Below, piece by piece: positions 1-64,000 of a stretch of 64,000 nt of DNA. The first letter of the stretch is position 1. The number at the start of each line of letters is the position of its first letter. The stretch lies in NCBI RefSeq assembly GCF_029213205.1, contig NZ_JARGNH010000002.1, forward strand, positions 62,001-126,000, given 5' to 3'. The notes beneath the pieces are model-generated. The model saw only the letters and a program-made list of their open reading frames with translations. It did no database searches and had not been told where the DNA came from. Position numbers and translations under genes: made by a program. Source of the DNA: Pseudooceanicola sp. (GTDB taxonomy: Bacteria > Pseudomonadota > Alphaproteobacteria > Rhodobacterales > Rhodobacteraceae).

Positions 1-220
1 CGATCAGATCGGCGCCCAGCGCCGCATGCACCGCCCGGTGCCGCGCCAGGCGGCCCAGCCCGGCCATCGCCTCGGCACGCATCAACACCCGGAAATGGCT
101 TTCGCCACCGTCCTGATAGCCGGCATGGCCGCGGTGTTTTTCGCTTTCATCCTCGACTTCCAGCCGACTTGGATCGAAGGCGGTCTCAAGTCGGCTGCGG
201 ATTTCGGAAATTCTCGACAT
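1..220 (-). CDS. bolA: BolA family protein (partial, 3' end outside window)
   Basis: Reverse-strand frame starting with ATG at 220 and still open at the window edge (73 codons visible). The start reads MSRISEIRSRLE, followed by EDESEKHRGHAGYQDGGESH and FRVLMRAEAM, the N-terminal half of a BolA domain with the conserved H-x-G-H region. BolA proteins partner with monothiol glutaredoxins in iron-sulfur cluster handling and stress morphology. It is divergent from a J-domain gene, an arrangement I know from Rhodobacteraceae close to cobS, which supports the call. The C-terminal half with the helix-turn-helix-like fold is not visible. Confidence 0.85.
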   Translation of the reverse strand, partial: MSRISEIRSRLETAFDPSRLEVEDESEKHRGHAGYQDGGESHFRVLMRAEAMAGLGRLARHRAVHAALGADLI

Positions 221-293
221 ATTTTGCTGTCAACCCCTTCAAACCTGGTGCGCAAAGCTTAAACTGTTGGGCCTGACTCGGAAAGGACGCACT

Positions 294-917
294 ATGGCCA
301 AGTCTGACCCATTCGGATTCGATATGTCCGTTTCATCTGCCAAGAAGAAGAACACGCGCGGTCGGCGTGGGATGTCTGGGGCGTCCGAAACCTCGACCCG
401 GATCTGCGAGCATCCGGGCTGTGAGGAGGCCGGAAAATACCGCGCGCCGCGGGCGCCGGATGTGCTCGACGATTATCTGTGGTTCTGCCGGGACCATGTC
501 CGCGAATATAACCTCAAATGGAATTTCTTTGACGGCACCACCGAGGCAGAGCTGAACGCGAAGCTGTCGCAGGACAAGGTCTGGGAACGCCAGACCAAGC
601 CGATGGGCGATCCCGAAGCGCGGGCCTGGGCGCGGCTGGGGATCGAGGACCCGCACCAGGTGCTGGGGGTCAATGCCACCCGCAATCCCGGCAAGTCGAA
701 TGGCAGCCCCCGGCGGCTGCCGCCGAAGGAGCGCCAGGCGATGGATATTCTGGAAGCCAAGGATCATTGGTCCAAGGCCGAGGTGCGCCAGGCCTACAAG
801 CTGCTGATCAAGGTGCTGCACCCGGATATGAACGGCGGCGACCGCAGCCAGGAAGAGCAGCTGCAACAGGTGGTCTGGGCTTGGGACCAGATCAAGGACA
901 GCCGGAACTTCAAATAA
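294..917 (+). CDS. J-domain (DnaJ-like) protein
   Basis: A 207-residue protein. The N-terminal part is basic and low in complexity; a middle segment has C-x-x-x-G-C and WFCRDHV, which could bind metal; the C-terminus is a J domain with the HPD signature at about residues 176-178 (KVLHPDMNGGD), the element that stimulates Hsp70 ATPase. An in-frame codon lies upstream at 267, but ATG 294 is preferred because a GAAAGGA ribosome-binding site lies just before it and the protein then begins MAKSDPFGFDMS. It is a type III (J-domain only) co-chaperone by architecture. The partner Hsp70 and client are unknown. The gene is divergent from bolA and ends before a strong hairpin at 942-963. Confidence 0.9.
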   Translation: MAKSDPFGFDMSVSSAKKKNTRGRRGMSGASETSTRICEHPGCEEAGKYRAPRAPDVLDDYLWFCRDHVREYNLKWNFFDGTTEAELNAKLSQDKVWERQTKPMGDPEARAWARLGIEDPHQVLGVNATRNPGKSNGSPRRLPPKERQAMDILEAKDHWSKAEVRQAYKLLIKVLHPDMNGGDRSQEEQLQQVVWAWDQIKDSRNFK

Positions 918-941
918 CGGATTGCGCGGGATCAAGTGTGT

Positions 942-963
942 GGCCGGTCGCCCGCGACCGGCC
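942..963 (+). terminator. Hairpin after J-domain gene
   Basis: A perfect 10-bp inverted repeat (GGCCGGTCGC / GCGACCGGCC) with a 2-nt centre, 25 bp past the J-domain stop codon. There is no T tract, so this may be a terminator helped by Rho, or simply part of the composite intergenic repeat that follows. Confidence 0.5.
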
Positions 964-964
964 C

Positions 965-1036
965 AGGCAGGGGGCTGTCTGCCCCCTCTGGACCTTCGGT
1001 CCATTCACCCCCGAGGATATTTTGGACCAGAGGAAG
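965..1036 (+). repeat. Composite intergenic repeat, copy 1
   Basis: Intergenic block made of a hairpin (GGGGGC-TGTCT-GCCCCC, around 970-986), a second hairpin (TGGACC-TTC-GGTCCA, 989-1003) and the tail CGAGGATATTTTGG followed by AGAGGAAG. The tail recurs in the same orientation at 63767-63798 (CGGGAATATTTTTGG ... AGATGAAG), also just past a gene end and a hairpin. I recognise this layout as a dispersed element common between genes in Rhodobacteraceae; its function is unknown. Confidence 0.6.
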
Positions 1037-1056
1037 CCGGAGGCGGTTTTTCGGGG

Positions 1057-1521
1057 TCAGGCGGCTGCGAATTTCAGTGAGACGCCGTTCAGGCAATGGC
1101 GTTTGCCAGTCGGTTTCGGGCCGTCGTCAAAGATATGGCCAAGGTGCGATCCGCAGCGGCGGCAATGGCATTCGATGCGCAGCTGGAACAGGTTGCGGTC
1201 GGATTTGGTGGCAATGGCGCCGGGCAGCGCCTGCCAGAAGCTGGGCCAGCCAGTGCCGCTGTCGTATTTCGTGGCGCTGGAATAGAGCGGCAGGTCGCAG
1301 CCCCGACAAAGATAGCGCCCCTCTGCGGTGAGCTTGTTCAGCGGCGAGGATCCGGCCGGTTCGGTGCCTTCCTGGCGCATCACCTTATATTGCTGCGGTG
1401 TCAGCATCCTGCGCCACTCCGCATCGCTGCGGGTGATTTCGAAATTGTTGGCGGCGCGCAGCGGCGCGGCGCCGACAAGGCTGGCGGCGGCGGCGCTGAA
1501 CATGGCGGTGCGGCGGTTCAT
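1057..1521 (-). CDS. msrB: Peptide-methionine (R)-S-oxide reductase, exported
   Basis: A 154-residue MsrB. It reduces methionine-R-sulfoxide in proteins. Catalytic cysteine C143 sits in RHCLN; the zinc-binding cysteine pairs are C72/C75 (CRGC) and C120/C123 (CRRC); GTGWPSF is the family substrate motif. The chosen start at 1521 has AGGAGA just upstream and gives MNRRTAMF plus a hydrophobic stretch ending in APLRA, which looks like a twin-arginine or Sec signal, so the enzyme probably repairs periplasmic proteins. Upstream in-frame codons extending to 1590 lack a good ribosome-binding site. It lies downstream of a fasciclin gene and an ECF sigma / anti-sigma pair in the same orientation, which fits an envelope oxidative-stress module. 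A strong hairpin separates it from the fasciclin gene, so it may have its own promoter. Confidence 0.93.
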   Translation of the reverse strand: MNRRTAMFSAAAASLVGAAPLRAANNFEITRSDAEWRRMLTPQQYKVMRQEGTEPAGSSPLNKLTAEGRYLCRGCDLPLYSSATKYDSGTGWPSFWQALPGAIATKSDRNLFQLRIECHCRRCGSHLGHIFDDGPKPTGKRHCLNGVSLKFAAA

Positions 1522-1608
1522 GGCGGGTCTCCTGAAGATGGCTACAGAATGCCTGCGCTGCGCCTGGCGCGTCCAGCGTGCCAGGCACAACAGTCTGTGA
1601 ACGGGTCT

Positions 1609-1646
1609 GCCTGCAGCGGGGGGGGGGCAAGCGCCCCGCCGCAGGC
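1609..1646 (-). terminator. Hairpin between fasciclin gene and msrB
   Basis: A 13-bp stem with one mismatch (left arm 1609-1621, right arm 1634-1646) directly after the fasciclin stop, including a run of ten G. There is no T tract in the direction of transcription. It probably ends or attenuates the sigma-factor operon before msrB. Confidence 0.5.
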
Positions 1647-1659
1647 CGGTCTCAGAGGT

Positions 1660-2226
1660 TTACATCTTCGGCAGCATCACCGTGTCGATCACATGGATCA
1701 CGCCATTGGATTGGGCCACATCGGCGATCGTCACATGCGCGACATTGCCGGCCTCGTCAGTGAGCATGATCTTGTCGCCCTCATAGCTGGCCTGCAGGGT
1801 GCAGCCGCCCAGGGTCGACACCGGGTGCGTGCCCGCGTCATCGTCGATCATCCCCTTGAGCGCCGCCGACATCGCATTGGTGCCGACCACGTGGCAGGTC
1901 AGGATCTTGACCAGCGTGTCCTTGTTTTCCGGCTTGAGCAGGGTTTCGACGGTGCCGGCGGGCAATTTGGCAAAGGCGTCATCGGTCGGGGCGAAAACGG
2001 TGAACGGCCCCGCGCCCATCAGCGTGTCGACCAGACCCGCCGCTTTGACCGCCGCAACCAGGGTTTCGTGATCGGCGGAATTCACCGCGTTTTCGATGAT
2101 GTTATTGGTCGGGAACATTTCCGCGCCCCCCACCATCGGGTTGCTGGCGTGGTTGGCGGCGAAGGCACCGGTTGCAATGGCAAGGGCGGCTGCGCCGGCG
2201 GTCAGGGTGGTTTTGAAGGTCATCAT
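1660..2226 (-). CDS. Fasciclin (FAS1) domain secreted protein
   Basis: A 188-residue protein: signal peptide (residues 1-23, ending ATGAFA) and one FAS1 domain. Typical FAS1 motifs are visible: TVFAPTDDAFAKLP (H1-like) and the C-terminal NGVIHVIDTVMLP (H2-like). FAS1 domains mediate adhesion or envelope interactions; no enzyme activity is implied. Two adjacent ATGs (2226 and 2223) are possible starts; GGAG lies 6 nt before the second. It follows the anti-sigma gene on the same strand. ECF / anti-sigma / fasciclin sets are a known arrangement and the fasciclin gene is often the main target of the sigma factor. An 18-bp motif just upstream matches one in front of the sigma gene. Confidence 0.9.
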   Translation of the reverse strand: MMTFKTTLTAGAAALAIATGAFAANHASNPMVGGAEMFPTNNIIENAVNSADHETLVAAVKAAGLVDTLMGAGPFTVFAPTDDAFAKLPAGTVETLLKPENKDTLVKILTCHVVGTNAMSAALKGMIDDDAGTHPVSTLGGCTLQASYEGDKIMLTDEAGNVAHVTIADVAQSNGVIHVIDTVMLPKM

Positions 2227-2246
2227 ACTCTCCGTCTCATGTAAAC

Positions 2247-2264
2247 GCCGGGGGATTTCCGCCC
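2247..2264 (-). promoter_or_regulatory. Shared ECF-type promoter motif, fasciclin copy
   Basis: GCCGGGGGATTTCCGCCC on the plus strand (reverse: GGGCGGAAAT...), 20 bp upstream of the fasciclin start. It matches 16 of 18 bases of the motif at 3626-3643 in front of the sigma-factor gene, in the same orientation. The simplest reading is a promoter element recognised by the ECF sigma factor. Confidence 0.5.
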
Positions 2265-2363
2265 GGTCACATGAACAGCTACGCAGCCAACAGGGCTATG
2301 GTTTCGAAAGGCGCGATCACGGTGGATCACAGCGGTGTGAGCCCGAAACGGATGGGGCGGGCG

Positions 2364-3053
2364 TCAGATGGCGCGCACGTCACCGGTGGCCAGAACCGCG
2401 CCGGTCGGGGCGCCGGTGGGCGAGCCGCCCTCGGGTTCGTCAGAGATCGCCAGCAGCGCGCCCGGCAGGGCGGCGGCCATTGCGGCGGGCAGGATGATCG
2501 CCTCCTGATGGGCGCCGGTGGGCCAGACAATGACCGAGACCGGTGCCGCGTCCGCGGCAATCAGCCAGAGTTCCAGCGAGCGGCCGGGCGCGACCTCACC
2601 GGCCAGATGGGTCAGTTGCAAACGCCCGGACTCGGCATCGTAATCGGCGCGGAACCGCAGGTCGGTGTCAGAGGCCGTCACCTCGGCGCGGAATTCCGGG
2701 GCGAATTCGGGGACCAGCAGACCGGATTGCACCACCGCAAAGGCAATCGCGGCAGCTGCAGCGGCGCCGATCAGCGTCGGCATCACCCCGATCCGCGACC
2801 AGAAGCCGCCGCGGGTCTTGCCGAACACGTCATCCGACACCGCGTCCCAGACCCGCGATGGCGGCATCTGCGGCGCGATGGCCTCGGTCATCCCGGCAAA
2901 GCTGTCAGCCCAGGCGGCGACCTCGGCGCGCAGCGCTGGCTCGACGTTCAGCCGCGCCTCAAAGGCCCGGGCTTCGGGCGGTTCCAACACCCCCAGCAGG
3001 TATTCCCCCGCCAGGGCCCGATCCTCTTGGCTTATGTCGCCCTGCGCGCTCAT
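2364..3053 (-). CDS. Anti-sigma factor, RskA / anti-sigma K type
   Basis: A 229-residue membrane protein. The N-terminal cytoplasmic part (residues ~1-85) contains DRALAGEYLLGVL and RVWDAV, as in anti-sigma domains. One transmembrane helix follows (about residues 95-115, PTLIGAAAAAAIAFAVVQSG). The periplasmic C-terminal domain resembles RskA (LELWLIA, then PTGAHQ and ISDEPEGGSPTG). It should hold the ECF sigma factor inactive at the inner membrane until an envelope signal triggers its release or proteolysis. The start at ATG 3053 overlaps the sigma stop codon by 4 bp (ATGA), indicating translational coupling. A GTG 12 bp upstream sits on the ribosome-binding site itself and is rejected. Confidence 0.88.
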   Translation of the reverse strand: MSAQGDISQEDRALAGEYLLGVLEPPEARAFEARLNVEPALRAEVAAWADSFAGMTEAIAPQMPPSRVWDAVSDDVFGKTRGGFWSRIGVMPTLIGAAAAAAIAFAVVQSGLLVPEFAPEFRAEVTASDTDLRFRADYDAESGRLQLTHLAGEVAPGRSLELWLIAADAAPVSVIVWPTGAHQEAIILPAAMAAALPGALLAISDEPEGGSPTGAPTGAVLATGDVRAI

Positions 3054-3592
3054 CGCAGCAGGCACTCCCTCAATTTCAGCAGGCTGCGCCGCAACCAGGT
3101 TCGCATCGTGTTCAGCGGCACATCAAAACGCGTCGCCAGATCGGCATAGGTTTCGCCCTGCAGATAGGCCAGGCGCACGGCGTCGCACCGATCCTCCGGC
3201 AATTCCGCCAGACAGGCATAAAGCCGCGCCGCCTCGTCCGAGGCAACCGCCAGGGCCTCTGGTCCCGGTGCCGCATCCGGCAGGTCTTTGGCTTCGTCCA
3301 GCCCGTCGGCGGATTTGCGCCGCGCCCGGATCCGATCGATCGCATGGTTGCGGGCAATGGTGATCAGCCAGGTCATCGGGCTATAGCCACCCGCCTGATA
3401 GCGATCCGCATTGCGCCAGACCTTTACATAAACCTCCTGCACAGCGTCTTCGGCTTCGGCGGTGGAATTCAAGACACGCAGGCAGATCCCGAACAGTTTC
3501 GCCGATGTCGCCTGATAAAGCGCGGCAAAGGCAGCGCGGTCCCCAAGGGCGGTGCGCGCGATCAGGGCGTCGATTTCGTCGCGCGTGGTCAT
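3050..3592 (-). CDS. ECF RNA polymerase sigma factor (SigK-like)
   Basis: A 180-residue sigma-70 family protein of the extracytoplasmic-function class. Region 2 includes AEAEDAVQEVYVKVWRN and a WLITIARNHAIDRIR stretch; region 4 ends with TYADLATRFDVPLNTMRTWL, a helix-turn-helix, and RRSLLKLRECL. The start at ATG 3592 gives MTTRDEIDALI; an upstream in-frame start at 3625 is less likely. It is co-translated with the anti-sigma gene, then fasciclin and msrB follow. It is divergent from cobS with about 125 bp between. Autoregulation is suggested by a motif at 3626-3643 that also precedes the fasciclin gene. The class assignment rests on its partner and neighbours. Confidence 0.92.
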   Translation of the reverse strand: MTTRDEIDALIARTALGDRAAFAALYQATSAKLFGICLRVLNSTAEAEDAVQEVYVKVWRNADRYQAGGYSPMTWLITIARNHAIDRIRARRKSADGLDEAKDLPDAAPGPEALAVASDEAARLYACLAELPEDRCDAVRLAYLQGETYADLATRFDVPLNTMRTWLRRSLLKLRECLLR

Positions 3593-3625
3593 TCGCTTCC
3601 CTGATCTCCACTTCAGGCGCCACAT

Positions 3626-3643
3626 GCCGGGCCATTTCCGCCC
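3626..3643 (-). promoter_or_regulatory. Shared ECF-type promoter motif, sigma-factor copy
   Basis: GCCGGGCCATTTCCGCCC on the plus strand, 33 bp upstream of the sigma-factor start. It differs from the fasciclin copy at 2247-2264 only at two central positions. It probably marks an autoregulated ECF promoter; the exact -35 and -10 boxes cannot be fixed from two copies. Confidence 0.5.
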
Positions 3644-3718
3644 TTACCCTTGTGCCCGTCAAAGATATCGGGCACGACGGGCCTGCAATTCTGAGCGGGA
3701 CAAAAGGACGGGCCGACC

Positions 3719-4702
3719 ATGGCTGAGGGAATGATCGATATCAACGCCAAACCGACCGAGGAAGTCTCGATCCGCGATGTCTTTGGCATCGACAGTGATA
3801 TGATCGTCAAGGGATTTGAGGATCGCAGCGACCGGGTTCCCGAAATCGACCCGACCTACAAGTTCGACCCCGACACCACACTGGCGATCCTGGCCGGCTT
3901 CGGCCACAACCGCCGGGTGATGATCCAAGGCTATCACGGCACCGGCAAATCGACCCATATCGAACAGGTGGCGGCACATCTGAACTGGCCCTGCGTGCGG
4001 GTCAACCTCGACAGCCACATCTCCCGGATCGACCTGATCGGCAAGGATGCGATCAAGCTGCGCGACGGCAAACAGGTGACCGAATTCCACGAAGGCATCC
4101 TGCCCTGGGCGCTGCGCAACCCGGTCGCCATCGTGTTTGACGAATATGACGCCGGCCGCGCCGATGTGATGTTCGTGATCCAGCGGGTGCTGGAACATGA
4201 CGGCAAGCTGACGCTGCTCGATCAGAACGAGATCATCACCCCGAACAAGTATTTCCGCCTGTTCGCCACCGCGAACACGGTTGGCCTCGGTGACACCACC
4301 GGCCTCTACCACGGCACCCAGCAGATCAACCAGGCGCAGATGGACCGCTGGTCCCTGGTCGCGACCCTGAACTATCTGTCGATCGAAGCCGAGACCGCGA
4401 TCGTTCTGGCCAAGGCGCCGCATTACAACAACGACAAGGGCCGCCGGACGGTCAAGCAGATGGTCACGGTCGCCGACCTGACCCGAACCGCCTTTATGAA
4501 CGGCGATCTGTCGACGGTGATGAGCCCCCGGACGGTGATCACCTGGGCGCAAAACGCCGAGATCTTCCGCTCCATCGGCTATGCCTTCCGGCTGACCTTC
4601 CTCAACAAATGTGACGAGCTTGAGCGCCAGACGGTGGCCGAGTTCTATCAGCGCTGTTTTGACGAGGAACTGCCGGAGAGCGCCGCCTCACTGGCGAGCT
4701 GA
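3719..4702 (+). CDS. cobS: Cobaltochelatase subunit CobS (AAA+ ATPase)
   Basis: A 327-residue AAA+ protein, the usual CobS length. Walker A is GYHGTGKST (residues ~71-79) and Walker B is [12 protein letters not shown] (~137-147). CobS and CobT form the ATPase chaperone complex that drives cobalt insertion into hydrogenobyrinic a,c-diamide by CobN in the aerobic cobalamin pathway, in the cytoplasm. An AAAAGGA-like site precedes the ATG. Its partner cobT lies 2 kb downstream on the same strand with three genes between; cobN is not in the window. A terminator-like hairpin follows at 4776-4821, so cobS and cobT are probably separate transcripts here. Confidence 0.96.
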
Positions 4703-4775
4703 GCGCCTGCATATAGACCTGATTGGCGGCATCGCTGTTGCCGTCAGTCCGGTCTAGCCTTATCACCTTGCCGCC

Positions 4776-4821
4776 CCGGGGTCGCCGATCTGCGCAGGCC
4801 TATGCAGATGACCCCGGTTTT
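4776..4821 (+). terminator. Intrinsic terminator after cobS
   Basis: Two-part stem: outer arms CCGGGGTC (4776-4783) and GACCCCGG (4810-4817), inner arms ATCTGC and GCAGAT, then TTTT at 4818-4821. It lies 74 bp past the cobS stop. The rest of the 347-bp gap up to 5049 shows no convincing gene. Confidence 0.65.
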
Positions 4822-5049
4822 CCGATGATCTTGCTCTGGGTCCGCTTGTCGATCTGCCGGTCGGAATGCCATCGGAGAGGCGCCGCTGTCTGCGGGTATC
4901 GGACCCGAGGTCGAACACCGGAAATGGGCTGAACCGACGCGAAGGCCACTCAGGCATCTGTGGCAAAGCCGCCATCGCCGTGATGTCATCAGCGAAAGTT
5001 TTCAAAACGCACAATTGATCGGCGCATAAATCTGCGTATCGTCCTATTT

Positions 5050-5442
5050 ATGGGCGATCCAAAAACTTTTCTTGTCGCCATCGGCCTGAGCCTGCCGCTG
5101 ATCTCTGGCGCGGCCCGGGCCATGCCGACCACGGCTGCGGATCCGGTGATGACCTTTGCCGTCTGCACCGGGCGCCTGTCTGCGCAGATGGAACATCAAT
5201 GGATCGTCGATCCGCCCGCCTCGGACGCGACCCGGTCCCAGCGGGCGCGGATGCTGGCGCTGCTGGATGCGGTGCTGTTGCCCGAACAGGGGCCGCAGGC
5301 GCTGAACTGGCGGATCGAGGCGAAACAGGCGCAGACCCAATTGCTGGCCCGCGCCCTGAATTCATCGGAACGTCGCGAGGCGGATTATGCCGCGCGGCTG
5401 GCGCGGCGCGAGCTTGCCGCCTGCAACGCCCTGCTGCTCTGA
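5050..5442 (+). CDS. Small exported protein of unknown function
   Basis: A 130-residue protein that I cannot assign to a named family. Residues 1-24 form a signal peptide (hydrophobic core FLVAIGLSLPLISGA, likely cleavage after ARA). The mature part is mostly helical by composition, with FAVCTGRLSAQMEHQW near its start and a helical C-terminus RRELAACNALLL; the two cysteines, C39 and C125, could form a disulfide in the periplasm. No clear ribosome-binding site is seen before the ATG. Its stop codon directly abuts the stop of the convergent FMN reductase gene (TGATCA), leaving no room for a terminator. I believe similar orphan proteins occur in this family of bacteria, but this could not be checked. 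Confidence 0.7.
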   Translation: MGDPKTFLVAIGLSLPLISGAARAMPTTAADPVMTFAVCTGRLSAQMEHQWIVDPPASDATRSQRARMLALLDAVLLPEQGPQALNWRIEAKQAQTQLLARALNSSERREADYAARLARRELAACNALLL

Positions 5443-6045
5443 TCAGGCGGCTTTCGGCGCCGCCTCTTCCCGCGCCGCATTCAGCGCCAGAGACCACCAG
5501 TAGAGATCGTCGATCATTGCCTGCGCATTCAGCTTGTCCTCGATGGTTTCGATCTCGGCGCTGCCACCGGCCATCGGATGCACCTGACGCAGCTCACCGC
5601 CACCGATATGCACCGCGCTCGGCACATTCGCCATATGCAGCTCGACCGCGATGGCGCGCAGATGCTCAACAGCCCGCGCCGCGCCGACTCCGCCATAGCC
5701 GACCACGGCCGCCGGTTTGTGGTTCCATTCGTTGAACGCCTGATCCAGCGCGTTTTTCAGGGCGCCGGAAATCGAGTGATTGTATTCCGCCACGACAAAG
5801 ACAAAGCCGTCATAATTGGCCAGATCCTGCTGCCATTTCAGCGCCTTGGGATCCTTGGATGGCATCCATCTGTTCGACGCCGGTTCATCGAAGAACGGCA
5901 GGTCATAGCTGGCCAGGTCCAGGATATCGGCCTGCATCCGACCGTCTGCATCAAGCTTGGACTTGATCCATTCGGCGGGCTTCGCGCCCCAGCGGCTGGC
6001 GCGGGTGCTGCCAAGGATGATGGCGATACGGGGTTGGGTGGTCAT
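5443..6045 (-). CDS. NAD(P)H-dependent FMN reductase
   Basis: A 200-residue flavodoxin-fold reductase. The N-terminus RIAIILGSTRASRWG is the FMN-phosphate loop; FVFVVAEYNHSISGALKNAL and KPAAVVGYGGVGAARAVEHL are the other diagnostic segments of the NADPH-dependent FMN reductase family, which includes quinone and azo-reductases. It probably reduces FMN or quinones with NAD(P)H in the cytoplasm. The start at ATG 6045 is chosen because GGAG lies 6 nt upstream; an ATG four codons earlier (6057) overlaps that site. It is divergent from an HxlR-type regulator that starts 82 bp away, an arrangement typical of quinone- or electrophile-responsive reductase control. Confidence 0.9.
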   Translation of the reverse strand: MTTQPRIAIILGSTRASRWGAKPAEWIKSKLDADGRMQADILDLASYDLPFFDEPASNRWMPSKDPKALKWQQDLANYDGFVFVVAEYNHSISGALKNALDQAFNEWNHKPAAVVGYGGVGAARAVEHLRAIAVELHMANVPSAVHIGGGELRQVHPMAGGSAEIETIEDKLNAQAMIDDLYWWSLALNAAREEAAPKAA

Positions 6046-6113
6046 TTCGGTCTCCATTGGATAGATGGTTTCTTTTGGTAACCTGAGATACAATGGTTCC
6101 CGACTTGAGTCGC

Positions 6114-6120
6114 AAGGAGG
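6114..6120 (+). promoter_or_regulatory. Ribosome-binding site that sets a TTG start
   Basis: AAGGAGG, a full match to the anti-Shine-Dalgarno sequence, ends 7 nt before TTG 6128. The upstream in-frame ATG at 6065 has no such site and lies in the divergent promoter region, so the regulator most likely starts at the TTG. Confidence 0.75.
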
Positions 6121-6127
6121 CACCTTT

Positions 6128-6577
6128 TTGAAACCGCCCGAAACTCCCCCCTCTGGCTGCACAGAGCTTGCGCATCTGGGCACAGACACCCGCCCCTGCG
6201 CGCAAAGTATGGAGCGTTTCCACGGCCCCGAAGGCAGCTGTTCCGCCGTTTCGGACATGCTGTCGCGGATCGGTGACAAATGGACGATGCTGGTCATTGC
6301 CTATCTCGGCGAACAACCGATGCGCTTTAACGCGCTGCGCCGCGGGATTGGCAACATCAGCCAAAAGATGCTGACCGCGACTCTGCGCAATCTGGAACGC
6401 GACGGGTTTGTCAGCCGCACGGTGACGCCAACCCGCCCGCCACAGGTCGAATATGCGCTGACCGACCTGGGCCGCTGCCTGCAGGTGCCGGTCAGCCAAT
6501 TGGCCTGTTGGACCGTCGACAATCTGGGCCGCATCGACGCCGCCCGCGCCGTCTATGACGCCCGCGAGGCGGAATGA
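6128..6577 (+). CDS. HxlR-family transcriptional regulator (TTG start)
   Basis: A 149-residue winged-helix regulator. The HxlR signature is clear: [38 protein letters not shown] (recognition region) and [15 protein letters not shown] followed by EYALTDLG. Cysteines sit before and within the first helix and near the C-terminus (QLACW); in relatives such as YodB or QorR a cysteine near the N-terminus senses quinones and diamide, so redox sensing is plausible. It presumably represses the divergent FMN reductase gene and itself. The start is TTG, set by a perfect ribosome-binding site at 6114-6120. Its stop is 71 bp before cobT. Confidence 0.9.
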
Positions 6578-6648
6578 GCGGCCTGGGACAGCCCTGGAGC
6601 CGTCAAACCCCTCTTGCCGGGGGCGGTACGGAGTGCTTTACCTCAGGC

Positions 6649-8520
6649 ATGAACAAGCCGAATGACAATCCCGCCGATCCGTTCAAAAAGGCGCTGACCG
6701 AAGCCACCAAGGTGATGGCCAACGATCCCGAATTGACGGTGACCTACACTGTTGATCCTGCGGGAAAGACCGCCGATACCGTGCGCCTGCCCCAGGTCAG
6801 CCGCCGGATGACCCGTGACGAGGTGCTGCTGGCGCGTGGCACCGCCGATGCGCTGGCCCTGCACCACCGCTATCACGACGCCAAGACCCATTCGAAATTT
6901 GCCCCCCCCGGCGAGATGGCGCGCGAGCTGTACGAGGCGATGGAAACCGCCCGCTGCGAAGCGATGGGCGCGCGCGACATGCCCGGCACCGCTGGCAATA
7001 TCGACGCCAAGATCCTGTCCGAGGCCCGGCGCCTGGGCTATGACAGCATCACCCAGACCGCCGATGCGCCACTGCCGGTGGCCGCCGGCTATCTGGTGCG
7101 CCATCTGGCCACCGGCCGCCCGATGCCGGCCGGGGCACAGAACGTGATGGATCTGTGGCGCGGCTTTATCGAGGATCACGCCGGGCAGACGCTGGATGAT
7201 CTCGGCGACAAGCTGTCCAGCCAGGCCGATTTCGCCCGCTTCGCCCGCAAGGTCATCGAGGATCTGGGCTTTGGTGATCAGCTTGGTGAAGACCCGGATG
7301 GCACCGATGATGATGCCCCCGACGACGCCACCGAGGGCGCCGAAGAAGAGGAACAGCCCGACAGCAGCGGCAGCGACGATCAGGATGACGAGGCCGAGGC
7401 CAATCCCGAGGAAAGTCAGGACGACCAGCAGGATCCGAGCGAGGCCAGCGTCAGCAGCGACGAAATGGCCGATCAGGAGATGGGCGAGGAAACCGAAATG
7501 CCCGAAGGCGAGGCGCCGTTGGAGCCGCCGCCGCCCGCCGCCTCGGATGCCGATCCGAATTATCTGGTTTATTCCAATCACAACGACGAAGAAATCAACG
7601 CCGAAGATCTGGCCGACCCGGTCGAGCTGGAGCGGCTGCGCGCCTATCTGGACCAGCAGCTGGAACCGCTGAAAGGGGCCGTGTCGCGACTGGCCAACAA
7701 GCTGCAGCGCCGGTTGCAGGCGCAGCAGAACCGCAGCTGGGAATTTGACCTCGAAGAGGGCACGCTGGATGCCGGGCGGCTGGCCCGGGTGGTCGCCAAC
7801 CCGACCACGCCGCTGAGTTTCAAGGTCGAGAAAGACACTGAATTCCGCGACACCATCGTCACCCTGCTGCTCGACAATTCCGGCTCGATGCGGGGCCGCC
7901 CGATCTCGATCGCGGCGATCTGCGCCGATGTTCTGGCCCGGACGCTGGAGCGCTGTTCGGTCAAGGTCGAAATCCTCGGCTTTACCACCAAGGCCTGGAA
8001 AGGCGGACAGGCGCGCGAGAAATGGCTGGCCGATGGCCGTCCACAACAACCGGGCCGCCTGAACGACCTGCGCCACATCGTCTATAAATCCGCCGACGCG
8101 CCCTGGCGCCGGGTGCGCCCCAATCTGGGGCTGATGATGAAAGAGGGATTGCTCAAGGAAAACATCGACGGCGAGGCGCTGGAATGGGCGCATCGCCGGA
8201 TGGTCAACCGCCGCGAGGCCCGCAAGATCCTGATGGTGATTTCCGATGGCGCCCCGGTCGACGATTCCACCCTGTCGGTAAATCCGGCGAATTACCTGGA
8301 AAAACACCTGCGCGATGTCATCGCCATGGTTGAGAAACGCAAGGCTGTCGAATTGCTGGCGATCGGCATCGGTCATGACGTGACCCGCTATTACGAACGC
8401 GCGGTGACGATCACCGATGCCGAACAGCTGGCCGGGGCGATCACCGAACAGCTGGCGTCGCTGTTCGATCACGACCCGCGCGCCCGTGCCCGGTTCCTGG
8501 GGATCAAGAAGGCGTCTTGA
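6649..8520 (+). CDS. cobT: Cobaltochelatase subunit CobT
   Basis: A 623-residue CobT. N-terminal helical CobT domain (residues ~1-200), a very acidic, low-complexity linker (~210-305, rich in D and E), then a C-terminal von Willebrand A domain whose metal-ion-dependent adhesion site reads DNSGS at about 409-413. CobT assembles with CobS in two-tiered rings and couples ATP hydrolysis to CobN for cobalt insertion in aerobic B12 synthesis. ATG 6649 ([12 protein letters not shown]) fits the family start; an in-frame ATG at 6574 overlapping the preceding stop adds 25 unrelated residues. Its stop overlaps the start of the aminopeptidase P gene (TGATG), so those two are translated together. Confidence 0.95.
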
Positions 8521-10319
8521 TGTTTCAAAGCTTTGACAGCCCCACTTCGCCCGAAGCGGGGCCGCCGCGTCTGGCCGCACTACGCGGTGAATTGGCCCAC
8601 GAGGGTCTGCAGGGTTTCCTGATCCCGCGCGCCGATGCGCATCAGGGCGAATATGTTGCGCCGCGCGACGACCGGCTGGCCTGGCTCACCGGTTTTACCG
8701 GGTCGGCAGGCTTTTGCATCGCGCTGGAGAAGGTCGCCGGGGTCTTTGTCGATGGCCGTTACCGGGTGCAGGTCAAGGCGCAGGTCGATCTGGGGCATTT
8801 CACCCCGGTCGACTGGCCCGAGACCAAGCCGGGCGACTGGCTCAAGACCCAGCTGCCCGGTGGCGTGGTCGGGTTTGATCCTTGGCTGCATGCGGTGAGC
8901 GAGATCGAGACGCTGCAAAGATCGCTGGACGGATCCGGGATCGGGCTGCGCGCGAGTGCAAATCTGCTGGATCGCTGCTGGGCCGACCAACCTGCCCCGC
9001 CGCTGGGCGCCATCACCCCCTACCCGCTGGACTTCGCCGGTGAGACCGCGGCAGACAAATGCGCCCGGCTGGCCAGGACCCTGACCGAGGCCGGACATCG
9101 CGCGGCGGTGATCACCCTGCCCGACAGCATCGCCTGGCTGCTGAACATCCGTGGCACTGACATTCCGCGCAATCCGGTGCCGCATTGCTTTGCGATTTTG
9201 CACGAGTCCGGTGCCGTCGATCTGTTCGCCGCCCCGGAAAAACTGGATTCGGCCCTGCGCGAACATCTGGGCGCCGGGGTTCGCCTCTGCGCGCCCGGCG
9301 ATTTCGGCCCCCGCCTGCAGGCCCTGACCGGCCCGGTGCGGATTGACCCGGCCAGCTGTCCGGTCTGGGTGCAGATGCAGCTCGGCGCTGCCGATATCCG
9401 CATCGCCCGCGCCGCCGATCCCTGCATCCTGCCCAAAGCCTGCAAGAACACCGCCGAGATCGAGGGCAGCCGCAGCGCCCATCTGCGCGACGCGGTGGCG
9501 ATGTGCCGGTTGCTGGCCTGGTTCGATTCCGCTGACAAAGCCGCCCTGCACGAGGTCGATATCGTCACCGCGCTGGAAGGGTTCCGCGCCGAGACCAATG
9601 CGCTGCGCGATATCTCATTCGACACGATCTGTGGCTCTGGCCCGAATGGCGCCCTGCCGCATTACCGGGTCAGCCAGGCCAGCAACCGGCAGCTGCGGGA
9701 TGGCGATTTGATCGTGCTGGACAGTGGCGGCCAATACCTCGACGGGACCACAGACATCACCCGAACCCTGATGGTGGGACAGCCCGGGCCTGAGGAAAAA
9801 GCCTGTTTTACCCGGGTGTTGCAAGGCATGATCGGGATTTCCCGGCTGCGGTTCCCCCGGGGATTGGCGGGGCAGCATCTGGATGCCATCGCCCGCCGCC
9901 CGCTGTGGGAGGCCGGGCTTGATTACGACCATGGCACCGGCCATGGCGTTGGCACCTATCTCTGCGTGCACGAGGGGCCGCAACGGTTGTCGCGGCTGTC
10001 GGATGTGGCGCTGCAACCGGGGATGATCCTGTCCAACGAACCGGGCTATTACCGCGAGGGCGCCTTTGGCATCCGCATTGAAAACCTGATCGTGGTGCAA
10101 GCCGCACCGGACCTGCCCGGCGGCGATAAGCGCGCGATGCTCGACTTTGAAACCCTGACTTGGGTACCAATCGACACCAGGCTGATCGATCAGGCCCTGC
10201 TGACCCGCGCCGAAGTCGATTGGATCAACGCCTACCATGCCGCCTGCCGCGAAAAAATTGCGCCACGGCTGGACGACAGCGTTGCAATATGGTTGCATCG
10301 CGCAACCGAGCCGATCTGA
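8520..10319 (+). CDS. Xaa-Pro aminopeptidase (M24B family)
   Basis: A 599-residue creatinase/aminopeptidase P-like enzyme that removes N-terminal residues preceding proline. Two creatinase-type N-terminal domains precede the catalytic pita-bread domain. The five dinuclear metal ligands can be placed: D401 and D412 (DSGGQYLDGTTDITRT), H475 (GTGHGVG), E507 (SNEPGYY) and E521 (RIEN). The length matches the long, three-domain subclass rather than the 440-residue PepP. It is cytoplasmic; no signal peptide. Its ATG overlaps the cobT stop by one base, an ordinary coupling without known functional link to B12 synthesis. Confidence 0.95.
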   Translation: MFQSFDSPTSPEAGPPRLAALRGELAHEGLQGFLIPRADAHQGEYVAPRDDRLAWLTGFTGSAGFCIALEKVAGVFVDGRYRVQVKAQVDLGHFTPVDWPETKPGDWLKTQLPGGVVGFDPWLHAVSEIETLQRSLDGSGIGLRASANLLDRCWADQPAPPLGAITPYPLDFAGETAADKCARLARTLTEAGHRAAVITLPDSIAWLLNIRGTDIPRNPVPHCFAILHESGAVDLFAAPEKLDSALREHLGAGVRLCAPGDFGPRLQALTGPVRIDPASCPVWVQMQLGAADIRIARAADPCILPKACKNTAEIEGSRSAHLRDAVAMCRLLAWFDSADKAALHEVDIVTALEGFRAETNALRDISFDTICGSGPNGALPHYRVSQASNRQLRDGDLIVLDSGGQYLDGTTDITRTLMVGQPGPEEKACFTRVLQGMIGISRLRFPRGLAGQHLDAIARRPLWEAGLDYDHGTGHGVGTYLCVHEGPQRLSRLSDVALQPGMILSNEPGYYREGAFGIRIENLIVVQAAPDLPGGDKRAMLDFETLTWVPIDTRLIDQALLTRAEVDWINAYHAACREKIAPRLDDSVAIWLHRATEPI

Positions 10320-10422
10320 CACGACCGGCCAGAACGCCCGTGTTTCCGGGCATTTCCACCACGACATGCGCCTGTTACATTTACACGGCACCAAGTTTTG
10401 ACGGCTCAGCGGAGGGCAGCAA

Positions 10423-10764
10423 ATGAGTGATATCACGATCCAAAAGGCCGCAGGCACCTGGACCGTCCGCGCCGGGGGCGCGGTTCTCGCCGAAAGCCGC
10501 AACGCGCTGCAACTGAATGAGGGCGACCACCCCTATGTGGTCTATTTCCCGCGCGGTGACGTGGCGATGGCATTTCTGGACAAGACCGATCACAGCAGCC
10601 ATTGCCCGAAAAAGGGCGATGCCAGCTATTATTCGATCATCACCAAGAGCACGGAGCTGGCGAATGCCGCCTGGAGCTATGAGGATCCGTTTCCCGGCGT
10701 CGCCGAGATCAAGGATCACCTCGCCTTTTACGCCAGTGAATTCGTGACCGTCGAACGGGTCTGA
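10423..10764 (+). CDS. DUF427 domain protein
   Basis: A 113-residue protein containing a whole DUF427 domain: GTWTVRAGGAVLAESRNAL at the start, YVVYFPRGDVAMAFLDKT, the conserved HCPKKGDASYYSI and the final ENPF-like EDPFPGVAEIKDHLAFY. The fold is a small beta-rich domain of unknown biochemical role, widespread in bacteria. A good site (GGAGGGCAGC) precedes the ATG. It is followed after 24 bp by an FAD oxidoreductase, probably one transcript. Confidence 0.92.
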   Translation: MSDITIQKAAGTWTVRAGGAVLAESRNALQLNEGDHPYVVYFPRGDVAMAFLDKTDHSSHCPKKGDASYYSIITKSTELANAAWSYEDPFPGVAEIKDHLAFYASEFVTVERV

Positions 10765-10788
10765 CTGCATATCGAAGGGTGACATGAC

Positions 10789-11826
10789 ATGACACATCGG
10801 GTGGTGGTCATCGGGGCCGGATTGATCGGGACGATGGTCGCCCGCGCGCTGGCGCAGGGTGGCCGCCACGATGTGACCCTGATCGAGGCGACCCAGGGGC
10901 TGGGGCGCGGGGTTTCGGCGATGTCATTTGGCTGGGTCACCCAGCTGGCCGGATGGCAGCCGCCATCCCAGGTGAAATTCGATCTGCTGCTGGCCGGACG
11001 GCGCGCCTATGACGGGCTGAACGCCGCAATGCGCGAAAAGCTGTTCGTGCCCGGCGACGGCGCGCTGGTCTGGCGTGACAGCCCCGAGGCGACGGAGGCA
11101 TTGATCGCCGAACGCCGTGCCCTGGGCGCCAATGTGCAGGGCCTGGACCGAGCCGCAATTCAACGGGTGGCGCCGCATCTGGCGGTGGTTCCCGATCTGG
11201 CGGCGCATGCGCCCGATGACATCTTTCTGCGCCCCGGCATGGCCGCCGGGCGACTGGCCGATAGCGCTGTCGATTCCGGGGCGGTGGTGGTCACCAACCA
11301 GACCGCGCTTGGCATTGCCACCGAGAGCGGCCGGGTCACTGGCGTCTATCTGGCCGAAACCACCGTCCCCGCCGACAGTGTGGTGCTGGCCACCGGCGCG
11401 ATGACCCACCGGATGCTGCCCGAGGGCGCCAGCGCCCCGGAGATCACCACCTCGCCCTCGGCGCTGATCACCCTGACCGCCGAAGGCCCGGCGCCGACGC
11501 TGGCGCTCTCTGGGCCGGGGCTGGAAATCCGCAAGGACCGGCGCCCGGATCACTTTCTGGTCGCGGCGCCGCTGCGCGGCGAAGACGGCCCCACGCTGGA
11601 GGCGCTGGCCGAAGAGAAATGCCAGACCGCCAGGGACTGGTTCCCCGGTCTGCGCAATTGGCATGTGGCCAGTTCCGGCATTGGCCAGCGCCCGATGCCG
11701 CAGACCGACACCGGTCTGATCGCTGAGGAAACCGCTGGTGTTTCAGGTCTGTACGTCGCGGCGGCACATCCCGGCGTGTCGCTTGCGCCGGTGGTCACCG
11801 AGCGCATTCTGGCGCTGCTCAGCTAG
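10789..11826 (+). CDS. FAD-dependent oxidoreductase (DAO family)
   Basis: A 345-residue flavoprotein of the D-amino-acid oxidase/glycine oxidase family. The dinucleotide-binding motif is VVVIGAGLIGTMVARALA at residues ~5-22 and the C-terminal FAD contact is VSGLYVAAAHPGVSLAPVV. It should oxidise a secondary or primary amine, but no substrate can be read from the sequence. No membrane segment or signal is seen. It follows DUF427 closely and ends by overlapping the convergent GT61 gene by 8 bp. Confidence 0.88.
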   Translation: MTHRVVVIGAGLIGTMVARALAQGGRHDVTLIEATQGLGRGVSAMSFGWVTQLAGWQPPSQVKFDLLLAGRRAYDGLNAAMREKLFVPGDGALVWRDSPEATEALIAERRALGANVQGLDRAAIQRVAPHLAVVPDLAAHAPDDIFLRPGMAAGRLADSAVDSGAVVVTNQTALGIATESGRVTGVYLAETTVPADSVVLATGAMTHRMLPEGASAPEITTSPSALITLTAEGPAPTLALSGPGLEIRKDRRPDHFLVAAPLRGEDGPTLEALAEEKCQTARDWFPGLRNWHVASSGIGQRPMPQTDTGLIAEETAGVSGLYVAAAHPGVSLAPVVTERILALLS

Positions 11827-13033
11827 CTGAATCGCCCACTGACTCGGCCCGCAGCGCCCGGCGCTGGCGGCGTTTTCGGGTGTCGACGGCAGTCATCTTT
11901 TCCGCACGCTTGCCCATCAGCGCCACCACCTCGTCGTCGCTCATATCCGCCCAACCGGCTTTGCCGCTGACGAACCCACCCGCCGTGAGATCCCGTTCGA
12001 CCTGTGGGAAATCCAGCTCGCCCAGCCCCATCCGCTTGGCCTTGGTGCCGTCGGGCATCCAGATCCGGCGCAGCGCCTGCACCGCCAGCGGCTCGCGCCC
12101 GCCAAAGCTGGCGAGATGCTGTTCGATGAAATTCGAGGCCGAGGATTTGCGCCGCAGGACCACCGCCACATGCTGATGCGGACGCGCCACCATCGCGAAC
12201 ATATGCAGCGCAGAGCCTTCGGCGCCGATCACATGGGTGGCCGCCTTGTAGCGCGCCACCTGCACGTCAAGCGAATGCTTTTGCGGGTGAAAAATCTCAT
12301 AACCCTCGGCGGCGAGATAGGTCTCCAGCCGGGTCTCGCCGATCAGCCCGCCGCGACCAACCCCGAGTTCGGAGCGCGAGATATAGAGTTTCTCGCCACC
12401 CTCGGCCGCGATATTGGTGGCGAAACGGGCATGCACCGCATCCCGATAGGCATCGGTGCCACGAATGATCTCGCCCAGGCCGAACCCCTGCCCCGGCACC
12501 AACAGATGTTCGACCCGAACCGGCTGGGTCACCACCTGGATCGGCAGGTCACAGCCCATTTGATCGACAAACCCCTGCTGAAACCCGGCCAGATGTTCGC
12601 CGACGGCGGGTCGCTTTGGAATGAACAGGATGCCATCAGCGTCATCGATCTGATCCAGCGCCCAGAGCCGGGTGGTGCTTTCGGCCAGGAAATGCCCGAA
12701 ATGCTGCCACAGCACCCCGCCCCAGATCCACTTGCCCTTGAGCTTGATCAGCGCGCCGCCGGGCTTTTCCGGCTTTGTGGTCAGCGGTCGCCATTTGCGC
12801 CAGAGCGCACCCTCGGGGCAATAGCGCCCATCCGCATGCAACACCCCGGCGGGCTGCACAAAGGCGCTTTCGAGCGGCGGCACCACATAGGCATTGTCGA
12901 GCTGGATCAGGGCCTCTGACCAGCCACCACTCGACAGGGGCTTGCCCGCCGGATCGCTGGGATCAAGGACCGGGCCCCCGGCCGCGGGATCAGCGGCAGG
13001 ATCGAGCGCAGGCTGGACGGCGGCCTTGCTCAT
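11819..13033 (-). CDS. Glycosyltransferase family 61 protein
   Basis: A 404-residue GT61 (DUF563) glycosyltransferase. Diagnostic parts: GGVLWQHFGHFLAESTTRLW, then EKLYISRSEL, EIFHPQKHSLDVQVARYKAA and VIGAEGSALHMFAMV, the core of the family. Such enzymes transfer sugars in capsule or exopolysaccharide synthesis. The ATG at 13033 overlaps the stop of the upstream FkbM gene by 4 bp (ATGA), so the pair is made together and probably acts on the same glycan. The N-terminus is proline- and alanine-rich (residues 5-35) and may be a flexible linker. The last ~25 residues are basic. Confidence 0.88.
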   Translation of the reverse strand: MSKAAVQPALDPAADPAAGGPVLDPSDPAGKPLSSGGWSEALIQLDNAYVVPPLESAFVQPAGVLHADGRYCPEGALWRKWRPLTTKPEKPGGALIKLKGKWIWGGVLWQHFGHFLAESTTRLWALDQIDDADGILFIPKRPAVGEHLAGFQQGFVDQMGCDLPIQVVTQPVRVEHLLVPGQGFGLGEIIRGTDAYRDAVHARFATNIAAEGGEKLYISRSELGVGRGGLIGETRLETYLAAEGYEIFHPQKHSLDVQVARYKAATHVIGAEGSALHMFAMVARPHQHVAVVLRRKSSASNFIEQHLASFGGREPLAVQALRRIWMPDGTKAKRMGLGELDFPQVERDLTAGGFVSGKAGWADMSDDEVVALMGKRAEKMTAVDTRKRRQRRALRAESVGDSAS

Positions 13034-13746
13034 CCTTCGTAGACTTTTTCGCAGGCCCAAACCGTGCGGCTGGAACAGGGGGCGATGCGCTGGAACCCGG
13101 CGTCGCGAACGATCGCCTTGGCCTCGCGCATGCCTTCGACACCATAGGCTTCGGGATGGAATTCCAGAACCATCGCGCGCAGCCGGGACAGATCGGCACT
13201 GCGCAGGATGTCGAGCTCGGCGCCTTCGATATCCATGATCAGCACATCGGCCTTGGCGACGACGCGGTTGAAATCGGCAGTCTGCACCGCGACCGGGCGT
13301 GTCGCCCGATTTTGCCGCTCGATCACCGAGGCGCCAAGGAACGAATTGGTCACATGCAGGGTCACCTCTTCGGGGCGATCCGCACCGGCCCAGAGTATCC
13401 GGTTTTCCACCGAAATCCGATCGGTCAGCTTGTTGCGCGTATAAAGGGCCTCAATATGCGGGATCAGGTCCGGGTTGGCCTCATAGCTCATCACCCGCGC
13501 CGGTCGCATGTTGCGCGCGACCACCGCCCCGACAATGCCGAGGCCGGCGCCCAGTTCCAGCACCGTATCGCCGGCGCGCACAACCCGCAGCGCGCCAATG
13601 ATTTCCTGCTCTTCGTAGCGGCCGGCATTGATCCGGGCCACCCGGTTGGCGTTGAGAAATGGTGAATCGGGCACATCGACACCCATGCAGCAGGCTGCGG
13701 GCGGCTGGTGCTCCTCCTTCTTGGCTCTCGCCATCAGTCCGAACAT
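13030..13746 (-). CDS. FkbM family methyltransferase
   Basis: A 238-residue SAM-dependent methyltransferase. Motif I is DTVLELGAGLGIVGAVVA, acidic loop MSYEANPDL, and the FkbM-typical VLIMDIEGAELDIL and AMVLEFHPEAYG follow. FkbM enzymes O-methylate sugars or polyketides; the coupled GT61 gene points to methylation of a surface glycan. Upstream (13747-13800) is an AT-rich stretch with a run of T/A that could hold its promoter. Confidence 0.9.
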   Translation of the reverse strand: MFGLMARAKKEEHQPPAACCMGVDVPDSPFLNANRVARINAGRYEEQEIIGALRVVRAGDTVLELGAGLGIVGAVVARNMRPARVMSYEANPDLIPHIEALYTRNKLTDRISVENRILWAGADRPEEVTLHVTNSFLGASVIERQNRATRPVAVQTADFNRVVAKADVLIMDIEGAELDILRSADLSRLRAMVLEFHPEAYGVEGMREAKAIVRDAGFQRIAPCSSRTVWACEKVYEG

Positions 13747-13884
13747 GCTCTTACCCCGTTGCTCGGTAAATTTATTTTTTTGTTATGGGATCAGTGTAAT
13801 GGCGCGGCAGGCCGGCACAAACAGCGACGCGTGCGCGGCCCGCGTTCCGTTATGGAATGTGCCTTGGGCGCATCGCTTTTGGGT

Positions 13885-15648
13885 CTAGCTGTGTTCTTCG
13901 GCGGCGGTCGCCGCCAGCGCACCGTTGTAAACCTTGAGCGCGTCGACATGAAACAGCGCGCCGAGCAGCTCGGGCGGCTTGTCCGCCCCGCCCAGTGTCA
14001 CCACCGGCAGATAGACCGCGCCGGTGCGTTCGAACATCGGCATCGCGGTTTCCAGCGTCGCCGAGGCATCCAGATAACTGCCGGATTCGATCATTTCCCA
14101 ACAGGCGTCGTCGGGCGCGGCCCGCTCTGACCCGACCGCGCGCATGGTCCCCGAGACATGAAAAACCGCCAGCAGATAGCTCTGCGGCCCGGCAGCGAGA
14201 TGGATATTGCGCCGTTCCAGCTGGCTGAGAAAGAACGACCGGTCGACCAGCCTGGTGCCGACCGCGACCGAGGTTGAAATCGTCACCATCACCGCCAGGC
14301 CGGTGGCCCAGTCGCCGGTCAGTTCGAACACGATCAGGGTGGTCGAAATCGGCGCGCCCAGCACCGCCGCCGCCACCCCGCCCATCCCGGCCAGCGCATA
14401 GAGGGTGGCCGAGCCCGAGACCTCGGGAAACAGCCCGGTGGCGATATACCCAAAGGCCAGCCCGGTCAGCGCCCCGATCATCAGCGCGGGCGAAAACACC
14501 CCGCCGCCCATCCGCCCGCCAAAGGTGACCGCCACCGCCACGGTCTTGAGCACCGCGAACAGGATCGCCTGCGACAACAGCAATTCGCCGGTCAGCGCCA
14601 GCGAAGTGGTCTCATAGCCAACGCCGATGATATGCGGGAACGGAATCGCCATCATCCCCAACAGCCCGCCCGCCAGCGCCGGGCGCAGCCAGCGCGGGAT
14701 CCCGGCGCGTTTTTGCAGGGCGCCGGCAAAATCCTCGGCCGCAAAGATGGTCAGCATCACCAGCCCGGCGACGATCCCGCAGATCAGCCCGAGCAGCAGA
14801 AAGGCCGGCAATTCCTGATAAAAGCCGAACATCGAAGTGGTCGGCAGCTCGAATTCGGTCACGCCGCCGAATTTCAGCCGGTTGATCACAGTGCCCGCGA
14901 CACTGGCGATGACAATCGGGGCAAAGGCGTGGATGGCGAAATGGCGCAACACCACCTCGAGCGCGAACAGCGCCCCGGCGATGGGCGCGTTGAAACTGGC
15001 CGAGACCGCCGCCGCCACCGCGCAGCCCAGCAGATCGCGCCCGGTCACCCCGTCGGCGCGAATCCGGCGCAGCACCCAGGTCGACATCACCGCGGCCATA
15101 TGCACCACCGGCCCTTCACGGCCCGAGGATCCACCGGTGCTGAGGGTGATCAGCGAGGCCACAGCCGAGGCGATGCCGGCCCGCCCCTCGACCCGGCCCT
15201 TGTGCAGGGCGGCGCCCTCGATCACGTCCGAAACCGCGCGGACCCGGCCATCCGGGGTGAACCAATGCAGGATCACCCCGACCAGCAGGCCACCGATGAT
15301 CGGGATCAGCAGGATCATGAACCACGGCAGGGTTTCGGCAAAGGAGTGCAGCAAATGCACATCCTCGACTCCGTAGAGGCTGCTCTGGATATAGCCAATC
15401 GCCATGCGGAACCCGAGGGCCGCGAACCCGGCGGCAATCCCGATGATCAGCGCGATCAGCCAGAACTGGAACTGGCTGGGACCGCGCGAGCGCAGCACCT
15501 TCCAGGCCTGTCGCAGATGCGCCAGGGCAAAGCTCAGCGCCGCGGCGATTGGTCCCGGAGCCGGCCCCGAACTCTGTGCACCACGCGACCCTGGGGGCTG
15601 GTCGCCCTCAGCCGTGTCATTCACCGCTCTTTCGTCCGCGCCGCGCAT
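13885..15648 (-). CDS. ClC-family chloride channel/transporter with C-terminal CBS region
   Basis: A 587-residue polytopic membrane protein of the ClC family. The anion selectivity segments are visible: GGSSGREGP (residues ~172-180, with gating glutamate E178) and GGRMGGGVFSPALMIGA. A C-terminal cytosolic tail after the last helix (about residue 475 on) resembles a CBS-like regulatory domain. The 'internal' proton-pathway glutamate of exchangers (E203 in the E. coli protein) aligns with V232 here (FALEVV), as in animal channel-type ClCs. The start may be ATG 15648 or GTG 15624, which has a better purine-rich site. Only 45 bp separate it from the divergent FAD dehydrogenase start. Confidence 0.9.
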   Translation of the reverse strand: MRGADERAVNDTAEGDQPPGSRGAQSSGPAPGPIAAALSFALAHLRQAWKVLRSRGPSQFQFWLIALIIGIAAGFAALGFRMAIGYIQSSLYGVEDVHLLHSFAETLPWFMILLIPIIGGLLVGVILHWFTPDGRVRAVSDVIEGAALHKGRVEGRAGIASAVASLITLSTGGSSGREGPVVHMAAVMSTWVLRRIRADGVTGRDLLGCAVAAAVSASFNAPIAGALFALEVVLRHFAIHAFAPIVIASVAGTVINRLKFGGVTEFELPTTSMFGFYQELPAFLLLGLICGIVAGLVMLTIFAAEDFAGALQKRAGIPRWLRPALAGGLLGMMAIPFPHIIGVGYETTSLALTGELLLSQAILFAVLKTVAVAVTFGGRMGGGVFSPALMIGALTGLAFGYIATGLFPEVSGSATLYALAGMGGVAAAVLGAPISTTLIVFELTGDWATGLAVMVTISTSVAVGTRLVDRSFFLSQLERRNIHLAAGPQSYLLAVFHVSGTMRAVGSERAAPDDACWEMIESGSYLDASATLETAMPMFERTGAVYLPVVTLGGADKPPELLGALFHVDALKVYNGALAATAAEEHS

Positions 15649-15693
15649 GCCCTAATTTGATCCGATCCGCCCAATTGTTCAGGAAACGCCACT

Positions 15694-17070
15694 ATGGCAC
15701 ATAACGCCGCCCTCTCCGCACTTGCTGATGTCTTAGGCGATGCACTCAGCCGGTCCAAGTCCGATCTGGACCTGCATGGCCGCAGCGAAAGCCATTTCCC
15801 CCTGACCCTGCCGGATGCGGTGGCCTATCCCGCCTCCACCGATCAGGTGGCCGCGATCCTGCGGATCTGCGCCGAACACCGCTGCCCGGTCACCGCCTGG
15901 GGCACCGGCACCTCGCTTGAGGGGCAGTCGCAGGCGGTCGAGGGGGGCGTGGTGGTGGATTTTTCCGCGATGAACCAGGTTCTGGAGATCAATCAGGCGG
16001 ATATGGATGTGCGCGTCCAGCCCGGACTGACCCGCGAGGCGCTGAACCAGGAATTGCGCGCCACCGGGTTGTTCTTTCCGGTCGATCCCGGCGCCAATGC
16101 GGCGCTTGGCGGCATGGCCTCGACCCGGGCCAGCGGCACCACCGCGCTGCGCTATGGCACCATGCGCGATCATGTGCTGGGGCTTGAGGTGGTGCTGGCC
16201 GACGGCCGGGTGATCCGGACCGGCACCAGGGCGCGCAAATCCGCAGCGGGCTATGATCTGACCGCGCTGTTCGTTGGCGCCGAGGGCACCCTGGGCCTGA
16301 TCACCGAATTGACCCTGCGCCTGCATGGCCAGCCCGAGGCGATCAGCGCCGCGGTCTGCGCCTTCGCGCGGATCGATGATGCGGTGCAGACGGTGATCGA
16401 GACCATCCAGATGGGCATTCCGATGGCGCGGATGGAGTTCATCGATGCCGCCAGCGTCCGGGCGGTGAATGCCTATGCGCAGATGGCGCTGCCGGAATTG
16501 CCGCATCTGCTGGTCGAATTCCATGGCTCGGACAGCGCCGTCGCCGAACAGGCAGAAAGCTTTGGCGCCCTGGTTGCCGACCATGGCGGCATGGGCTTTG
16601 AATGGGCCGCCCGCGCCGAAGACCGCGCCGCGCTCTGGCATATGCGGCACAATGCCTATTACGCAATCCTCGCCGCCCGGCCCGGCTGCCGGTCGATTGT
16701 CACCGATGTCTGCGTGCCGATCTCGCGACTGGCCGAGGCGGTCGAGGCGACCATCGCCGACCTCGCGGCGCACGGGGTCAACGGCCCGATCCTGGGTCAT
16801 GTCGGCGACGGCAATTTCCATGCCATCCTGATGTTCGACCCCAGTGACGCAGATGAACGCGACCAGGCCCTGGCGGCGGCGGCGCGAATGGTCGACCGGG
16901 CGCTGGAGATGGGCGGCACCGCGACCGGTGAACATGGCATCGGCATCGGCAAGCGCGGCTATATGCAACGCGAACATGGCGAGGCCTGGCAGGTGATGGG
17001 CGCGTTGAAAGCCACGCTTGATCCTTTGGGGATTCTCAATCCGGGCAAATTGGTGCCTCCAGCAGGCTGA
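15694..17070 (+). CDS. FAD-linked D-2-hydroxyacid dehydrogenase (LDHD/GlcD type)
   Basis: A 458-residue vanillyl-alcohol-oxidase-fold flavoprotein. FAD-binding part: TAWGTGTSLEGQSQAVEGG, then VDPGANAALGGMASTRASGT and VGAEGTLGLITELTLRL. The C-terminal substrate cap carries GHVGDGNFH and the family-ending ATGEHGIGIGKRGYM. It probably oxidises D-lactate or glycolate, passing electrons to cytochrome or quinone. Single-subunit LDHD is favoured over GlcD because no glcE or glcF follows. Divergent from the ClC gene; followed by a 316-bp gap before the convergent recN. Confidence 0.9.
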   Translation: MAHNAALSALADVLGDALSRSKSDLDLHGRSESHFPLTLPDAVAYPASTDQVAAILRICAEHRCPVTAWGTGTSLEGQSQAVEGGVVVDFSAMNQVLEINQADMDVRVQPGLTREALNQELRATGLFFPVDPGANAALGGMASTRASGTTALRYGTMRDHVLGLEVVLADGRVIRTGTRARKSAAGYDLTALFVGAEGTLGLITELTLRLHGQPEAISAAVCAFARIDDAVQTVIETIQMGIPMARMEFIDAASVRAVNAYAQMALPELPHLLVEFHGSDSAVAEQAESFGALVADHGGMGFEWAARAEDRAALWHMRHNAYYAILAARPGCRSIVTDVCVPISRLAEAVEATIADLAAHGVNGPILGHVGDGNFHAILMFDPSDADERDQALAAAARMVDRALEMGGTATGEHGIGIGKRGYMQREHGEAWQVMGALKATLDPLGILNPGKLVPPAG

Positions 17071-17131
17071 AATTCATCGCCAGCCGCGGCCAACCCGCCG
17101 CCGCGCAAGCCGCCGTTCGCGGGGGGTGTCA

Positions 17132-17246
17132 CCTCGGAATTGCGTTGGCCCGAGGGCTAACCGAGGCGCTGAAACGCAGGTTCGGGCTGACCGCCTTGGA
17201 AAACGATATGCCGAGGGCCCAAGCCACAGCCTGACCCCGGGCTTGG
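17132..17246. other. Intergenic stretch with hairpins, no gene seen
   Basis: The 316-bp gap 17071-17386 between two convergent genes contains a nested stem (CCTCGG at 17132-17137 with CCGAGG at 17161-17166, enclosing TTGGCCC/GGGCTAA) and a second stem (CCAAGCC 17219-17225 with GGCTTGG 17240-17246). They may end transcription of both neighbours. I see no coding region. Confidence 0.45.
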
Positions 17247-17386
17247 TCGCAAGCCGCCGGTCCCGTGGCGCGCATAGTTTTCTTAAAAACCGCGTGTTGA
17301 TTGGTTATCAGTCACGCCGTGGTTCTGGGGTCTGGCAGGTTTCGAGACTGGGCGGATTTCAAAGCAGGGCCGCCTCGATTCCCGGC

Positions 17387-19033
17387 TCACCCCATCAGGC
17401 TGCGGGCGGCGGCGCGGGCCTCTTCGGTGATGCTGTCACCTGAAAGCATCCAGGCGATTTCATCAACCCGCGCGTCGAGGTCAAGCGCCAGGACATTGGA
17501 AAAGGTCTGGTCGCCGCTGACCCGTTTTTCCACCCGCCAGTGATGTGTTGCCTGCGCCGCCACCTGCGGCGAATGGGTGACAACCAGCACCTGACCTTCA
17601 TCGGCCAGAGCACGCAGGCGGCGCCCGACCGCATCGGCGGTGGCGCCGCCGACGCCACGGTCAATCTCGTCGAAAATCAGGGTCATATCGCGGCCACCGC
17701 CGGTCAGGCAGACCTTGAGCGCCAGCAGAAACCGCGACAATTCCCCACCCGATGCAATCCGCGCCAGCGGCCCCGCCGGGGCGCCGGGATTGGTGGCGAC
17801 GGTGAAATTCACCTCGTCCCTGCCCTCCGGCCCCGGTTCTGCCGCGCTCAGCCGGGTTTCAAAGCGGGCGCGCTCCATCTTCAGCGGTGCCAGCTCTGCC
17901 GCCACCGCCTGATCCAACCGTTGCGCCGCCGATTGGCGCAGAGCGCTGAGTCGCCCGGCGACCGCATCAAATCCGGCGCGCGCCGCCGCCGCGGCCTGTT
18001 CCAGCCCGGCGATGTCGCGGGCACCATTGTCGAGAGTCGCCAGCCGCGTCGCGAGGCGCGCGGTCAGATCGGCCAGCTCATCGACGGCAACACCATGTTT
18101 GCGGCCAAGGCCACGCATCGTGAACAACCGCTCTTCGACCCGTTCCAGTTCCAGCGGATCAAAATCCAGCGCATCCAGGCAGCGTTCGACCCCATCCGCC
18201 GCCTCACCCAATTCGCCCAGAGCCCGGCCCAGAGCGGCAATCGCGTCGTCAAGCCGCCCATCGACCGCATCAGAGGCGCCTTCGAGCCAACGCAACGCGT
18301 CGTTCAACGGGCCCTCGGCGCCGTCGCGACCGAGGGCCGAGGCGGCGCGGGCGATGTCGCTGCGTTGCCGTTCAGCGGCCTGCATCTGGCGGCGGCGGGC
18401 ATCCAGGCTTGCTTCCTCGCCGGGCATTGGCGCCAGAGCCTCCAGCTCAGCCACCGCATGGCGCAGAAAATCCTCTTCGCTGGCCAGTTCAGCCATCACC
18501 GCCCGCGCTTCGGCCAGCGCCGTATCGGCCTGCCGCGCCACCCGCCAGGCGGCCCGCACCTCGCCACGCAGCCCGTCATGATCGGCAAAAGCATCCAGCA
18601 AGGCCCGGTGGCCGCGCGGGTTCAACAAGCCACGGTCATCATGCTGGCCATGCAGTTCGACCAACGTATCCGAGAGCGCGCGCAGCACCTCGCCACTGGC
18701 GCGGCGGTCGTTGATCCAGGCGGTCTTGCGCCCGTCAGCGGTGTTGATCCGGCGCAGGATCAGCTCATCCGCGACCGGCAGGCCGGCGGCTTCCAGCACC
18801 GCGCGGGCCGGGTGATCGGCGCCGATGTCGAACCAGGCGCTGACCTCACCCTGCGCCTGGCCCTGGCGGACCAGATCGGCACGGCCGCGCCAACCCAGAA
18901 CAAACCCAAGCGAATCCAACAAGATAGACTTGCCCGCGCCGGTTTCACCGGTCAACACGTTGAGCCCCGGCTGAAACCCGAGGTCCAGCCGGTCGATGAT
19001 CAACATATTGCGGATTTCAAGACCGCGCAGCAT
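17387..19033 (-). CDS. recN: DNA repair protein RecN
   Basis: A 548-residue SMC-like ATPase for double-strand-break repair. N-terminal LRGLEIRNMLIIDRLDL and Walker A GETGAGKSIL (residues ~31-40), a long coiled-coil middle, and C-terminal ABC signature IASGGELSRFLLALK with Walker B TLIFDEIDRGVGG and VLVVTHSPQVAA. It lies downstream of bamD with a 61-bp gap, as in related genomes, and is probably co-transcribed with lpxC-bamD. No LexA box was recognised. Confidence 0.96.
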   Translation of the reverse strand: MLRGLEIRNMLIIDRLDLGFQPGLNVLTGETGAGKSILLDSLGFVLGWRGRADLVRQGQAQGEVSAWFDIGADHPARAVLEAAGLPVADELILRRINTADGRKTAWINDRRASGEVLRALSDTLVELHGQHDDRGLLNPRGHRALLDAFADHDGLRGEVRAAWRVARQADTALAEARAVMAELASEEDFLRHAVAELEALAPMPGEEASLDARRRQMQAAERQRSDIARAASALGRDGAEGPLNDALRWLEGASDAVDGRLDDAIAALGRALGELGEAADGVERCLDALDFDPLELERVEERLFTMRGLGRKHGVAVDELADLTARLATRLATLDNGARDIAGLEQAAAAARAGFDAVAGRLSALRQSAAQRLDQAVAAELAPLKMERARFETRLSAAEPGPEGRDEVNFTVATNPGAPAGPLARIASGGELSRFLLALKVCLTGGGRDMTLIFDEIDRGVGGATADAVGRRLRALADEGQVLVVTHSPQVAAQATHHWRVEKRVSGDQTFSNVLALDLDARVDEIAWMLSGDSITEEARAAARSLMG

Positions 19034-19094
19034 CGCCGCCGGTTCCCCTGTCAGCTGGCGGCGGCCGCGCCCGGCACCGGGCGCAGAACCGCCA

Positions 19095-19937
19095 TTACAA
19101 CCACTCGCCCTTGATCATCTGGCGATAGACTTGGCGCAGCCAATTGTCGCCCACCGCCTCAGCCCCGAGCCCGCGCCCTTTCAACAGCTTGAAGCTGTCC
19201 TCATACCATTGGGTCGACCGGAAGTTGTGGCCCAGGATCGCGCCAGCGGTCTGCGCCTCATCGGTCAGGCCAAGGCTGAGATAGGCCTCGACCAGGCGGT
19301 GCAGCGCCTCGGCGGTGTGGGTCGTGGTCTGGAATTCCTCGACCACCACCCGGAATCGGTTGATCGCGGCGCTGAAATGGTCGCGGCGCAGGTAGTAGCG
19401 CCCGATTTCCATTTCTTTGGCGGCGAGGTGGTCAAAGGCCAGGTCGAATTTCAGAATCGCCGAGCGGGCATATTCGCTGTCGGGATAATTCTCGATCACC
19501 GCCCGCAGGCCTTGCAGCGCCTGAAAGGTCAGGCCCTGATCGCGCCCGATCTCGTCGATCTGGTCGTAATAGCTGAGCGCCAGCAGATATTGCGCATAGG
19601 CCGCATCCTCATCCGCCGGATAGACATCGAGGAAGCGTTGCGCCGCGGCGCGGCTTTCCTCGTAATTCTGGCCCTTGTGCTGCGAATAGGCGTTCATGAT
19701 CAACGCGCGTTTGGCCCAGTTTGAATAGGGATAGAGCCGCTCGACCTCACCAAAGAAGCCCGAGGCGTCCTCATAGCGGCGGCGGTTGAGTTCATACTCA
19801 CCCCGGCCAAATATCTGTTCGGCGGTATAATCTTCGAGCGGCAGCTCGGTCGCCTTCTTTTGCCCGCCGCCACAGGCTGACAAGAAAGCAATTAGCAAAA
19901 TAGGAGCCGCCAGCCGCGCCCGGAAACCGCCTGCCAT
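19095..19937 (-). CDS. bamD: Outer-membrane assembly lipoprotein BamD
   Basis: A 280-residue lipoprotein. Signal with lipobox LSAC, lipidated cysteine at residue 22, then TPR-like repeats: ELNRRRYEDASGFFGEVERL followed by YPYSNWAKRALIMNAYSQ, LDVYPADEDAAYAQYLLAL, and ENYPDSEYARSAILKFDLAF. It binds BamA and helps fold beta-barrel proteins into the outer membrane. ATG 19937 is chosen because GAGGGCGAG precedes it and the signal peptide then starts properly; the longer open frame to 20198 crosses into the lpxC end and is not used. It lies between lpxC and recN. Confidence 0.94.
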   Translation of the reverse strand: MAGGFRARLAAPILLIAFLSACGGGQKKATELPLEDYTAEQIFGRGEYELNRRRYEDASGFFGEVERLYPYSNWAKRALIMNAYSQHKGQNYEESRAAAQRFLDVYPADEDAAYAQYLLALSYYDQIDEIGRDQGLTFQALQGLRAVIENYPDSEYARSAILKFDLAFDHLAAKEMEIGRYYLRRDHFSAAINRFRVVVEEFQTTTHTAEALHRLVEAYLSLGLTDEAQTAGAILGHNFRSTQWYEDSFKLLKGRGLGAEAVGDNWLRQVYRQMIKGEWL

Positions 19938-20073
19938 GCTCGCCCTCACCTTTTTGCCGTTTCTTCCATGGCTGTGCGCAACGCGCGACACCCGATTGAC
20001 CGCTGGTCTAGCACAGAAAATCGCGGTGCAAAACGCCTTTACGCCGGATTTGATGGTAGGTGAATCACCCAAG

Positions 20074-21006
20074 TCACGCCACGGCCGGAATCTCGGCCCG
20101 GCGCAGGCCGATGCCGGGCAGCCGCGCCGCCTGCTCGCGGGTGCAGACCACCATCCGATAGGCGGCGGGATCGGAAAACACCGCGCGCAGCAACGCATGA
20201 GTCACCGCATGGCCCGCCCGGTTGCCGATATAACGGCCCAGAACAGGTGCCCCGGCCAGCGCCAGATCGCCAAAGGCATCCAGCATCTTGTGGCGCACCG
20301 GCTCGTTCAGATGCCGCAATCCGCTGGGATTGCGCACTTGGCCGTGGTCAAACACCAAAGCATTGTCGAGCGAGCCGCCCAGCGACAGCCCCTGGTCATG
20401 CAGCCCGGCCACATCCGCCAGACAACAAAAGGTGCGGCTGTCCGACAGGTGCCGGACGAAACCGCCGTTGCCGAGCGCCACGAAATGCGCTTGATTCCCG
20501 ATGCCGGGATCGTCGAATTCGATGCGATAGTCGATTTCGGTCATCGCGGCGGGTTCGAGACGGGCGCTGGCATCGCCGATCTGCACCTCGACCGGGCGCA
20601 GGATTTCGATGGCCCGGACAGGCGCGGCCTGTGGTCGCAGGCCACGGGCCAGCAGCCCACGCACGAATGGTGCGGCCGAGCCGTCAAGGATCGGCACCTC
20701 GGGCCCGTCGACATCGATCAGCGCGTTGTGGATGCCGCAACCGGCCAGCGCCGCCAGCAGATGTTCCACCGTTCCGACCGACGCACCGGCGGCGTTCTGC
20801 AGGCGAGTCGAAAGCCGGGTCTCGGTGACCGCATCCCAGCGCGCCGGAATCATCGCATCGCCAAGGTCGATATCCGAGCGGCGGAACCAGAAGCCATGCT
20901 CGGCCGCGGCCGCATGCACGGTGACCTGCACCGCCCGGCCGCTATGCAGACCGATCCCGGCAAAGCTGACGCTGGATTTCACTGTGTTTTGCAAACCGAC
21001 ACCCAA
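20074..21006 (-). CDS. lpxC: UDP-3-O-acyl-N-acetylglucosamine deacetylase LpxC
   Basis: A ~310-residue zinc amidase that commits the cell to lipid A synthesis. Family segments: SSVSFAGIGLHSGRAVQVTV, GTVEHLLAALAGCGIHNALI (zinc-ligand His), LNEPVRHKMLDAFGDLALAG (zinc-ligand His and Asp) and GNRAGHAVTHALLR (catalytic His). No ATG exists in a suitable place: the start must be TTG at 21006 or TTG at 20994, the latter giving a protein beginning QNTVKSSVSF as in relatives. A rare start codon may hold LpxC low, in line with its tight control elsewhere. A small perfect stem (CCCGGTT/AACCGGG, 21016-21031) lies just upstream. Confidence 0.95.
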   Translation of the reverse strand: MGVGLQNTVKSSVSFAGIGLHSGRAVQVTVHAAAAEHGFWFRRSDIDLGDAMIPARWDAVTETRLSTRLQNAAGASVGTVEHLLAALAGCGIHNALIDVDGPEVPILDGSAAPFVRGLLARGLRPQAAPVRAIEILRPVEVQIGDASARLEPAAMTEIDYRIEFDDPGIGNQAHFVALGNGGFVRHLSDSRTFCCLADVAGLHDQGLSLGGSLDNALVFDHGQVRNPSGLRHLNEPVRHKMLDAFGDLALAGAPVLGRYIGNRAGHAVTHALLRAVFSDPAAYRMVVCTREQAARLPGIGLRRAEIPAVA

Positions 21007-21167
21007 TTCACCCCGCCCGGTTTCAACCGGGGGCTGATAACTTGGTAGGGTCAGTGCTCGGTCGTCTCAATTCACGCTTTGCAACTGATTGAAACACGCT
21101 CAGCCGGTGATTGACCGGATCTGATCCGCGAATGAACGGGATACGCCAAGCCGCTGTTTGAAAATCA

Positions 21168-21195
21168 GAAAGGCCGCCCTCAAGAGCGGCCTTTC
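21168..21195 (-). terminator. Intrinsic terminator after ftsZ
   Basis: A perfect 10-bp stem (GAAAGGCCGC / GCGGCCTTTC) with an 8-nt loop, 40 bp past the ftsZ stop and followed in the minus direction by a T-rich stretch. It separates the division operon from lpxC, which then needs its own promoter in 21007-21167. Confidence 0.85.
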
Positions 21196-21234
21196 ATAAA
21201 TCTTGCGGATCAGCAGGACCGGCGGATTACCGCC

Positions 21235-22893
21235 TCAGTTGGCCTGACGACGCAGGAAGGCGGGGATTTCAATGCGCTCCTGATCGGGATCGACCTGCCG
21301 GGCTGCGGGTTGCTGACGTGGTTCCGACGCGGTTGCAGCGGCCGAACTCGGCGCGCCAGAGCGTGCCGCGGCGGGCGGTTGCACGCTCGGCTGAACCCGG
21401 GGAGCCGGACGCGCCGCCTGCGGTGCCGCGCGCTCTTCGCCATGGCCCGTCATCCGGTTGATCAGCGAATTGATCCCAAAGCGCGGGCGTTCGCCATCGT
21501 TGGTTTCGGCTTCGACCGGTGCGGATTGCGGAGCGCTACGATTGACCGCCGCCTGCAGCCGCGCCAGGGCTTCCGGCGACGGGGTCCCGGCCTTGCGAGG
21601 CTGCGGTGCGACAAAGCTTTCAGCGACCACTTCGGGCGCCTGGGCGCGCTGCGGTTGATGCTGATAGGCGGGTGCGGGCAGATCGTCGGTCCCGTCATCG
21701 GCCATGATGTCTTCCATCTCATCCGCCGTGGCGGCGGCCTGGGCGTCCAGATCGTTGAAGAACGACGGTTCCTCAGCCCGGTCCAGCACCATCTCTTCAT
21801 CCTCGTACTCGGATTCGAGAACCAGCGGTTGAACCAGTTCGGGCGCTGGCGGCGGTGCCATCGCTTCGGGCTGTTTCAGCGGCTGTGACATCTTGCGGCG
21901 CGGCACCGGCATGTCGAGCCCGGTATCGACCGCGTCGATGCCGGTGGCGACCACGGAGACCCGCATCTTGCCTTCCATATCGGTATCCAGCGTCGAACCG
22001 ACGATGATATTGGCATCCGGATCGACCTCTTCGCGGATGCGATTCGCGGCTTCGTCCAGTTCGAACAGGGTCAGGTCATGACCGCCGGTGATGTTGATCA
22101 GCACGCCTTTGGCACCGCGCAGGCTGATTTCGTCCAGCAGCGGATTGGCGATGGCCTTTTCGGCGGCCTGGATCGCACGGGTTTCGCCATCGGCCTCGCC
22201 GGTGCCCATCATGGCCTTGCCCATCTCGTCCATCACGGCGCGGACATCCGCAAAGTCGAGATTGATCAAACCGGGGCGAACCATCAGATCAGTGACACCT
22301 TTGACGCCCTGGTAAAGCACGTCGTCCGCCATCGAAAACGCCTCGGTAAAGGTGGTTTTCTCATTGGCCAGGCGGAACAGATTCTGGTTGGGAATGATGA
22401 TCAGCGTATCGACCATCTTTTGCAGGGTTTCGACGCCGTCCTCGGCCTGGCGCATCCGCTTGCCACCCTCGAACTGAAAGGGTTTGGTGACCACGCCGAC
22501 CGTCAGAACGCCCAGTTCACGCGCCGCCTGCGCGATGATCGGTGCGGCGCCGGTGCCGGTGCCGCCGCCCATTCCGGCGGTGATGAAGCACATATGCGCG
22601 CCCGCCAGGTGATCGACGATCTGTTCAATCGATTCTTCGGCGGCCGCGGCCCCGATCGAAGCCTTGGCGCCCGCGCCCAGCCCTTCGGTGACCTTGACAC
22701 CCAACTGGATTTTGCTTTGCGCCAGACTTTGGGCCAGGGCTTGGGCATCGGTGTTCGCCACGACGAAGTCGACGCCATCCAGCGCCTTTTCGATCATGTT
22801 GTTCACCGCGTTGCCGCCCGCGCCGCCTACGCCGAATACCGTAATCCGGGGTTTGAGGTCGTCGCCTCCCGGCAGTCCCAAGTTCAATGTCAT
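21235..22893 (-). CDS. ftsZ: Cell division protein FtsZ
   Basis: A 552-residue tubulin homologue that forms the cytokinetic ring. GTPase domain at residues ~10-320 with [20 protein letters not shown] and the tubulin signature [12 protein letters not shown] near residue 107-115. The C-terminal linker is long (about 200 residues, rich in P, A, E, Q) and ends in the conserved tail peptide [11 protein letters not shown] that binds FtsA. The length is much larger than E. coli FtsZ (383) but usual for this group. It is 176 bp downstream of ftsA and ends before a clear terminator. Confidence 0.98.
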
Positions 22894-23069
22894 TTTTCTG
22901 TCCGCCTGATGTTCGCCCCGGTCGTCGGGCGCGTTTTTCTGCCAGTTCGCGCGTTGTTTTTACCGTTCCTCAACAAAAACGTCACGGAAAAACTGCCATG
23001 ACACCACAAAATGTGGTTGTTCCCGCTGCGCGACACGCGGGATTTTGCCGATTCCACCGTATGTTGCGG

Positions 23070-24404
23070 CTACCAGTTGTCACGAAACCACCTGACCGCT
23101 CGTTTCAAGGATCTTGCCGGATACCGGTCCATGGGCAGGTCAAAGTCCCACCATTCGTCCTGTGGATTGGCCGCGAACAGGCACATGCCCACCGCGCTGG
23201 CGAATCCCGGGCCGGTGGCCGCCTGTGGCAACCCATGCACCCGCAGCGGGCGGCCCAGCCGCACCTGCTGGCCCAGAATCCGGCTCGCCAGACCGTCGAG
23301 TCCGGGGATCTGGCTGGCGCCGCCGGTCAGCACGATCTGCTGACTGGGCAGGTAATCAAACCCGGCCGCATCAAGGCGATGGCGCACTTCTTCCAGGATT
23401 TCTTCGACCCGGGGGCGCATGATGCCAATCAGTTCCGACCGGGTCACGGTGCGCCGGTCACGTTCCCAATCGCCGGTGTCGCCACCAATCTCGATCTTTT
23501 CGCGGTCGTCCATGCCGGTGGCAATGACGCCGCCGTGAAAGGTCTTGATCCGTTCGGCCACCGGGGTCGGAATCTGCAACGCCATCGAGATATCGCCGGT
23601 CACATGATCGCCGCCGATCCGCACCGCATCGGCATAGATCATATGCTTGCGCCAAAAGATCGAAATGCCGGTGGCGCCACCGCCCATGTCGATACAGGCA
23701 GCGCCCAGTTCCTGTTCATCCTCGACCAGGCTGGAGGCGCCCGAAACATAGGCCGAAGACGCGATCCCGGCCAATTCCATGTCGCAGCGTTTGACACAAT
23801 GCGCCAGATTCTGGATCGCCGACGAATCAACGGTCAGCATATGCATGTCGGTGGCCAGCGACTGGCCAATCTGGCCGCGCGGGTCGGTCAGGCCCGAGCG
23901 ATGGTCGAGCGCGAAGTTCACCGGCTGCGCATGCAGCACCTCACGGCCCTCGCCGTAATCGGGCACCTCGCAGGAGGCCAGAACCCGGCTGACATCGTTT
24001 TCGCTGACAGTCTGGCCTTCGACCTCGACCTGGCCCGCCAACCCGTAAGAGCGCGGCCCGGCCCCGGCGAAACAGGCGATGACGTGATCGACCCGGATAT
24101 TGGCCATTTTCTGCGCCGCCTGAACCGCCGTGCGGATCGCCCGTTCGGTTTCCTGCATCCCGTCGATCTCGCCGAATTTAACGCCGCGCGACCGGGTGGT
24201 GGCGGCGCCGATCACGCGAAACCCGGCCTGCCCGGCCAGCGAGCCGACACTGTCGCCGCCCTGCCGCCGCTCGGTGGTGTCAAAGCGCAGGACCAGGCAG
24301 GCGATTTTCGAACTGCCGATGTCCAGCACCGCCACGACACCGCGCTGCATCGCCGCCTTGCGCATGTTGCGCATCGCCCGTTGGGTTTCGTAAAGATCCC
24401 TCAT
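23070..24404 (-). CDS. ftsA: Cell division protein FtsA
   Basis: A 444-residue actin-family protein that tethers FtsZ to the membrane. Phosphate loops VVAVLDIGSSKIACLVL and LGAACIDMGGGATGISIF, adenosine-binding QIVLTGGASQIPGLDGLA, and a C-terminal amphipathic helix ARSLKRAVRWFRDNW for membrane attachment. Start ATG overlaps the ftsQ stop by 4 bp. An N-terminal extension ([20 protein letters not shown]) precedes the first strand, as in other alphaproteobacteria. Confidence 0.97.
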   Translation of the reverse strand: MRDLYETQRAMRNMRKAAMQRGVVAVLDIGSSKIACLVLRFDTTERRQGGDSVGSLAGQAGFRVIGAATTRSRGVKFGEIDGMQETERAIRTAVQAAQKMANIRVDHVIACFAGAGPRSYGLAGQVEVEGQTVSENDVSRVLASCEVPDYGEGREVLHAQPVNFALDHRSGLTDPRGQIGQSLATDMHMLTVDSSAIQNLAHCVKRCDMELAGIASSAYVSGASSLVEDEQELGAACIDMGGGATGISIFWRKHMIYADAVRIGGDHVTGDISMALQIPTPVAERIKTFHGGVIATGMDDREKIEIGGDTGDWERDRRTVTRSELIGIMRPRVEEILEEVRHRLDAAGFDYLPSQQIVLTGGASQIPGLDGLASRILGQQVRLGRPLRVHGLPQAATGPGFASAVGMCLFAANPQDEWWDFDLPMDRYPARSLKRAVRWFRDNW

Positions 24405-25276
24405 TCGCCCTTAGTCTCCACTACGATGTCTTTGATTTTCCACCAGTTATCGACGGCAGCCTCGGTCATTCTGATGGTCGGACGTCGGCTTAACCGCATG
24501 TCGACGGCGACCAGATCCCGATCCAGCATTTCTTGGGCCTGATGCAGCGCGATGACCCGTTCCAGCGCCTGCACCGGGTCGGTTTCCGGCAGCATGATCC
24601 GTTGATTGCGGTCCAGCACCACGTCCCAGCGCCGTTGCCCTATGCGCTGGATGCCGCGCACCCGGCCACTGATCGGACCAGCGGCATTGGCAATCTCCAG
24701 GGCCTCGGACACCGCCACATCGGCACCGGCGCCGACAATCAGCGGCAGGTCCGGGCGATCGCTGCGCGCGACCACACCGCCCACGGCAACCCCGGTGGAA
24801 TCGATCAATGCCAGCCCGTCCGACGAGCGCCAGATCGCCGCCGGTTGCCGTTCGCTGACTCGAATTTCCAGCATGCCACCGGTCCGCACCCGCAGGCTGG
24901 AGGTGGCGACCGCCGAAATCTCGGCAAGGCTTGCGCGCAGCCCCTCAAGGTCGAGATCAAAGGAGGACACCGGGAAATCGACCTGCGCGACCTCGCGGAT
25001 ATCCTCTTCAACCTCGGCGCTGGCGCCTTCGACGACCATCATCTTGACCATGAATTGCGGCTGGGTTTCAAAACCACGGCGCAGATCGACCAGCATCATC
25101 GTCAGATTGTCGCGCCGCGCCTCATTGGACATATAGCCAAGCACCAGACCGGCCGAGATCACAAAGGGCACACCGGCCCGCACCGCCAGCCGATAGGTCG
25201 GCGTCAGCATGATCCGTTGCAGTCGGAAGGCCCAGCGCGACGGGGCCGGGTCGGCGCGGTTGGTTACCTTGCGCAT
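24401..25276 (-). CDS. ftsQ: Cell division protein FtsQ
   Basis: A 291-residue bitopic membrane protein. Cytoplasmic tail (~40 residues), one transmembrane helix (around [16 protein letters not shown]), then a periplasmic POTRA domain ([20 protein letters not shown]) and the FtsQ beta domain. It bridges the cytoplasmic and periplasmic division machines, with FtsL and FtsB. The start at ATG 25276 ([10 protein letters not shown]) has GGAGG 8 nt upstream and overlaps the ddl 3' end by 13 bp; the open frame to 25426 lies wholly inside ddl and is rejected. Confidence 0.94.
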
Positions 25277-26184
25277 GACGCATCCTCCACCAGCCAGCGG
25301 CACAGGGCGCCAAAGGACAGTCCTGCCGCCGCCGCCTGTTCGGGCACCAGCGAGGTCGGGGTCATGCCGGGCTGGGTGTTGGTTTCCAGCAGGATCAGCC
25401 CGTCCAGCCCACGGCTTTCGTCCCAACGGAAATCGGTGCGGCTGATGCCACGACAGCCCAGCGCCGCATGGGCGCGCAAGGCGTAATCCTCACAGGCGGC
25501 GGTGATCTCGGCGGGGATATCGGCAGGGATCACATGGCGCGAGCCGCCGGGCTTGTATTTCGCGTCGTAATCATACCAGCCGTCGACGATGATGTCGGTC
25601 ACGCCCAATGCCCGGTCGCCGAGCACGCTGGTGGTCAGCTCGCGCCCCTGAACGTATTCCTCGACCATCACGATGGCGGGCATGTCGGCGGCCAGGACCG
25701 GCGGGCGGTTGGTGCTTTCATGGACGATATAGATTCCGACCGAGGATCCTTCGTTATTGGGTTTGACCACATAGGGCGGGGTCAGGACGTGACGCGCCGA
25801 AACCTCTTGGCGCGGCACCAGCAGGCTGCTGGCAATCGGCAGACCGGCAGCGGCATAGACGGTTTTGCAGCGCGCCTTGTCCATCGCCAGGGCCGAGGTC
25901 AGCACCCCGCTGTGGGTATAGGCCAGGCCGAGCCATTCCAGCAGGCCCTGCACACAGCCATCTTCGCCCCAACGGCCATGCAGCGCGTTGAACACAACAT
26001 CAGGAGAGATTTCGGACAGACGGGTGCAGAGGTCGCGGCCCGCATCGACCTCGACCACTTGAAACCCTTCATCCCGCAGCGCGGTGGCGCATTCACGCCC
26101 CGATGACAGCGACACCTCGCGTTCTGCCGAGGGTCCGCCCAATAGCACCGCCACTAACGGGGTTGTCCTGCTCGACAAACCCAC
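25264..26184 (-). CDS. ddl: D-alanine--D-alanine ligase
   Basis: A 306-residue ATP-grasp enzyme making the D-Ala-D-Ala dipeptide for peptidoglycan. N-terminal [19 protein letters not shown], mid [22 protein letters not shown]-binding [18 protein letters not shown] and C-terminal magnesium site RTDFRWDE with [12 protein letters not shown]. It starts with GTG at 26184; GAGG lies 7 nt upstream. It is separated from murB by 84 bp. Confidence 0.96.
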
Positions 26185-26268
26185 TTCCGTGCCTCAAATC
26201 CCGGGCCTGTTCTGGCCCTTTTTATGGTTTCCAGCCTTGCCTTGGCTGGTCAGTGTGCCGTCCGGTTT

Positions 26269-27195
26269 TCAGCCCGGTTCGCCGACACGCATGATTTCCC
26301 ACTCTAGCGTTATTCCGGTACTTTGGAAAACCCTTTTTCGGACCGCCTCGCCCAATCCTTCCAACTCTGCGGCGGTTGCGCCACCGCTGTTGGTCAGAAA
26401 ATTGGCGTGTTTCTCATTCATCACCGCGCCGCCCATCGGCACCCCCTGCATGCCGGCGTCCTGGATCAGTTTCCAGGCCTTCAGATCATGGGTGTCATCG
26501 GCCCGTCCGGTGCTGGAGAACCCGGCTGGATTGCGAAAAGTCGACCCGGCGGTGCGATCGCGCACCGGCTGGGTTTCGTCGCGCTTGGCCAGCTGCGCCG
26601 CCATCCGCGCCGCCAGCTCGGCAGGCGCGCCTGCGGGGCCTTCGAATTCGGCCCCGGTCAGGATCAGGTCGGGCGGCAGATTCGTCTGACGATAGGCAAA
26701 GCTCATATCGGCGGATTTCAGCCTGACGATCTCGCCGGCGCGGGTCACGCCGCCTGCCGCAATGAAATGATCGGCGGTGTAGCTGCCATAGCAGCCCGCG
26801 TTCATCCGCACCGCGCCGCCGATTGATCCCGGAATGGTGCGCAGAAAGGTCAGGTCGATCCCGGCCTCGGCCGCCTGGCGCGCAACATGAGCGTCCAGGG
26901 CCGCCGCACCGGCGCTGACCCGCAATCCGTCACAGCTGATGGTGTTGAAGCCCCGCCCCAAGCGGATCACCACGCCGCGAATGCCGCCGTCGCGCACGAT
27001 CAGGTTCGATCCGACCCCCATCGGGAACACCGGGATCGCCGGGTCGAGCGCACGCAGAAAGTCGGCAAGGTCGTCGATATCTGCCGGTTGGAACATCCAA
27101 TCCGCCGCGCCGCCAACCCTGAGCCAGGTCAGCTCGGACAGATCCCGGTTCGGGGTCAGGCGGCCTCGGGTCGCGATCTGGTCGGGGCTGGTCAT
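26269..27195 (-). CDS. murB: UDP-N-acetylenolpyruvoylglucosamine reductase
   Basis: A 308-residue FAD enzyme that reduces the enolpyruvyl group to make UDP-MurNAc. FAD-binding segments: [36 protein letters not shown] and [19 protein letters not shown]. The catalytic serine region is [10 protein letters not shown] and the C-terminus carries [18 protein letters not shown], as in type II MurB without the extra Tyr-loop. Upstream lie two DUF2484 genes. Confidence 0.97.
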
Positions 27196-27267
27196 CGGGT
27201 CTCCGCGCTTTGTGGCCTTGGGTTAGTCATTCTGACGGCGCGCGGCAAGACCGGCGCCATCTCCGGA

Positions 27268-27522
27268 TCAGCCGCCCGCCCCGACCTTTCGGTGCAGCCA
27301 GCGCCCGAGATAGATCAGCGGCCAGCGCAGCACCGACAGCCCGCCCGCCAGCACCAGCGCGCCGATGACCCAACCCTCGGTCCAGAGCACCGCGATCAGG
27401 ATCGGCAGGCCCAGCGCGATCAGCATATAGGCCCGGCTCCAATAATTGTCGCGTGACGGCAGCAACGCCGCCACCGTCGCGATCAACCCCCAGAGACAGG
27501 CAAGGATCAACGGCCAGCTCAT
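27268..27522 (-). CDS. DUF2484 small membrane protein (copy 1)
   Basis: An 84-residue protein with three hydrophobic segments (LILACLWGLIATVAALL, YMLIALGLPILIAVLW, WVIGALVLAGGLSVLRW) and a basic C-terminus (RWLHRKVGAGG). It matches DUF2484, a family I know only next to mur genes in Rhodobacterales. It overlaps the preceding DUF2484 copy by 4 bp (ATGA). The function is unknown; size, topology and place suggest a membrane helper for cell-wall synthesis. Confidence 0.85.
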   Translation of the reverse strand: MSWPLILACLWGLIATVAALLPSRDNYWSRAYMLIALGLPILIAVLWTEGWVIGALVLAGGLSVLRWPLIYLGRWLHRKVGAGG

Positions 27523-27782
27523 CCCTTGTCATCCGGGCGCCACTTCGGCCCCCCATTCAAGCGCGCCCAGAGATAGCGCAGCGGATTGCGGAACATCGAC
27601 AGAAAACCAAACAGCGCAAAGCCGCCCCAGAACCAGCCATGATCCCACCAGATCACCCCGATCAGCAGCGGCGCGGCGGCCAACAGCGCCACCCCGGGGA
27701 TATATTGCATCCGCATCGGCAGCAGCGCCACCATGGCCGCCGCCAGCACCCAGAAACATCCCAGGAGCAGCGCCAGGCTCAT
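27519..27782 (-). CDS. DUF2484 small membrane protein (copy 2)
   Basis: An 87-residue paralogue of the downstream DUF2484 protein. Shared pattern: LxxxCxWxLxAxxVALLP at the start, G-W in the middle (WWDHGWFWGGFALFG) and a final MFRNPLRYLWARLNGG matching LRWPLIYLGRWLHR. Three hydrophobic segments. ATG 27782 overlaps the stop of an upstream APC permease by 4 bp, so it is translationally coupled to that permease. The longer open frame to 28070 runs inside the permease gene and is not real. Confidence 0.83.
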   Translation of the reverse strand: MSLALLLGCFWVLAAAMVALLPMRMQYIPGVALLAAAPLLIGVIWWDHGWFWGGFALFGFLSMFRNPLRYLWARLNGGPKWRPDDKG

Positions 27783-28969
27783 GCCAGCGCGCTCCAGATG
27801 CTGGCGGTCAGCGCCGCCAGCGCCAGCACCAGCCCCACAACCGGCACCCAGAATGGCGTCCGGAAGGGCGCGTCGGGCAGCCGTCGCTTCAGCCGGATCA
27901 GCGCGATATTGACCAGAATGAACACCGCGAACAGGACATAGGCCGTCGCTTCGGCCAGGGTGGCGACCGGCAGCGCCAGCGCCGCCAGGATCACCACCAC
28001 ACCGGTCAACAGGGTTGCGCGCACCGGGGTGCCGAACCGGGGGTGGGTCTCGGTGAACATCGCCAGCCAAGACACCCGTCGTCCGAGGCCGAACAGAACC
28101 CGCGCCGCCATGACGACCTGCGCCAGCACCCCGTTCACCGCCGCCGCGACGGCAATTGCCGACAGGAACCCCGCGCCGGTGCCACGGGCGTTTTCCCAGA
28201 CCAGCGCCAGCGGTTGTTCACTGGCCGCGAGATCGGCCAGCGGCACCGCGCGCACCGCCGCCAGCGACACCAGCGCATAGAGCACTGCCGTGATCGCCAA
28301 TGCCAGCAGGATGCCGCGTGGCATGATCCGGGTCGGGTCACGGACCTCTTCGGCCAAATTTTCAAGATCTTCAAAACCGATAAAGGCAAAAAAGCACAGC
28401 GCCACGGCGGCGGCGATACCGGACCAGTTCGGCGCCGCAGGCAGCAGCCAATCGGCGGAAGGCTCCGCACTGAACCCGGCCCAGGCAACCAGCAACAGCC
28501 CTGCCACCTCCGCCAGGGTAAAGATTGCGGCAAACGTCAGGCTTTCGAGCACCCCGATGATCGCCACCAGGGTCAGGAAGACCCCGGCCGCGACGATGGC
28601 GATGCGCGGATCGAGCGGCACCAGGGTCACGAAATACCCGACCCCGCCGCGCAGCACCGCAGCGGCGGATATGACCCCCGCCACAACCACCGCAAGCCCG
28701 ACAATCTCGCCCAAGGTGCGATTGCCAAACCCGGCCTCGACAAAGGCGACCTCGCCCGCCGCTTCGGGCATCCGCGAGGCCAGCTCGGCATAGGACAGCG
28801 CCGAGGGCAGCGCCACCAAACCGGCAATCAGAAACGCCAGCGGCGCCCAGATCCCGGCGGCCCCGGCAACCACCCCGACCAGCACATAGATCCCCGCGCC
28901 GACCATCACCCCGACGCCATAGGCGGTCAGCAGCGGCAACCCGATGCGGCGTTTCAGTTGATCGGTCAT
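27779..28969 (-). CDS. APC-family amino acid permease inside the dcw cluster
   Basis: A 396-residue membrane transporter with about 12 hydrophobic segments. The APC signature is at the N-terminus: GLPLLTAYGVGVMVGAGIYV (the unwound GxG helix 1), then ALSYAELASRMPEAAGEVAF, and helix 6 CFFAFIGFEDLENLAEEVRD with the NLAEEVR motif. It imports amino acids or related amines by proton or exchange mechanism; the substrate is unknown. It sits between murC and murB, coupled by ATGA to a DUF2484 gene, which is not part of the standard dcw order. One can imagine D-amino-acid or cell-wall amino-acid recovery, but that is inference only. Confidence 0.9.
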   Translation of the reverse strand: MTDQLKRRIGLPLLTAYGVGVMVGAGIYVLVGVVAGAAGIWAPLAFLIAGLVALPSALSYAELASRMPEAAGEVAFVEAGFGNRTLGEIVGLAVVVAGVISAAAVLRGGVGYFVTLVPLDPRIAIVAAGVFLTLVAIIGVLESLTFAAIFTLAEVAGLLLVAWAGFSAEPSADWLLPAAPNWSGIAAAVALCFFAFIGFEDLENLAEEVRDPTRIMPRGILLALAITAVLYALVSLAAVRAVPLADLAASEQPLALVWENARGTGAGFLSAIAVAAAVNGVLAQVVMAARVLFGLGRRVSWLAMFTETHPRFGTPVRATLLTGVVVILAALALPVATLAEATAYVLFAVFILVNIALIRLKRRLPDAPFRTPFWVPVVGLVLALAALTASIWSALA

Positions 28970-29042
28970 GGCGTCCCCTTGGCAAATTCACGCGAACCTA
29001 ACCGCTGGCGCCGGATCATGGCTTGATCTGGGTCAGTTGGCC

Positions 29043-30440
29043 TTAGCCTGCCAGCCGTTTCGGCAGATTGTTGGCCCAGGCGGAAATCGTGCCGGCGCCG
29101 AGGCAGACCACCATATCGCCCGGCCGCGCCTCTTTGCGGATCAACCGTTCCAGATCGTCCTCGCTGGTCAGGGCACTGGCATGGCGATGGCCATGCGCCA
29201 CCAGACCGGCGACCAGGTCATCGCGGCTGGCGCCGGGAATCGGCGTTTCACCGGCGGCGTAGACCTCGGAAATCGCCACCACATCGGCCTCGTTGAAACA
29301 GCCGCAGAAATCGTCAAACAGCGAATGCAGCCGGGAATAGCGATGCGGCTGATGCACCGCGATCACCCGACCCTCGGTGGCCTGGCGCGCCGCCTTGAGC
29401 ACCGCCGCGATTTCCACCGGGTGATGGCCGTAATCGTCGATGATGGTGACGCCATTGACCTCGCCGACCTTGGTAAAGCGCCGGTTGACGCCACCAAAGG
29501 CGGCCAGCGCCGCGCGGATCTCATCGGTCTTCATCCCCAGATGCCGGGCCACGCTCACCGCCGCCAGCGCGTTTGAGACATTGTGATCGCCGGGCATCGG
29601 CAGGGTGCAGCCCTCGATCAGCTTGTCTTCGGCCTGAAGCGCGATGTCAAAATGCGCCACGCCCTTGATATAGCGCAGGTTTTGCGCGCGCACATCAGCC
29701 TGGGCGTTAAAACCATAGGTCGTCACCCGGCGATCCGCGATGCGCCCGACCAGCGCCTGCACCTCGGGGTGATCGGTACAGCAGACCGCCAGACCGTAGA
29801 ACGGGATGTTGGAGACGAAATCGAAAAAGCCTTGGCGCAGGTTTTCGATAGTGCCCCAATGTTCCATATGTTCGGGGTCGATATTGGTGACGATGGCAAT
29901 CGTCGCAGGCAGCCGGTTGAAAGTGCCGTCGCTTTCATCTGCCTCGACCACCATCCATTCGCCCTGCCCCATCCGGGCGTTTGAGCCATAGGCATGAATG
30001 ATGCCGCCGTTGACCACGGTGGGGTCAAAGCCGCCGGCCACCATCACCTCGGCCATCATCGTGGTGGTGGTGGTCTTGCCGTGGGTGCCGGCAATCGCGA
30101 TGTTGGATTTCAGCCGCATCAGCTCGGCCAGCATCTCGGCCCGGCGCACCACCGGCAAGCCGCGCCGCCGCGCCTCGTCCAGCTCGGCATTGCCGGGCTT
30201 GATCGCGGAGGAGATCACCACCACCTCGGCCGCCTGAAGGTTTTCGGCGCGCTGGCCCTCGAAAACATGGGCCCCCAGCGCTTCCAGCCGATCGGTGATC
30301 TTTGAGCGTTTCTGGTCGGACCCCTGCACCACATAGCCGTGGTTCAACAGCACCTCGGCGATGCCGGACATGCCAATGCCGCCGATACCGACAAAATGGA
30401 TCGGCCCGACGTCTCCGGGCAGTTTCGTCGCCGCGTTCAT
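29043..30440 (-). CDS. murC: UDP-N-acetylmuramate--L-alanine ligase
   Basis: A 465-residue Mur ligase adding L-Ala to UDP-MurNAc. N-terminal Rossmann domain [22 protein letters not shown] loop [18 protein letters not shown], central [11 protein letters not shown] and C-terminal [18 protein letters not shown], which is diagnostic for MurC. It overlaps the murG stop by 4 bp. Confidence 0.98.
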
Positions 30441-31561
30441 GCTTCCCCCGATTTCCCTGAGCTCGAATTCACTGTGCTCAATCCTTCGACCATATCCGCC
30501 AGAACCTGCGCCGCATCGGGCTTGCCCAATGCCAGCGCCGCCCGGGCCATCTGTTCGGCCCCGGCCGGGTCACCCAATATCAGCGCCACCTGCTCGGAAA
30601 GTGCCGCGATGTCAAAGCGGCTTTCCGGCATCAGCAGCGCCGCGCCCGCCTCGACCATGCCACGGGCATTGGCGGTCTGTTCATCACGAATCGCGGCGGC
30701 CAGCGGCACCAGGATGGCGGGGCGCCCGATCACTGTCAGATCGGCAATCGTCGAGGCGCCAGCGCGGCTGATCACCAACTGCGCCTCGCTGATCCGGCGC
30801 GGCACGTCCTGAAAGAACGGTTGCACCTCGGCATCGATGCCTGAATTGGCATAGACCTCTGCCACCCGGGTCAAATCCTCTTCACGCGCCTGATGGCTGA
30901 TCCGCAGATTGCGGCGCAGCCCGTCGGGCAAGGCGGCAATCGCGCCCGGCACCACATCCGACAGGATCCGCGCGCCCTGCGAGCCGCCGATCACCAGCAC
31001 CGACATCGGATAATCGCCCGGTGGAATATAGGGCGCACCGGCCTTGTCCGCGACCGCCATCCGCACCGGATTGCCGGTGTGGGTGCCACTGACCCCATCT
31101 GGCAGTTCGGTCGGCCAGGTGCCGCAGGCGATGCCCTGCACCCGGCGCGCGAACATCTGGTTCACCCGGCCCAGCACGCCGTTCTGTTCATGGATCATCC
31201 GGGGCAGCCGCAGCAGGGTCGCCGCTGCCATCGCCGGAATTGCCGGATAACCGCCAAAGCCGACCACCGCCGCCGGGCGATCCCGGCGCATCCGCCAGCC
31301 CGCCGACACCACGCCGCTGGCGATGCGCAAGGGAACCAAAAGTTTGTTCAACAGACCAGCGCGGGCAAAGGTGGCGCTGCTCACCGTCTCGATCTCGACC
31401 GAATGCGGGAAGCCGCCGGTGTAACGGGCGCCGCGCGCGTCGGTCGACAGCTTGACCCGCCAGCCCCGGCGCAGCATCACCTCGGCCAGCGCCTGCGCCG
31501 GGAACATATGCCCGCCGGTGCCGCCTGCCGCAATGATCAGAAGTGGAGCGCCGTCGTTCAT
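30437..31561 (-). CDS. murG: Undecaprenyl-PP-MurNAc-pentapeptide GlcNAc transferase
   Basis: A 374-residue GT28 enzyme making lipid II on the inner face of the membrane. Donor- and acceptor-site loops: [53 protein letters not shown] and [17 protein letters not shown] with [23 protein letters not shown] overlaps link it to ftsW upstream and murC downstream. Confidence 0.98.
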
Positions 31562-32721
31562 CGGCCCCGTCCGATGATATCGCCGATGCCGCCCTGAGCC
31601 CGGGTCCGGGTCAGCGCCAGCAACATGCCGATTGCGATGCCGCTGGCGATCACCGAAGAACCGCCATAGCTGACAAAGGGCAATGTCATGCCCTTGGCAG
31701 GCAACAGCCGCACCGCAACGCCCATGTTGATCATCGCCTGCACCCCGAACACCGCCGCCAGCCCGGTGCCGGCGAGCCGGGTGAACGGGTCACGTTCGCG
31801 CATCAGCCGCAGGAACGACCGGATCACCACGGTGCCGTAAAGCGCCAGGATGCAGAGCACCAGAAGCAGCCCGTATTCCTCGGCGGCGACAGCGATGATG
31901 AAATCGGTATGGGCGTCCGGCAGGCTCATCTTGACCTGGCCTTCGCCGACCCCGACACCAAAGAACCCGCCTTCTTGAATGGCATTGGTGGCATAGCCGA
32001 TCTGGGTGGTCGGATCGACATCGCTGGACAGGAACCCGTCGATGCGGCGGGCGAAATGTTCAGAGCTGGAATAGGCGACCATACCGCCAAGCACCACCAG
32101 CCCGCCCATCGCCACCATCAGCAGCATCGGCGCCCCGGCGACGAAATACATCACCCCCCAGCCGAACAGGATCAGGCAGGCCTGGCCGAAATCCGGCTGC
32201 ATGGCGAGGAACAGCACAATGACAATGGTGACGACAAAGCTCCAGAACCGGCCCGGCGGCCCGTTCAGGTCATGGCTGGCCGCCATCATCCAGGCGGCGG
32301 TGACCACGAACACCGGCTTCAGGAATTCCGAGGGCTGCACGCTGGCGAAACCCAGCGAATACCAGCGCACCGCGCCCTTGCCGAAATCGGTGCCAAAGAC
32401 CGGCAGCAGGGCCAGCGCGGTAAAGGCGCCAAAGAACCCCAGGACCGCCAGCCGCCGCACCAGAAGCGGTGGCATCATCGAGACGCCGAGCATCGCAATC
32501 ATCGCGATCGAGCCAAAGAACGCCTGCCGCTGCACATAGTGGAAAGGGTCCAAGTGGTTGCGCGCCGCCAGTGGCGGCGAGGCCGCCAATGCCAGCAGGA
32601 TTCCGACACCGAACAGCACCAGGACACAGGACATTGTCCACTTGTCCAGCGTCCGCCACCATTTTGGCAATACCGGTTCACCCGCTGCCACGGGAACCGC
32701 GCCATGCACCATATCTGTCAT
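31558..32721 (-). CDS. ftsW: Peptidoglycan glycosyltransferase FtsW
   Basis: A 387-residue SEDS-family polytopic protein polymerising lipid II at the septum. About ten hydrophobic segments. Family segments: [19 protein letters not shown] (with the catalytic-region P-S-E-x-x-K), [19 protein letters not shown], and [20 protein letters not shown] near the C-terminus. It is coupled to murG by ATGA and lies 121 bp after murD. It pairs with FtsI, encoded upstream. Confidence 0.97.
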
Positions 32722-32842
32722 GGGACTCCGCCGCTCGCTGCCTCTGCCTCGCCCCTTTGCGGGGTCTCAACCCCAAGCATAGCCGGTTTTGGCCTTTGGT
32801 GCCAGTCCGAAACCGCCCGTTTGCCGGACATGAGCCCGTCGA

Positions 32843-34246
32843 TCAGGAGGCGACCAGGGCGCGGACCCGGGCGATGAAATCATCGCCGCGCTGTTCGAAA
32901 TTGTCATATTGATCGAACGAAGCCGCTGCCGGGGCCAGCAGAACCGTTTCACCCGGCTGCGCATCTTCGATGGCGCGGCGCACGGCGGTCGCCATATCGC
33001 CGCAGACCTCGGCCTCGACCCCGCGCAGGTTCAGGGCGAATCCCGCCGCCTCGCGGCCGATGACATAGGCCTTCACCACCGATTCCGACACCGCCAGCAC
33101 CGGGTCCAGACCGCCTTCTTTTTCCAGCCCGCCACAGATCCAGCGGATCCGCTCGAATGCCGCCAGCGCCTTGGCGGCGCTGTCGACATTGGTGGCCTTG
33201 CTGTCGTTGACGAACCGCACCCCGTCATGGTCGGCGATCACCTGGCTGCGATGCGGCAGACCGGCAAAGCTGCGCAGCCCGGATTCGATCACCCGTGGCG
33301 CCAGCCCCAGGCTGCGCAGCGCCGCATAGGCGGCACAGGCGTTCTGATGATTATGGGCACCGGGCAGCCCGGCGATGCCGCGCAGATCAATCGAGCCGAT
33401 CTGCCGCCCCTTGCGCCATTCGGCCAGAAATCCCTTGCGCGCCACCACATGCCAGCCCGGCCCCAGCGCCTTGCGGGTCACCGAGACCCGGATCACCCGG
33501 TCATCGCCCGGCCCCTCGCCCAGCTGATCGGCCAGATAGCGCCCCTCATCCTCGTCCACGCCGATCACCGCGCGGTCCGGCCCGCCCTCGGCAAACAGCC
33601 GACGCTTGGCGGCGAAATAGCCACCGATGCCGCCGTGCCGGTCCAGGTGATCGGGCGAGAAATTGGTGAACACCGCCACATCCGGGGTCAGCGCCCGGGC
33701 CAGGTCGGTCTGGTAGCTGCTGAGTTCCAGCACCACGACACCGCCATCGCCCGGCGGGTCGATATCCAGCACCCCGCGGCCGATATTGCCGGCCAGCTGC
33801 GCCTCGAACCCGGCGGCCTCAAGAACGTGATGGATCAGCGCCGAGGTGGTGGATTTGCCGTTCGATCCGGTGATCGCGATCACCTTGGGCGCGGTGTCGA
33901 AGCGAGACCAGCCGCCGACCGCAAGCGAGCGAAAGAACAGGCCGATGTCATTGTCGACCGGCACCCCGGCGTCATAGGCTGCGGCGATCACCGGGTTCGG
34001 CGCGGGATAGAGATGCGGGATGCCGGGGCTGACGATCAGCCTTGCGATGTCATCGAGCGCATTGGCGCGGCTGAGATCGGCGGTGGCAAAGCCCTCGGCC
34101 TCGGCCCGGCCCCGTGCCTCGGGATTGTCATCCCAGCAGACCGGGATCGCCCCGCCCGCCGCCAGCGCCCGCGCGGCGGCAAGGCCAGAGCGCCCCAGCC
34201 CCAACACGCCAACCCGCGCGCCGTCAAGTCCTGTCACTGGTATCAT
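32843..34246 (-). CDS. murD: UDP-N-acetylmuramoylalanine--D-glutamate ligase
   Basis: A 467-residue Mur ligase adding D-Glu. N-terminal [23 protein letters not shown] loop [35 protein letters not shown], and C-terminal [20 protein letters not shown], diagnostic for MurD. It begins a second part of the dcw cluster after a 374-bp gap downstream of mraY, so it probably has its own promoter in 34247-34500. Confidence 0.97.
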
Positions 34247-34502
34247 CGCCCTGCCCCCGAACCGATCCCGCGCAACCTGCCTGCTTGGACCGGATGGCGC
34301 AAGATCGGGTTGGGGTCAGGACGGGGGAAGGCTGGCGAGGTATGGCCGCAAAAGTGGCCGCGGTTTTCTTGGCCCACGGAGACCCGGATGGCGTTGAGAA
34401 GGGTGGCGCCCGAGCCTGGGTGGGCGCTGGCGCCGCATCCGGGGTCAGATCGTTGTCAGGAAATAGAAATGCCGATCGAACGTGAAACGACAGCACCAAT
34501 GC

Positions 34503-34550
34503 GCCCTCCCGGGGGGAGGGTCGGGCGCCGCCCGGGGGTGCCCCCGGGCG
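34503..34550 (-). terminator. Paired hairpins between mraY and murD
   Basis: Just past the mraY stop (34621) lies a perfect 10-bp inverted repeat (CGCCCGGGGG 34529-34538 / CCCCCGGGCG 34541-34550), then a second stem CCCTCC/GGAGGG (34504-34520). There is no T tract. The 374-bp gap 34247-34620 otherwise shows no credible gene. The pair likely ends or weakens read-through from mraZ-mraY. Confidence 0.5.
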
Positions 34551-34620
34551 AAACAGGAATGCCTCCAGAACCTCAACCGGGTGCCGCGCGCGATTGGCTG
34601 GCGCCAGTCGCGTTCGCGGT

Positions 34621-35703
34621 TCAGCGCAGTTTCAGCGTCGCCAGCCCGATCATCGCCAGGATCAACGAGATGATCCAGAACCGGATCACGATGGTCGACT
34701 CGGCCCAGCCCTTTTTCTCGTAATGGTGATGGATCGGCGCCATCAGGAACACCCGTTTGCCGGTGCGCTTGAAATAGAGCACCTGGATGATCACCGACAG
34801 CGCCTCGACCACGAACAGCCCGCCGATGATCGCCAGCACGATCTCGTGCTTGGTCGCCACCGCAATCGCGCCCAGCGCCCCGCCGAGGGCCAGCGATCCG
34901 GTGTCGCCCATGAACACTGCTGCGGGCGGGGCGTTATACCACAGGAAGCCGAGGCCGCCGCCGACCAGCCCAGCGACAAAGATGGTGATCTCACCGGTGC
35001 CGGGCACATAATGCACGTCGAGATAATCGGAAAAGTCGACCCGCCCGACCATATAGGCAATGATCCCCAACGCCGCGGCGGCAATCATCACCGGCATGAT
35101 CGCCAGCCCGTCGAGCCCGTCAGTCAGGTTCACCGCATTGGCCGATCCGACAATCACGATCATCGCGAAGGGCACGAACAGAAAGCCGAGATTGAGCAGC
35201 GTGTCCTTGAAAATCGGAAAGGCCAATTGCATCTGCAAGGCGGGCGGATGGAAATGCGTGGCCCAAACGGCAGCAATTGCGGCAATCACAAAACCGAGGA
35301 GCAGGCGCAGCTTGCCCGAGACCCCGGCGGTGGTCTGTTTTGACACTTTGGCATAATCGTCAGCAAAGCCGATCAGCGCAAAGGACAGGGTGACGAACAG
35401 CACCAGCCAGACATAGGGATTGCTGAGCCGCGCCCAGAGCAATGTCGAGGTGACCAGCGCGCCAACGATCAGCAGCCCGCCCATGGTCGGCGTGCCGGCC
35501 TTGGCCAGATGCCCCGCCGGGCCATCATCGCGGATCGGCTGGCCCTTGCCCTGGCGGCGGCGCAATACATTGATCAACGGCCGGCCAAAGAGAAAGCCAA
35601 AAATCAGCGCGGTCATGAAGGCGCCGCCCGCACGAAAGGTGATGTATCTGAAAAGGTTAAAGAAATCACCGCCATCTGACAATGCGGTCAACCAATAGAG
35701 CAT
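34621..35703 (-). CDS. mraY: Phospho-MurNAc-pentapeptide transferase MraY
   Basis: A 360-residue, ten-helix membrane enzyme that forms lipid I. Conserved cytoplasmic loops: [28 protein letters not shown] (the DDxxK site), [19 protein letters not shown] and [19 protein letters not shown] (HHH motif). The start at ATG 35703 ([12 protein letters not shown]) gives the usual length; the longer open frame to 36126 lies inside murF. Confidence 0.98.
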
Positions 35704-35716
35704 GCTGTGTCCCCGT

Positions 35717-37144
35717 TCACTCTGCGGCGGGATGGCCCAATTTTCTAAGCGCGTCAACAACCAGGCTGACCCGGCTGCCTTTCGATCCCTTGACCAGCAG
35801 CACATCGCCCGCATCAACCAGCCGCGTCGCCTTCTCGGCCAGGCTGGCGGCTTCTCGGGCAAAACGGCCGCGCTGCGCCTCGGGTAGGGCGTCATGGAGG
35901 GGGCGCATCCGGTCCCCGACGCAATGCACCACATCCAGCGCCCGCAGGCTGGGCAGATCGGCCAGCGCCCGGTGCATGGCGGCCTCGTCGGGACCAAGCT
36001 CAAGCATCTCGCCCAGGACCGCCACCCGGCGGCCCTGCGCCACCCGACCGACATTGTCGCGCGGCTGCGCCGCCGCCAGCACCTCGAGCGCGGCGCGCAT
36101 CGACGTCGGGTTGGCGTTAAAGGCATCGTCGATCAATTCGAAACTCTGCGCCGCGTCCAGCGGGTCGAGGGTCAGGCGTTCACGCATGCCGCGCCCGGCG
36201 GGGGGGTGCCAGCCAGCCAGATCAGCCAGCGCCATCGCCCGGTCCAGCCCCAGCGCCTGCGCCACCGCCAGCACCGCCAGCGCATTCAGTGCGAAATGCC
36301 GCCCCGGCGCCGACACCTTGTAAAGCAGCCGTTGCCGCCAGCCGCGCGCCTCGCAGATGGTGGCATCGCCAACAAAGCGAACCGACAGCAGCCGGTGATG
36401 GTTGCCGCGCGCCTCGCCGAAGCCGATCACCCTGGCGCCGGCGGCGGTGGCGGCGGCGCGCAGGATCGGGCTGGTGTCGAGGTCACCATTGATCACCGCC
36501 ACGCCCCCCGGCGCCATGCCCTGAAAGATATCGGCCTTTTCCCGGGCGATCCCGGCCAGATCGGCAAAGGCCTCGAGATGCGCGGGGGCAATCGTGGTGA
36601 TCAGCGCCACATCAGGGCGCGCCATCCGCGCCAGCGGCGCGATTTCGCCGGGATGGTTCATCCCGATCTCGATCACCGCCAGTTCGCTGTCGCGCGGCAT
36701 CCGCGCCAGGGTCAACGGGACGCCCCAATGGTTGTTATAGCTGGCCTCGGCAACATGGGTGCGGCGTTGATGGCCCAGCACCACCCGCAGCATTTCCTTG
36801 GTCGAGGTCTTGCCGACCGAGCCGGTCACCGCCACCACCCTGCCCGCCATCCGCGCCCGCGCCGCGACGCCCAGCGCCTCAAGCGCGCGCAGCACGTCAT
36901 TCACCACCAACAATGGCGCATCCGCCGCGACGCCTTCGGGGCGATGGGTGACCAGCGCCGCCCCGGCACCGGCCTCCAGCGCCTGGGCGACGAAATCATG
37001 GCCATCGCGCACAGCCTTCAGCGCCACGAACAGATCACCCTGTTGCAGGGTCCGGGTGTCGATCGACACGCCGTTGACCGACCAATCGCCCTGTGCCCGC
37101 CCACCGGTCGCGGCCACCGCCTCGGCTGCGGTCCAGAGCGTCAT
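35717..37144 (-). CDS. murF: UDP-MurNAc-tripeptide--D-Ala-D-Ala ligase
   Basis: A 475-residue Mur ligase adding the D-Ala-D-Ala made by Ddl. N-terminal [23 protein letters not shown] loop [38 protein letters not shown], and C-terminal [20 protein letters not shown], diagnostic for MurF. ATGA overlap with murE; 13 bp before mraY. Confidence 0.97.
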
Positions 37145-38637
37145 GCCAGCCGCCCGTCGAGCGCCGCCACCGCGACGCTGGCCTGTTCGGCATCGTCAAA
37201 CGGATAGACACTGGCGCCAACGACCTGGCCGGTCTCATGACCCTTGCCCGCAATCAGCAGCGTGTCGCCGGGGCCCAGGGCATCGACTGCGCGCAGGATC
37301 GCCTCGGCCCGATCACCAACCTCGATCGCCTCGGGGGCGCCGATCAGCACCGCCTGACGGATCACCGCCGGATCCTCTGAGCGCGGATTGTCATCGGTGA
37401 CAAAGACCAGATCGGCATTCTCGGCCGCCGCCCGCCCCATCAACGGGCGCTTGGTCGCGTCGCGGTCGCCACCGGCACCGACAATGGCGATGAGCCGACC
37501 CATTACATGCGGGCGCATCGCTTTCAGCGCGGTGGCGATGGCATCGGGGGTATGGGCGAAATCGACATAGACCGCCGCGCCATTGTCGCGCCGCGCCACC
37601 AGCTGCATCCGCCCGCGCACGGTTTCCAGCTCGGCCAGAGTGTCAAACACCGCACCAGGATGTTCGCCAGTGCCAATCGCCAGCCCCGCCGCGACCAGTA
37701 CGTTTTCCGATTGAAAGCCGCCGATCAGCGGCAAATGCACCTGGTATTCGCGCGCATCCCAGCCAAAGCGCAGCAACTGGCCATCGGCCTCATAACGATG
37801 CCCCAGCATCCTAAGCTGGGCATGGGTCGAGCGACCGACGCCAAGCACCTGAATGCCCCGGTCGGCGGCGATCAGCGCCATATCGCCACCGCGATGCCCG
37901 TCGAAATTGATCACCGCCACGCCCTCAGGCGGCAGCAGGCGGCGGAACAACCCGGCCTTGGCGTCGAAATACGCCTCAAACGTCGCGTGGTAATCGAGGT
38001 GGTCCTGGCTGAAATTGGTAAAGGCTGCCGCCTGCAATTGCACCCCGTCCAGACGCCGCTGCGCCAACCCGTGGCTTGAGGCCTCGAGACAGCCATGGGT
38101 CACGCCGGCGCGGGCGGCCTCGGCCAGAACCCGGTGCAGGGTGATCGGCTCCGGCGTGGTATGGGCCAGCGGCGCCTGATAGGCGCCTTCGACCCCGGTG
38201 GTGCCGAAATTACAGGCCGAATGACCCAGCAAGGTCCAGATTTGCCGGGCGAAAGTGGCGACCGAGGTCTTGCCATTGGTGCCGGTCACCGCCGTCATGG
38301 TTTCCGGCTGCGCGCCCCACCAGAGGGCGGCGGCATAGGCCAGCACCTGGCGCGGGTCCTCGGCGATGACCAGCGCGGCACCCGAGGCGCGCAGCAGCGC
38401 CACATGCATCCGCGCGCCTTCGGCATCGGTCAGGATGGCCGCCGCGCCAGATTTCAGCGCCTGTGGAATGAACCGCGCCCCATGCACCTGAGTGCCCGGC
38501 AAAGCCGCAAAGAGATTGCCCGGTTCAACCGCGCGGCTATCGACGCAGAGCGCGTTGATCTCTCTCATCGCGCCGCCAATGGCGGTCAGTCCCAGTTGAT
38601 CCAGGGTTGCCGTCTTGCCCGGCGTCTCTGCCGTCAT
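37141..38637 (-). CDS. murE: UDP-MurNAc-L-Ala-D-Glu--meso-DAP ligase
   Basis: A 498-residue Mur ligase. ATP loop TAVTGTNGKTSVATFARQI, EASSHGLAQRRLDGV, FTNFSQDHLDYHATFEAYF, and the substrate motif DNPR near residue 413 (TDDNPRSEDP), which selects meso-diaminopimelate instead of lysine. GKGHETGQ lies near the end. It is 33 bp after ftsI and overlaps murF. Confidence 0.97.
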   Translation of the reverse strand: MTAETPGKTATLDQLGLTAIGGAMREINALCVDSRAVEPGNLFAALPGTQVHGARFIPQALKSGAAAILTDAEGARMHVALLRASGAALVIAEDPRQVLAYAAALWWGAQPETMTAVTGTNGKTSVATFARQIWTLLGHSACNFGTTGVEGAYQAPLAHTTPEPITLHRVLAEAARAGVTHGCLEASSHGLAQRRLDGVQLQAAAFTNFSQDHLDYHATFEAYFDAKAGLFRRLLPPEGVAVINFDGHRGGDMALIAADRGIQVLGVGRSTHAQLRMLGHRYEADGQLLRFGWDAREYQVHLPLIGGFQSENVLVAAGLAIGTGEHPGAVFDTLAELETVRGRMQLVARRDNGAAVYVDFAHTPDAIATALKAMRPHVMGRLIAIVGAGGDRDATKRPLMGRAAAENADLVFVTDDNPRSEDPAVIRQAVLIGAPEAIEVGDRAEAILRAVDALGPGDTLLIAGKGHETGQVVGASVYPFDDAEQASVAVAALDGRLA

Positions 38638-38670
38638 ACCTTGTCCGCCCCTGGCTGCGCGCCCTGCGCG

Positions 38671-40455
38671 TTACTGCGATGTCAGCGTTATACCAGTCAG
38701 CTTGGCGGGTTCAATCTGTGGCCGCAGCCCCAGCAGCGGCGCCACCCGGCGGATCACCTCGGCGGCGACCGGCACCGAGGTCCATCCGGCGGTGCGGCGC
38801 GGTTGGCGGCCACTGGTTTCCACGGGCTCATCCAGGGTCAACACCAGCACATATTTCGGGTCGTTGGCCGGGAATATCGCGGCAAACGTGTTGATCACCT
38901 TATCCTCGTAGTAACCGCCCGACGGTTTTGGCTTGTCCGCGGTGCCGGTCTTGCCTGCCACTTGATAGCCCTCGACCTCGCCAAAACTGGCGGTGCCTTC
39001 GGTGACCACCTTGCGCAGCATCTGGGTGGCGATCCGTGCGGTGCTTTTCGACATCACCTGCGCGCCCTTGAGCGGGGTGTCACGCTTGATCAACGTCGGC
39101 CTCACCCGGATGCCGCCATTGGCGATGGTCGCATAGCCCGCGGCCAGGTGCAGCGGCGTCGAGCTCAGCCCGTGACCATAAGAGATGGTGACGCTGGACA
39201 GTTCGGTCCAGCGCGCCGGAATCAGCGGATTGCTGCCCGAGGCTTCGGACAATTCCACCGGGGACGGCTCAAGAAAGCCCAGCGATTTCAGGAACTCACG
39301 CTGGCGCAGATGGCCGATGGCCAGGGCCAGCTTGCCGCTGCCCCGGTTCGAGCTCTTGACGATGATCTGCTCCACCGACAGCTTGCCGTAATTCTTGTTG
39401 TGGAATTCACCGATCGTATAGCCGCCGACCTTGAGCGGCGGTGCGGTGTTGATTTCGGTCCGGGCATTGACCAGCCCCAGGTCGATGGCCTGCGCGGCGG
39501 CGAAAATCTTGAAGGTCGAGCCAAGCTCATAAAGCCCCTGGGCGGCGCGGTTGAACAGCGGGCTGTCGGCGGGATGGCCTTTCAGCGCCGGGGTGGGCCG
39601 ATCATTGGGATCGAAATCCGGCAGCGACACCAGCGAGATCACCTCACCCGTCTTGACATCCATCAGCACCGCCGCCGCACCCTTGGCGTTCATCAGTTTC
39701 ATGCCGCCATGCAGCACCCGTTCCACCGCCGCCTGCACCCCGAGGTCGAGTGACAGCACCAGCGGCTTGTCCGATTGCGCCGGATCGCGCAGCCTTGAAT
39801 CGAACTTGCGCTCGACCCCGGCGACACCGATCACTTCGGCCGAGGCGACGCCCTCTTCGCCAAAGCCATAGCCACCCATCACATGGGCGGCGATCCGACC
39901 GTTCGGGTAGAGCCGCATCTCGCGCGCGCCCAGCAACAGGCCGGGATCACCGATATCCATCACCGCTTGCTGCTGTTCCGGGCTCAGGCGTTTCTTGATC
40001 CACAGAAACTTGCGGCTCCCGGTGAAATCCCGTTCCAGCCGGGCGGCATCCAGATCGGGGAAAATCTGAGCCAATTCGCGGGCCGCGCGCTGCGGGTCGA
40101 TCATTTGGTGCGGATGCGCATAAAGCGCATGAGTTTCGATATTGGTTGCCAGAATACGGCCGTTGCGGTCAACGATATCGGCGCGCCCGGCCAGGATCGT
40201 CGCCCCGGCAGCCGAGGCGCGCGGCTCAGCCGGTTCCGAACTTGCCAGCGCGCCCATCCGGAAACCGATCAGGGTAAAGGCGCAAAAGAACATCGCCCCC
40301 AGCACCAGCAACCGCCCTTCGGCGCGGCTGCGGTCGCGGTCATGCATTTCTTCATGGCGCAGGCGCAGGTTTTCACGCTCGATCGCGTCGGGGTTTTCCC
40401 CCCGGGCGCGGGCTTGAATGATCCGGGCGAGCGGGCGCAGCGGGGTGCGGATCAT
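38671..40455 (-). CDS. ftsI: Septal transpeptidase FtsI (PBP3)
   Basis: A 594-residue class B penicillin-binding protein. One N-terminal transmembrane helix (about residues 50-70, LVLGAMFFCAFTLIGFRMG), a pedestal domain, and the transpeptidase domain with STFK (catalytic serine, ~residue 312), SSN (~367) and KTGT (~502). It cross-links septal peptidoglycan in the periplasm, working with FtsW. A basic cytoplasmic tail precedes the helix. ATGA overlap with ftsL. Confidence 0.97.
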   Translation of the reverse strand: MIRTPLRPLARIIQARARGENPDAIERENLRLRHEEMHDRDRSRAEGRLLVLGAMFFCAFTLIGFRMGALASSEPAEPRASAAGATILAGRADIVDRNGRILATNIETHALYAHPHQMIDPQRAARELAQIFPDLDAARLERDFTGSRKFLWIKKRLSPEQQQAVMDIGDPGLLLGAREMRLYPNGRIAAHVMGGYGFGEEGVASAEVIGVAGVERKFDSRLRDPAQSDKPLVLSLDLGVQAAVERVLHGGMKLMNAKGAAAVLMDVKTGEVISLVSLPDFDPNDRPTPALKGHPADSPLFNRAAQGLYELGSTFKIFAAAQAIDLGLVNARTEINTAPPLKVGGYTIGEFHNKNYGKLSVEQIIVKSSNRGSGKLALAIGHLRQREFLKSLGFLEPSPVELSEASGSNPLIPARWTELSSVTISYGHGLSSTPLHLAAGYATIANGGIRVRPTLIKRDTPLKGAQVMSKSTARIATQMLRKVVTEGTASFGEVEGYQVAGKTGTADKPKPSGGYYEDKVINTFAAIFPANDPKYVLVLTLDEPVETSGRQPRRTAGWTSVPVAAEVIRRVAPLLGLRPQIEPAKLTGITLTSQ

Positions 40456-40799
40456 TGGCTTGCCCCATCGCTGGAAACTTCGACCGGGGCGTTAAAGATG
40501 ATCTTGGAGTCTTCCTCGGGGAAAGCGACCTGATCGATACGTCCGAATTGATCGGGGCGCAGCGGCAGCAGCGCCAGCGAGCCAAAGTTGATCTCGGCCA
40601 GATCACGCAGCCGGTCGGGGCGGTTCAGATAGGCCCATTCGGCCTTGAGCATCGCCAGACGCGCCCTTGCATCGCCAATCTGCCTTTGGGCCTTTTCGGC
40701 GCGGGTCAGCACCCGCTGAGTCTCGTAATTCTCACGATAGGCCCAGAATGCCAGGCCGATAACTGCCAGGGCGGCCATCACATAAAGCAGGCTTTTCAT
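40452..40799 (-). CDS. ftsL: Cell division protein FtsL
   Basis: A 115-residue bitopic protein: one transmembrane helix at the very start ([18 protein letters not shown]) and a coiled-coil periplasmic part ([20 protein letters not shown], then [18 protein letters not shown]). It belongs to the FtsQLB activator. Identified by position between rsmH and ftsI plus the [10 protein letters not shown] segment, typical in this group. Both ends overlap neighbours by 4 bp. Confidence 0.93.
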
Positions 40800-41788
40800 G
40801 CTGATCCCCTCAATTGCGGCATTCCCAATGCCGATCTGTCCACCGGCCCTGCCGGGGCCTCCGTGCGTTGCGCCACCCGCAGCCGGGCCGAGCGCGCGCG
40901 TGGGTTCTGCGCCAATTCATCCTCATCCGCGCCGACCGCCTTGCGGGTCAGCACCTTAAAGCGCGGCGCGTCCTCTTCGGTTGCCGGGGCGTAGCGATTG
41001 GCCCGCCCGGCCCCGCCCGAACGCTGTTGCAGGAACCGTTTCACCATCCGGTCCTCGACCGAGTGAAAGGTCACCACCGCCAGCTTGCCGCCTGGCTTCA
41101 ATGCCCGTTCCGCCGCCTCAAGCCCGGCGGCCAGTTCGCCGTATTCGTCATTCACCGCGATGCGGATCGCCTGGAACGACCGGGTGGCGGGATGCGATTG
41201 GCCGGGCTTCGGGCGCGGCAGACAAGCGCTGACGATCTGCGCCAGATCCAGCGTGGTTTCCAACGGCTTGTCCGCGCGGGCCGCGACGATCGCCCGGGCG
41301 ATCCGTCGGCTGGCGCGCTCTTCACCATACAAATAGAGGATATCGGCCAATTCGACCTCGGAGGCGGTGTTGACCAGATCGGCGGCACTTGGCCCGCTGG
41401 CGCCCATCCGCATGTCCAGCGGCCCTTGCTTCATAAAGGAAAAGCCGCGCTCTGCGATATCGAGCTGCATGGAAGAGACCCCGAGATCGAGCACCACACC
41501 ATCCAGCAACCCGTCGCTGTAGGTGTCGAGCGCGGAAAACACGCCTTCGACCAGCTTCAGTCGGTCGCCGTAGTCATCCGCCCAATCCGCGGCCATCTTG
41601 AACACCATCGGATCGCGATCCACACCGATCACCGTGTCAGCCCCTGCCGCCAGCAATCCGCGGGAATAGCCCCCGGCCCCGAAGGTGCCGTCCAGCCAGG
41701 TCCCGGTCACCGGCGCAACCGCCCGAATGAGCGGACGCAGGAGGACAGGAATATGGGGCTGGTCGACCTTTGGCTCACCTTGCCCCAT
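40796..41788 (-). CDS. rsmH: 16S rRNA (cytosine-1402-N4) methyltransferase
   Basis: A 330-residue MraW/RsmH enzyme. [13 protein letters not shown] at the start, SAM site [45 protein letters not shown] and [15 protein letters not shown]. It modifies C1402 in the ribosomal P site. Starts 3 bp after the mraZ stop. Confidence 0.97.
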
Positions 41789-41791
41789 GGC

Positions 41792-42337
41792 TCATTCCCG
41801 CGCATCCCGGCGCATACGCGCCTCCAGGATCTTGCGACCCTCTTCCAGCAACATCTCGGAATTGAAATCCTCGCCTTGTTCTTCGATGAAATCGTCCAAT
41901 GCAGCGCCATGGACGGCTTCGTAGGTGTCCGGGTTCCACATCTGGAAGGTCTCACCCAGACCCAGCGCCAGGATCGTCATCCCCTCGGCGAGGCCTAGCC
42001 GGTCACGCAGAAACTGCGGCATCACGATCCGGCCGGTGTCGTCGAGCGACAGGTCCTTGGTTTTGGTGATAAAGTCGCGCTGCGCCATCTTGCGGCTGAG
42101 CGAGCCCTTGGGCAGGGCGGCGACCAGCGCCTCATTCTCGGCCTGGCCATCGTATGTGTTGATCTCAAACCCGCCAGCGAGCTCGTCTCGGTAATTGATG
42201 ACCATGCGGGACGGTTGATCCGAGGACCAGTCGGCATCGCCAGACTCAAGCACCCGACGGAAATCGGCAGGGATCGAGATGCGCCCCTTTCCGTCCATCT
42301 TCAGATGGTGTTCACCTCTGAAACTTGCCTGGGCCAC
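41792..42337 (-). CDS. mraZ: Transcriptional regulator MraZ
   Basis: A 181-residue AbrB-like DNA-binding protein, first gene of the dcw cluster. Two MraZ repeats: HHLKMDGKGRISIPADFRRV and DLSLDDTGRIVMPQFLRDRL, both with the DxxGRxxxP core. In E. coli MraZ represses its own operon through repeated TGGGN boxes. The start is GTG 42337 with AGAGGAACGG upstream. The C-terminal ~40 residues (EEQGEDFNSEMLLEEGRKIL) extend past the usual domain. A long leader with a terminator lies upstream, so mraZ expression is probably set by read-through. Confidence 0.95.
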   Translation of the reverse strand: MAQASFRGEHHLKMDGKGRISIPADFRRVLESGDADWSSDQPSRMVINYRDELAGGFEINTYDGQAENEALVAALPKGSLSRKMAQRDFITKTKDLSLDDTGRIVMPQFLRDRLGLAEGMTILALGLGETFQMWNPDTYEAVHGAALDDFIEEQGEDFNSEMLLEEGRKILEARMRRDARE

Positions 42338-42393
42338 TGCGTTCGACCGTTCCTCTTGCCCCCCTTGAAGTGATTTCCCTTTTGGGGGACCCT

Positions 42394-42441
42394 AAAACGG
42401 AAAACGGCGGATAGGTGCTGCTGCCACTGCCCTATCCGCCG
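42394..42441 (-). terminator. Terminator hairpin in the dcw leader
   Basis: A perfect 11-bp stem (CGGCGGATAGG / CCTATCCGCCG; 42405-42415 with 42431-42441), 15-nt loop, followed in the minus direction by TTTTCCGTTTT. It lies about 70 bp before the mraZ start codon, so transcripts from the upstream promoter can end here instead of entering mraZ. Confidence 0.85.
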
Positions 42442-42615
42442 CCCTCGTCCCGTCTCCGGGGTTGGTCCGTTTGCGCGTAGCCACCTGGGGGGATGTCTGC
42501 TGCGCCGCACGCCACGGAACTCTTCTTTTTACGAGGAAGGGGGTATGCCTGTATGAACACTGCCTCTAGGGAAGTTTTTCGGGGTCATTTGTCTGCCGCC
42601 CCGTCTCCCGTCCTC
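42395..42615 (-). ncRNA. upsM: UpsM-like small RNA from the dcw 5' leader
   Basis: In Rhodobacter sphaeroides the dcw cluster has an unusually long leader (roughly 270 nt) from which the abundant sRNA UpsM (about 200 nt) arises by premature termination before mraZ. Here the layout is the same: promoter-like boxes at 42622-42652, no coding region, an intrinsic terminator at 42394-42441 and mraZ 57 bp beyond. The 5' end is estimated from the promoter, about 278 nt before mraZ. The call rests on position and structure; I could not align it to UpsM itself. Confidence 0.65.
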
Positions 42616-42621
42616 TGTCAC

Positions 42622-42652
42622 TATGTATTCCATGGGATTTACTGGGTGACAA
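42622..42652 (-). promoter_or_regulatory. Candidate dcw leader promoter with TGGGN pair
   Basis: On the minus strand TTGTCA (42647-42652) and TACATA (42622-42627) could be -35 and -10 boxes with a 19-nt spacer. Within the spacer the plus strand reads TGGGATTTACTGGGT (42634-42648), two TGGGN units 5 nt apart, the spacing of E. coli MraZ boxes. Box match is moderate. Confidence 0.4.
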
Positions 42653-42783
42653 CGGTTTTCTTTGGGAGATCAGGGGAAACAGGGGAAATCCGGGGATAGC
42701 GATCCATGGCAAACAGCGGCCAATTCCGGCTTATATGGATGGCGTTTGAAGGCAGAACGCTACATGTAGTTGCAAATCGGCAT

Positions 42784-42819
42784 TCCCAGGCCATTCCCAA
42801 GAAAGGCCAAGCATTCCCA
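42784..42819 (-). promoter_or_regulatory. MraZ-box-like TGGGA array
   Basis: On the minus strand TGGGA occurs at 42819-42815, 42799-42795 and 42788-42784, with a degenerate TGGCC at 42809-42805. Unit starts are 10, 10 and 11 bp apart, i.e. 5-nt spacers (6 for the last), as in known MraZ operators. It is about 450 bp upstream of mraZ; a TATAAG box lies downstream at 42730-42735. Confidence 0.55.
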
Positions 42820-42883
42820 AAATATTGTGGTTTGAGTGGTCGCAGCGGCTGAAAATCGACCTGTCGCCCCCGGTTTTCAGACC

Positions 42884-42922
42884 GAATCCGGCCGAATCCG
42901 GCGAATCACGCGGCCGTGATTC
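42884..42922. promoter_or_regulatory. Cluster of four GANTC sites
   Basis: GAATC at 42884, 42894 and 42903 and GATTC at 42918, the last two in a perfect 8-bp inverted repeat (GAATCACG / CGTGATTC). GANTC is the target of the cell-cycle methylase CcrM in alphaproteobacteria. The first two are in tandem GAATCCGGC repeats. The rest of 42923-43016 shows nothing. Confidence 0.5.
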
Positions 42923-43016
42923 GTCCGCGAACGGCGGGATCAGGCCGGGCACCGGGGGTGTGACTGGAAAATCCCCTGCAATCCCAGCCAACCGGAGAGT
43001 CAGCGGTTGCGCCGGA

Positions 43017-43061
43017 TTTCCGGGGCCAAAGCGGCGGTCTTTGCCATCTTGGCCCCGGAAA
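43017..43061. terminator. Long perfect hairpin after mrp
   Basis: A 13-bp perfect stem (TTTCCGGGGCCAA 43017-43029 / TTGGCCCCGGAAA 43049-43061) with a 19-nt loop, 48 bp past the mrp stop. AAA/TTT flanks let it work as a terminator in either direction. Confidence 0.6.
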
Positions 43062-43108
43062 GGACGATAATCAGCCGGATGAGCGCCGGGCGTGCAGGAC
43101 GCGCCGGG

Positions 43109-44182
43109 TCAGGCTATGCCGCCCTGCACCAGCCGTTCGGCCAGTCGCGCATAGGCCTCGGCCATCGGCCCGTCGCCTGCCGCAATCGGGGTGCCAGCAT
43201 CCCCGGCCAGTCTTGTGTCCAGGTCGAGCGGCAGTTCGCCCAGGAACGGCACCCCGATCCGCGCCGCCTCGGCCGCCACGCCGCCCTGACCAAAGGGATG
43301 GGATTCATGGCCGCAGTTCGGGCAGGTAAAGCTGGCCATGTTCTCGATCAGCCCCAGAACCGGGGTGTTCAGCGTATTGAACATGTCGATCGCCTTGCGG
43401 GCGTCGATCAATGCCACGTCCTGCGGCGTCGACACCACCAGCGCCCCGGTCATCTGGGTGCGTTGGCACAGGGTCAGCTGCACATCACCGGTGCCCGGCG
43501 GCAGATCGACGATCAGCACGTCCAGCTTGCCCCAGGCCACCTGCCCCAGCATCTGCTGCAACGCCCCCATCAGCATCGGACCACGCCAGACCACCGCCTT
43601 GCCCTCCTCCATCATCAGTCCGATCGACATCAGGGTGACGCCATGGGCATGCAGCGGCTCGATGATCTTGCCATCGGGCGAGGCCGGACGTTTGTTCACC
43701 CCCATCATCTTGGGCTGCGACGGCCCATAGATATCGGCATCAAGCAACCCGACCCGGCGCCCGGCCCGCGCCAGCGCCACGGCGAGGTTGGCGCTGACCG
43801 TCGATTTGCCGACGCCGCCCTTGCCCGAGGCGACGGCCAGAATACGATCCACCCCCGAAGGCCGTGTCGGTCCTGCCTGCGGAGTCGGGTGGCCGCCGAT
43901 CTTGAGGCTGGGCGGCGGGGCTTTCGCCGCTGCGGGCCCATGCGCGGTCAGGGCGACCACCACGGCGCTGACCCCGTCCAGCGACAGCACCGCCCGCTCC
44001 GCCGCCGCACGCAGCGGTTCCATCTGCGCCGCGAGTCCGGGCGACGGCGCCTCGATCACGAACCGCACTTTGTCGCCCTCTATACTCAACGCCCGGACCA
44101 TGCCGCTGGCGGTCAGGTCGCCGCCGGTCGGCAGCTCGATTTTCGATAACGTGGCGTAAATCTCGTCTTTGGTGATCGTCAT
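43109..44182 (-). CDS. mrp: Mrp/NBP35-type iron-sulfur cluster carrier ATPase
   Basis: A 357-residue P-loop NTPase (ApbC/Mrp). N-terminal MIP18-like domain (residues ~1-85), a proline-rich linker, then the deviant Walker [10 protein letters not shown] at 120-128, [35 protein letters not shown] and the cluster-binding CPNC near residue 287. It carries 4Fe-4S clusters to apoproteins in the cytoplasm. It is upstream of the dcw leader on the same strand, with a strong hairpin between. Confidence 0.95.
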
Positions 44183-44417
44183 GATCCCTCACTCAGCAGT
44201 TCACAGGCCGGATGCTCAAGATCGCGGCAATTTCCAAACAGAACTGAAAAAACTCAACGTTTTCAATTGCCGTTAGGTCAACACTTCATATGCAATTGCT
44301 GCATAGCAGCATTGCCGAACCGGGCATTGTGCAGGTGCAGCATTAGCGTATCTTTAGATCAACAGACGCCGCAGAGCCAAGGGGTTCACCAGCGGCAGAC
44401 GATGAAAGGCAAAGACA

Positions 44418-44636
44418 ATGACCATGTTGACCGACACCCACGCAGGCGCAACCCATAGTTCGGGTTTGTTCAGCCGCGTGATCGCAACCATTTCGACCCG
44501 GCTGCACAACTACGCCGCCTACCGGCGCAACCTGGCCGAGCTTGCGGTCCTGTCTGACCGCGACCTGAAAGACATTGGTGCCAATCGTTCGATGATCCGG
44601 TCGATGGCCCACGAGGCGGCTTACCGCCCGGTGTAA
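44418..44636 (+). CDS. DUF1127 small basic protein (CcaF1-like)
   Basis: A 72-residue protein with the DUF1127 core LAVLSDRDLKDIGANRSMIR. In R. sphaeroides a DUF1127 protein of this size (CcaF1) precedes the CcsR RNAs on one stress-induced transcript and binds RNA, modulating RNA maturation and turnover. The same order is seen here: three hairpin-pair RNAs start 10 bp after the stop. An AAAGG site precedes ATG 44418 (a second ATG is two codons on). A TATCTT box at 44349-44354 could be the -10 of an alternative-sigma promoter; the -35 is not clear. Confidence 0.88.
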   Translation: MTMLTDTHAGATHSSGLFSRVIATISTRLHNYAAYRRNLAELAVLSDRDLKDIGANRSMIRSMAHEAAYRPV

Positions 44637-44646
44637 TTTCCGAGAT

Positions 44647-44718
44647 CAGATGGCCCTCTCCTCCTCCCTGGGTCTTCTGTGAACTAGCGGCAGCGCGATC
44701 CTCCCTCAGCGCTGCCGC
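44647..44718 (+). ncRNA. CcsR / cuckoo-type RNA unit 1
   Basis: Two hairpins joined by 7 nt. Hairpin A (44647-44679): imperfect 10-bp stem, loop with TCTCCTCCTCCCT. Hairpin B (44687-44718): perfect GCGGCAGCGC/GCGCTGCCGC stem, loop with the reduced CCTCCC. Such CU-rich loops mimic the anti-Shine-Dalgarno and define the CcsR family. An extra stem (CGGGGC/GCCCCG, 44729-44748) lies before the next unit. Confidence 0.82.
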
Positions 44719-44754
44719 CTCTTCTCCCCGGGGCTGGGTTACGCCCCGCGAATT

Positions 44755-44827
44755 CGCCAACCTCTCCTCCTCCCTGGTTGGCGTCTGCAAGGCCGACAGT
44801 GTCTCTCCTCCTCCCTGACACTGTCGG
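44755..44827 (+). ncRNA. CcsR / cuckoo-type RNA unit 2
   Basis: Hairpin A (44755-44783): perfect CGCCAACC/GGTTGGCG stem. Hairpin B (44793-44827): perfect 11-bp CCGACAGTGTC/GACACTGTCGG stem. Both loops are the identical 13-mer TCTCCTCCTCCCT; linker is 9 nt. Stem sequences are unrelated to those of the other units but fully paired, which supports conserved RNA structure. Confidence 0.86.
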
Positions 44828-44865
44828 TTCTGCCAGACATAGGGCCCGCAAGGACCCAAACTGAT

Positions 44866-44940
44866 CGGCCGCTCTCTCCTCCTCCCTGAGCGTCCGTAAA
44901 ATGAACGGCGGCGCCTCTCCTCCTCCCTGGCGTCGCCGTT
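44866..44940 (+). ncRNA. CcsR / cuckoo-type RNA unit 3
   Basis: Hairpin A (44866-44896): CGGCCGCTC/GAGCGTCCG with one mismatch. Hairpin B (44904-44940): 12-bp AACGGCGGCGCC/GGCGTCGCCGTT with one G-U pair. Both loops are TCTCCTCCTCCCT; linker 7 nt. The last hairpin doubles as a terminator. Confidence 0.86.
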
Positions 44941-44947
44941 TTCTTTT
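44904..44947 (+). terminator. Terminator of the DUF1127-CcsR transcript
   Basis: The second hairpin of unit 3 is followed at once by TTTTCTTTT (44939-44947), giving a classic intrinsic terminator. From here to 45075 nothing else is seen. Confidence 0.85.
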
Positions 44948-45075
44948 GCCCCCTTCAGACAATGCAAAACGCCGCGCACCGGTCAGCCGGGCACGGGTCT
45001 GCGGCGCTTGGCGCCGATAAATCAGGAATGACCGCGCCGCCCGGTCACGGGCCACGCGGTTCTAATGGTTGGAAC

Positions 45076-46113
45076 TCAGATGGCGTCGGCGGTTTGCACC
45101 AGGGTCTTGCCCAGATTGCCGCCCGCCATCATGTCGATATAGGACTCCGGCGCGATTTCGATGCCGCGACGAATATCCTCGCGGTAGGTGATCTGCCCGG
45201 CCCGATACCAGGCTGACATTTCGCGCAGGAACTGGTCGAAATGGCTGTCGACAAAATTGCCCACCGACAATTCATGCACGGTGACATTGCGTTCGGCCCG
45301 CAGAGCAGCCGAACGTTCCATAATCGCCACCTTACCCAGCGCCGATTTGCCCTCAGGCCGTTCGCCGATCAGTCCGCAAATCGTCATGCGAGCGTTCTGG
45401 TTGAACAATGCCGATGTCGCATCGAACAGGGCGCCGCCGACATTCTCATAATAGACGTCGACCCCGTCCGGGCAGGCAGCGGCCAGATCCTCGGCCAGAG
45501 TTGGCGACAGATGCGACACGCAGGCGTCATAGCGCAGCTCGTCAACCGCAACCCGCAGCTTTTCCGGCCGACCGGCGATGCCGACGGCGCGGCAGCCCTG
45601 GACCTTGGCAATCTGGCCGACGATCTGCCCGACGCCGCCGGTGGCTGCCGAAACCACCACGGTTTCACCCGGTTTCGGCTGACATTGCACCATCAGCCCG
45701 GCATAGGCGGTCAGCCCGTTCATCCCCAGCACCCCCAGCGCTGTCGACACCGGGCCGAGATCCGGGTCAATCTTGCGAGTCTTCATGTAGGGATGCTCGG
45801 GAATGCCCTCGCCGATCAGCCCGTATTCGGCCCAACCGTTCAGGCAATGCACATAATCGCCCACGGCCCAGGCCGGGCTATTGCTTTCGATCACCTGCGC
45901 AACGGTGCGGGCATGGCAAAGCTCGCCCGGCTTTTCCAGCCCGCGCACCCGATAGCCCCATTGGTAGGGATCGAGCGAGATATAGAGCGTGCGGGTCAGC
46001 GCCTGGCCCGGTCCCGGCTGCGGAATCGGCGCCTCGTTGAAGTTGAAATTCGCAGGCACCGGCGTCTCGCGCACCGGCACCTCTGACAGGGTCCAAAAGC
46101 GATTCGTTTCCAT
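45076..46113 (-). CDS. NADP-dependent oxidoreductase (zinc-free MDR family)
   Basis: A 345-residue medium-chain reductase like leukotriene B4 12-hydroxydehydrogenase or CurA. N-terminal YISLDPYQWGYRVRG, mid-protein LGVLGMNGLTAYAGL, nucleotide site VVVSAATGGVGQIVGQIAK, NADP loop GIAGRPEKLRVAVDELRYDA and YYENVGGALFDA. The zinc-binding cysteines of alcohol dehydrogenases are absent. It likely reduces the double bond of enones or aldehydes. It is divergent from glpD with a 389-bp region between. Confidence 0.92.
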   Translation of the reverse strand: METNRFWTLSEVPVRETPVPANFNFNEAPIPQPGPGQALTRTLYISLDPYQWGYRVRGLEKPGELCHARTVAQVIESNSPAWAVGDYVHCLNGWAEYGLIGEGIPEHPYMKTRKIDPDLGPVSTALGVLGMNGLTAYAGLMVQCQPKPGETVVVSAATGGVGQIVGQIAKVQGCRAVGIAGRPEKLRVAVDELRYDACVSHLSPTLAEDLAAACPDGVDVYYENVGGALFDATSALFNQNARMTICGLIGERPEGKSALGKVAIMERSAALRAERNVTVHELSVGNFVDSHFDQFLREMSAWYRAGQITYREDIRRGIEIAPESYIDMMAGGNLGKTLVQTADAI

Positions 46114-46401
46114 TGCACGTTCCTCCCGAGGATGCTGGTGCCACTTCGCGGTCGGATCTCTCTAGCACGATCTGACGCCCCGCCCCACGCTGGCGGCGAA
46201 GTCAGCGGATACTTGAAATCCCTTCGATTTGGACCGGACGGAAACCAGAGCACAGCGGCAGATGCGCGAGTCGCACCGAATTCGCAAACCTGTTCGATTC
46301 GCTTTGGCAGTTTTCGCGACGATGCAGAGTTTTTCTGCCCAGCCAGGGCAATCCGCGCCGTTTCGAGATCAATGCGCCCGAAACTTTCGTGAATGAATGC
46401 G

Positions 46402-46449
46402 TATACTTACCAAAACCGAACTCAAACGAAAACAAACTTCTTTTCGTTT
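46402..46449 (+). promoter_or_regulatory. glpD promoter and GlpR-like operator
   Basis: A -10-like TATACT at 46402-46407 is followed by a perfect 9-bp inverted repeat AAACGAAAA (46424-46432) / TTTTCGTTT (46441-46449), 8-nt spacer. DeoR-type GlpR repressors bind repeats with CGAA/TTCG cores. Placement just past the start of transcription suits repression. The rest of the 389-bp gap 46114-46502 shows no gene; no glpR lies in the window. Confidence 0.6.
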
Positions 46450-46502
46450 TACCCAAAATTCACTACAAATCGCACAACATCGCGCTTCGAGGAGAGGGCT
46501 GC

Positions 46503-48104
46503 GTGTCGGAGTCCGCCACATCCAATGTCTACGATCTCTTCGTCATCGGCGGCGGGGTGAACGGCTGTGGGATTGCGCGCGACGCGTCCGGGCGCGGTCT
46601 GCGGGTGGCGCTGGCCGAGATGAACGACCTCGCCTCGGCCACCTCCAGCGCCTCGACCAAGCTGTTTCATGGCGGGCTGCGCTATCTGGAATATTTCGAA
46701 TTCCGCCTGGTCCGCGAGGCGCTGATGGAGCGGGAAACCCTGCTGAAGGCGATGCCGCATATCAGTTGGCCCATGCGGTTCGTACTGCCCTACCACCGGG
46801 ATATGCGCTTCGAAAGCGAAACCCCGACCTCGAAACTGTTGAAAGCGGTGATGCCCTGGATGAAGGGGCGGCGCCCGGCCTGGCTGATCCGGCTGGGATT
46901 GTTCATCTATGACACCATAGGCGGGCGTCACATCCTGCCCGCGACCACCACGCTGGACCTGACCCGGGGACCAGAGGGCGCGCCGCTGAAAAAGCATTTC
47001 ATCAAGGCCTATGAATATTCCGATTGCTGGGTCGAAGACAGCCGCCTGGTGATTCTCAACGCCCGCGACGCCGCGGCGCGGGGCGCCAAGATCATGGTGC
47101 GCAGCAAGGTGGTGCTGGCGGATCGCGACGGCGACCTGTGGCGGATCGAGACCGAGGATCAGGACACCGGTCAGCGCCGGTTTCATCACGCAAGGATTCT
47201 GGTCAATGCCGCCGGCCCCTGGGTTGGTGACATCCTGCGCAGCACCATTCGCAGCAACACCCAGGGTGACGTGCGCCTGGTGCGTGGCAGCCATATCGTC
47301 ACCAGGCGCCTTTATGATCACGACAAATGCTATTTCCTGCAAGGCCGCGACGGGCGCATCATCTTTGTCATTCCCTATGAGCAGGATTTCAGCCTGATCG
47401 GCACCACCGATCAAGACCATGACGCCCCCTCAACGGCGCCGGTCTGCAGTGCCGCCGAGCAGAACTACCTGATCGATTTCGTGAATCAGTATTTCCAGCG
47501 CCAGCTCAGCCGCGATGACGTGGTCTGGAGCTATTCCGGGGTGCGACCGCTGTTTGACGATGGCGCCAGTTCGGCCACCGCCGCCACCCGCGATTATACC
47601 CTGGTCGCCGATGCCAATGGCGGTGCGCCGGTGCTGAACGTTTTCGGTGGCAAGATCACCACCTATCGCAAACTCGCCGAAAGCGCGCTGGACAAGGTGG
47701 CGGAATACCTGCCCGACCTGTCTGGTCCCTGGACCGCAGGCATCGCCCTGCCCGGCGGTGATTTCGCGGTGGCCGAGCGCCCCGATCTGCTGGCCCGGCT
47801 GCGCCACGATTATCCATTCCTGACCGGGTTCTGGGCCGAACGGCTGATCCGCGCCTATGGCACCGAGGCCTGGCAGGTTCTGGGCAAGGCCAACAGCTTC
47901 ACCGATCTCGGCCAGGATTTCGGCGCAACATTGACCGAAGCCGAAGTGCGCTGGCAAATCAGCCGCGAATTTGCACGCGGCGTGAATGATGTGATTTGGC
48001 GGCGCAGCAAACTGGGATTGAGAATGAGCGCCGAACAAATTGAAGAATTGAAAAAATGGATGGCCAAGGGCAATGGAAATGGCACAACAATGGCTGCAGA
48101 ATAA
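46503..48104 (+). CDS. glpD: Glycerol-3-phosphate dehydrogenase (GTG start)
   Basis: A 533-residue FAD enzyme oxidising glycerol-3-phosphate to dihydroxyacetone phosphate at the inner membrane, feeding the quinone pool. FAD site YDLFVIGGGVNGCGIARDAS, ATSSASTKLFHGGLRYLEYF, VNAAGPWVGDILR and the C-terminal NVFGGKITTYRKLAESAL. The start is GTG 46503: AGGAG ends 8 nt upstream and the protein then begins just before the FAD site; an ATG at 46389 would add 38 residues overlapping the operator. It leads a glycerol uptake operon, the glpDSTPQUV order known from rhizobia. Confidence 0.96.
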   Translation: MSESATSNVYDLFVIGGGVNGCGIARDASGRGLRVALAEMNDLASATSSASTKLFHGGLRYLEYFEFRLVREALMERETLLKAMPHISWPMRFVLPYHRDMRFESETPTSKLLKAVMPWMKGRRPAWLIRLGLFIYDTIGGRHILPATTTLDLTRGPEGAPLKKHFIKAYEYSDCWVEDSRLVILNARDAAARGAKIMVRSKVVLADRDGDLWRIETEDQDTGQRRFHHARILVNAAGPWVGDILRSTIRSNTQGDVRLVRGSHIVTRRLYDHDKCYFLQGRDGRIIFVIPYEQDFSLIGTTDQDHDAPSTAPVCSAAEQNYLIDFVNQYFQRQLSRDDVVWSYSGVRPLFDDGASSATAATRDYTLVADANGGAPVLNVFGGKITTYRKLAESALDKVAEYLPDLSGPWTAGIALPGGDFAVAERPDLLARLRHDYPFLTGFWAERLIRAYGTEAWQVLGKANSFTDLGQDFGATLTEAEVRWQISREFARGVNDVIWRRSKLGLRMSAEQIEELKKWMAKGNGNGTTMAAE

Positions 48105-48167
48105 CGACGTGGAGAATACCCGCCAAAAGCGCGGATAAAAAAACTTACCCGTCGGGGAGGACTGGGA

Positions 48168-49256
48168 ATGAGTTTGATATTGGAGAATGTGTCAAAGGTC
48201 GTGGAGGGCCAGACACATATCCATCCGACCAATCTGGAACTGGCGAGCGGCACCATGAATGTGCTGCTCGGACCGACCCTATCGGGCAAAACCTCGCTGA
48301 TGCGGTTGATGGCAGGGCTGGATGTGCCGCAGACCGGGCGGCTGATCTGGAATGGCACCGATGTCACCGGGATGCGGGTGCAGGACCGCAAGGTGGCGAT
48401 GGTCTATCAGCAGTTCATCAATTACCCGTCAATGACGGTGTACGACAATATCGCCTCGCCACTGCGGCTGATGGGTAAATCAACGGCCGAGATTGACGCT
48501 GCGGTGCACAAGGCCGCCGATCTGATGCAGCTGACACCGATGCTGAAACGCAAGCCACTGGAATTGTCGGGCGGTCAGCAACAGCGGTGTGCGCTGGCGC
48601 GGGCCCTGGTCAAGGACGCCGGTCTGGTGCTGCTCGACGAGCCGCTGGCCAATCTCGATTACAAGCTGCGCGAGGAATTGCGCGTCGAGATCCCCAAGAT
48701 TTTCGAAGAGGCCGGGTCGATCTTTGTCTATGCCACCACCGAGCCCGAAGAAACGCTGCTGCTGGGCGGCAACACCGCCACCCTCTGGGAGGGCCGGGTC
48801 ACCCAGTTCGGACTGACACCAATCGTCTATCGCCAGCCGGTCGATGCGATCACCGCCCGGGTGTTCAGCGACCCGCCGATGAATTTCCTGCAGATCAGCA
48901 AGACCGGCGCCAGGCTGATGTTCGGCAAGGGCCAATCGACCCCGGCCACCGGCAATCTGTCCAAGCTGCCCGATGGCCGCTATGCCGCCGGGTTCCGCCC
49001 CAACCATCTGGAAATCACCCGACACAGCGCCGAGGCGATGGAATTCACCGCCCAGGTGGCGGTGACCGAGCTGACCGGCTCGGAAACCTTTGTCCACCTC
49101 AACCACCATGGTGAACGCTGGGTCGGGCTGTTGCACGGGGTGCATGACCTGACGATCGGCTCAGATCTGCCGGTCTATCTCGATCCTAAGCATGTCTACA
49201 TTTTCGGCGAAGACGGTGGGCTGATCGCGCCCGCCGCCTATGCGCTGGCGGCCTGA
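48168..49256 (+). CDS. glpS: Glycerol ABC transporter ATPase GlpS
   Basis: A 362-residue nucleotide-binding subunit with the regulatory C-terminal domain of the MalK/UgpC group. Walker A GPTLSGKT (35-42), Q-loop YQQF, signature LSGGQ (133-137) and Walker B LVLLDE (153-158). The H-loop histidine is replaced: VYATTEPEE has T191 where relatives have H. With GlpT it forms a heterodimer. A GGAGG site precedes the ATG. Confidence 0.93.
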   Translation: MSLILENVSKVVEGQTHIHPTNLELASGTMNVLLGPTLSGKTSLMRLMAGLDVPQTGRLIWNGTDVTGMRVQDRKVAMVYQQFINYPSMTVYDNIASPLRLMGKSTAEIDAAVHKAADLMQLTPMLKRKPLELSGGQQQRCALARALVKDAGLVLLDEPLANLDYKLREELRVEIPKIFEEAGSIFVYATTEPEETLLLGGNTATLWEGRVTQFGLTPIVYRQPVDAITARVFSDPPMNFLQISKTGARLMFGKGQSTPATGNLSKLPDGRYAAGFRPNHLEITRHSAEAMEFTAQVAVTELTGSETFVHLNHHGERWVGLLHGVHDLTIGSDLPVYLDPKHVYIFGEDGGLIAPAAYALAA

Positions 49257-49269
49257 GGAGGAGCGCGCG

Positions 49270-50346
49270 ATGGCAAAAATCACCCTCGACAATCTGGCCC
49301 ATTCCTATCTGCCCAATCCGCAGGGCGAGGATGATTTCGCACTGAAAGAGCTGAACCATGACTGGAGGGATGGCGAGGCCTATGCCCTGTTGGGCGCCTC
49401 GGGCTGCGGCAAGACCACCCTGCTGAACATCATCTCCGGCCTTTTGCGCCCTTCGCAGGGGCGGATCCTGTTCAACGATCAGGATGTGACCGATGCGCCG
49501 ACGGCCGAGCGCAACATCGCCCAGGTGTTCCAGTTTCCGGTGGTCTACGACACCATGACCGTGCGCCAGAACCTGGCGTTTCCACTGAAAAACCGCGGCG
49601 CCGATGCCGCCTATATCGCTGCCCGGGTCAATCAGGTGGCACAGATGATCGGGCTCGATGCCGATCTCGACCGGCGCGCCCGTGGGCTGACGGCGGATGC
49701 CAAGCAAAAGATCAGCCTGGGTCGCGGCATGGTGCGCGAAGACGTGAACGCGCTGCTGTTCGACGAGCCGCTGACGGTAATCGACCCACATATGAAATGG
49801 GAATTGCGCACCCAGCTGCGCGCCCTGCACCACCAGTTCGGTCATACGATGATCTATGTCACCCATGACCAGACCGAGGCGCTGACCTTTGCTGACAAGG
49901 TGGTGGTGATGCATGAGGGCCGGGTGGTGCAGATCGGCACCCCGCAGCAGCTGTTCGAGGCCCCTGAACACACCTTTGTCGGCTATTTCATCGGCTCGCC
50001 GGGGATGAACCTGATCCCGGCGCGGATCGACGGTGACAAAGCCTATATCAACGGCACCCATATGCAGCTGGCGCGCGGCTACAAGCCGTTGGAGGGCAAG
50101 GTCGAAATCGGCGTGCGCCCGGAATTCGCCAAGCTGTCGCAGACCGAGGGCATGCCGATCAAGGTGCGCCGGATCGAGGATGTCGGCCGCCACAAGATCG
50201 TGCGCGCCGAATTCTTTGGCTCCGAAATCAACATCATCGCGGATGAGGATGAGACGGTCAGCGCCGATATGAACCGCGTCAGCTTTGATGCCGCCCATAT
50301 CAATGTCTACGCCAATGACTGGCGGGTTCCCGGAGAGGTTGCCTGA
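49270..50346 (+). CDS. glpT: Glycerol ABC transporter ATPase GlpT
   Basis: A 358-residue second ATPase. Walker A GASGCGKT (42-49), Q-loop VFQF, Walker B ALLFDE (161-166) and H-loop VTHDQ with H199 are standard, but the signature is degenerate: LTADAKQK (140-147) where GlpS has LSGGQQQR. Thus GlpS and GlpT complement each other at one composite site. Not to be confused with E. coli GlpT, the antiporter. ATG 49270 has GAGGAG upstream; the frame from 49240 overlaps glpS. Confidence 0.93.
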   Translation: MAKITLDNLAHSYLPNPQGEDDFALKELNHDWRDGEAYALLGASGCGKTTLLNIISGLLRPSQGRILFNDQDVTDAPTAERNIAQVFQFPVVYDTMTVRQNLAFPLKNRGADAAYIAARVNQVAQMIGLDADLDRRARGLTADAKQKISLGRGMVREDVNALLFDEPLTVIDPHMKWELRTQLRALHHQFGHTMIYVTHDQTEALTFADKVVVMHEGRVVQIGTPQQLFEAPEHTFVGYFIGSPGMNLIPARIDGDKAYINGTHMQLARGYKPLEGKVEIGVRPEFAKLSQTEGMPIKVRRIEDVGRHKIVRAEFFGSEINIIADEDETVSADMNRVSFDAAHINVYANDWRVPGEVA

Positions 50347-51215
50347 TGAACAAGACCGTCAATCAAAAGGCCTGGTTCCTGATCTTGCCGGTGCTGATCC
50401 TGGTCGCCTTTTCTGCAGTGATCCCGCTGATGACCGTGGTCAATTATTCGTTTCAGGACACCTTTGGCAGCAATAAGTTCTTTTGGGCCGGGCTGGAATG
50501 GTTCGAGGAAATGCTGGCCTCGCAACGGATGTGGGATGCGCTGGGGCGGCAATTGGTGTTTTCGGCGCTGATCCTCGCCATCGAAGTGCCGCTCGGGGTG
50601 TTCGTGGCGTTGAACATGCCCAAGCGCGGCTTCTGGGCCAGCTTTTGTCTGGTGATGATGTCGTTGCCGCTATTGATCCCCTGGAACGTGGTCGGCACCA
50701 TCTGGCAGATCTTCGGTCGGGTCGATATCGGCCTGCTTGGCTATACGCTCGACAAGCTCGGGATCTCTTACAATTACACCCAGGATACCCTGGCGGCCTG
50801 GGTGACCATCGTGGTGATGGATGTCTGGCACTGGACCTCGCTGGTCGCCTTGCTGGCCTATGCCGGACTGAAATCGATCCCGGATGCGTTCTACCAGGCC
50901 GCCAAGATCGACCAGGCGACGCGCTGGAACGTGTTCCGCTATATCGAGCTGCCCAAGATGTCCGGGGTGCTGGTGATCGCCATCCTGCTGCGTTTCATGG
51001 ACAGTTTCATGATCTACACCGAACCCTTTGTCGTCACCGGCGGCGGGCCGGGCAACGCTACCACCCTCCTGTCGATCGACCTGGTGAAAATGGCCTTGGG
51101 TCAGTTCGATCTGGGCCCGGCAGCGGCGTTTTCGATCATGTACTTCCTGGTCATCCTGCTGATCTGCTGGGTGTTTTTCACCGTGATGACCCATCTCGAC
51201 AAGCGGGAGACCTGA
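50346..51215 (+). CDS. glpP: Glycerol ABC transporter permease GlpP
   Basis: A 289-residue inner-membrane permease with six hydrophobic segments and the EAA loop YQAAKIDQATRWNVFRYIEL. It belongs to the MalF/UgpA group. ATG overlaps the glpT stop by one base. The order after the two ATPases matches the glycerol transporter operon. Confidence 0.93.
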   Translation: MNKTVNQKAWFLILPVLILVAFSAVIPLMTVVNYSFQDTFGSNKFFWAGLEWFEEMLASQRMWDALGRQLVFSALILAIEVPLGVFVALNMPKRGFWASFCLVMMSLPLLIPWNVVGTIWQIFGRVDIGLLGYTLDKLGISYNYTQDTLAAWVTIVVMDVWHWTSLVALLAYAGLKSIPDAFYQAAKIDQATRWNVFRYIELPKMSGVLVIAILLRFMDSFMIYTEPFVVTGGGPGNATTLLSIDLVKMALGQFDLGPAAAFSIMYFLVILLICWVFFTVMTHLDKRET

Positions 51216-51218
51216 GCG

Positions 51219-52070
51219 ATGAGCGACATGACCCAATCCCCCAGCACCAGCCGCCGCCTGTCCCTGCCCCGGGTGAACTCCCGTGCCGTGGTGATGACCC
51301 TGTACCTGCTGTTCCTCTTGCTGCCGATCTATTGGCTGCTGAACATGAGCCTGAAGACCAATACCGAGATCCTGAATTCCTTTACCCTTTGGCCGCGTGA
51401 CCTGACCTTTGCCAATTACGCCACCATCCTGACCGATCCGGCCTGGTATATGGGCTATGTCAATTCGCTGATCTATGTGCTGATGAACACCGCGATCAGC
51501 CTCGCCGTCGCTCTGCCCGCCGCCTATGCGTTTTCGCGCTATCAGTTCATGGGCGACAAACATCTGTTTTTCTGGCTGCTGACCAACCGAATGGCGCCGC
51601 CGGCGGTGTTCGCGCTGCCGTTCTTTCAGTTGTATTCCTCGGTCGGGCTGTTCGACACCCATATCGCGGTGGCGCTGGCGCATTGCCTGTTCAACGTGCC
51701 GCTGGCGGTCTGGATCCTTGAAGGGTTCATGCGTGGCGTGCCCAAGGAAATCGACGAAACCGCCTATCTCGACGGCTATGGCTTTTTCCGCTTCTTTACC
51801 CGGATCTTCATGCCGCTGATCGCCTCGGGCATCGGCGTCGCGGCGTTCTTTTGTTTCATGTTCTCCTGGGTCGAGCTGCTGCTCAGCCGCACCCTGACCA
51901 CGGTCGATGCCAAACCCATCGCTGCGATCATGACCCGGACCCAGGGCGCCAGTGGCATCGATTGGGGGGTGTTGGCCGCCGCCGGGGTGCTGACCATCCT
52001 GCCGGGCGTGCTCGTCATCTATTTCGTGCGCAATTACATCGCCAAGGGCTTTGCCCTGGGGAGGGTGTGA
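51219..52070 (+). CDS. glpQ: Glycerol ABC transporter permease GlpQ
   Basis: A 283-residue permease of the MalG/UgpE group, six hydrophobic segments, EAA loop DETAYLDGYGFFRFFTRIFM followed by PLIASGIGV. Pairs with GlpP to form the channel. Its stop overlaps the ATG of the next, unexpected gene (TGATG). Confidence 0.93.
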   Translation: MSDMTQSPSTSRRLSLPRVNSRAVVMTLYLLFLLLPIYWLLNMSLKTNTEILNSFTLWPRDLTFANYATILTDPAWYMGYVNSLIYVLMNTAISLAVALPAAYAFSRYQFMGDKHLFFWLLTNRMAPPAVFALPFFQLYSSVGLFDTHIAVALAHCLFNVPLAVWILEGFMRGVPKEIDETAYLDGYGFFRFFTRIFMPLIASGIGVAAFFCFMFSWVELLLSRTLTTVDAKPIAAIMTRTQGASGIDWGVLAAAGVLTILPGVLVIYFVRNYIAKGFALGRV

Positions 52071-52507
52071 TGATCCTCAGACTGATAAGTGCAGCCTCGC
52101 TTTTCTGCGCCGGCACCGCTGCGATGGCTTTCGATCAAAAAGCTATAAACGATAAATGCGATGCCAAGTGGGGGACCGATTTCCGGATGGTCAAATACTG
52201 TCGGGAGCACCAGCAGGAAGCAGGTCGGAAAGTCGATGATCTGCGCGCAAGAGTTGTCGGAAACGGCACCGCCGAGATCGTTCTGCGCGACTGTGAGAAA
52301 AAATGGGGCACCGACTACCGGATGGTTGCTTATTGCTATGAGAAACAGGCAGACGCTCTCTCTGAGCTTTCGAATTCTCGATCCGATATCCCCAAGAATG
52401 TACATGACCTGATTTCAAATAATTGCTCTGAAAAATGGGGAAATAACTTTCGGATGGTTGCGTACTGCATTGAAAAGCAGACTCAAGCTTGGAAGGAGAT
52501 CCAATAA
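52070..52507 (+). CDS. Exported triple-repeat cysteine protein inside the glycerol operon
   Basis: A 145-residue protein I do not recognise. Signal peptide residues 1-20 (ending AMA). The mature protein has three copies of a unit C-x2-KWG-x2-[FY]-RMV-x-YC, each with cysteines 14 residues apart (C30/C44, C75/C89, C119/C133), followed by E/K-x-Q. Each pair could close a disulfide in the periplasm. It overlaps glpQ (TGATG) and the DUF2160 gene (TAATG), so it is made together with the transporter. The coding sequence looks richer in A/T than its neighbours, which hints at later insertion. It is not part of the glpDSTPQUV order I know. Confidence 0.8.
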   Translation: MILRLISAASLFCAGTAAMAFDQKAINDKCDAKWGTDFRMVKYCREHQQEAGRKVDDLRARVVGNGTAEIVLRDCEKKWGTDYRMVAYCYEKQADALSELSNSRSDIPKNVHDLISNNCSEKWGNNFRMVAYCIEKQTQAWKEIQ

Positions 52508-52779
52508 TGGACTGGATGGCATGGACCTGGCCGACGGCGATCTTCTTCATGGTCATCGCGGCGCTGCTGCTCACCTTTACCTTTCTCGCGATCCGGTTTC
52601 CGGAAACGCCGCGCACCGGCGTTCTCAGGATCGAAACCACCCGCGGGGATCGACTGTTCATCACGCTTCTCGGCTCGGCCTTTATCAACCTGGCCTGGCT
52701 CGGATTGGTCGGGGCAAACCAACCTTATGCCCTGATCGTATGCCTGATCTATGCCGCGGCGGTATTTCGCTGGGTGTAG
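52507..52779 (+). CDS. glpU: DUF2160 small membrane protein (GlpU)
   Basis: A 90-residue protein with about three hydrophobic segments (TAIFFMVIAALLLTFTFLAI, LLGSAFINLAWLGLVG, LIVCLIYAAAVFRW). It matches DUF2160, found in glycerol ABC operons, where it is called GlpU; its role is not established. ATG 52507 overlaps the previous stop and has AAGGAG upstream; the frame starting at 52489 is less likely. Confidence 0.88.
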   Translation: MDWMAWTWPTAIFFMVIAALLLTFTFLAIRFPETPRTGVLRIETTRGDRLFITLLGSAFINLAWLGLVGANQPYALIVCLIYAAAVFRWV

Positions 52780-52859
52780 CTGAGGGAAATCGACGGGTCC
52801 GTGACGACAAGGTCACGGGACCGTCAAAGAAAACAAGTGTCTACAATTGGGAGGACATT

Positions 52860-54581
52860 ATGGCCTTGTCACTAAAATCATCCACGGCGGTGATCTTCGC
52901 TCTGGCGATGACAACTGCCCCGGCCCTGGCCGACATGAACGATGCAAAGGCGTTCCTGGACAAAGAGATCGGTGACCTGTCGTCGCTTGATCGCGCGGGT
53001 CAGGAAGCGGAAATGCAGTTTTTCATCGATGCAGCGAAACCGTTTGCGGGCATGGAAATCAAGGTGGTTTCGGAAACCATCACCACCCATGAATACGAAA
53101 GCCAGGTTCTGGCCCCCGCATTCACCGCGATCACCGGCATCAAGGTCACCCATGACCTGATCGGTGAAGGCGACGTCGTCGAAAAGCTTCAGACCCAGAT
53201 GCAATCGGGCGAGAACATCTATGACGCCTATATCAACGATTCCGACCTGATCGGCACTCACTGGCGCTATCAACAGGCACGGATCCTGTCCGACTGGATG
53301 GAAGGCGAAGGCAAGGACGTGACCAACCCCGGTCTCGACATCGACGATTTCGTCGGCAAATCCTTTACCACGGCGCCGGATGGCAAGCTGTATCAACTGC
53401 CCGATCAGCAGTTCGCCAACCTCTACTGGTTCCGCTACGATTGGTTTAACGACGAGCAGAACAAGGCCGATTTCAAAGCCAAATACGGCTATGACCTCGG
53501 TGTGCCGGTGAACTGGTCAGCCTATGAGGATATCGCCGAATTCTTCACCGGTCGCGACCTGTCGCGTCTGGGTGTCAAAGGCGACGTCTATGGCAACATG
53601 GACTACGGCAAGAAAGACCCGAGCCTGGGCTGGCGCTACACCGACGCTTGGATGTCGATGGCCGGTATGGGCGACAAGGGCGAACCGAACGGTCTGCCGG
53701 TTGACGAATGGGGCCTCCGGGTGAACGAGAAATCGCAACCCGTCGGTTCCTGCGTTGCGCGTGGCGGGGCCACCAACAGCCCTGCCGCCGTCTATGCGGT
53801 GACCAAGGCGATCGAATGGCTGAACAAATATTCGCCGCCTGCCGCTGCCGGCATGACCTTTGGCGAAGCCGGGCCGATCCCGGCGCAGGGCAATGTCGCC
53901 CAGCAGATGTTCTGGTACACCGCCTTTACTGCGGATACCGTCAAGCCGGGCCTGCCGGTGATGAACGAGGACGGCACGCCGAAATGGCGCATGGCCCCCT
54001 CGCCGCATGGCGCCTATTGGGAACAGGGCACCAAGATCGGCTATCAGGATGCCGGTTCCTGGACCCTGATGAAATCGACCCCGGTCGATCGTGCCAAGGC
54101 CGCCTGGCTCTATGCACAATTCGTCACCTCGAAAACCGTGGACGTGAAGAAAAGCCATGTCGGCCTGACCTTCATCCGCGAATCCACGATCCAGCACCAG
54201 AGCTTTACCGATCGTGCGGACAAACTGGGTGGTCTGGTCGAATTCTACCGTTCGCCAGCCCGGGTTCAGTGGTCGCCGACCGGCACCAACGTGCCTGACT
54301 ATCCCAAGCTGGCACAGCTGTGGTGGCAGAATATCGGCGATGCCATGTCGGGCGCCAAGACCCCGCAGCAAGCGCTGGATTCACTCTGCGCCGATCAGGA
54401 GAAAGTGCTGGAGCGGCTCGAGCGTGCCGGCGTTCAGGGCGATATCGGCCCGAAAATGAACGAGGCAAAAGAGCCGAACTACTGGCTGAGCCAGCCGGGG
54501 TCGCCCAAGGCGAAACTCGCCAACGAAGACGAAGAGCCCAAGACCATCAGCTATGACGAGCTGATCAAGTCCTGGCAGTAA
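52860..54581 (+). CDS. glpV: Glycerol ABC transporter substrate-binding protein GlpV
   Basis: A 573-residue periplasmic binding protein. Signal peptide residues 1-24 (AMTTAPALA). It is long for a family 1 solute-binding protein, as in the glycerol type. Segments: KVVSETITTHEYESQVLAPA, DGKLYQLPDQQFANLYWFRY, and a C-terminal SYDELIKSWQ. It delivers glycerol or a similar polyol to GlpPQ. GGGAGGACA precedes the ATG; 80 bp separate it from glpU. A hairpin follows. Confidence 0.93.
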   Translation: MALSLKSSTAVIFALAMTTAPALADMNDAKAFLDKEIGDLSSLDRAGQEAEMQFFIDAAKPFAGMEIKVVSETITTHEYESQVLAPAFTAITGIKVTHDLIGEGDVVEKLQTQMQSGENIYDAYINDSDLIGTHWRYQQARILSDWMEGEGKDVTNPGLDIDDFVGKSFTTAPDGKLYQLPDQQFANLYWFRYDWFNDEQNKADFKAKYGYDLGVPVNWSAYEDIAEFFTGRDLSRLGVKGDVYGNMDYGKKDPSLGWRYTDAWMSMAGMGDKGEPNGLPVDEWGLRVNEKSQPVGSCVARGGATNSPAAVYAVTKAIEWLNKYSPPAAAGMTFGEAGPIPAQGNVAQQMFWYTAFTADTVKPGLPVMNEDGTPKWRMAPSPHGAYWEQGTKIGYQDAGSWTLMKSTPVDRAKAAWLYAQFVTSKTVDVKKSHVGLTFIRESTIQHQSFTDRADKLGGLVEFYRSPARVQWSPTGTNVPDYPKLAQLWWQNIGDAMSGAKTPQQALDSLCADQEKVLERLERAGVQGDIGPKMNEAKEPNYWLSQPGSPKAKLANEDEEPKTISYDELIKSWQ

Positions 54582-54588
54582 GCGATCT

Positions 54589-54612
54589 GGTCAGGGCCTC
54601 CGGGCCCTGGCC
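54589..54612 (+). terminator. Hairpin after glpV
   Basis: A 10-bp stem (GGTCAGGGCC / GGCCCTGGCC, one G-T pair) with a TCCG loop, 8 bp past the glpV stop. No T tract follows, but its place between convergent genes suggests a terminator. Confidence 0.6.
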
Positions 54613-54725
54613 GCCCTGGTCGAGTGCAATCGCGGTTACAGACCGGGAATGTGACATTGCCACGCGCCAAATTCATCCCGACACAGCAAGACAAACCCCA
54701 TCCAAACGCCGCCTACAGGCAGCGC

Positions 54726-55715
54726 TCAGCCGATTTCCAGCATATCCACCAATGCGCCCTTGGCTTCGGCGCCAAGATGCACCTCGCCAATATGGCAGGT
54801 GATGCTGGCGGCCCTGGTCTCACGCGGGGCGTAGAGAACCGCGTTTGGGTTGCTGGCGCGGATGGGGGCCGAGGTCGCGGTGCAGAGCTGCGGCTGCAGC
54901 GCCGCGGGATAGATCAGATGATCGGCAAATTTTCGGCAGAACGCCGCTTTGTTGATCGTGACCGCCTCTTTGAAATAGCCGTGATTGGCCAGGATCGGTT
55001 CCAGCGACAGGATCGCGTGATAGGGGCCGGTGGTCTTGCGATCGGCATAGGTCGACAGCGCCGCGATCATATCCTCGACCTGGTTCGGCACCTCGCAGGA
55101 ATAGGCGATGAACCCGGCGCCGGTCAGGCCAAACAGCCCTTTGCAAGAACTGAAGGCGGTGACATCGGCGACGTCATGCCCCGGTTCCAGCCCGATTGAG
55201 GCGGTGGCATCAAGCGCCAGTTTGGCGCCGCAGCGCTTGCTCAGGGCCTCCAGCCCGGCAATCGGCACCAGAACGGCCTCGCTGGTTTCAGCATAGACCG
55301 AGAGAACCCAGTCGTAGGGCGCGGCAACCTCATCAATCTGCTGCCAGTCGACCACCTCAACCGATTGAATGAAACCGTCACGGCGGGCCCGGGATTCGGC
55401 AATGCTTTTCAAGCGCTTGGCATAGTACCCTGAGTCGACGACCAGGACCTTGCCATAGAGGAAATTGGCAATCATCACCTCGATGGCGCTGCTGCCGGAC
55501 CCCTGCATGGCGACGGTGCGCGATTGCCCGGCGATGCCGGAAATCGCCGTTAAAACCGCGTCATAGGAGGTCAGAAAAGCGCTGTCGCCACGTCCGAAAC
55601 AGGGGCGCAGGGCGGCGACGTTTTCATAGATCAGACTGGCGGGGCCAGCGGTGAACAGCGGCTTTTCCGCATTGAACCGGGCAATCGCTTCACGCGACAG
55701 GGTGGTGTCAGTCAT
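54726..55715 (-). CDS. aepZ: 2-aminoethylphosphonate transaminase (class V)
   Basis: A 329-residue PLP enzyme. FTAGPASLIYENVAALRP at the start, MQGSGSSAIEVMIANFL, D169 in LALDATASIG and the PLP lysine K192 in SSCKGLFGLTGAGF. By context it converts phosphonoacetaldehyde to 2-aminoethylphosphonate. It is somewhat shorter than PhnW (~365). The start overlaps the decarboxylase stop by 8 bp. Confidence 0.87.
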   Translation of the reverse strand: MTDTTLSREAIARFNAEKPLFTAGPASLIYENVAALRPCFGRGDSAFLTSYDAVLTAISGIAGQSRTVAMQGSGSSAIEVMIANFLYGKVLVVDSGYYAKRLKSIAESRARRDGFIQSVEVVDWQQIDEVAAPYDWVLSVYAETSEAVLVPIAGLEALSKRCGAKLALDATASIGLEPGHDVADVTAFSSCKGLFGLTGAGFIAYSCEVPNQVEDMIAALSTYADRKTTGPYHAILSLEPILANHGYFKEAVTINKAAFCRKFADHLIYPAALQPQLCTATSAPIRASNPNAVLYAPRETRAASITCHIGEVHLGAEAKGALVDMLEIG

Positions 55716-56856
55716 TCAAGGCTCCTGTTGCGCGCATAAACGCGACCTTGCTCTGGCCCGGGGTTTCCCGAGGGCGGCCAAGATCGGATCTGGCGCCCGG
55801 CGCGACCATGATTTCGAGGAAACAGGCATGATCGGTGGCAAGTGCGGCATTGATCGCCGGGGCAATCGCGTCGATTTCGGTGATCCTGTCTGTGAATTGG
55901 TATCCCATGGCGCCGGCCAGATCGCAGAGCCGCAGATCCGGCGCGGCGGTTGGCTGCCCGCCGACGGAATCATGCACCTGATTGTTGAACACAAGATGCA
56001 GCAGATTGGCCTGCTTGGCGGCGGTGGCCAGATTTCCGGCCTGCATCAGGGTCGCGCCGTCGCCATCGAAACAGACGACCGGCCGCTCCGGTGCTTGCAT
56101 GGCAATACCGGCGGCGATGGCGCTGGCATGGCCCATGCCGCCGACGCTGAGGAAGGCGGCGATCTCGATGCCCAGAGACTGGCGCAGCTCATAGATCTCG
56201 CGCGAGATCTTGCCGGTGGTGCCGACGATCGACGGTCCGTCCGGCAAGGCGCCGAGGGCCGCGGCAATGGCCGCCTCGCGCGTCATCTTGTTGTCCGTGG
56301 CTTTGGCGGGTCCGGCGACCTTGCTGAAACTGTCCTTGCGCACGACCAGCGCCGCCGGCTTGTTCTCCGCGCGGGCCAGCTCGATCATCCTGGCGGCAGC
56401 GGCCTGTGCCGACGCGCGCCCCATCTCGGGGTGGATGATCGCGTAAGGCGTGTCGAGCAAATCGAGCTGTCCAAGGGTGATTTCGCCCTGCAGCACATGT
56501 TGCGGCTCGTCCTTCAGCTGCACCCCGTCGCGCATCTCCCCGCGCCAGCCGATGATCAGCAACATCGGCGTGCCATAGACCTTGGGGCTGGCCAGCGACG
56601 CCAGCGGATTCACCGCATTGCCAAGGCCGGAATTCTGCATGAACACCGCCGAAACCGCGCCGCTCGCCAGATGCGCCCCGATCGCCAGCCCGACCGCGCC
56701 GCCCTCATTCGCGGTGATCTCCAGCCGCGCCAGCCCCTGTTCGGCGCGCAGCTCGATCCCCGAGATGAAAGGCGACAACAGGGAATCCGGCACCCCAAAG
56801 AAATCGCGCAGGCCCAGCGCCGCAAGGTCTTCCAGAAAGTTAGATGTGTTCAGCAT
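55708..56856 (-). CDS. aepY: Phosphonopyruvate decarboxylase
   Basis: A 382-residue TPP enzyme converting phosphonopyruvate to phosphonoacetaldehyde, the irreversible pull on the PEP mutase equilibrium. FFGVPDSLLSPFISGI at the start, catalytic Glu E51 in ITANEGGAVGLA, RGEMRDGVQLKDEPQH, and the TPP-magnesium motif GDGATLMQAG ... FNN (265-292). It starts 6 bp after the PEP mutase stop. Confidence 0.95.
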   Translation of the reverse strand: MLNTSNFLEDLAALGLRDFFGVPDSLLSPFISGIELRAEQGLARLEITANEGGAVGLAIGAHLASGAVSAVFMQNSGLGNAVNPLASLASPKVYGTPMLLIIGWRGEMRDGVQLKDEPQHVLQGEITLGQLDLLDTPYAIIHPEMGRASAQAAAARMIELARAENKPAALVVRKDSFSKVAGPAKATDNKMTREAAIAAALGALPDGPSIVGTTGKISREIYELRQSLGIEIAAFLSVGGMGHASAIAAGIAMQAPERPVVCFDGDGATLMQAGNLATAAKQANLLHLVFNNQVHDSVGGQPTAAPDLRLCDLAGAMGYQFTDRITEIDAIAPAINAALATDHACFLEIMVAPGARSDLGRPRETPGQSKVAFMRATGALND

Positions 56857-56862
56857 CGCCGC

Positions 56863-58158
56863 CTAGACCGTCCCGGGGATCAGTTTCAGGATCTGGCTGA
56901 TGGAGATCATGTCATCCTCGACCTCGGCGGTGCGCCCATGTTCAAGGATGCTGCGCGCGGTCTGCTCCATCGCCTTGTAGGAGGCGCGCAGCATATGGTT
57001 GGCATAGATCACCATCTTGATGCCATTGGCCTGCAATTCGTGATCGTAAACCTGGTTATAGGACGATGGCACCGCGACGATCGGCACTGTCGGATGGGCC
57101 TGCATGAACTGGCGGGTAAAGGCGAAAATCTCGTCTGGTTCCTTTTCGCGGCTGTGGATCATCACCGCCCCGGCCCCGGCCTTGACATAGGCGTCAGCAC
57201 GGGTCAGCGCGTCGTCGATACCACGGCCCAGGATCAGGCTTTCCAGCCGGGCAATCACCATCATGCCGTGGTATTTCTGGCCCTCGATCCCGGCCGAGAT
57301 CTTTTCGCAGAATTCCGGGATGCTGGCCTGGGTCTGCGGCACGTCATTGCCGAGCAGCGAGTTCTTCTTGAGGCCGGTCTTGTCCTCGATAATGGCGGCG
57401 GCAATCCCCATCCGCTCCATCGTGCGGACCTTCAGCTCGAAATGTTCGGCCTTGCCGCCGGTATCGGCGTCCATGATCAGCGGCTTGGTGGTGACCTCAA
57501 AGATCTCGTCGATGTTCTGCAGCCGCCGCGACACATCCAGCGCCTCGATATCGGGCAGGCCCATTTCGGTGCTGTCGGTCAGCGAGCTCGACCAGAACCC
57601 ATCGAATTGCAGGACATCACCATTGCCGCGCTCGACCTTCATGTGTTCGCCGATCAGCGCTGCCAGCGGGCTGTGCGCCTCAAGAATACGGATGATCCCC
57701 TTGGATTGCAGCATCCGCCGGAACGCCCGTTGCTTGGCATAGGGGGTGGCAACCGAGGCCGCCATCTGCGGCGCAATCCGGGAGGAGTCAAATTCGTGAC
57801 TATAGGGAAACTCGACAAGCTGGCCGCCATATTGCGCCAGCCGGTCCAGCGCCCGTTCGCGCATGCCCTCAAGCGGGCCGTCCCATTTGTCGCCATGCAC
57901 GAATTTCGCGGGCTTGTGGGTGTCAATTACCACACCGTAATCCCAGACCGTCTGCGGGATCACCGCGTCGACATATTCCAGCGCGTTCAGGATCTCTTCG
58001 CGCTGTTCATAGGACAGGAGCGGGGTCGGCTTCTTGTTCTCCAGGGCGCCGTCGGTCAACAGCCCGACAGTGACATGCCCCAGTTTCTTGGCTTCTTTGA
58101 GGATTTTCAGGTGACCGGAGTGAAGAATCTCCATGGTCATGCTCACGAATACATCCAT
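56863..58158 (-). CDS. aepX: PEP mutase with N-terminal nucleotidyltransferase domain
   Basis: A 431-residue fusion. Residues ~1-135 are a nucleotidyltransferase: HSGH at 13-16, VGLLTDGALE, and SSRI at 125-128. Residues ~145-431 are PEP mutase of the isocitrate-lyase superfamily: FDGFWSSSL, MDADTGG (229-235) and the diagnostic EDK-x5-NS (258-267). The mutase makes the C-P bond by turning PEP into phosphonopyruvate; the other domain probably activates the final phosphonate with CTP for transfer to a lipid or glycan. The start at ATG 58158 (MDVFVSMTMEIL) fits the domain; the longer frame to 58296 adds unrelated residues. It leads the aepXYZ operon. Confidence 0.95.
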   Translation of the reverse strand: MDVFVSMTMEILHSGHLKILKEAKKLGHVTVGLLTDGALENKKPTPLLSYEQREEILNALEYVDAVIPQTVWDYGVVIDTHKPAKFVHGDKWDGPLEGMRERALDRLAQYGGQLVEFPYSHEFDSSRIAPQMAASVATPYAKQRAFRRMLQSKGIIRILEAHSPLAALIGEHMKVERGNGDVLQFDGFWSSSLTDSTEMGLPDIEALDVSRRLQNIDEIFEVTTKPLIMDADTGGKAEHFELKVRTMERMGIAAAIIEDKTGLKKNSLLGNDVPQTQASIPEFCEKISAGIEGQKYHGMMVIARLESLILGRGIDDALTRADAYVKAGAGAVMIHSREKEPDEIFAFTRQFMQAHPTVPIVAVPSSYNQVYDHELQANGIKMVIYANHMLRASYKAMEQTARSILEHGRTAEVEDDMISISQILKLIPGTV

Positions 58159-58328
58159 ATCTTGCCACCGTTCTGAATTTGTAGCGACGTTCCTAGTGGG
58201 TTTCGGGCAAGGGTGCAAAGGGTCAGTTTGCAGCAGCGCGCGGGTGGTGCGGGGAAAACAAAAGCCATCCGCTGCCGCAGGCCTGAGGCTGCGCAATCAG
58301 CCCGCCCCGCCGCCGGTTCTGAAAACCG

Positions 58329-59360
58329 TCAATTCGGAAAGATCATCACCTTTGACGCGGCTTTTTCATGCGCCAAGCCAAAGCCGCGCACCGCCTCGTT
58401 GAGTGGCAAACGATGCGAGATCATCTTTCTGAACAGTTCTGGATCGCGCGCCATCGCGTCGATGACCCGGGTCCATTCCCGGCGCCGCGACGAATGGCTG
58501 GCCCGGATTTGCAGGCGCCGGCGCACGAAATCGGTGGCCGAAAACTGCGCATCGCGGCAATGGATGCCCAGCATCACCAGGATCCCTTCCATCCGCAACA
58601 GCGCCAACCCGTCGGTGACGCTGATGCTCTGGCCGGTGGCCTCGAACACCAGATCGGCGCCGCCCATTTCGGCCATCAGCCGCTCGCGGGTGCCGTCTTC
58701 GGCAAGGTCGTACAGCCGCTCGAAGCCAAGGCTCCGGCAGGCGTCCAGCCGCAGCGCGTCGTCAAAGCCACAGATCGCCACTTCGGCGGCGCCAGAGAGG
58801 CGGGCAAAGATCGCCACCGCCTGGCCGATGATGCCGGGGCCGAGGACAACCACCCGGTCGCCCTGCCCGACGCCACCAACACGCACCGCAGTGGCGGCAA
58901 CCGCAAGCGGTTCGGTCAGCGCCGCCAGTTCAAAGTCCAGCGCATCGGGGATCGGCAGACAGCCCGAGGCGCGGGCCAGAACCTTGCCGGCAAAGGCGCC
59001 GTCCCGGTAGAGGCCCAGGGTCTGCTTGTTCTGGCATTTCTCGCTGTCGCCCGCACGGCAGGCCGGGCAGGCATGACAGGGCGCGGCGGGCATCACCGCG
59101 ACCCGGTCACCAACCGCGAGTTGGGTCACGTCGGGGCCAACCGCCGTCACCCGACCGGCGAATTCATGGCCAAGGGTGACCGGCAGGAGGTCGGTCATGA
59201 ATTCATAGCCCGGGGTCCAGTCGTCGACATGCAGATCGGATCCGCAAATCCCCACCGCCGCGACCTCGACCACCACATCGGTGCCCTCTGGCCGCTTCGG
59301 ATCCGGCACCTCCTCGAGCGTGACGCCGCCCTGGGCCGCAACCTTTCTCAGCGCCTGCAT
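58329..59360 (-). CDS. Zinc-dependent alcohol dehydrogenase
   Basis: A 343-residue MDR dehydrogenase. Catalytic zinc ligands C39, H65 and E66 (GICGSDLH, LGHEF); structural zinc cysteines C95, C98, C101 and C109; NAD site VVVLGPGIIGQAVAIFA. It resembles threonine or sorbitol dehydrogenase; the substrate is unknown. It sits 2 bp after a TPP enzyme gene and 170 bp before the PEP mutase, all on one strand. It could reduce an aldehyde made by either decarboxylase. Confidence 0.88.
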   Translation of the reverse strand: MQALRKVAAQGGVTLEEVPDPKRPEGTDVVVEVAAVGICGSDLHVDDWTPGYEFMTDLLPVTLGHEFAGRVTAVGPDVTQLAVGDRVAVMPAAPCHACPACRAGDSEKCQNKQTLGLYRDGAFAGKVLARASGCLPIPDALDFELAALTEPLAVAATAVRVGGVGQGDRVVVLGPGIIGQAVAIFARLSGAAEVAICGFDDALRLDACRSLGFERLYDLAEDGTRERLMAEMGGADLVFEATGQSISVTDGLALLRMEGILVMLGIHCRDAQFSATDFVRRRLQIRASHSSRRREWTRVIDAMARDPELFRKMISHRLPLNEAVRGFGLAHEKAASKVMIFPN

Positions 59361-59362
59361 GG

Positions 59363-61063
59363 TCAGACCTTCCCTTCGAACGCCGCGATTGGCGGATGCG
59401 CATCGGGGGAGGTCATCACGTCCAGCAACACCGGTTCATCCGCCGCCAGCGCCTCTTTCAGCGCGGTAACGTAATCCTCAACGGTCTCGCAGCGAATGCC
59501 TTTGACCCCGGCGGCGCGGGCCACGCCGGCATGATCCACCTCAGTGAAAAAGATCGCCCCGGTATGAGCGCCGAATTTCGACAGCTCGCCATGTTTTTGG
59601 AAGCCGAGGATGCCGTTGTTCAGCACGATCACCGTCACCGGCAGGCCCATGCGACGGGCGGTTTCAAGTTCCTGCCAGGTGTGGCCAAAGCCGCCGTCTC
59701 CGACCAGGCAGACCACCTTTTTCTGCGGTTCCGCCGCCTGCGCGCCCAGTGCCAGTGGCAGACCCCAGCCCAGCCCGGCCAGGCCGCGTGGGGTCAGGAA
59801 CCGCTGCCCGACACGGCGCGCGGTCAGATAATTCACCACCCAGAGCGAGGAATAGCTGGCATCGGCGCAGACGATGGTGTCGGCGTCGATCAGCTTGTCC
59901 AGCTCGGCCATCATCCGTTCCGGGCGCAGCGGCGAGGCTTCGGACTGGACCACTGGCGCCGCCTCGGCCAGGCCTTTTTGCCGACCCTCGGCGATCCGCG
60001 CCTCCAGCCCTTCGCGGGCCGCCGCGCGGGTGCTCAGACCGACCGCCTTGATCGCGGCTGTCAGCGCCTCGATCCCCAGCCTGGCGTCGCCCTGCAGGCG
60101 CAACGCCTCGTAATTGCGGCCGATCTCCATGCCATCAATGTCGAGATGGATGAACCGCGCAGTCTTCGGATAGAGCTTCCAACTGTCGGTGCCGTTCTGG
60201 TTTGTGCGGGTGCCGATCAGCAACACCACATCGGCCTCTTCCAGCAACGGTTTCTGGTGGCGAAAGGGCGACTGGGCGCCCAGCGCATTGGCCAGCACCC
60301 CGACCGAAAGCGGATGGGTTTCATCGGCCGCGCCCTTGCCCATATTGGTGGTGGCCACCGGCAGATGCGCCTCCTCCTGCAGGGCCGACAGCGCCGCGCA
60401 GGCCTGCGACAGATGCACCCCGCCACCGGCGATGACCAGCGGCGCTTTCGCCTGCGCCAGCAGTTCCGCCGCTTCGCGGATCCGGGATGGGTCTGGCACC
60501 GACCGGTCGAGCGGGAAATGACCCAGCACCTCGTTGCGGGTGTCGATCGAGGAATGCAGCTCGACCAGCAGATCGGCGGGGCAGAGCAACACCGCCGGGC
60601 CGGGTCGCCCGGTGGTCGCGGCGGTGATTGCCATATCGACATAATCCTCGACCCGGGATTCATGGTCGATCCGCTTGACCCATTTGGCGCAGGACGCGAA
60701 CAGGCCAAAATGGTCGAACTCCTGAAAGGCGTTGCGGTCAGCCTGATCGCGGTTGACCTCTTGCACGATGGCCAGGACCGGCACCGAGGCCTTGGTCGCC
60801 TCGGCCAGCGGCGCCACCAACAGGGTGGCCGCCGGGCCATTCTGCGCGGTGACAACGCCGATCTTGCCAGAAATCCGGGCATAGCCATCGGCCATCACGC
60901 CACCGGAGTTCTCGGTCCGGTAATTCACCTGCAACATGCCGAAATCCGGCGCCACCAGGTGCAGTGCCGAGGGCAGGCTCTGCCCGAACAGCACCTCGAT
61001 CCCATTGCGTTTGAGCGCCGCGGCCAGAGTCACGGCGACGGGCGATTGACCGGTATTTTGCAT
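59363..61063 (-). CDS. TPP-dependent enzyme of the acetolactate-synthase family
   Basis: A 566-residue thiamine-diphosphate enzyme. Catalytic Glu E51 (YRTENSGGVMADGYAR), central domain IAGGGVHLSQACAALSALQ, and C-terminal TPP-magnesium site LVGDGGFGHTWQELETARR ... VIVLNNG. It is not a clear acetolactate synthase: no small subunit follows. Likely a 2-oxoacid decarboxylase or ligase; the downstream alcohol dehydrogenase suggests an aldehyde product. Divergent from the aminotransferase gene. Confidence 0.88.
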   Translation of the reverse strand: MQNTGQSPVAVTLAAALKRNGIEVLFGQSLPSALHLVAPDFGMLQVNYRTENSGGVMADGYARISGKIGVVTAQNGPAATLLVAPLAEATKASVPVLAIVQEVNRDQADRNAFQEFDHFGLFASCAKWVKRIDHESRVEDYVDMAITAATTGRPGPAVLLCPADLLVELHSSIDTRNEVLGHFPLDRSVPDPSRIREAAELLAQAKAPLVIAGGGVHLSQACAALSALQEEAHLPVATTNMGKGAADETHPLSVGVLANALGAQSPFRHQKPLLEEADVVLLIGTRTNQNGTDSWKLYPKTARFIHLDIDGMEIGRNYEALRLQGDARLGIEALTAAIKAVGLSTRAAAREGLEARIAEGRQKGLAEAAPVVQSEASPLRPERMMAELDKLIDADTIVCADASYSSLWVVNYLTARRVGQRFLTPRGLAGLGWGLPLALGAQAAEPQKKVVCLVGDGGFGHTWQELETARRMGLPVTVIVLNNGILGFQKHGELSKFGAHTGAIFFTEVDHAGVARAAGVKGIRCETVEDYVTALKEALAADEPVLLDVMTSPDAHPPIAAFEGKV

Positions 61064-61082
61064 GATGACTTCCCTCTATCCT

Positions 61083-61104
61083 ACGGTAACAAATCATATA
61101 CCGT
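61083..61104. promoter_or_regulatory. Inverted repeat in divergent promoter region
   Basis: ACGGTA (61083-61088) and TACCGT (61099-61104) with a 10-nt spacer, just upstream of the TPP enzyme start. An AT-rich block (around 61198-61219, TATATTATATATAAA) lies nearer the aminotransferase. The repeat could be an operator shared by both directions. Confidence 0.4.
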
Positions 61105-61270
61105 GATCCGGCCAAAGGGGCCGCAAACCCGACAGCAACCACATCCTTAGATTTGCTGACCAACGACTTGTCATGGGATTCCTCTAATGTGACGATCCTA
61201 TATTATATATAAATTTCTAGCCGCAAGGATTTGTCGCTGAAATCCCGCAGCCACGAATTGAGAGGATGAC

Positions 61271-62488
61271 ATGGACACTTACACCACCTGGTTTCGTGAC
61301 GGTATTCCCGCCGCAGTGCCACCATGGAAAGGCTATGCCGCCTTTAACTTTGTCGGTGGCAATATCGACCCCGAGATGGTCGCGATCGATGATCTGGCCG
61401 AAAAGGCCGCCGCCGCGATGCGCAAACACGGGCGCGCGATGGCGTTTTACAACATGGGCGACGGACCGCTCGGCTTTGGTTTGCTGCGCGACCGGGTGGC
61501 CGAGCGGATGAATCGCACCCGCGGCACCAATGTGACCCGCGACAATGTGCTGATCACCTCCGGCTCCGGTCAGGGGCTTGATCTGTTGAACCAAAGCATG
61601 GTCGGTGAAGGTGATACCGTCATCATGGAACAACACACCTATTCCGCCGCCGCCACCCGGCTGAAGAAGCTCGGCGCGACGATCCTGCCGGCACCGCTGG
61701 ATAGCGAAGGGATCGACATTGACCGGCTGCGCCAGACCCTACAGGCGCTGGCCACCAAGGGGGTCCGCCCGCGCTTTATCTTCACCATCCCGACGGTGCA
61801 GAACCCGACCGGATCGATCCTGCCGTTGGAGCGGCGGCATCAGCTGATCGACCTGGCGCGCAACTTTGGCGTGCCGATCATCGAGGATGAATGCTATTCC
61901 GAACTGACTTTCGGCGTGGAACGCCCGCCATCAATCTATTCGCTGGCGCCGGATGTGACGATCTATGTCGGCTCCTTCTCCAAGACGATTTCACCGGCAA
62001 TCCGGCTGGGTTATATTATTGCCGCGCCGGAAATCGTGCGCCAGGTTGCGGCGCTGAAATCCGACAGCGGCACCAGTGCGATGACCCAGGCGCTGGTGGC
62101 TGAATTCCTGGACGATGGCTATGACAGCCATATCCGCCGGGTTTCGGACGCGCTGATCCACAAGCTCGAGGTCATCACCGCCGCAGTGAACCGGGAATTC
62201 GGCACCAGCGTCGAAGTTGAACGCCCGACCGGTGGCCTGTTCATCTGGCTGACCTTCCCCGAAGGCTTTGACACCCGCCGCCTGACCGCAGCGGCGGACA
62301 AGCAAGGGATCATCTTTAACGCCGGGGCCGATTGGTCGGTCGGCGCCGATGCCGGGCTGCGCAACCTGCGCCTGTGCTTCGCGCATCTGCCCGAAAAGGT
62401 GCTGGAAGACGGCGTTGCCGCCCTCGCCCAGGTCTGTTTCGAAGAGGCGGGCTTTCCCGAACGCGGTGCCAATTCGGTGCGTCAATGA
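61271..62488 (+). CDS. PLP-dependent aminotransferase (class I, 2-aminoadipate type)
   Basis: A 405-residue fold-type I aminotransferase like LysN or the catalytic part of MocR proteins. ITSGSGQGLDLLNQSMV, FTIPTVQNPTGSILPLERR, IIEDECYSELTF and the PLP lysine K238 in GSFSKTISPAIRLGYI. No DNA-binding domain precedes it. It makes a 2-oxoacid from an amino acid. GAGAGG precedes the ATG; the stop overlaps the next gene by 4 bp. Confidence 0.91.
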   Translation: MDTYTTWFRDGIPAAVPPWKGYAAFNFVGGNIDPEMVAIDDLAEKAAAAMRKHGRAMAFYNMGDGPLGFGLLRDRVAERMNRTRGTNVTRDNVLITSGSGQGLDLLNQSMVGEGDTVIMEQHTYSAAATRLKKLGATILPAPLDSEGIDIDRLRQTLQALATKGVRPRFIFTIPTVQNPTGSILPLERRHQLIDLARNFGVPIIEDECYSELTFGVERPPSIYSLAPDVTIYVGSFSKTISPAIRLGYIIAAPEIVRQVAALKSDSGTSAMTQALVAEFLDDGYDSHIRRVSDALIHKLEVITAAVNREFGTSVEVERPTGGLFIWLTFPEGFDTRRLTAAADKQGIIFNAGADWSVGADAGLRNLRLCFAHLPEKVLEDGVAALAQVCFEEAGFPERGANSVRQ

Positions 62489-63723
62489 AAGACACCGGGG
62501 CGCAAGTGATGCCGCCGCCGCGTCCGCATTTTCTGGCGCGGCGGCGGTTGAAACAAGCGCTGGCGCTGGATGATTTCGAACGCCTGCCCAAGGGCTTTCT
62601 GCCGCGCCCGGTGTTTGCCTATGTCGCTGGCGCTTCGGAAACCGGAGCCACGATTGCCGACAACCGTGCGGTTTACCGCGAGCTTGCGTTTCTGCCCAAA
62701 ACCCTGGTCAGCGTCACCGGTCGCAGCACCCGAACCCGGCTGTTCGATCAGGAGTATGCCGCGCCCTTCGGCTTTTCCCCGGTTGGGTTCTCGGCCCTCA
62801 CCGCCTATCGCGGCGATCTGGTGCTGGCCCAGGCTGCCGCCCGCGCCAATATCCCGATGATCATGAGCGGCGCCTCCCTGATCCGGCTGGAAGAGGTCGC
62901 CGCCGCGGCGCCGGACTCCTGGTTCCAGATCTATCTGCCGGGCGAGGAAGAGGTGATCCTGTCGATGCTTGACAGGGTCGCCGGGGCCGGGTTCCGCACC
63001 TTGGTCCTGACCGTCGACATGCCGGTGGTGTCAAACCGCGAAACCAACTACCGCGCCGGGTTTTCGGCACCTTTGCGCCCGTCGCTGCGGCTGGCCTGGG
63101 ACGGGATGGTGCGGCCCGAATGGAGCCTTGGCACCTTCCTGCGCACCATCGTGCAACATGGCATGCCGCATTTCGAAAATGCGCGGGTGGCGCGGGGTCC
63201 GGCGATCGTATCGCGCAACGTGACCCGTGCCGTCGGCGCCCGCGATCATCTGAACTGGGACCATGTCGATCTGATCCGCCGGCACTGGAAAGGCCGGTTG
63301 ATCATCAAGGGGATCATGACCCCGGGCGACGCCAAGCTGGCGGTGGCGCATGGCGCGGACGGGGTGATCGTATCGAACCATGGCGGGCGCCAGATGGACA
63401 GCCTGCCAGCGCCGCTGCGGGTCTTGCCCGCGGTCGCCGAGGCGGTGGCAGGCCGGGTGCCGGTGATGATGGACAGCGGCATCCGCCGCGGCGCCGATGT
63501 GCTGAAAGCACTGGCACTGGGTGCCGATTTCGTCTTTGCCGGACGGCCCTTCATCTTTGCCGCGGCGCTGGCGGGCGCGGCCGGGGTCGATCATGCGATC
63601 CGGCTGCTGGCCGAAGAGGTCGACCGCGACATGGCGCTGATCGGGATCAACCGGCTGGCAGAGATGCAGCCGGAAATGCTGATGCGGATTTCCGGGCCCG
63701 CATTCGGGCGGTTCGGCCTTTGA
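62485..63723 (+). CDS. FMN-dependent 2-hydroxyacid oxidase/dehydrogenase
   Basis: A 412-residue enzyme of the L-lactate dehydrogenase (LldD) / glycolate oxidase family. PVFAYVAGASETGATIADNR, SPVGFSALTAYRGDLVLAQ, IIKGIMTPGDAKLAVAHGAD, catalytic His H299 in VSNHGGRQMDS, and phosphate-binding MDSGIRRGADVLKALALGAD with FAGRPF. It turns a 2-hydroxyacid into a 2-oxoacid. ATGA overlap with the aminotransferase: both enzymes supply a 2-oxoacid, and a TPP enzyme is divergent. Confidence 0.92.
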   Translation: MKDTGAQVMPPPRPHFLARRRLKQALALDDFERLPKGFLPRPVFAYVAGASETGATIADNRAVYRELAFLPKTLVSVTGRSTRTRLFDQEYAAPFGFSPVGFSALTAYRGDLVLAQAAARANIPMIMSGASLIRLEEVAAAAPDSWFQIYLPGEEEVILSMLDRVAGAGFRTLVLTVDMPVVSNRETNYRAGFSAPLRPSLRLAWDGMVRPEWSLGTFLRTIVQHGMPHFENARVARGPAIVSRNVTRAVGARDHLNWDHVDLIRRHWKGRLIIKGIMTPGDAKLAVAHGADGVIVSNHGGRQMDSLPAPLRVLPAVAEAVAGRVPVMMDSGIRRGADVLKALALGADFVFAGRPFIFAAALAGAAGVDHAIRLLAEEVDRDMALIGINRLAEMQPEMLMRISGPAFGRFGL

Positions 63724-63741
63724 GGGCTGAGCTGTAAAGGA

Positions 63742-63764
63742 TTGGCCGCGCGTTGCGCGGCCAA
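63742..63764 (+). terminator. Hairpin after the hydroxyacid oxidase gene
   Basis: A perfect 10-bp stem (TTGGCCGCGC / GCGCGGCCAA) with a GTT loop, 18 bp past the stop. It is directly followed by the second copy of the intergenic repeat, whose AATATTTTT could serve as a late T tract. Confidence 0.6.
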
Positions 63765-63766
63765 GG

Positions 63767-63798
63767 CCTCCGGCGGGAATATTTTTGGCAAGATGAAG
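63767..63798 (+). repeat. Composite intergenic repeat, copy 2
   Basis: CCTCCGGCGGGAATATTTTT then GGCAAGATGAAG, matching the tail of the element at 1008-1036 and in the same orientation relative to the upstream gene. A GC-rich stretch (GGGGCGCCCCGCCCCC) follows. Confidence 0.55.
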
Positions 63799-63825
63799 CG
63801 GGACCGGGGCGCCCCGCCCCCGGGG

Positions 63826-64000
63826 TCAGGCGCCCCAGGCGGCGACGGAGTATACCGTCATGAATTCTCCCGCCCCCAGACTGCGCCCGCGCGGGCATTG
63901 CCCGAGGCGCGGATGCCGCCAATAGGCGCAGCTGGCCGTTCATTTCGACCATGCCTGAGCGCAATTGCCATGCCACAAGATTGCGCCCGGCCCCATCAGG
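63826..64000 (-). pseudogene. Possible frameshifted gene end at the window edge
   Basis: On the minus strand one frame reads VAWQLRSGMVEMNGQLR and the next reads AYWRHPRLGQCPRGRSLGAG then EFMTVYSVAAWGA before a stop at 63826. Joined by a one-base shift near 63935 they look like one protein C-terminus; alone, the second frame has an upstream stop. It may be a broken gene, a sequencing error or chance. Not recognised as a family. Confidence 0.25.

Follow-up and report, generated by a model that had tools for sequence, protein, structure and literature searches.

In Rhodobacter sphaeroides, the DUF1127 gene ccaF1 and the CcsR RNAs are made as one stress-induced transcript from an RpoHI/RpoHII promoter, and this transcript is cut by RNase E; CcaF1 serves as an RNA-binding helper and the CcsR RNAs act on flhR, as stated in the available parts of the reports (PMC10253847, PMC8625941, PMC8307010). 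A two-hairpin form, RS0680a, is described in an excerpt of PMC3927594, and the part of PMC4504443 on cuckoo RNAs gives them 2–4 hairpins per RNA, whose stems pair but are variable. Excerpts on NfeR1 of Sinorhizobium meliloti describe loops that act redundantly in silencing mRNAs at the ribosome-binding site, and transcription that is activated by LsrB (PMC10746234, PMC7143759). In Brucella and Agrobacterium, the targets of VtlR/LsrB include DUF1127 genes and AbcR sRNAs, with a 15-nt box as the binding motif, according to passages of PMC12595884 and PMC7486931. According to an excerpt of a 2025 paper (PMC11975290), LsrB, known as VtlR in B. abortus, seems to occur in Rhizobiales only, and its gene shares an operon with trxB.

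The locus analyzed here lies in a 64,000-nucleotide stretch of Pseudooceanicola sp. DNA, hereafter the window. Similar to ccaF1-CcsR1-4 of R. sphaeroides (CIN1), it combines a short DUF1127 gene with tandem RNAs that carry CCUCCUCCC loops and a probable terminator at the end, all on one strand. Different from the four units of R. sphaeroides, however, the window has three, of which one loop is shortened, and it has stems between the units; it also misses the Rfam cut-off for CcsR1. With alpha-r14/NfeR1 of S. meliloti (RF02344, ar14), whose Rfam cut-off is likewise missed, it shares identical CCUCCUCCC loops, divergent stems and, from the excerpts at hand, an LsrB-type promoter site. NfeR1, however, is a three-hairpin RNA with an RpoD promoter of its own, and the consulted parts of its description mention no DUF1127 gene, whereas the window has two hairpins per unit and several units behind a DUF1127 gene. 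The features that appear to be shared with the VtlR/LsrB control of Brucella and Agrobacterium are a LysR protein, the 15-nt box and a DUF1127 target. Different from those systems, the box here precedes one promoter for both the DUF1127 gene and the anti-Shine-Dalgarno (anti-SD) array and deviates from the motif, and the LysR gene of this genome is not beside trxB. This kind of locus is already known from alphaproteobacteria, and the window contributes one more CIN1 array, from a marine relative.

The DUF1127 gene and the hairpin array

Behind the DUF1127 gene, six hairpins, each with a CCUCCUCC-type loop, form three two-hairpin units. With two additional stems between the units, the array contains eight hairpins in total. 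The features are as follows (A and B denote the first and second hairpin of a unit).

44418–44636, forward strand: DUF1127 gene (ccaF1-like), 72 amino acid residues; Pfam PF06568, 41.9 bits with a cut-off of 23.3
44647–44679, forward strand: unit 1 hairpin A, loop TCTCCTCCTCCCT; from minimum-energy fold and covariance model
44687–44718, forward strand: unit 1 hairpin B, shortened loop GATCCTCCCTCA with CCTCCC kept; from minimum-energy fold and covariance model
44728–44750, forward strand: inter-unit stem 1, without anti-SD loop; from minimum-energy fold
44756–44782, forward strand: unit 2 hairpin A, loop TCTCCTCCTCCCT; from minimum-energy fold and covariance model
44783–44838, forward strand: unit 2 hairpin B, extended stem, loop TCTCCTCCTCCCT; from minimum-energy fold and covariance model
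44842–44857, forward strand: inter-unit stem 2, weak; from minimum-energy fold
44867–44895, forward strand: unit 3 hairpin A, loop TCTCCTCCTCCCT; from minimum-energy fold and covariance model
44896–44949, forward strand: unit 3 hairpin B, loop TCTCCTCCTCCCT; from minimum-energy fold and covariance model

Five of the anti-SD loops are TCTCCTCCTCCCT and one is the shorter GATCCTCCCTCA (UCCUCCC in RNA). Both the sequence and the fold agree with the original prediction, which had listed six hairpins, five with identical loops and one with a loop shortened to CCTCCC. The motif CTCCTCCYY occurs 12 times in the window where 1.77 matches are expected; 10 of the 12 are in the array, two overlapping ones per exact loop. 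Genome-wide there are 12 CTCCTCCCT sites, 5 of them in the array. The region 44634–44960 folds at −142.6 kcal/mol (z = −8.5), and none of 100 shuffles was equally low. The linkers within units, counted by eye on the minimum-energy fold, are 7–8 nt between core stems; in this fold, units 2 and 3 have B stems that reach into the linker. The three units of two hairpins fit the 2–4 hairpins per RNA of cuckoo RNAs.

A T run starts at 44939 within the 3′ part of unit 3 hairpin B, and the two together are a probable intrinsic terminator. A simple terminator scan, which takes only loops of 3–8 nt, found none here, where the loops are of 13 nt. At least five T in 7 nt were found for 86 of the 107 last B hairpins of related loci vs. 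14 of the 245 other B hairpins, so that a terminal T run is common in the relatives, in keeping with the role proposed earlier for the last hairpin.

A covariance model was built from units of named relatives with the window held out; 40 of 74 unit references entered its alignment. The three units of the window scored 85.7, 71.0, and 59.8 bits (E values of 4.2e-14, 1.9e-11, and 2e-09), and the next match in the window scored 15.9. In the whole genome, the three units were the only matches at E up to 0.001 among the 150 scored of 1428 first-look candidates. The covariance-model check that the original prediction had proposed as able to overturn it was thus run, and the held-out model accepts all three units. 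At gathering thresholds, no Rfam family was found in the window. At a relaxed threshold, RF02791 (CcsR1) scored 43.3, 35.3, and 34.3 bits on the three units, missing its gathering score of 65.3, and RF02344 (ar14) scored 44.4, 39, and 37.2 bits, missing its gathering score of 58.8. The CcsR1 gathering score was attained in only 10 of 295 genomes of the family (strict-filter search), so the CcsR1 model seems narrow. The Pfam match, the loops and the held-out model all agree with the CcsR/cuckoo layout behind a DUF1127 gene that had been recognized before. Counting the missed Rfam gathering scores and the one shortened loop of six against it, we put the probability that this is a CIN1/CcsR-like (cuckoo RNA) locus at roughly 85%.

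The first loop motif begins 23 nt after the end of the DUF1127 gene, on the same strand. Among named genomes, the DUF1127 protein has its closest relatives in Primorskyibacter flagellatus and Pseudooceanicola nanhaiensis (58% identical each). Among the 10 loci closest to the CcsR1 model, the DUF1127 protein had matches in 8, with identities of 32–42%. The genome has two other DUF1127 genes, and the loci fetched for them have neither a loop array nor the promoter box described below at up to 3 mismatches. For DUF1127 relatives, a protein-protein action is reported and CcaF1 can substitute for Agrobacterium proteins, according to an excerpt of PMC12501420; the DUF1127 protein may be an RNA-binding helper or may act on other proteins.

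Convergent with the array is an NADPH-dependent reductase-like gene (45076–46113, reverse strand), whose best NCBIfam match is below its cut-off. No match to it was found in 90 related loci, which span only 1.5–4 kb of flank.

Arrays in related genomes

The two-loop pattern CCTCCTCCC-N25-55-CCTCCTCCC was found in 218 of 295 genomes of the family, sampled at about one genome per genus. The reversed pattern gave 0–4 matches per genome and strand and is not a clean control, because CCCTCCTCCTCCC-form loops match it too. A DUF1127 gene was present within 250 nt upstream in 26 of the 30 loci picked by the loop pattern alone and in all 10 loci picked by the CcsR1 model; since 80 of the 121 loci were found via their DUF1127 gene, only these 30 and 10 loci bear on the association. 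The loci are also non-independent, as many are from relatives of Ruegeria and Pseudooceanicola. Four loci (L040, L049, L051, and L053) have anti-SD hairpin pairs without a DUF1127 gene just upstream.

The number of exact loops per array ranged from 2 to 26 among 123 arrays, those with fewer than two exact loops being left out, and was most commonly six (31 arrays). Thus, three units are ordinary. The original prediction had pointed out three units in place of four and one decayed loop; both are seen, the former as ordinary variation and the latter as a feature that is not peculiar to the window. Gaps of 95–122 nt between exact loops, 21 in total, were found in 18 of 118 loci including the window, as if one hairpin without the exact motif lay within each. 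Moreover, in 127 of 223 inter-unit linkers (loop spacing of 58–90) the fold was better than that of 19 or all of the 20 dinucleotide shuffles, so an extra stem between units is common in such arrays. Inter-unit stem 2 of the window folded better than 16 of 20 shuffles, and inter-unit stem 1 fell outside this test because the loop before it has no exact motif. The single extra stem noted earlier, between units 1 and 2, is present at 44728–44750, but a second, weaker one lies between units 2 and 3, and stems of this kind are common.

For the analysis of pairing, hairpins of related loci were assigned to A or B by their spacing; not included were 55 hairpins whose role was unclear, 26 that had a close neighbor on each side and 2 B hairpins located at locus edges. 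The B hairpins (n = 352) were 71.7% paired vs. 56.3% in shuffles and the A hairpins (n = 354) 71.2% vs. 49.3%, and in neither case did any of 500 shuffles, which ignore the kinship of the loci, reach the observed value. When partners were slid by −1, 1, 2, or 3 positions, pairing was 37.4–51.2% for B and 43.0–57.9% for A. In addition, 13 of the 15 consensus pairs of the 40-unit alignment showed changes on both sides. Pairing is thus kept in the relatives, as anticipated from the window, but the view that only loop and pairing are kept needs qualification: B stems tend toward GCGGCG-type arms, whereas A stems are variable. The range of array sizes, this difference between A and B hairpins and the inter-unit stems are descriptive additions to what was known of such arrays.

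Promoter sites and a candidate LsrB/VtlR-type regulator

Upstream of the DUF1127 gene are the following sites.

44297–44314, forward strand: palindromic site TGCTGCATAGCAGCATTG, conserved upstream in relatives
44300–44314, forward strand: VtlR-like 15-mer inside TGCTGCATAGCAGCATTG, with 2 of 15 mismatches to the published VtlR-binding motif read as its reverse complement
44326–44343, forward strand: second conserved site ATTGTGCAGGTGCAGCAT, with TGCA-N6-GCAT at 44330–44343, overlapping the likely −35
44347–44354, forward strand: presumed −10-like block CGTATCTT, conserved

A simple sigma-70 scan found nothing at the promoter of the window, which has the conserved TTGTGCA and the −10-like CGTATCTT. 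A stretch of 170 nt before the DUF1127 start was compared at 110 loci, obtained from the 117 DUF1127-linked arrays after second arrays of a locus and those without a suitable ATG or 170 nt of upstream sequence had been dropped. The TGCTGCATAGCAGCATTG palindrome was present with up to 5 of 18 mismatches at 103 of the 110 loci and in 8 of 2200 shuffles, which here and below preserve base composition only, not dinucleotides. The second block reads ATTGTGCA-NN-YGCAGCAT; its TTGTGCA-type core was found at 99 of the 110 loci, aligned at 87, and the palindrome lay 30–31 nt above it at 81 of these 99. The 15-nt VtlR-binding motif, taken from an excerpt of PMC12595884, occurred with up to 3 mismatches at 97 of the 110 loci vs. 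1 of 2200 shuffles and 1 of 306 segments from farther upstream. TGCA-N6-GCAT, by which the available part of PMC10746234 describes the LsrB site in the NfeR1 promoter, was found at 96 of the 110 loci vs. 7 of 2200 shuffles. The window does not match the strict VtlR consensus GCAT-N3-TG-N3-T, drawn from a passage of PMC7486931, as it has AG in place of TG; the strict form was found at 12 of the 110 loci and a relaxed form, with A or T in that place, at 73. In its own genome, TGCATRGCWGCATTG had 28 matches at up to 2 mismatches, the sole exact one being this promoter, and the reversed pattern had 2. In L026–L028, loci that belong to other families of the class, no box was found at up to 3 mismatches.

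Divergent from the DUF1127 gene is an Mrp/ApbC-like ATPase gene (43109–44182, reverse strand), whose best NCBIfam match is below its cut-off. This gene was matched in 60 of 90 related loci, so the conserved promoter sites frequently lie between it and the DUF1127 gene. The box was present at all 29 loci without and at 45 of the 56 loci with an Mrp match; the conserved site goes with the DUF1127 array, not with the divergent Mrp gene.

A candidate regulator was sought through trxB. Of 30 trxB loci collected from the class, at least 8 had an MDWDKL-type LysR gene just behind trxB; this is a lower bound, as no trxB frame was recognized in 8 of the loci and the pattern overlooked at least one further LysR start. 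Queried with a trxB-linked LysR protein, the genome of the window returned an LsrB/VtlR-type LysR gene at C4:44807–45673 (48% identity, 295 bits), followed by another LysR at 30% and 117 bits. The C4:44807 protein was 36–51% identical to the eight trxB-linked LysR proteins. By eye, its gene adjoins a purL-like frame, and the trxB of this genome (C42:149586) has no adjoining LysR frame, its neighbors being AsnC-type and sulfate adenylyltransferase-like. In a tree of LysR proteins, other LysR proteins of the genome fell inside the LsrB/VtlR group; as these are on very long branches, the tree is not decisive. We take the C4:44807 protein as the putative LsrB/VtlR counterpart, its orthology resting on scores. 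At E up to 1e-80, 287 of 295 genomes of the family had matches to this protein, of which some of the weaker may be other LysR proteins. Such near-universal matches question LsrB as a Rhizobiales-only regulator. Counted by eye, arrays were present in 211 of the 257 genomes whose best LysR match was stronger than 1e-139 and in 3 of the 30 in which it was weaker; of the 8 genomes that gave no match at 1e-80, 4 had arrays. That LysR divergence and array absence go together may reflect simple relatedness.

We propose for Rhodobacteraceae that transcription of the array is under an LsrB/VtlR-type LysR regulator, a proposal to which we give about even odds. The regulator would act at 44297–44314 and 44326–44343, together with a sigma factor that reads the adjoining −35/−10. 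Counted against this step are the missed strict consensus, the 27 further inexact matches to TGCATRGCWGCATTG in the genome, the position of the LysR gene away from trxB and the tree, as well as the control of ccaF1-CcsR by RpoHI/RpoHII in R. sphaeroides and the absence of the word LysR from PMC8307010. The promoter sites may instead belong to another regulator, for example a sigma factor of the RpoH type by itself or a different LysR protein, which we hold possible with some reservation. Several loci nearest to the CcsR1 model have a −10 of the CCCATGTT type, which we take to look like that of RpoH, where the window has CGTATCTT. The use of RpoHI/RpoHII in R. sphaeroides, as given in part of PMC10253847, and the mismatch of the window with the strict VtlR consensus also suit another regulator. 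However, the palindrome, kept at 103 of 110 loci, lies 30–31 nt above TTGTGCA at 81 of 99 loci, a position not covered by a sigma site. Its sequence is close to the motif recognized by the Rhizobiales regulator of DUF1127 genes and NfeR1 (excerpts of PMC12595884 and PMC10746234).

If bound, the conserved LsrB/VtlR-like promoter sites would be new. Among the papers covered by our literature search, none links an LsrB/VtlR regulator, or LysR, to CcsR RNAs, although an earlier mention is possible; in searches for VtlR/LsrB with Rhodobacter or CcsR, none among the matches listed had regulator and CcsR together. The two papers with both LsrB and Rhodobacteraceae deal with the proteogenomics of Epibacterium and the comparative genomics of Endozoicomonas. 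The conserved sites give a concrete handle on what turns cuckoo RNAs on outside Rhizobiales. In the wider form of the proposal, which could fall either way, DUF1127-cuckoo arrays of Rhodobacteraceae would be direct targets of a near-universal LsrB/VtlR-type LysR regulator, which with an arginine-rich small protein and anti-Shine-Dalgarno RNAs would form an ancient alphaproteobacterial module whose unit number is tuned by local tandem duplication (2–26 loops).

Proposed function of the array

By analogy with the described systems, one transcript starting upstream of the DUF1127 gene would carry a CcaF1-like message and, in its 3′ UTR, three CcsR-like RNAs, and it would probably be stress-induced. 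RNase E would cleave this transcript at its unpaired linkers with the help of the DUF1127 protein and thereby free the individual units. The CCUCCUCCC loops of these would pair with purine-rich Shine-Dalgarno sequences (GGAGGAGG) and thereby block translation of target mRNAs. The repeated units would provide dose and redundancy, and the last hairpin would end transcription.

The array could also be a sponge or decoy, in which an unprocessed 3′ UTR binds SD-bearing RNAs, purine-rich parts of sRNAs or a CU-binding protein and the loop number sets the capacity. The variation in loop number among the 123 arrays, while the loop core is kept, would fit such a role. Moreover, the arms of later hairpins had a likeness of 0.65 (A) and 0.70 (B) within a locus but of 0.35 (A) and 0.47 (B) between loci, which points to local copying of units, as expected if dose matters; the first B hairpins had an arm likeness of 0.51 between loci. 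A sponge is nevertheless unlikely, since processed CcsR1-4 exist in R. sphaeroides and target flhR (parts of PMC8307010 and PMC8625941) and the loops of S. meliloti NfeR1 redundantly silence mRNAs (excerpt of PMC10746234). More improbable still is a role of the hairpins in cis on the DUF1127 mRNA, by stabilization of its 3′ end or by feedback via its own Shine-Dalgarno sequence: the first exact loop is 17–32 nt past the stop codon in 93 of the 117 DUF1127-linked arrays and the gene precedes 26 of the 30 pattern-picked loci, but 4 of these 30 lack a DUF1127 gene immediately upstream, no array accompanies either of the other two DUF1127 genes in the genome, and silencing in trans is shown in relatives (excerpt of PMC10746234).

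Array size differs widely among genera and the loop is constant, which makes the question of dose accessible by comparison. One related locus (L042; G202:C1, around 335000) has 26 exact anti-SD loops in near-identical multi-hairpin repeats, apparently a recent tandem expansion.
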